From Candidatus Altarchaeota archaeon (GTDB lineage: Archaea > Altiarchaeota > Altiarchaeia > JAFGQM01), in the NCBI GenBank assembly GCA_016935655.1, contig JAFGQM010000010.1, forward strand, positions 1 to 8,427: a stretch of DNA of 8,427 nt, written 5' to 3'. The position numbers were made by a program, and so were the translations under genes. Shown piece by piece: positions 1-8,427 of this stretch. Within the stretch, counting starts at the first letter, position 1. Each line of letters opens with the position of its first letter. Below the pieces are notes generated by a model that was given only the letters and a program-made list of their open reading frames with translations, was not told the DNA's origin and ran no database searches.

Positions 1-894
1 ATATTCTATTCGCAGGTGACTGGTGTGGCTACGATAACTGCCACCAACGGGTGCAACGAGGGAAGCACTGAAGTCAATGTCTATGCGTGTACAGGCGACC
101 AGTTGGATGTAACCGCCTTCCCGCTTGAGATACCGGCGGACGGCGTGAGCACCTCCACAATCGTCGGGCAATTGGAGGACGCCGTAGGTAACCCGGTTTC
201 CCAGGCAGGCCTTCCAGTGGAGTGCACGACCGACAAGGGCGAGTTCCCGAACGGCATGCAGACAGTCCTGGTGACGACCAACATGTGGGGCACTGCCACG
301 GCACTGTTGACGTCTACCACGGAAGCAGGTGTCGCGACGGTCGTTTGCCATGCAGGCACTCTATCAGACTCGGTACAGGTGAAGTTCATAGCAGGGACCT
401 TTGAGGACAAGATAGAGCTGAAGCAGCACACATGGAAGCTGATTTCGGTTCCGAAGAAGCTGGATCCGGCAGGGTTCAACGACTTGTTCGAGGCCGATGA
501 CGTCTTGCTGAACTACACGGCTGCTGCGGGCATATGGCAACTGATAAGTGCAGTTATGCCGGCAGATATAAAGCCGTTATATGGCTATTGGGCATATAGC
601 ATAAATGACGAGACTATCCTGCTGGCATATGACCAGGGCCAGATAGTCCCACCGCAGCTTGATTTGACTGCTGGATGGAACTTGATAGGACACGGCTCTA
701 GGACGTCAATGCCAGTGGAGGATGCCCTGTTCTCTATAGACAGCAAGTACGCCTTCGTTCTGAGGTACACGGGGGGCTCCTGGGAGATCTACAGTGCTAG
801 CGGATTCCCGCAGCAGTTCACGAACATGAACCCAGTGGAGGGCTACTGGATATTCATGACGCAGGACGGCACATACGCTGCACCGGGGATATAA
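1..894 (+). CDS. C-terminal part of a large secreted surface protein with Ig-like (Big_1) domain
   Basis: The frame is open from base 1, so the N-terminus lies outside the window; 297 codons are visible. Residues 5-29 look like the last strands of a preceding Ig-like domain (VTGVATITATNG). Residues 34-130 fit a bacterial Ig-like Big_1 (invasin/intimin) domain: IPADGVSTSTI, then DAVGNPV, a TTDKGEF turn and a GTATALLTSTTEAGVATV core. Residues 144-210 and 220-296 form two diverged copies of a repeat with a W-x-LI start (WKLISVP, WNLIGHG), a central LF and YT...W segment, and a GYW end (YGYWAY, EGYWIF). This repeat type is common at the C-termini of secreted archaeal and bacterial proteins. No C-terminal transmembrane helix or charged tail is visible, so anchoring must be by another route or the protein is released. 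A hairpin terminator follows directly, so this is a transcription unit separate from the downstream genes. An S-layer or adhesin role is inference. Confidence 0.85.
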   Translation: MFYSQVTGVATITATNGCNEGSTEVNVYACTGDQLDVTAFPLEIPADGVSTSTIVGQLEDAVGNPVSQAGLPVECTTDKGEFPNGMQTVLVTTNMWGTATALLTSTTEAGVATVVCHAGTLSDSVQVKFIAGTFEDKIELKQHTWKLISVPKKLDPAGFNDLFEADDVLLNYTAAAGIWQLISAVMPADIKPLYGYWAYSINDETILLAYDQGQIVPPQLDLTAGWNLIGHGSRTSMPVEDALFSIDSKYAFVLRYTGGSWEIYSASGFPQQFTNMNPVEGYWIFMTQDGTYAAPGI

Positions 895-895
895 G

Positions 896-946
896 ATTCT
901 AGCCAACATCGGCTAGAATTCCCTTCTTTTTTATTCTTTTTCTTTC
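896..946 (+). terminator. Hairpin plus T-rich terminator after the Ig-like protein gene
   Basis: ATTCTAGCC (896-904) and GGCTAGAAT (911-919) form a perfect 9-bp stem with a 6-nt loop, two bases after the TAA. A pyrimidine tract rich in T runs are seen to about 946. This is the form of a bacterial intrinsic terminator; archaeal RNA polymerase mainly needs the T tract, so the stem may also protect the 3' end. The T-rich stretch around 928-938 (TTTTTTATTC) lies about 30 nt before the next start codon and could double as a weak TATA-like box. Confidence 0.75.
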
Positions 947-962
947 TAATTTTCCGGGGTAA

Positions 963-1670
963 ATGAAATCACGACTCCTTATTTTGGGGATTTTCTGTAT
1001 TATTGCCACTCTGGCTAGCGGTTATTCTCAAGAACAGCCCCCGCAGCCGATTTTGCCCATGATTGTCGAGGGGACCATAACACTTAATGATGAACCCGCC
1101 CCCATGGGTACGCGAGTGGCGGCAGTCATGGAGAGCATCCAGGCTGGTGAGATGGTTGTGGGTGAGGAAGGCAAATATGCGCTCTTGGTCAATGGGGACA
1201 AGAACGATACGGGCAAGCTAGTCGAGTTCTTCGTCTACAACGAGAAGACGAGCTATACGCTTAACTGGGCTTCCGGGGAGGTCAAGCACCTTGACATGTC
1301 CCTGGAGATAGATGAGCCTGAGGATGACAGTCCTAGCAGGCCTAGAAGGACGGTGGATGAAGAAGATGGAACTCCCACTACCTCTGGGCCTGACGAGATT
1401 CCTGAGGTCGGAACGGAAGCGCCTCAGGAAACTGATGCTCCTCCAGAGGAAACTGCCGAGACTCCAACTCCGGAGGCTACCGAATCCGAGCCTTCTGGTG
1501 GTACTTTCTTGGGGGTTCCCATAAACGACTATAAGCCACATACTCCGACAGGGCAGGTTTCAACCGGTTCCATACTCGACACATCTCTGATTCCAGTAGT
1601 GATCGTAGTGGGGATTTTTATAGTAGCCCTTCTAATATTACGGCCTAGATTTTCTAAATCTAACTCTTAA
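963..1670 (+). CDS. Small membrane-anchored surface protein, shared beta-sandwich domain plus P/E/T-rich stalk
   Basis: A 235-aa protein with a signal peptide (residues 1-20, MKSRLL then a hydrophobic run, cleavage near SGYSQ). An all-beta domain at about 34-116 follows (EGTITLNDEPAPMGTRV, then GEEGKYALLVNGD, then SGEVKHLDMSLE). Next is a low-complexity stalk rich in Pro, Glu and Thr (about 117-180). A transmembrane helix at about 208-226 (IPVVIVVGIFIVALLIL) ends in a short basic tail, giving type I topology with the domain outside. The beta domain is clearly related to residues 32-118 of the next gene product (shared G-x-(I/V)-T, PAP-x-GT, G-x-Y-x-LLV), so the two share one module. The start codon is preceded by GGGGTAA, and a similar string precedes the next gene. 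The 24-nt gap to the next gene suggests an operon. No enzymatic motif is seen; it may be an accessory subunit of the larger protein (inference). Confidence 0.85.
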   Translation: MKSRLLILGIFCIIATLASGYSQEQPPQPILPMIVEGTITLNDEPAPMGTRVAAVMESIQAGEMVVGEEGKYALLVNGDKNDTGKLVEFFVYNEKTSYTLNWASGEVKHLDMSLEIDEPEDDSPSRPRRTVDEEDGTPTTSGPDEIPEVGTEAPQETDAPPEETAETPTPEATESEPSGGTFLGVPINDYKPHTPTGQVSTGSILDTSLIPVVIVVGIFIVALLILRPRFSKSNS

Positions 1671-1684
1671 AAAAGATTTATCGT

Positions 1685-1694
1685 GGGGGTAAGA
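1685..1694 (+). promoter_or_regulatory. Ribosome binding site deciding the start of the large surface protein
   Basis: GGGGGTAAGA sits just before the ATG at 1695. An upstream in-frame GTG at 1683 overlaps this site and would put four extra residues before the signal peptide, so 1695 is preferred. The same GGGGTAA string precedes the ATG at 963. Confidence 0.6.
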
Positions 1695-4600
1695 ATGAAA
1701 AAATATATATCGACATTTGTTGTAGTATTGTTAGCCATAGTACTGGCTGCTGATGTGATTGGTGAGGATGTGCCTATAGGAGCTGGCGTATACACGGGCT
1801 TGGTGACATTCAATGGTGTTCCTGCACCAGCGGGAACGACAATAGAAGCTTTCCTGCAGGATGATAGTGACCCTGACGTTAACGATGGTGAGACTATTGT
1901 GGGTCCTGGTGATGGTGTTTACACCCTATTGGTCCAGGGCGAGAACGACAAGGTCTTAAAATTCAAAGCCAATGGAGTTTATGCTGATCAGACCCCCATG
2001 TTCCACGGAAGTGAAGGAATTCCAACTCGGATTGAATTGGACCTATCGTTTACTAGCTCCGTTGAGACCCACACCGTATGTAACTATGATGATGACATTT
2101 GCGAGCTGGTACCGGGTTCTGGTACCGATGAGTGTTCAGCATATGACGATTGCATTCATGCCATTTGTAACTATGACACTCTGACATGCGACATCGTCGA
2201 ATCCCCCGGTGCAGACGAGTGTGCGGATTATATCCCGGATTGCGCTGAGTGTTATGATGAGGATACCCAAGCTTGCGACACTGGATTGGACGGCGTTTGT
2301 GCTGATGGTACCGAGACGTGCACAGGCGGTTCTTGGGGCAATGGCGAGTTTTGCGTCCAAGACGTCCAGGCTTCTGCCGAAGTATGTGACAACGGCCTTG
2401 ACGACGACTGTGATGGTTTGACTGACCTGGATGACGAGGACTGTGTGGGAGAGACGAAGATTTCTGTGTCCCCCCCATCCCAGAGCATAAACGTGGGCGA
2501 TACAGCCACTGTGACTATTAAGATATCCAATATACAAGCCCTTTTGGGGTACGAGCTGACAGTAAACTTTGATGATTCCCTGCTTGATGTTTCATCAAGG
2601 TCTTCAGCAGGGTTCCTAGGGGGCATGTTTGTCCCGGGCGTTTTGGATGTCAATAAGATAAAGCAGATTTCAGAGTTTTTAACTCAGCCACCTGGAGTTT
2701 CCGGTTCAGGTGATTTGTTTACAGTCACATTTACCGCCGCGGCTCCCGGAACGTCTGCGATCACGCTTTCTGGCGTATCCCTCTATGATGATGCCATGCA
2801 GTTGATGGGCGGATATGGTGTTGAAGACGGCACGATAACGGTAAACGGCGAGTGCATCAATGAGGAGACCCAGAGTTGTGACACAGGATTCTATGGTATT
2901 TGCGCCGACGGGACCCAGACTTGCGTGGACTGGTTCTGGGGATCATGCGAACAAGACAATCAGCCTTCTTTAGACGACAACTGCAACGGAGTGGACGAAA
3001 ACTGCGACGGTTCTGAGGATGAGGGTTACGTCCCCGTAAGTTGTAATACCGGCGCCCCCGGGATATGCGCTGCAGGGATGACGCAGTGTTCTCTTGGATC
3101 TATCGACTGCCCGGTTACTGTGACACCGACGGCTGAAGTCTGCGACAACGGCCTTGACGACGACTGCGACGGCCTGACCGACTCAGAGGATGATGATTGC
3201 TGGGAATGTAACCACGGTGACTCAAGGAGCTGTGACACGGGCGAGCCTGGCGTTTGCGCCGAAGGCTACCAGAACTGCATGGAAGGCTTCTGGAGTGACT
3301 GTATACAAAACGTGTTTTCATCTCCGGATGACAACTGCAACGGCCTTGACGACGACTGCGACGGAACTCCAGACGACGAATATGTTGAAACACAAACATA
3401 CTGTGGCGTCGGGGCTTGTTACGCTACCGGGATGCTGGTCTGCGCCAGTGGTTCAGAAAAGGATACCTGCACTCCGGGAGATCCAGCTGCTGACGATGCA
3501 ACATGCAACCTCCTTGACGACGACTGCGACGGAAGAGTAGACGAGGATTATGTCTCAGCATGGTGCGATTCGGGCTTCCCGGGCATCTGCGCTGATGGAA
3601 CCAGCTACTGTTCGTTTGGCTACGAGATATGCTCTGTGGATGTCGAGCCAGGTGCGTTCGAGGAGATTTGTGATAACGGCCTTGACGACGACTGCGACGG
3701 CTATACTGACATGCAGGATTCAGACTGTGGCTGCGAGACTGATGAAGACTGCGATGACGGGAATTTGTGTACAGTAGACACCTGCAACCTGGAGACTCGC
3801 GTATGCGACTATAACAACGTTGAGGACGGGGCATCCTGCTCTGACGAGCTGTTCTGCAATGGTGAGGAGACTTGCCAGGCAGGGGTCTGCGAATCGGGAG
3901 TAGTACCTTGTTTGGATTTCGTCGATTGTACTATCGACTCCTGTAATGAGGAGACTGATACTTGTGAATACACACCGGACGACTCCTACTGCGACAATGG
4001 TTTGTTCTGCGACGGGTTGGAGTACTGCGATCTATCTGTATTGGAAGGATCTGGCTGCAGGGATGGAGTTGCTCCTACATGCTTTGATGATGAGGACTGC
4101 ACCACAGATTCATGCTCCGAGGGTGTCGAGAGCTACGTTTGCGTGTTCACGCCAATAGACGAAGACGAGGACGGCTACGACATCTGCGAGGGCGATGAGA
4201 CGGATTGTGATGATGCCAATGCATCGATAAATCCGGGCGCGGCAGAGGTCTGTGACAACGGCGTCGACGACGACTGCGACGGTTTGGTAGACATGGACGA
4301 CGACGATTGTTATCATGCAGAGTGCGGTTATAATGCATCAGAGGCCTATGGTTGTTTCGTGGTAGAGGGTGCAGGAGATGACCAGTGCGAGGGCTATTAT
4401 GACTGCATACACACCGTTTGCGTATACAATGAAGGTCCCGGCGAGGGCGAGGCGGAGGCTGAGGCTGAAGCCGAGGCCGAGTTCATAATCTATGGCAGCT
4501 ATTCTTGCGAACTCGTGGAGGAGGTTGGCTCGGATGAGTGCTCTGTCGAGACTGTGGAAATAGACTGCAGGCCGGATTTGACCGGGAGTTTCACATTCTC

Positions 4601-5555
4601 CCCCGAGAACCCGACTGCGGGCGAGACCGTGACTATAATAGCAACCGTGGTCAATGAAGGGCCTATAGATGCTGTCGAGGACTTCACTGTGACCGGTACT
4701 GTTGCTAGCGATCCCACGGTTATCGGCCAGGAGACCATACCTGGGCTGGCATCCGGCTCTTTCGTGAACGTTACCTTCACATGGGTCTCAGTTGCCGGGT
4801 TACACCAACTAAGCGTCTTTGTAGACTCTGGCGACAATGTTACGGAGTCTTTGGAGAACAATAACGAGATGGTGGAGAACATAACTGTTTCCTCACCACC
4901 ACCCCCCGAGGAGAAAAAGAAATCCAGCAGACGCAGGGGTGGAGGCGGTGGTTCCAGTTTCGTTACTACCGGCGGCCTGCCGATAGAGGGCATAGAGATA
5001 CCGGAGCCGGAGCCTGTTCCTGAGCCTGTCGTGGAGGAGACTCCCGAGGTGGAAGAGCCTGTTCCTGAGCCTGTCGTGGAGACTCCGACTGAGCCGCTGA
5101 CAACACAGCCAACGCCACCAGTTCCATTAGCAGTCGCTGCAGAGGACAACAGTTGGTGGTGGATAATCGCTTTGATACTGGGCGGCCTTTTTGTCTTCTT
5201 CGTAGTATGGAGACAGAGGAGGAAGCACTACTTGGTTACAAGGGAGTTTGTCAAGGACCTGGACTCCGAAGGCTTTGAGGCATTGAGAAACCTGTCTGAA
5301 GAGGCCAGTATTTACATACTTGGCTCTGTCCCGGAGAATGCCGATTTCCTCAAAGAGGCGATGCTCAAGGACGAGGACAAGGCGAAGGCCAAGGGGATAT
5401 CCAAGAACTATGGCATCAGCGAGGAATATGCACAGGCCATCACACTGGCGAAGCTGACGAAAGCGATCCTGATAACCGACTCGGAGAAGGTCATGAAGGC
5501 CTGCGAGGAGATGGGCGTCGAGGTGCAGGGGCTGGCGGTTGCGGAAGCAGCCTAG
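1695..5555 (+). CDS. Giant type I membrane protein: cohesin-like domain within a MopE-type Cys/Asp repeat array, CARDB, TM helix, cytoplasmic domain
   Basis: 1286 aa. Signal peptide, residues 1-23. Beta-sandwich shared with the upstream gene, 32-118. Two Cys-rich units of form H-x2-C-x-Y-x4-C-x-V-x4-x-DEC, 126-183. First CDTG/CADG plus MopE-type metal-binding unit (CDNGLDDDCDGLTD), 194-250. Cohesin-like domain, about 255-384 (SINVGDTATVTI, GYELTVNFDDSLLDV, SGSGDLFTVTF, PGTSAITLSG). Five more CDTG/MopE units, 388-678. Cys-rich units of CTVDTC/CTIDSC type, 680-818. A TSP3-like Asp segment with the seventh MopE motif, 822-872. Two more H-x-(E/V)-C units, 874-958, one carrying a Glu-Ala expansion. 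CARDB domain, about 960-1066 (NPTAGETVTI, LENNNEMVENITV). Gly/Arg and Pro/Glu linker. Transmembrane helix, 1154-1172, then RQRRK and a cytoplasmic tail to 1286. The Asp clusters should bind Ca2+ or another metal and the cysteines probably form disulfides. A partner-binding scaffold or sensor role is inference. Confidence 0.9.
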   Translation: MKKYISTFVVVLLAIVLAADVIGEDVPIGAGVYTGLVTFNGVPAPAGTTIEAFLQDDSDPDVNDGETIVGPGDGVYTLLVQGENDKVLKFKANGVYADQTPMFHGSEGIPTRIELDLSFTSSVETHTVCNYDDDICELVPGSGTDECSAYDDCIHAICNYDTLTCDIVESPGADECADYIPDCAECYDEDTQACDTGLDGVCADGTETCTGGSWGNGEFCVQDVQASAEVCDNGLDDDCDGLTDLDDEDCVGETKISVSPPSQSINVGDTATVTIKISNIQALLGYELTVNFDDSLLDVSSRSSAGFLGGMFVPGVLDVNKIKQISEFLTQPPGVSGSGDLFTVTFTAAAPGTSAITLSGVSLYDDAMQLMGGYGVEDGTITVNGECINEETQSCDTGFYGICADGTQTCVDWFWGSCEQDNQPSLDDNCNGVDENCDGSEDEGYVPVSCNTGAPGICAAGMTQCSLGSIDCPVTVTPTAEVCDNGLDDDCDGLTDSEDDDCWECNHGDSRSCDTGEPGVCAEGYQNCMEGFWSDCIQNVFSSPDDNCNGLDDDCDGTPDDEYVETQTYCGVGACYATGMLVCASGSEKDTCTPGDPAADDATCNLLDDDCDGRVDEDYVSAWCDSGFPGICADGTSYCSFGYEICSVDVEPGAFEEICDNGLDDDCDGYTDMQDSDCGCETDEDCDDGNLCTVDTCNLETRVCDYNNVEDGASCSDELFCNGEETCQAGVCESGVVPCLDFVDCTIDSCNEETDTCEYTPDDSYCDNGLFCDGLEYCDLSVLEGSGCRDGVAPTCFDDEDCTTDSCSEGVESYVCVFTPIDEDEDGYDICEGDETDCDDANASINPGAAEVCDNGVDDDCDGLVDMDDDDCYHAECGYNASEAYGCFVVEGAGDDQCEGYYDCIHTVCVYNEGPGEGEAEAEAEAEAEFIIYGSYSCELVEEVGSDECSVETVEIDCRPDLTGSFTFSPENPTAGETVTIIATVVNEGPIDAVEDFTVTGTVASDPTVIGQETIPGLASGSFVNVTFTWVSVAGLHQLSVFVDSGDNVTESLENNNEMVENITVSSPPPPEEKKKSSRRRGGGGGSSFVTTGGLPIEGIEIPEPEPVPEPVVEETPEVEEPVPEPVVETPTEPLTTQPTPPVPLAVAAEDNSWWWIIALILGGLFVFFVVWRQRRKHYLVTREFVKDLDSEGFEALRNLSEEASIYILGSVPENADFLKEAMLKDEDKAKAKGISKNYGISEEYAQAITLAKLTKAILITDSEKVMKACEEMGVEVQGLAVAEAA
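2397..4282 (+). repeat. Seven-copy MopE-type Cys/Asp coding repeat
   Basis: Seven copies of the motif [CN]-x-[GL]-[LV]-D-[DE]-[DN]-C-D-G occur at residues 231, 430, 483, 548, 604, 659 and 853 of the large surface protein. At DNA level the 20-mer CTTGACGACGACTGCGACGG is identical in four copies (starts 3153, 3345, 3513, 3681), the last three spaced exactly 168 nt (56 codons) apart. Copies at 2397 and 4263 differ at two bases each; the second copy (about 2985-3009) is more diverged. Copies 2-6 belong to composite units of about 53-65 residues, most of which begin with C-[DN]-[TS]-G-x3-G-[IV]-C-A. Confidence 0.85.
4443..4481 (+). repeat. In-frame Glu-Ala microsatellite (GAG-GCN)n
   Basis: Thirteen codons from residue 917 alternate Glu with Gly and then Ala (EGEAEAEAEAEAE), built from GAG/GAA and GCN. 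They interrupt a Cys-rich unit between VCVYN and SCELVEE, where the sister unit near the N-terminus (VCNYDDDICELVPG) has only four residues. It looks like replication-slippage expansion in a surface loop. Confidence 0.8.
5010..5081 (+). repeat. 27-bp direct repeat in the Pro/Glu stalk
   Basis: A 27-bp string beginning GAGCCTGTTCCTGAGCCTGT is present at 5010-5036 and again, identical, at 5055-5081. It encodes EPVPEPVVE twice, before the transmembrane helix. It is a recent tandem duplication that lengthens the stalk. Confidence 0.85.
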
Positions 5556-5561
5556 CCCTCT

Positions 5562-6560
5562 TTATCCCTTTCTTTCTATGAAGTAGTCAGCTAGTTCTAG
5601 GAGCATCTTTTTTTGTTTTGAATCGGGCAGCGCGCCCAATCCCCCTTTTGCATCCTTGATGATACTCTCCGCTTTTTTAGAGGCCATCTCAACGGACCCG
5701 TATTTGTTTATTATGTCCAGGGCCTCCCTTATCTCCTTCTTGCTGTCCTGCTCTGCGTCCAGGATTTCGATGAGCCTTTTCCTCTCCTTCTCGTTGCACT
5801 TGCTTATGGTGTCTATGATTATGAGCGTACGCTTCCCCTCGTTTATGTCCCCGCCTATCTCCTTCCCATACTCCTCTTCCTCGCCTGCGAGGTTGAGGAC
5901 GTCGTCATGTATCTGAAACGCCATGCCTATGTTGGCCCCAAAGGACCTTAATGCCTCGATCTCCTTTTGGGAGCCGTTGCCGATGATGCCGCCGCATTCG
6001 CAGGAGCATGCTATAAGGGCGCTGGTCTTGCGCTTCAGCATCTGGGAATAGTCGTCCACGGTTATGTCCCATCTCCTCCTCTTGGCCCAGGAGATGTCCA
6101 TTGCCTGCCCCTCGCACACCTCTGTGACCGCCCTGCTGAATATTCCAAAGACGCCGTCGAACCTCTTGCGGTCTAGAATGCCAAGGTTATCATTCATAAC
6201 CCCGTAGGCCATGGAGAAAAGGCCGTCGCCTGAGTTTATGGCCAGGCCAAGGCCGTAGGTGTGGTGCAGGCATGGCCTGCCCCTCCTAAGTTCGCTTTTG
6301 TCGACTATGTCATCATGTATGAGCGTGAAATTGTGGATCATCTCAATCGCAGCGGCTGTTTTCAGGGCGTCTTCGGCCCTGCCGCCCACGGACTCGCAGG
6401 CCAGGAGGCACAGGACAGGCCTTATCCTCTTCCCGCCGCGGCTGAAAAGGTCGTAGATGGGCCCATAGAGCTCCTTTGGCTCAAGGTCCTTTCTGATGTA
6501 GTGCGCGAGCTCTTCCTCTACAAGATCGCCGTAGGAAGAGATCCCATCCATCAAATCCAT
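5562..6560 (-). CDS. idsA: Geranylgeranyl diphosphate synthase (type I short-chain polyprenyl synthase)
   Basis: A 332-aa trans-prenyltransferase, usual length for the family, expected to condense IPP with allylic diphosphates in the cytoplasm and supply the C20 chain of archaeal lipids. Visible motifs: GGKRIRP at 42-48 (IPP binding); first Asp-rich motif DDIVD at 83-87 followed by RRGRP; FQIHDD at 215-220 as the second Asp-rich motif, here DDVLN with Asn in place of the last Asp; GGDINEGKRT at 236-245. Phe78, five residues before the first Asp-rich motif, together with no insertion inside DDxxD, is the signature of archaeal type I enzymes that stop at GGPP. The product call rests on that rule. 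The ATG at 6560 is only 39 nt from the divergent hisH start and has no ribosome binding site, so a leaderless message is likely. The 3' end is 6 nt from the convergent surface-protein gene. The symbol follows archaeal usage. Confidence 0.93.
   Translation of the reverse strand: MDLMDGISSYGDLVEEELAHYIRKDLEPKELYGPIYDLFSRGGKRIRPVLCLLACESVGGRAEDALKTAAAIEMIHNFTLIHDDIVDKSELRRGRPCLHHTYGLGLAINSGDGLFSMAYGVMNDNLGILDRKRFDGVFGIFSRAVTEVCEGQAMDISWAKRRRWDITVDDYSQMLKRKTSALIACSCECGGIIGNGSQKEIEALRSFGANIGMAFQIHDDVLNLAGEEEEYGKEIGGDINEGKRTLIIIDTISKCNEKERKRLIEILDAEQDSKKEIREALDIINKYGSVEMASKKAESIIKDAKGGLGALPDSKQKKMLLELADYFIERKG
5605..5620 (+). terminator. Possible T-rich terminator of the surface-protein operon
   Basis: The run TCTTTTTTTGTTTTG lies 50 nt past the stop of the large surface protein, inside the 3' end of the convergent prenyl synthase gene. 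Archaeal termination at T-rich tracts makes this the nearest candidate. No stem precedes it. Confidence 0.35.
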
Positions 6561-6599
6561 GGTGGTAGTATTAATTTTTCATACTAAAAAATATTGCAT
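6561..6599. promoter_or_regulatory. Divergent promoter region of the prenyl synthase and hisH
   Basis: Thirty-nine bp separate the two start codons. ATTAATTTTT (6570-6579) lies about 25 nt before the hisH ATG, and on the other strand TTTTTTAGTAT (6581-6591) lies about 27 nt before the prenyl synthase ATG. Both fit archaeal TATA boxes for leaderless messages. A 6-bp inverted repeat, TAGTAT (6566-6571) and ATACTA (6581-6586), spans the overlap. Confidence 0.55.
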
Positions 6600-7208
6600 A
6601 TGGAAATCGGCATAATCGACTACGGGGCGGGCAACCTGAGGAGCATCAGCAATGCCCTGAGGAAGGTGGGCGGCGACGTGAAGACAGTCTCGACTGCCAG
6701 GGGTATTGAAGCCTCTGATGCACTTGTACTCCCAGGGGTCGGCAACTTCGGCGATGCGATGGGGCGACTAGAGCCTGTCAGAGGAGCTGTATTGGATAAG
6801 ATTCGGATAGGGACTCCCTTCCTAGGCCTCTGCCTGGGCCTCCAGGTGCTTCTGGAGGGCAGCAAAGAAGCTCCAGCTGTCAGGGGCCTTGACCTGCTTA
6901 AAGGCCATTGTGAGCGATTTCCGGAGCCCTCAGGAAAGATCCCCCACATGGGTTGGAATTCACTAAAGATAGAGAAAAAGACCCCTCTTTTGGGGGGCAT
7001 AGAAGACAGTGACTACTTCTACTTCGTCCACTCCTATTATGGCGATGTGCAGGACAAGGACGCGATAGCTGCATCTTGTGAGTATGGTGTCATATTCCCG
7101 GCGGTCTTATCAAAAAATAACATCTATGCCTGCCAGTTCCATCCCGAGCGCAGTGGTGAAAAGGGCCTTAGGATCCTTGAGAACTTCGTCAGTCTTGCTG
7201 GGAACTGA
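6600..7208 (+). CDS. hisH: Imidazole glycerol phosphate synthase, glutaminase subunit HisH
   Basis: A 202-aa class I glutamine amidotransferase. It would hydrolyse glutamine and pass ammonia to HisF, which makes imidazole glycerol phosphate and AICAR in histidine synthesis. It begins MEIGIIDYGAGNL, the typical HisH opening. VLPGVGNFGDAM is at 43-54; the nucleophile elbow GLCLGLQ places the catalytic Cys at 78; IPHMGWN is at 114-120; FVHSYY is at 142-147; and QFHPERSG supplies His181 and Glu183. All triad residues are present and the length is normal. The start at 6600 is chosen because an upstream in-frame TTG at 6594 would only add Met-His before the canonical N-terminus. No ribosome binding site is seen. 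No hisF or other histidine gene is in the window. A HisH-like role in nonulosonic acid synthesis is possible but not suggested by context. Its last 20 nt overlap the convergent membrane-protein gene. Confidence 0.93.
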   Translation: MEIGIIDYGAGNLRSISNALRKVGGDVKTVSTARGIEASDALVLPGVGNFGDAMGRLEPVRGAVLDKIRIGTPFLGLCLGLQVLLEGSKEAPAVRGLDLLKGHCERFPEPSGKIPHMGWNSLKIEKKTPLLGGIEDSDYFYFVHSYYGDVQDKDAIAASCEYGVIFPAVLSKNNIYACQFHPERSGEKGLRILENFVSLAGN

Positions 7209-7557
7209 ATATCCCAACAATACCTGAGAGAACCCCCAAGACCGTCCCTATGTTCCCGAATCCTCCGCCTCCCAGCATGGCAGTCGCAGCGAAGACTATG
7301 ACCATAGTACTACCCATGGGTCTTTTGCTGGGCTGCAGCATAAGCTCTGAGCCTAGGAACACCATCGCGCCCGAGATTATGCCCACGCCGCCAGCAAGTC
7401 TTGCTACCTCGTCCGCTACGGGGATTGTGAACCCCATAACACTCATCTGCCCGTCGAACATGAGCAGGAGAAGCCCGAAAATCGAAATAAGCAACCCTGC
7501 CGTCAACCCGAGCAGATAAGCGACCCTTCCCATGTCCTTCTTTACTGGTTTTACCAT
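7189..7557 (-). CDS. Four-helix membrane protein, DUF4064-like, paralogue of the neighbouring gene
   Basis: A 122-aa integral membrane protein of unknown function. Hydrophobic segments lie at about 12-34, 54-74, 81-98 and 101-117. A short amphipathic stretch (about 35-52, MSVMGFTIPVADE) falls between the first two. A GSxxM...PSKRPMGS loop comes before the third segment, and Gly-rich GGGG and GTVLGVLSGIVGI lie in the last. It aligns without gaps with the next gene product over the last 65 residues or so: G-x-x-SG, GS-x-L/M, P-[SK]-x-R-x-x-GS, GGG, IG-x-[VI]-LG. The GGI, KxPK and GGG pattern resembles DUF4064-type small membrane proteins, but this is by eye. The start has no ribosome binding site and a TATA-like box sits about 30 nt upstream, so the message is probably nearly leaderless. 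A second Met at residue 9 is a less likely start. Its 3' end overlaps hisH by 20 nt. Confidence 0.75.
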   Translation of the reverse strand: MVKPVKKDMGRVAYLLGLTAGLLISIFGLLLLMFDGQMSVMGFTIPVADEVARLAGGVGIISGAMVFLGSELMLQPSKRPMGSTMVIVFAATAMLGGGGFGNIGTVLGVLSGIVGIFSSQQD

Positions 7558-7563
7558 TTGATT

Positions 7564-7599
7564 TAGTTATAACTATAAACGGGTAGGTTTATAAAAACC
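7564..7599 (-). promoter_or_regulatory. TATA element and palindrome upstream of the first DUF4064-like gene
   Basis: On the minus strand GGTTTTTATAAACC (7586-7599) ends 28 nt before the ATG at 7557. A perfect 12-bp palindrome, TAGTTATAACTA (7564-7575), lies where transcription should start. The TATA element matches that of the paralogue (8041-8054) at 13 of 14 positions. Confidence 0.65.
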
Positions 7600-7607
7600 C
7601 ACGTATT

Positions 7608-7658
7608 GAAAAAAAAGAAAACAAGGGCTAAGCAGTTGCAGTCTTACTGACTAGCCCT
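7608..7658 (-). terminator. Hairpin plus T-rich terminator of the second DUF4064-like gene
   Basis: On the minus strand AGGGCTA (complement of 7652-7658) pairs with TAGCCCT (complement of 7624-7630). The stem spans the stop codon, and the loop holds a small CAGT/ACTG stem. TTTTCTTTTTTTTC (about 7609-7622) follows directly. It lies just upstream of the promoter of the next gene, so the two paralogues are probably separate transcripts. Confidence 0.6.
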
Positions 7659-7996
7659 AAAACGCCGGCCACTATCCCTAGGATACTACCTATAAAGAGT
7701 CCGCCGCCTGCTGTGAATATCGCTATTATGGAGAATACTAAAACTAGCACACTGCCTAAGACTCTCTGTTTCGGGTTTTTGATAAGGACACTGCCCACTA
7801 TCACTATGATCCCTGATAGCAGCCCCACTATTGCGAGGACCCAGAACATCATCCCGACCCCTGTTGCGCCTATTGCTGTAGCTGCACTGCCCAATGCGCC
7901 GAATATCACGCCGATAACCGCACCTATGAGCAGAATCAGTATACCGCCAATGAGTCCCAGTATTAATGCAACCTGGCTATAATCGCCTTCAGCCAT
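7628..7996 (-). CDS. Four-helix membrane protein, DUF4064-like, paralogue of the downstream gene
   Basis: A 122-aa membrane protein with hydrophobic segments at about 9-35, 48-72, 79-97 and 99-116, and very short ends. Key features are GLIGGIL in helix 1, the IKNPKQRVLGS loop, AGGG and IGSILGIVAGVLGL. It is colinear with the downstream paralogue from about residue 53 on. The start at 7996 is chosen because GGGGGGTGAAAAG precedes it, a good match to the GGTGA core of an archaeal ribosome binding site, and because it makes the two paralogues the same length. The in-frame ATG at 8011 (five residues longer, MGGEK) is the alternative: it is 30 nt from the TATA box, the same distance as in the paralogue. 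The pattern resembles DUF4064 proteins by eye; function is unknown. The gene has its own promoter directly after the KH-domain gene and a hairpin terminator. Confidence 0.75.
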   Translation of the reverse strand: MAEGDYSQVALILGLIGGILILLIGAVIGVIFGALGSAATAIGATGVGMMFWVLAIVGLLSGIIVIVGSVLIKNPKQRVLGSVLVLVFSIIAIFTAGGGLFIGSILGIVAGVLGLVSKTATA

Positions 7997-8003
7997 CTTT
8001 TCA

Positions 8004-8054
8004 CCCCCCATTTAGTTTTAAACTGTGAGCTAAATGGGAGGGTGTATAAAAACC
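8004..8054 (-). promoter_or_regulatory. TATA element and extended inverted repeat upstream of the second DUF4064-like gene
   Basis: GGTTTTTATACACC (minus strand, 8041-8054) is the TATA element; it begins at the last base of the KH-gene stop codon. Between it and the start is a 9-bp perfect inverted repeat, CCCATTTAG (8007-8015) and CTAAATGGG (8030-8038). With one bulged base it extends into CACC/GGTG and so reaches the ribosome binding site. The spacer holds AGTTTTAAACT, an odd palindrome related to the one at the paralogue's promoter. Confidence 0.6.
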
Positions 8055-8427
8055 TATAGGCCCAGCCTTTTTTCCTTCTGCATGCCTTCCATGAACCTGT
8101 AGACGGTCGCGTGGCGAGCCCCGCTTATCAGCATCTTCAGGGCATCCTCTACAACCCCCACATCCTCCTCGCCGCCTATAACAGAGACGGTCTTCCCATA
8201 GACGGAAATCTTGGTATTGCTGAGTGTTTCCATTATCCTCCTGGCTTTGCCGCCCTCTCCTATAACCCTGGCCTTGACCCTTTTTATGTCGTTCTCGTTG
8301 CCGTGGAACATCTCATCAAGGCTGATTACCAATAGCCCATAGTCGTCCTTTGCTAGGTTTATGGCATATTTCGGGTTGAAGCCCCTGCCTATGGCCTTGA
8401 CTATGTCCCTGCCCTTCCATAGCCCTA
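8054..8427 (-). CDS. Archaeal Dim2/Pno1-type KH-domain protein (3' part)
   Basis: The frame runs off the right edge; 123 C-terminal residues are visible, so the N-terminal KH domain is mostly missing. Residues 7-30 of the visible part (DIVKAIGRGFNP, then LAKDDYGL) match the linker after KH1 in archaeal homologues of eukaryotic Pno1/Dim2. KH2 follows with R-V-K-A-R-VIGEGGKARRIME (GEGG loop at 56-59), then ISVYGKTVSVIGG and a last helix with ALKMLISGARHATVYRFME. The family binds rRNA; the eukaryotic member acts in small-subunit assembly near the 3' end of 18S rRNA, and the archaeal protein is thought to act alike on 16S rRNA. An apparent TTG at 8332 is not a real start, because homology continues upstream to the edge. 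The stop codon touches the promoter of the following membrane-protein gene. Confidence 0.92.
   Translation of the reverse strand, partial: GLWKGRDIVKAIGRGFNPKYAINLAKDDYGLLVISLDEMFHGNENDIKRVKARVIGEGGKARRIMETLSNTKISVYGKTVSVIGGEEDVGVVEDALKMLISGARHATVYRFMEGMQKEKRLGL

Follow-up and report, generated by a model that had tools for sequence, protein, structure and literature searches.

The window, i.e. the whole stretch of 8,427 nt analysed here, carries one large ORF on the forward strand together with the genes and features collected in Table 1. Besides the GTG start, an alternative ATG at 1695 yields 1286 aa and corresponds to the database entry P0001. A hydrophobic, signal-type segment at the N-terminus and one transmembrane-type segment towards the C-terminus agree with the first-pass annotation, in which the product had been called membrane-anchored. 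In the presumed topology residues 28-1156 form the ectodomain, where disulfides would be expected. All of its 84 Cys residues are confined to the two Cys-rich blocks, and 254 Asp and Glu are found versus 21 Lys and Arg. MopE repeats (PF11617) are recognised in six stretches of the large protein with 70.3 bits (cut-off 27); metal binding by this array is putative.

Table 1. Genes and protein features in the window; residue numbers refer to the large ORF.
Feature	Position	Strand	Evidence or remark
Cut-off upstream gene, Big_1/invasin-type Ig domain	1-894	+	PF09134, PF02369
Upstream gene, 235 aa	963-1670	+	12 bases separate it from the large ORF
ORF of the large membrane-anchored surface protein	1683-5555	+	1290 aa from GTG
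Probable signal peptide, residues 5-27	1695-1763	+	Hydrophobic stretch after Lys-Lys
N-terminal domain, beta-type by reading	1764-2057	+	Common with upstream gene 963-1670
Cys-rich block including MopE-type motif copy 1; 16 Cys	2058-2444	+	Sequence, Pfam PF11617
MopE-type motif copy 1, residues 233-254	2379-2444	+	
Cohesin domain	2466-2843 (Pfam bounds); modelled as 2445-2852	+	Pfam, predicted fold, profile
Cys/Asp-rich block, 68 Cys, remaining MopE-type units	2847-4568	+	Sequence, Pfam
CARDB domain, residues 963-1063	4569-4871	+	Pfam PF07705, E 8e-17
Linker rich in Gly and Pro/Glu	4893-5150	+	Sequence
Single transmembrane-type segment, then RQRRK	5151-5216	+	Hydropathy
Presumed cytoplasmic tail with predicted PIN fold; most acidic residues lost	5211-5552	+	
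hisH	6594-7205	+	220.9 bits, cut-off 105.4
Two adjacent small membrane proteins	7189-7557, 7628-8011	-	
Universal archaeal KH protein arCOG04150, partial gene	8054-8425	-	145.7 bits, cut-off 114.2

The N-terminal domain of the large protein has no Pfam match. It resembles the corresponding domain of the gene at 963-1670 (34% identity over 74 aa, E 3e-8 in a BLASTP of this single pair), and both copies likely arose by duplication. By reading, the upstream product consists of a signal-type start, this N-terminal domain, an acidic, Pro-containing linker and a C-terminal hydrophobic segment. Both genes appear to form a single operon encoding membrane-anchored surface proteins. In the cut-off gene at 1-894 the Ig domain is followed by a C-terminal region containing a pair of WxLI-type stretches, and no dockerin is found.

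Downstream, hisH adjoins a gene for an isoprenyl diphosphate synthase, and no other histidine gene is present among the window ORFs scanned. The product of 7628-8011 matches DUF6114 and DUF4064 weakly and under the cut-off. An archaeal host had been assumed before and is borne out by the KH protein arCOG04150. For the synthase the nearest model is IdsA (347.4 bits, under the cut-off of 468). Its identity reaches 48% with matches from the Altiarchaeota phylum and 45% with those from the phylum to which a Hadarchaeum genome belongs, and in a tree of 50 rows the window sits on a long branch outside any well-supported group. With the window outside any well-supported group, the comparison with Altiarchaeota below spans a distance.

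Pfam assigns residues 262-387 (2466-2843) to the cohesin family PF00963, covering model positions 3-139 of 139. The E-value is 4.6e-9 when the whole protein is searched; the stretch alone gives 3.5e-11 (43.9 bits, cut-off 24.1). The edges proposed earlier (2448-2849) were merely a few residues wider. A profile was built from 19 of the 23 cohesin stretches found in genomes of the Altiarchaeota phylum, with the window sequence left out as well as L162:2269, L169:8627, L171 and L173. It scores the window cohesin with 60.1 bits, and the runner-up among the window frames reaches 6.8. Identity to the 19 cohesins is only 14-25%. The AlphaFold2 model is nearly all beta (mean pLDDT 90.1, pTM 0.84). It was searched using Foldseek and VIA-align 2, and the best 50 matches of each are without exception cohesin or cellulosome-scaffold entries, headed in Foldseek by the non-cellulosomal cohesin of Archaeoglobus fulgidus (PDB 2xdh). 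A best match to another Ig-like family, which would speak against the assignment, was thus not obtained in the fold search. Taken together, residues 262-387 are a real cohesin, as the first-pass annotation had read them, with a predicted cohesin jelly-roll fold, and belong to the known archaeal non-cellulosomal cohesins. Among 5.8 billion proteins the cohesin retrieves itself and one weak match, the 807 aa protein P0002 (E 5e-3), which reaches 64.3 bits with the home-made cohesin profile. In viral contigs no relative was found among 27 pattern matches.

The cohesin starts a few residues past Cys 254, the last cysteine of MopE-type motif 1, and is directly followed by the next Cys-rich unit at residue 388. 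It contains no cysteine, compared to 16 and 68 in the flanking blocks. Because the domain lies between these two points, the claim that the MopE-type array is split after copy 1 and before copy 2 is correct. The same order and spacing can be read in a locus of the Altiarchaeota phylum (L172), where the Ser-Pro of the cohesin follows the cysteine of a MopE motif nine residues on. A search with residues 186-510 yields MopE-type repeat proteins; the named organisms are mostly Myxococcota or Deltaproteobacteria. Identity is about 50% over roughly one third of the region or 28-35% over most of it. We scored the 7996 candidates sharing most words, which gave 1507 relatives at E up to 0.001. Of the best 120 of these, one is the window protein itself; the 119 others listed match neither PF00963 nor the cohesin profile, and hence a cohesin is not a usual part of MopE-type arrays.

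To place the protein among possible cohesin systems, we compared it with 29 genomes of the Altiarchaeota phylum. Cohesins occur in nine of them (23 stretches, E up to 0.001), dockerins in 12 (E up to 0.01) and MopE motifs in 15. A dockerin is present in eight of the nine cohesin genomes versus four of the 20 others (Fisher one-sided p 0.0009), a value to be taken as a guide only because the genomes share ancestry and their completeness is unknown. Moreover, 10 of the 23 cohesins have a dockerin on the same strand within 1 kb, where uniform placement would give 0.05. The dockerin lies in the same frame for five of these and in a neighbouring frame for the other five, with seven distinct dockerins in total. 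The other 13 lack a PF00404 dockerin at this distance, some of them being located near contig ends.

In two genomes a dockerin gene lies directly before the gene of a membrane-anchored protein with cohesin and MopE motifs. In L164 the dockerin gene 6746-7672 is followed by 7685-9994, and in L171 6316-7212 is followed by 7216-9927, both downstream products combining cohesin, MopE motifs and the C-terminal segment. The L164 dockerin is clear (37.4 bits), while that of L171 is weak and under the cut-off (18.8 bits in the genome search, 15.8 in hmmscan) and the L171 cohesin is barely at the cut-off (23.8 bits, 24.2 with neighbours). Both dockerin proteins also show weak cohesin matches under the cut-off (14.7 and 15.5 bits). 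L161 and L163 have a frame with cohesin and then dockerin directly before the protein with cohesin and C-terminal segment, and in L162 one extra frame lies in between. In L172 a single frame combines MopE motif, cohesin, PKD and dockerin, and the gene after it codes for a cohesin protein with C-terminal transmembrane-type segment. The L172 dockerin was first noticed by eye and then found with a home-made dockerin profile, and is not part of the 10 of 23. Cohesin and MopE share a frame in three cases (G012 contig 130, G013 contig 42 and G033 contig 28). L163 additionally holds a cluster at 6031-12898 of cohesin-dockerin, cohesin-transmembrane and several dockerin frames, one of them with disintegrin-like and MopE matches.

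Some of these assignments depend on the search. At E up to 0.01 hmmscan reports no cohesin in L166:142-4242, L171:7216-9927 and L164:7685-9994, which have 33.3, 23.8 and 28.5 bits in the genome search, and at E up to 0.1 none in L172:1039-2094 (31.6 bits in the genome search). Likewise, the dockerins of L166 (19.9), L161 (22.0) and L163:6031-7020 (21.3) stay slightly under the hmmscan cut-off of 22.9 and exceed the cut-off in the genome search. The linked anchor and dockerin genes represent candidate pairs that are testable at once.

With cohesin, transmembrane segment and no dockerin, the protein of the window fits the anchor type of these loci. It thus probably holds a secreted partner at the cell surface. 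We consider it most likely, with a probability of roughly 0.6, that the large protein is a single-pass anchor whose cohesin binds a secreted dockerin protein held at the cell envelope. The ectodomain would be a long, very acidic, Cys-rich stalk of MopE type presenting one cohesin. Its ligand would be a dockerin on a secreted protein whose gene lies at another site of this genome, and such binding would keep that protein at the envelope. The docking of a secreted partner, as suggested by the first-pass annotation, is thus made plausible solely by analogy with the linkage of cohesins and dockerins in the Altiarchaeota phylum, but not by the window itself: a profile of ten Altiarchaeota dockerins detects none in the 8.4 kb, the best frame reaching 0.5 bits. 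The L172 dockerin, which is outside the profile, scores 48.9 bits with it, whereas suspected dockerin ends in L159, L167 and L169 yield only 3.5-8.7 bits. Docking, its calcium dependence, the partner and any role of the tail are inferred.

The lack of a dockerin in the window and the single copy of the cohesin would also suit a different ligand. Glycans, other surface proteins or neighbouring cells are conceivable ligands of the module; it could also be no more than a structural spacer, any dockerin partner having been lost. The low identity to the Altiarchaeota cohesins points in the same direction, as do cohesin-type modules solved from glycoside hydrolases of C. perfringens (2vo8, 2w1n). 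The strong linkage of cohesins and dockerins in the Altiarchaeota phylum argues against it, and we regard this explanation as a serious but clearly minor possibility.

The tail following the transmembrane segment was omitted by the first-pass annotation. By predicted fold and profile similarity it is a PIN domain of VapC-like type, with an hhalign probability of 96.8% against six soluble PIN-like proteins; Pfam reports no PIN match for it. In the profile alignment the first acidic Asp is replaced by Thr, the next invariant Glu by Asn and the Glu of the GEAE type by Tyr. The fourth position is Glu, or Ser if the gap is shifted. Hence at least three of the four conserved acidic residues of PIN nucleases are lost.

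A search of 5.8 billion proteins with the tail recovered only the tail itself. A tail profile gave 42 matches in genomes of the Altiarchaeota phylum, 27 of them in open frames of more than 400 aa, and some of these frames code for Cys-rich proteins with a transmembrane segment before the tail. Twenty relatives, mostly ends of long frames, were chosen from the 42 matches for a tail profile. PIN-fold, partly degenerate tails end large surface-type proteins of the phylum in L174, L175, L176, L177, L178, L192-L194 and L196-L198. The same holds for L200-L202, L205-L209 and L213, with two PIN-fold tails in tandem in L209. In the phylum of G009 (28 of 120 genomes) tail-profile matches are restricted to open frames of at most 206 aa. 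None of the 28 genomes of the Hadarchaeum phylum gave a match with a profile of 21 tails, although such an empty answer alone shows little. In the openly licensed literature, PIN domains combined with surface proteins had no evident match among the matches listed.

Placed at the inner membrane face under surface proteins, the PIN-fold tail would put a nuclease fold to an uncommon use. One may imagine a transmembrane receptor in which docking outside is reported inside via the tail, acting as a pseudo-nuclease that binds RNA or a partner. This idea can hold together with a dockerin anchor, and the predicted fold as well as the recurrence of such tails in long frames, including Cys-rich transmembrane proteins, are consistent with it. 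It is nonetheless unlikely: three of the four acidic positions are lost with the fourth uncertain, and the tail may serve merely as an anchor or sorting element. Extending the idea to an archaeal family of single-pass receptors is more speculative. In such a family docking stalks, with a cohesin in a MopE-type array here and other Cys-rich stalks elsewhere, would be fused across the membrane to a degenerate PIN domain, coupling the capture of a dockerin-bearing protein or of a cell outside to RNA or a protein partner inside.

Two further suggestions of the first-pass annotation, a scaffold and a protein that binds itself, did not stand. The term scaffold is too strong for a protein with one PF00963 stretch; a multi-cohesin scaffoldin of cellulosomal type is rejected on this ground, and with a single cohesin the protein is rather an anchor or a receptor. 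That the cohesin binds Asp-rich repeats, either within one molecule or in a sister copy, is highly improbable. The repeats are of the Cys-bracketed MopE type, and none of the 119 other listed relatives has a cohesin. A reading of the repeats as dockerins is rejected: with E limits of 1 for the whole protein and 10 for the array no dockerin match was obtained, nor was one with the dockerin profile. In favour of self-binding, cohesin and repeats share one chain and one repeat (residues 826-831) shows a DxDxDG calcium-loop pattern.

The preferred reading, a dockerin-binding anchor, can be compared with several known systems. OlpA, OlpC and SdbA are anchoring proteins of clostridial cellulosomes with a role at the cell surface. 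Their cohesins in the PDB have the same fold, whereas the large protein has no SLH match and a single cohesin, and the window no cellulase gene. MopE-related repeat proteins share the Cys/Asp array but, in the relatives listed, not the cohesin. From PIN domains of VapC type the tail differs by its membrane tether and the replacement of most acidic residues. Cohesin-like sequences were reportedly described in Archaeoglobus in 1999; the A. fulgidus cohesin 2xdh is 21-23% identical to that of the window. A comparative-genomics paper on ANME archaea (PMC9012536) states that archaeal cohesin-dockerin bonds were verified, which speaks for docking, and describes some proteins combining a dockerin with as many as five cohesins. 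The openly licensed papers searched include none with both Altiarchaeota and cohesin, and none with both cohesin domain and MopE.

Closest in architecture are the eight anchors of the Altiarchaeota phylum (L161, L162, L163, L164, L165, L168, L171 and L172), which like the large protein combine a cohesin with a C-terminal transmembrane-type segment. Those of L164 and L171 also share the MopE repeats, yet, unlike the protein of the window, place the cohesin before the MopE motifs and additionally contain CarboxypepD_reg domains. In all eight only few, partly basic residues follow the transmembrane segment, where the large protein carries a PIN-fold tail instead. Compared with the cohesins of A. 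fulgidus and ANME archaea, it is thus the setting that is new: a single cohesin within a MopE-type stalk of a transmembrane-anchored protein, the new part being the link between a cohesin at the surface and a PIN-fold tail tethered to the membrane.
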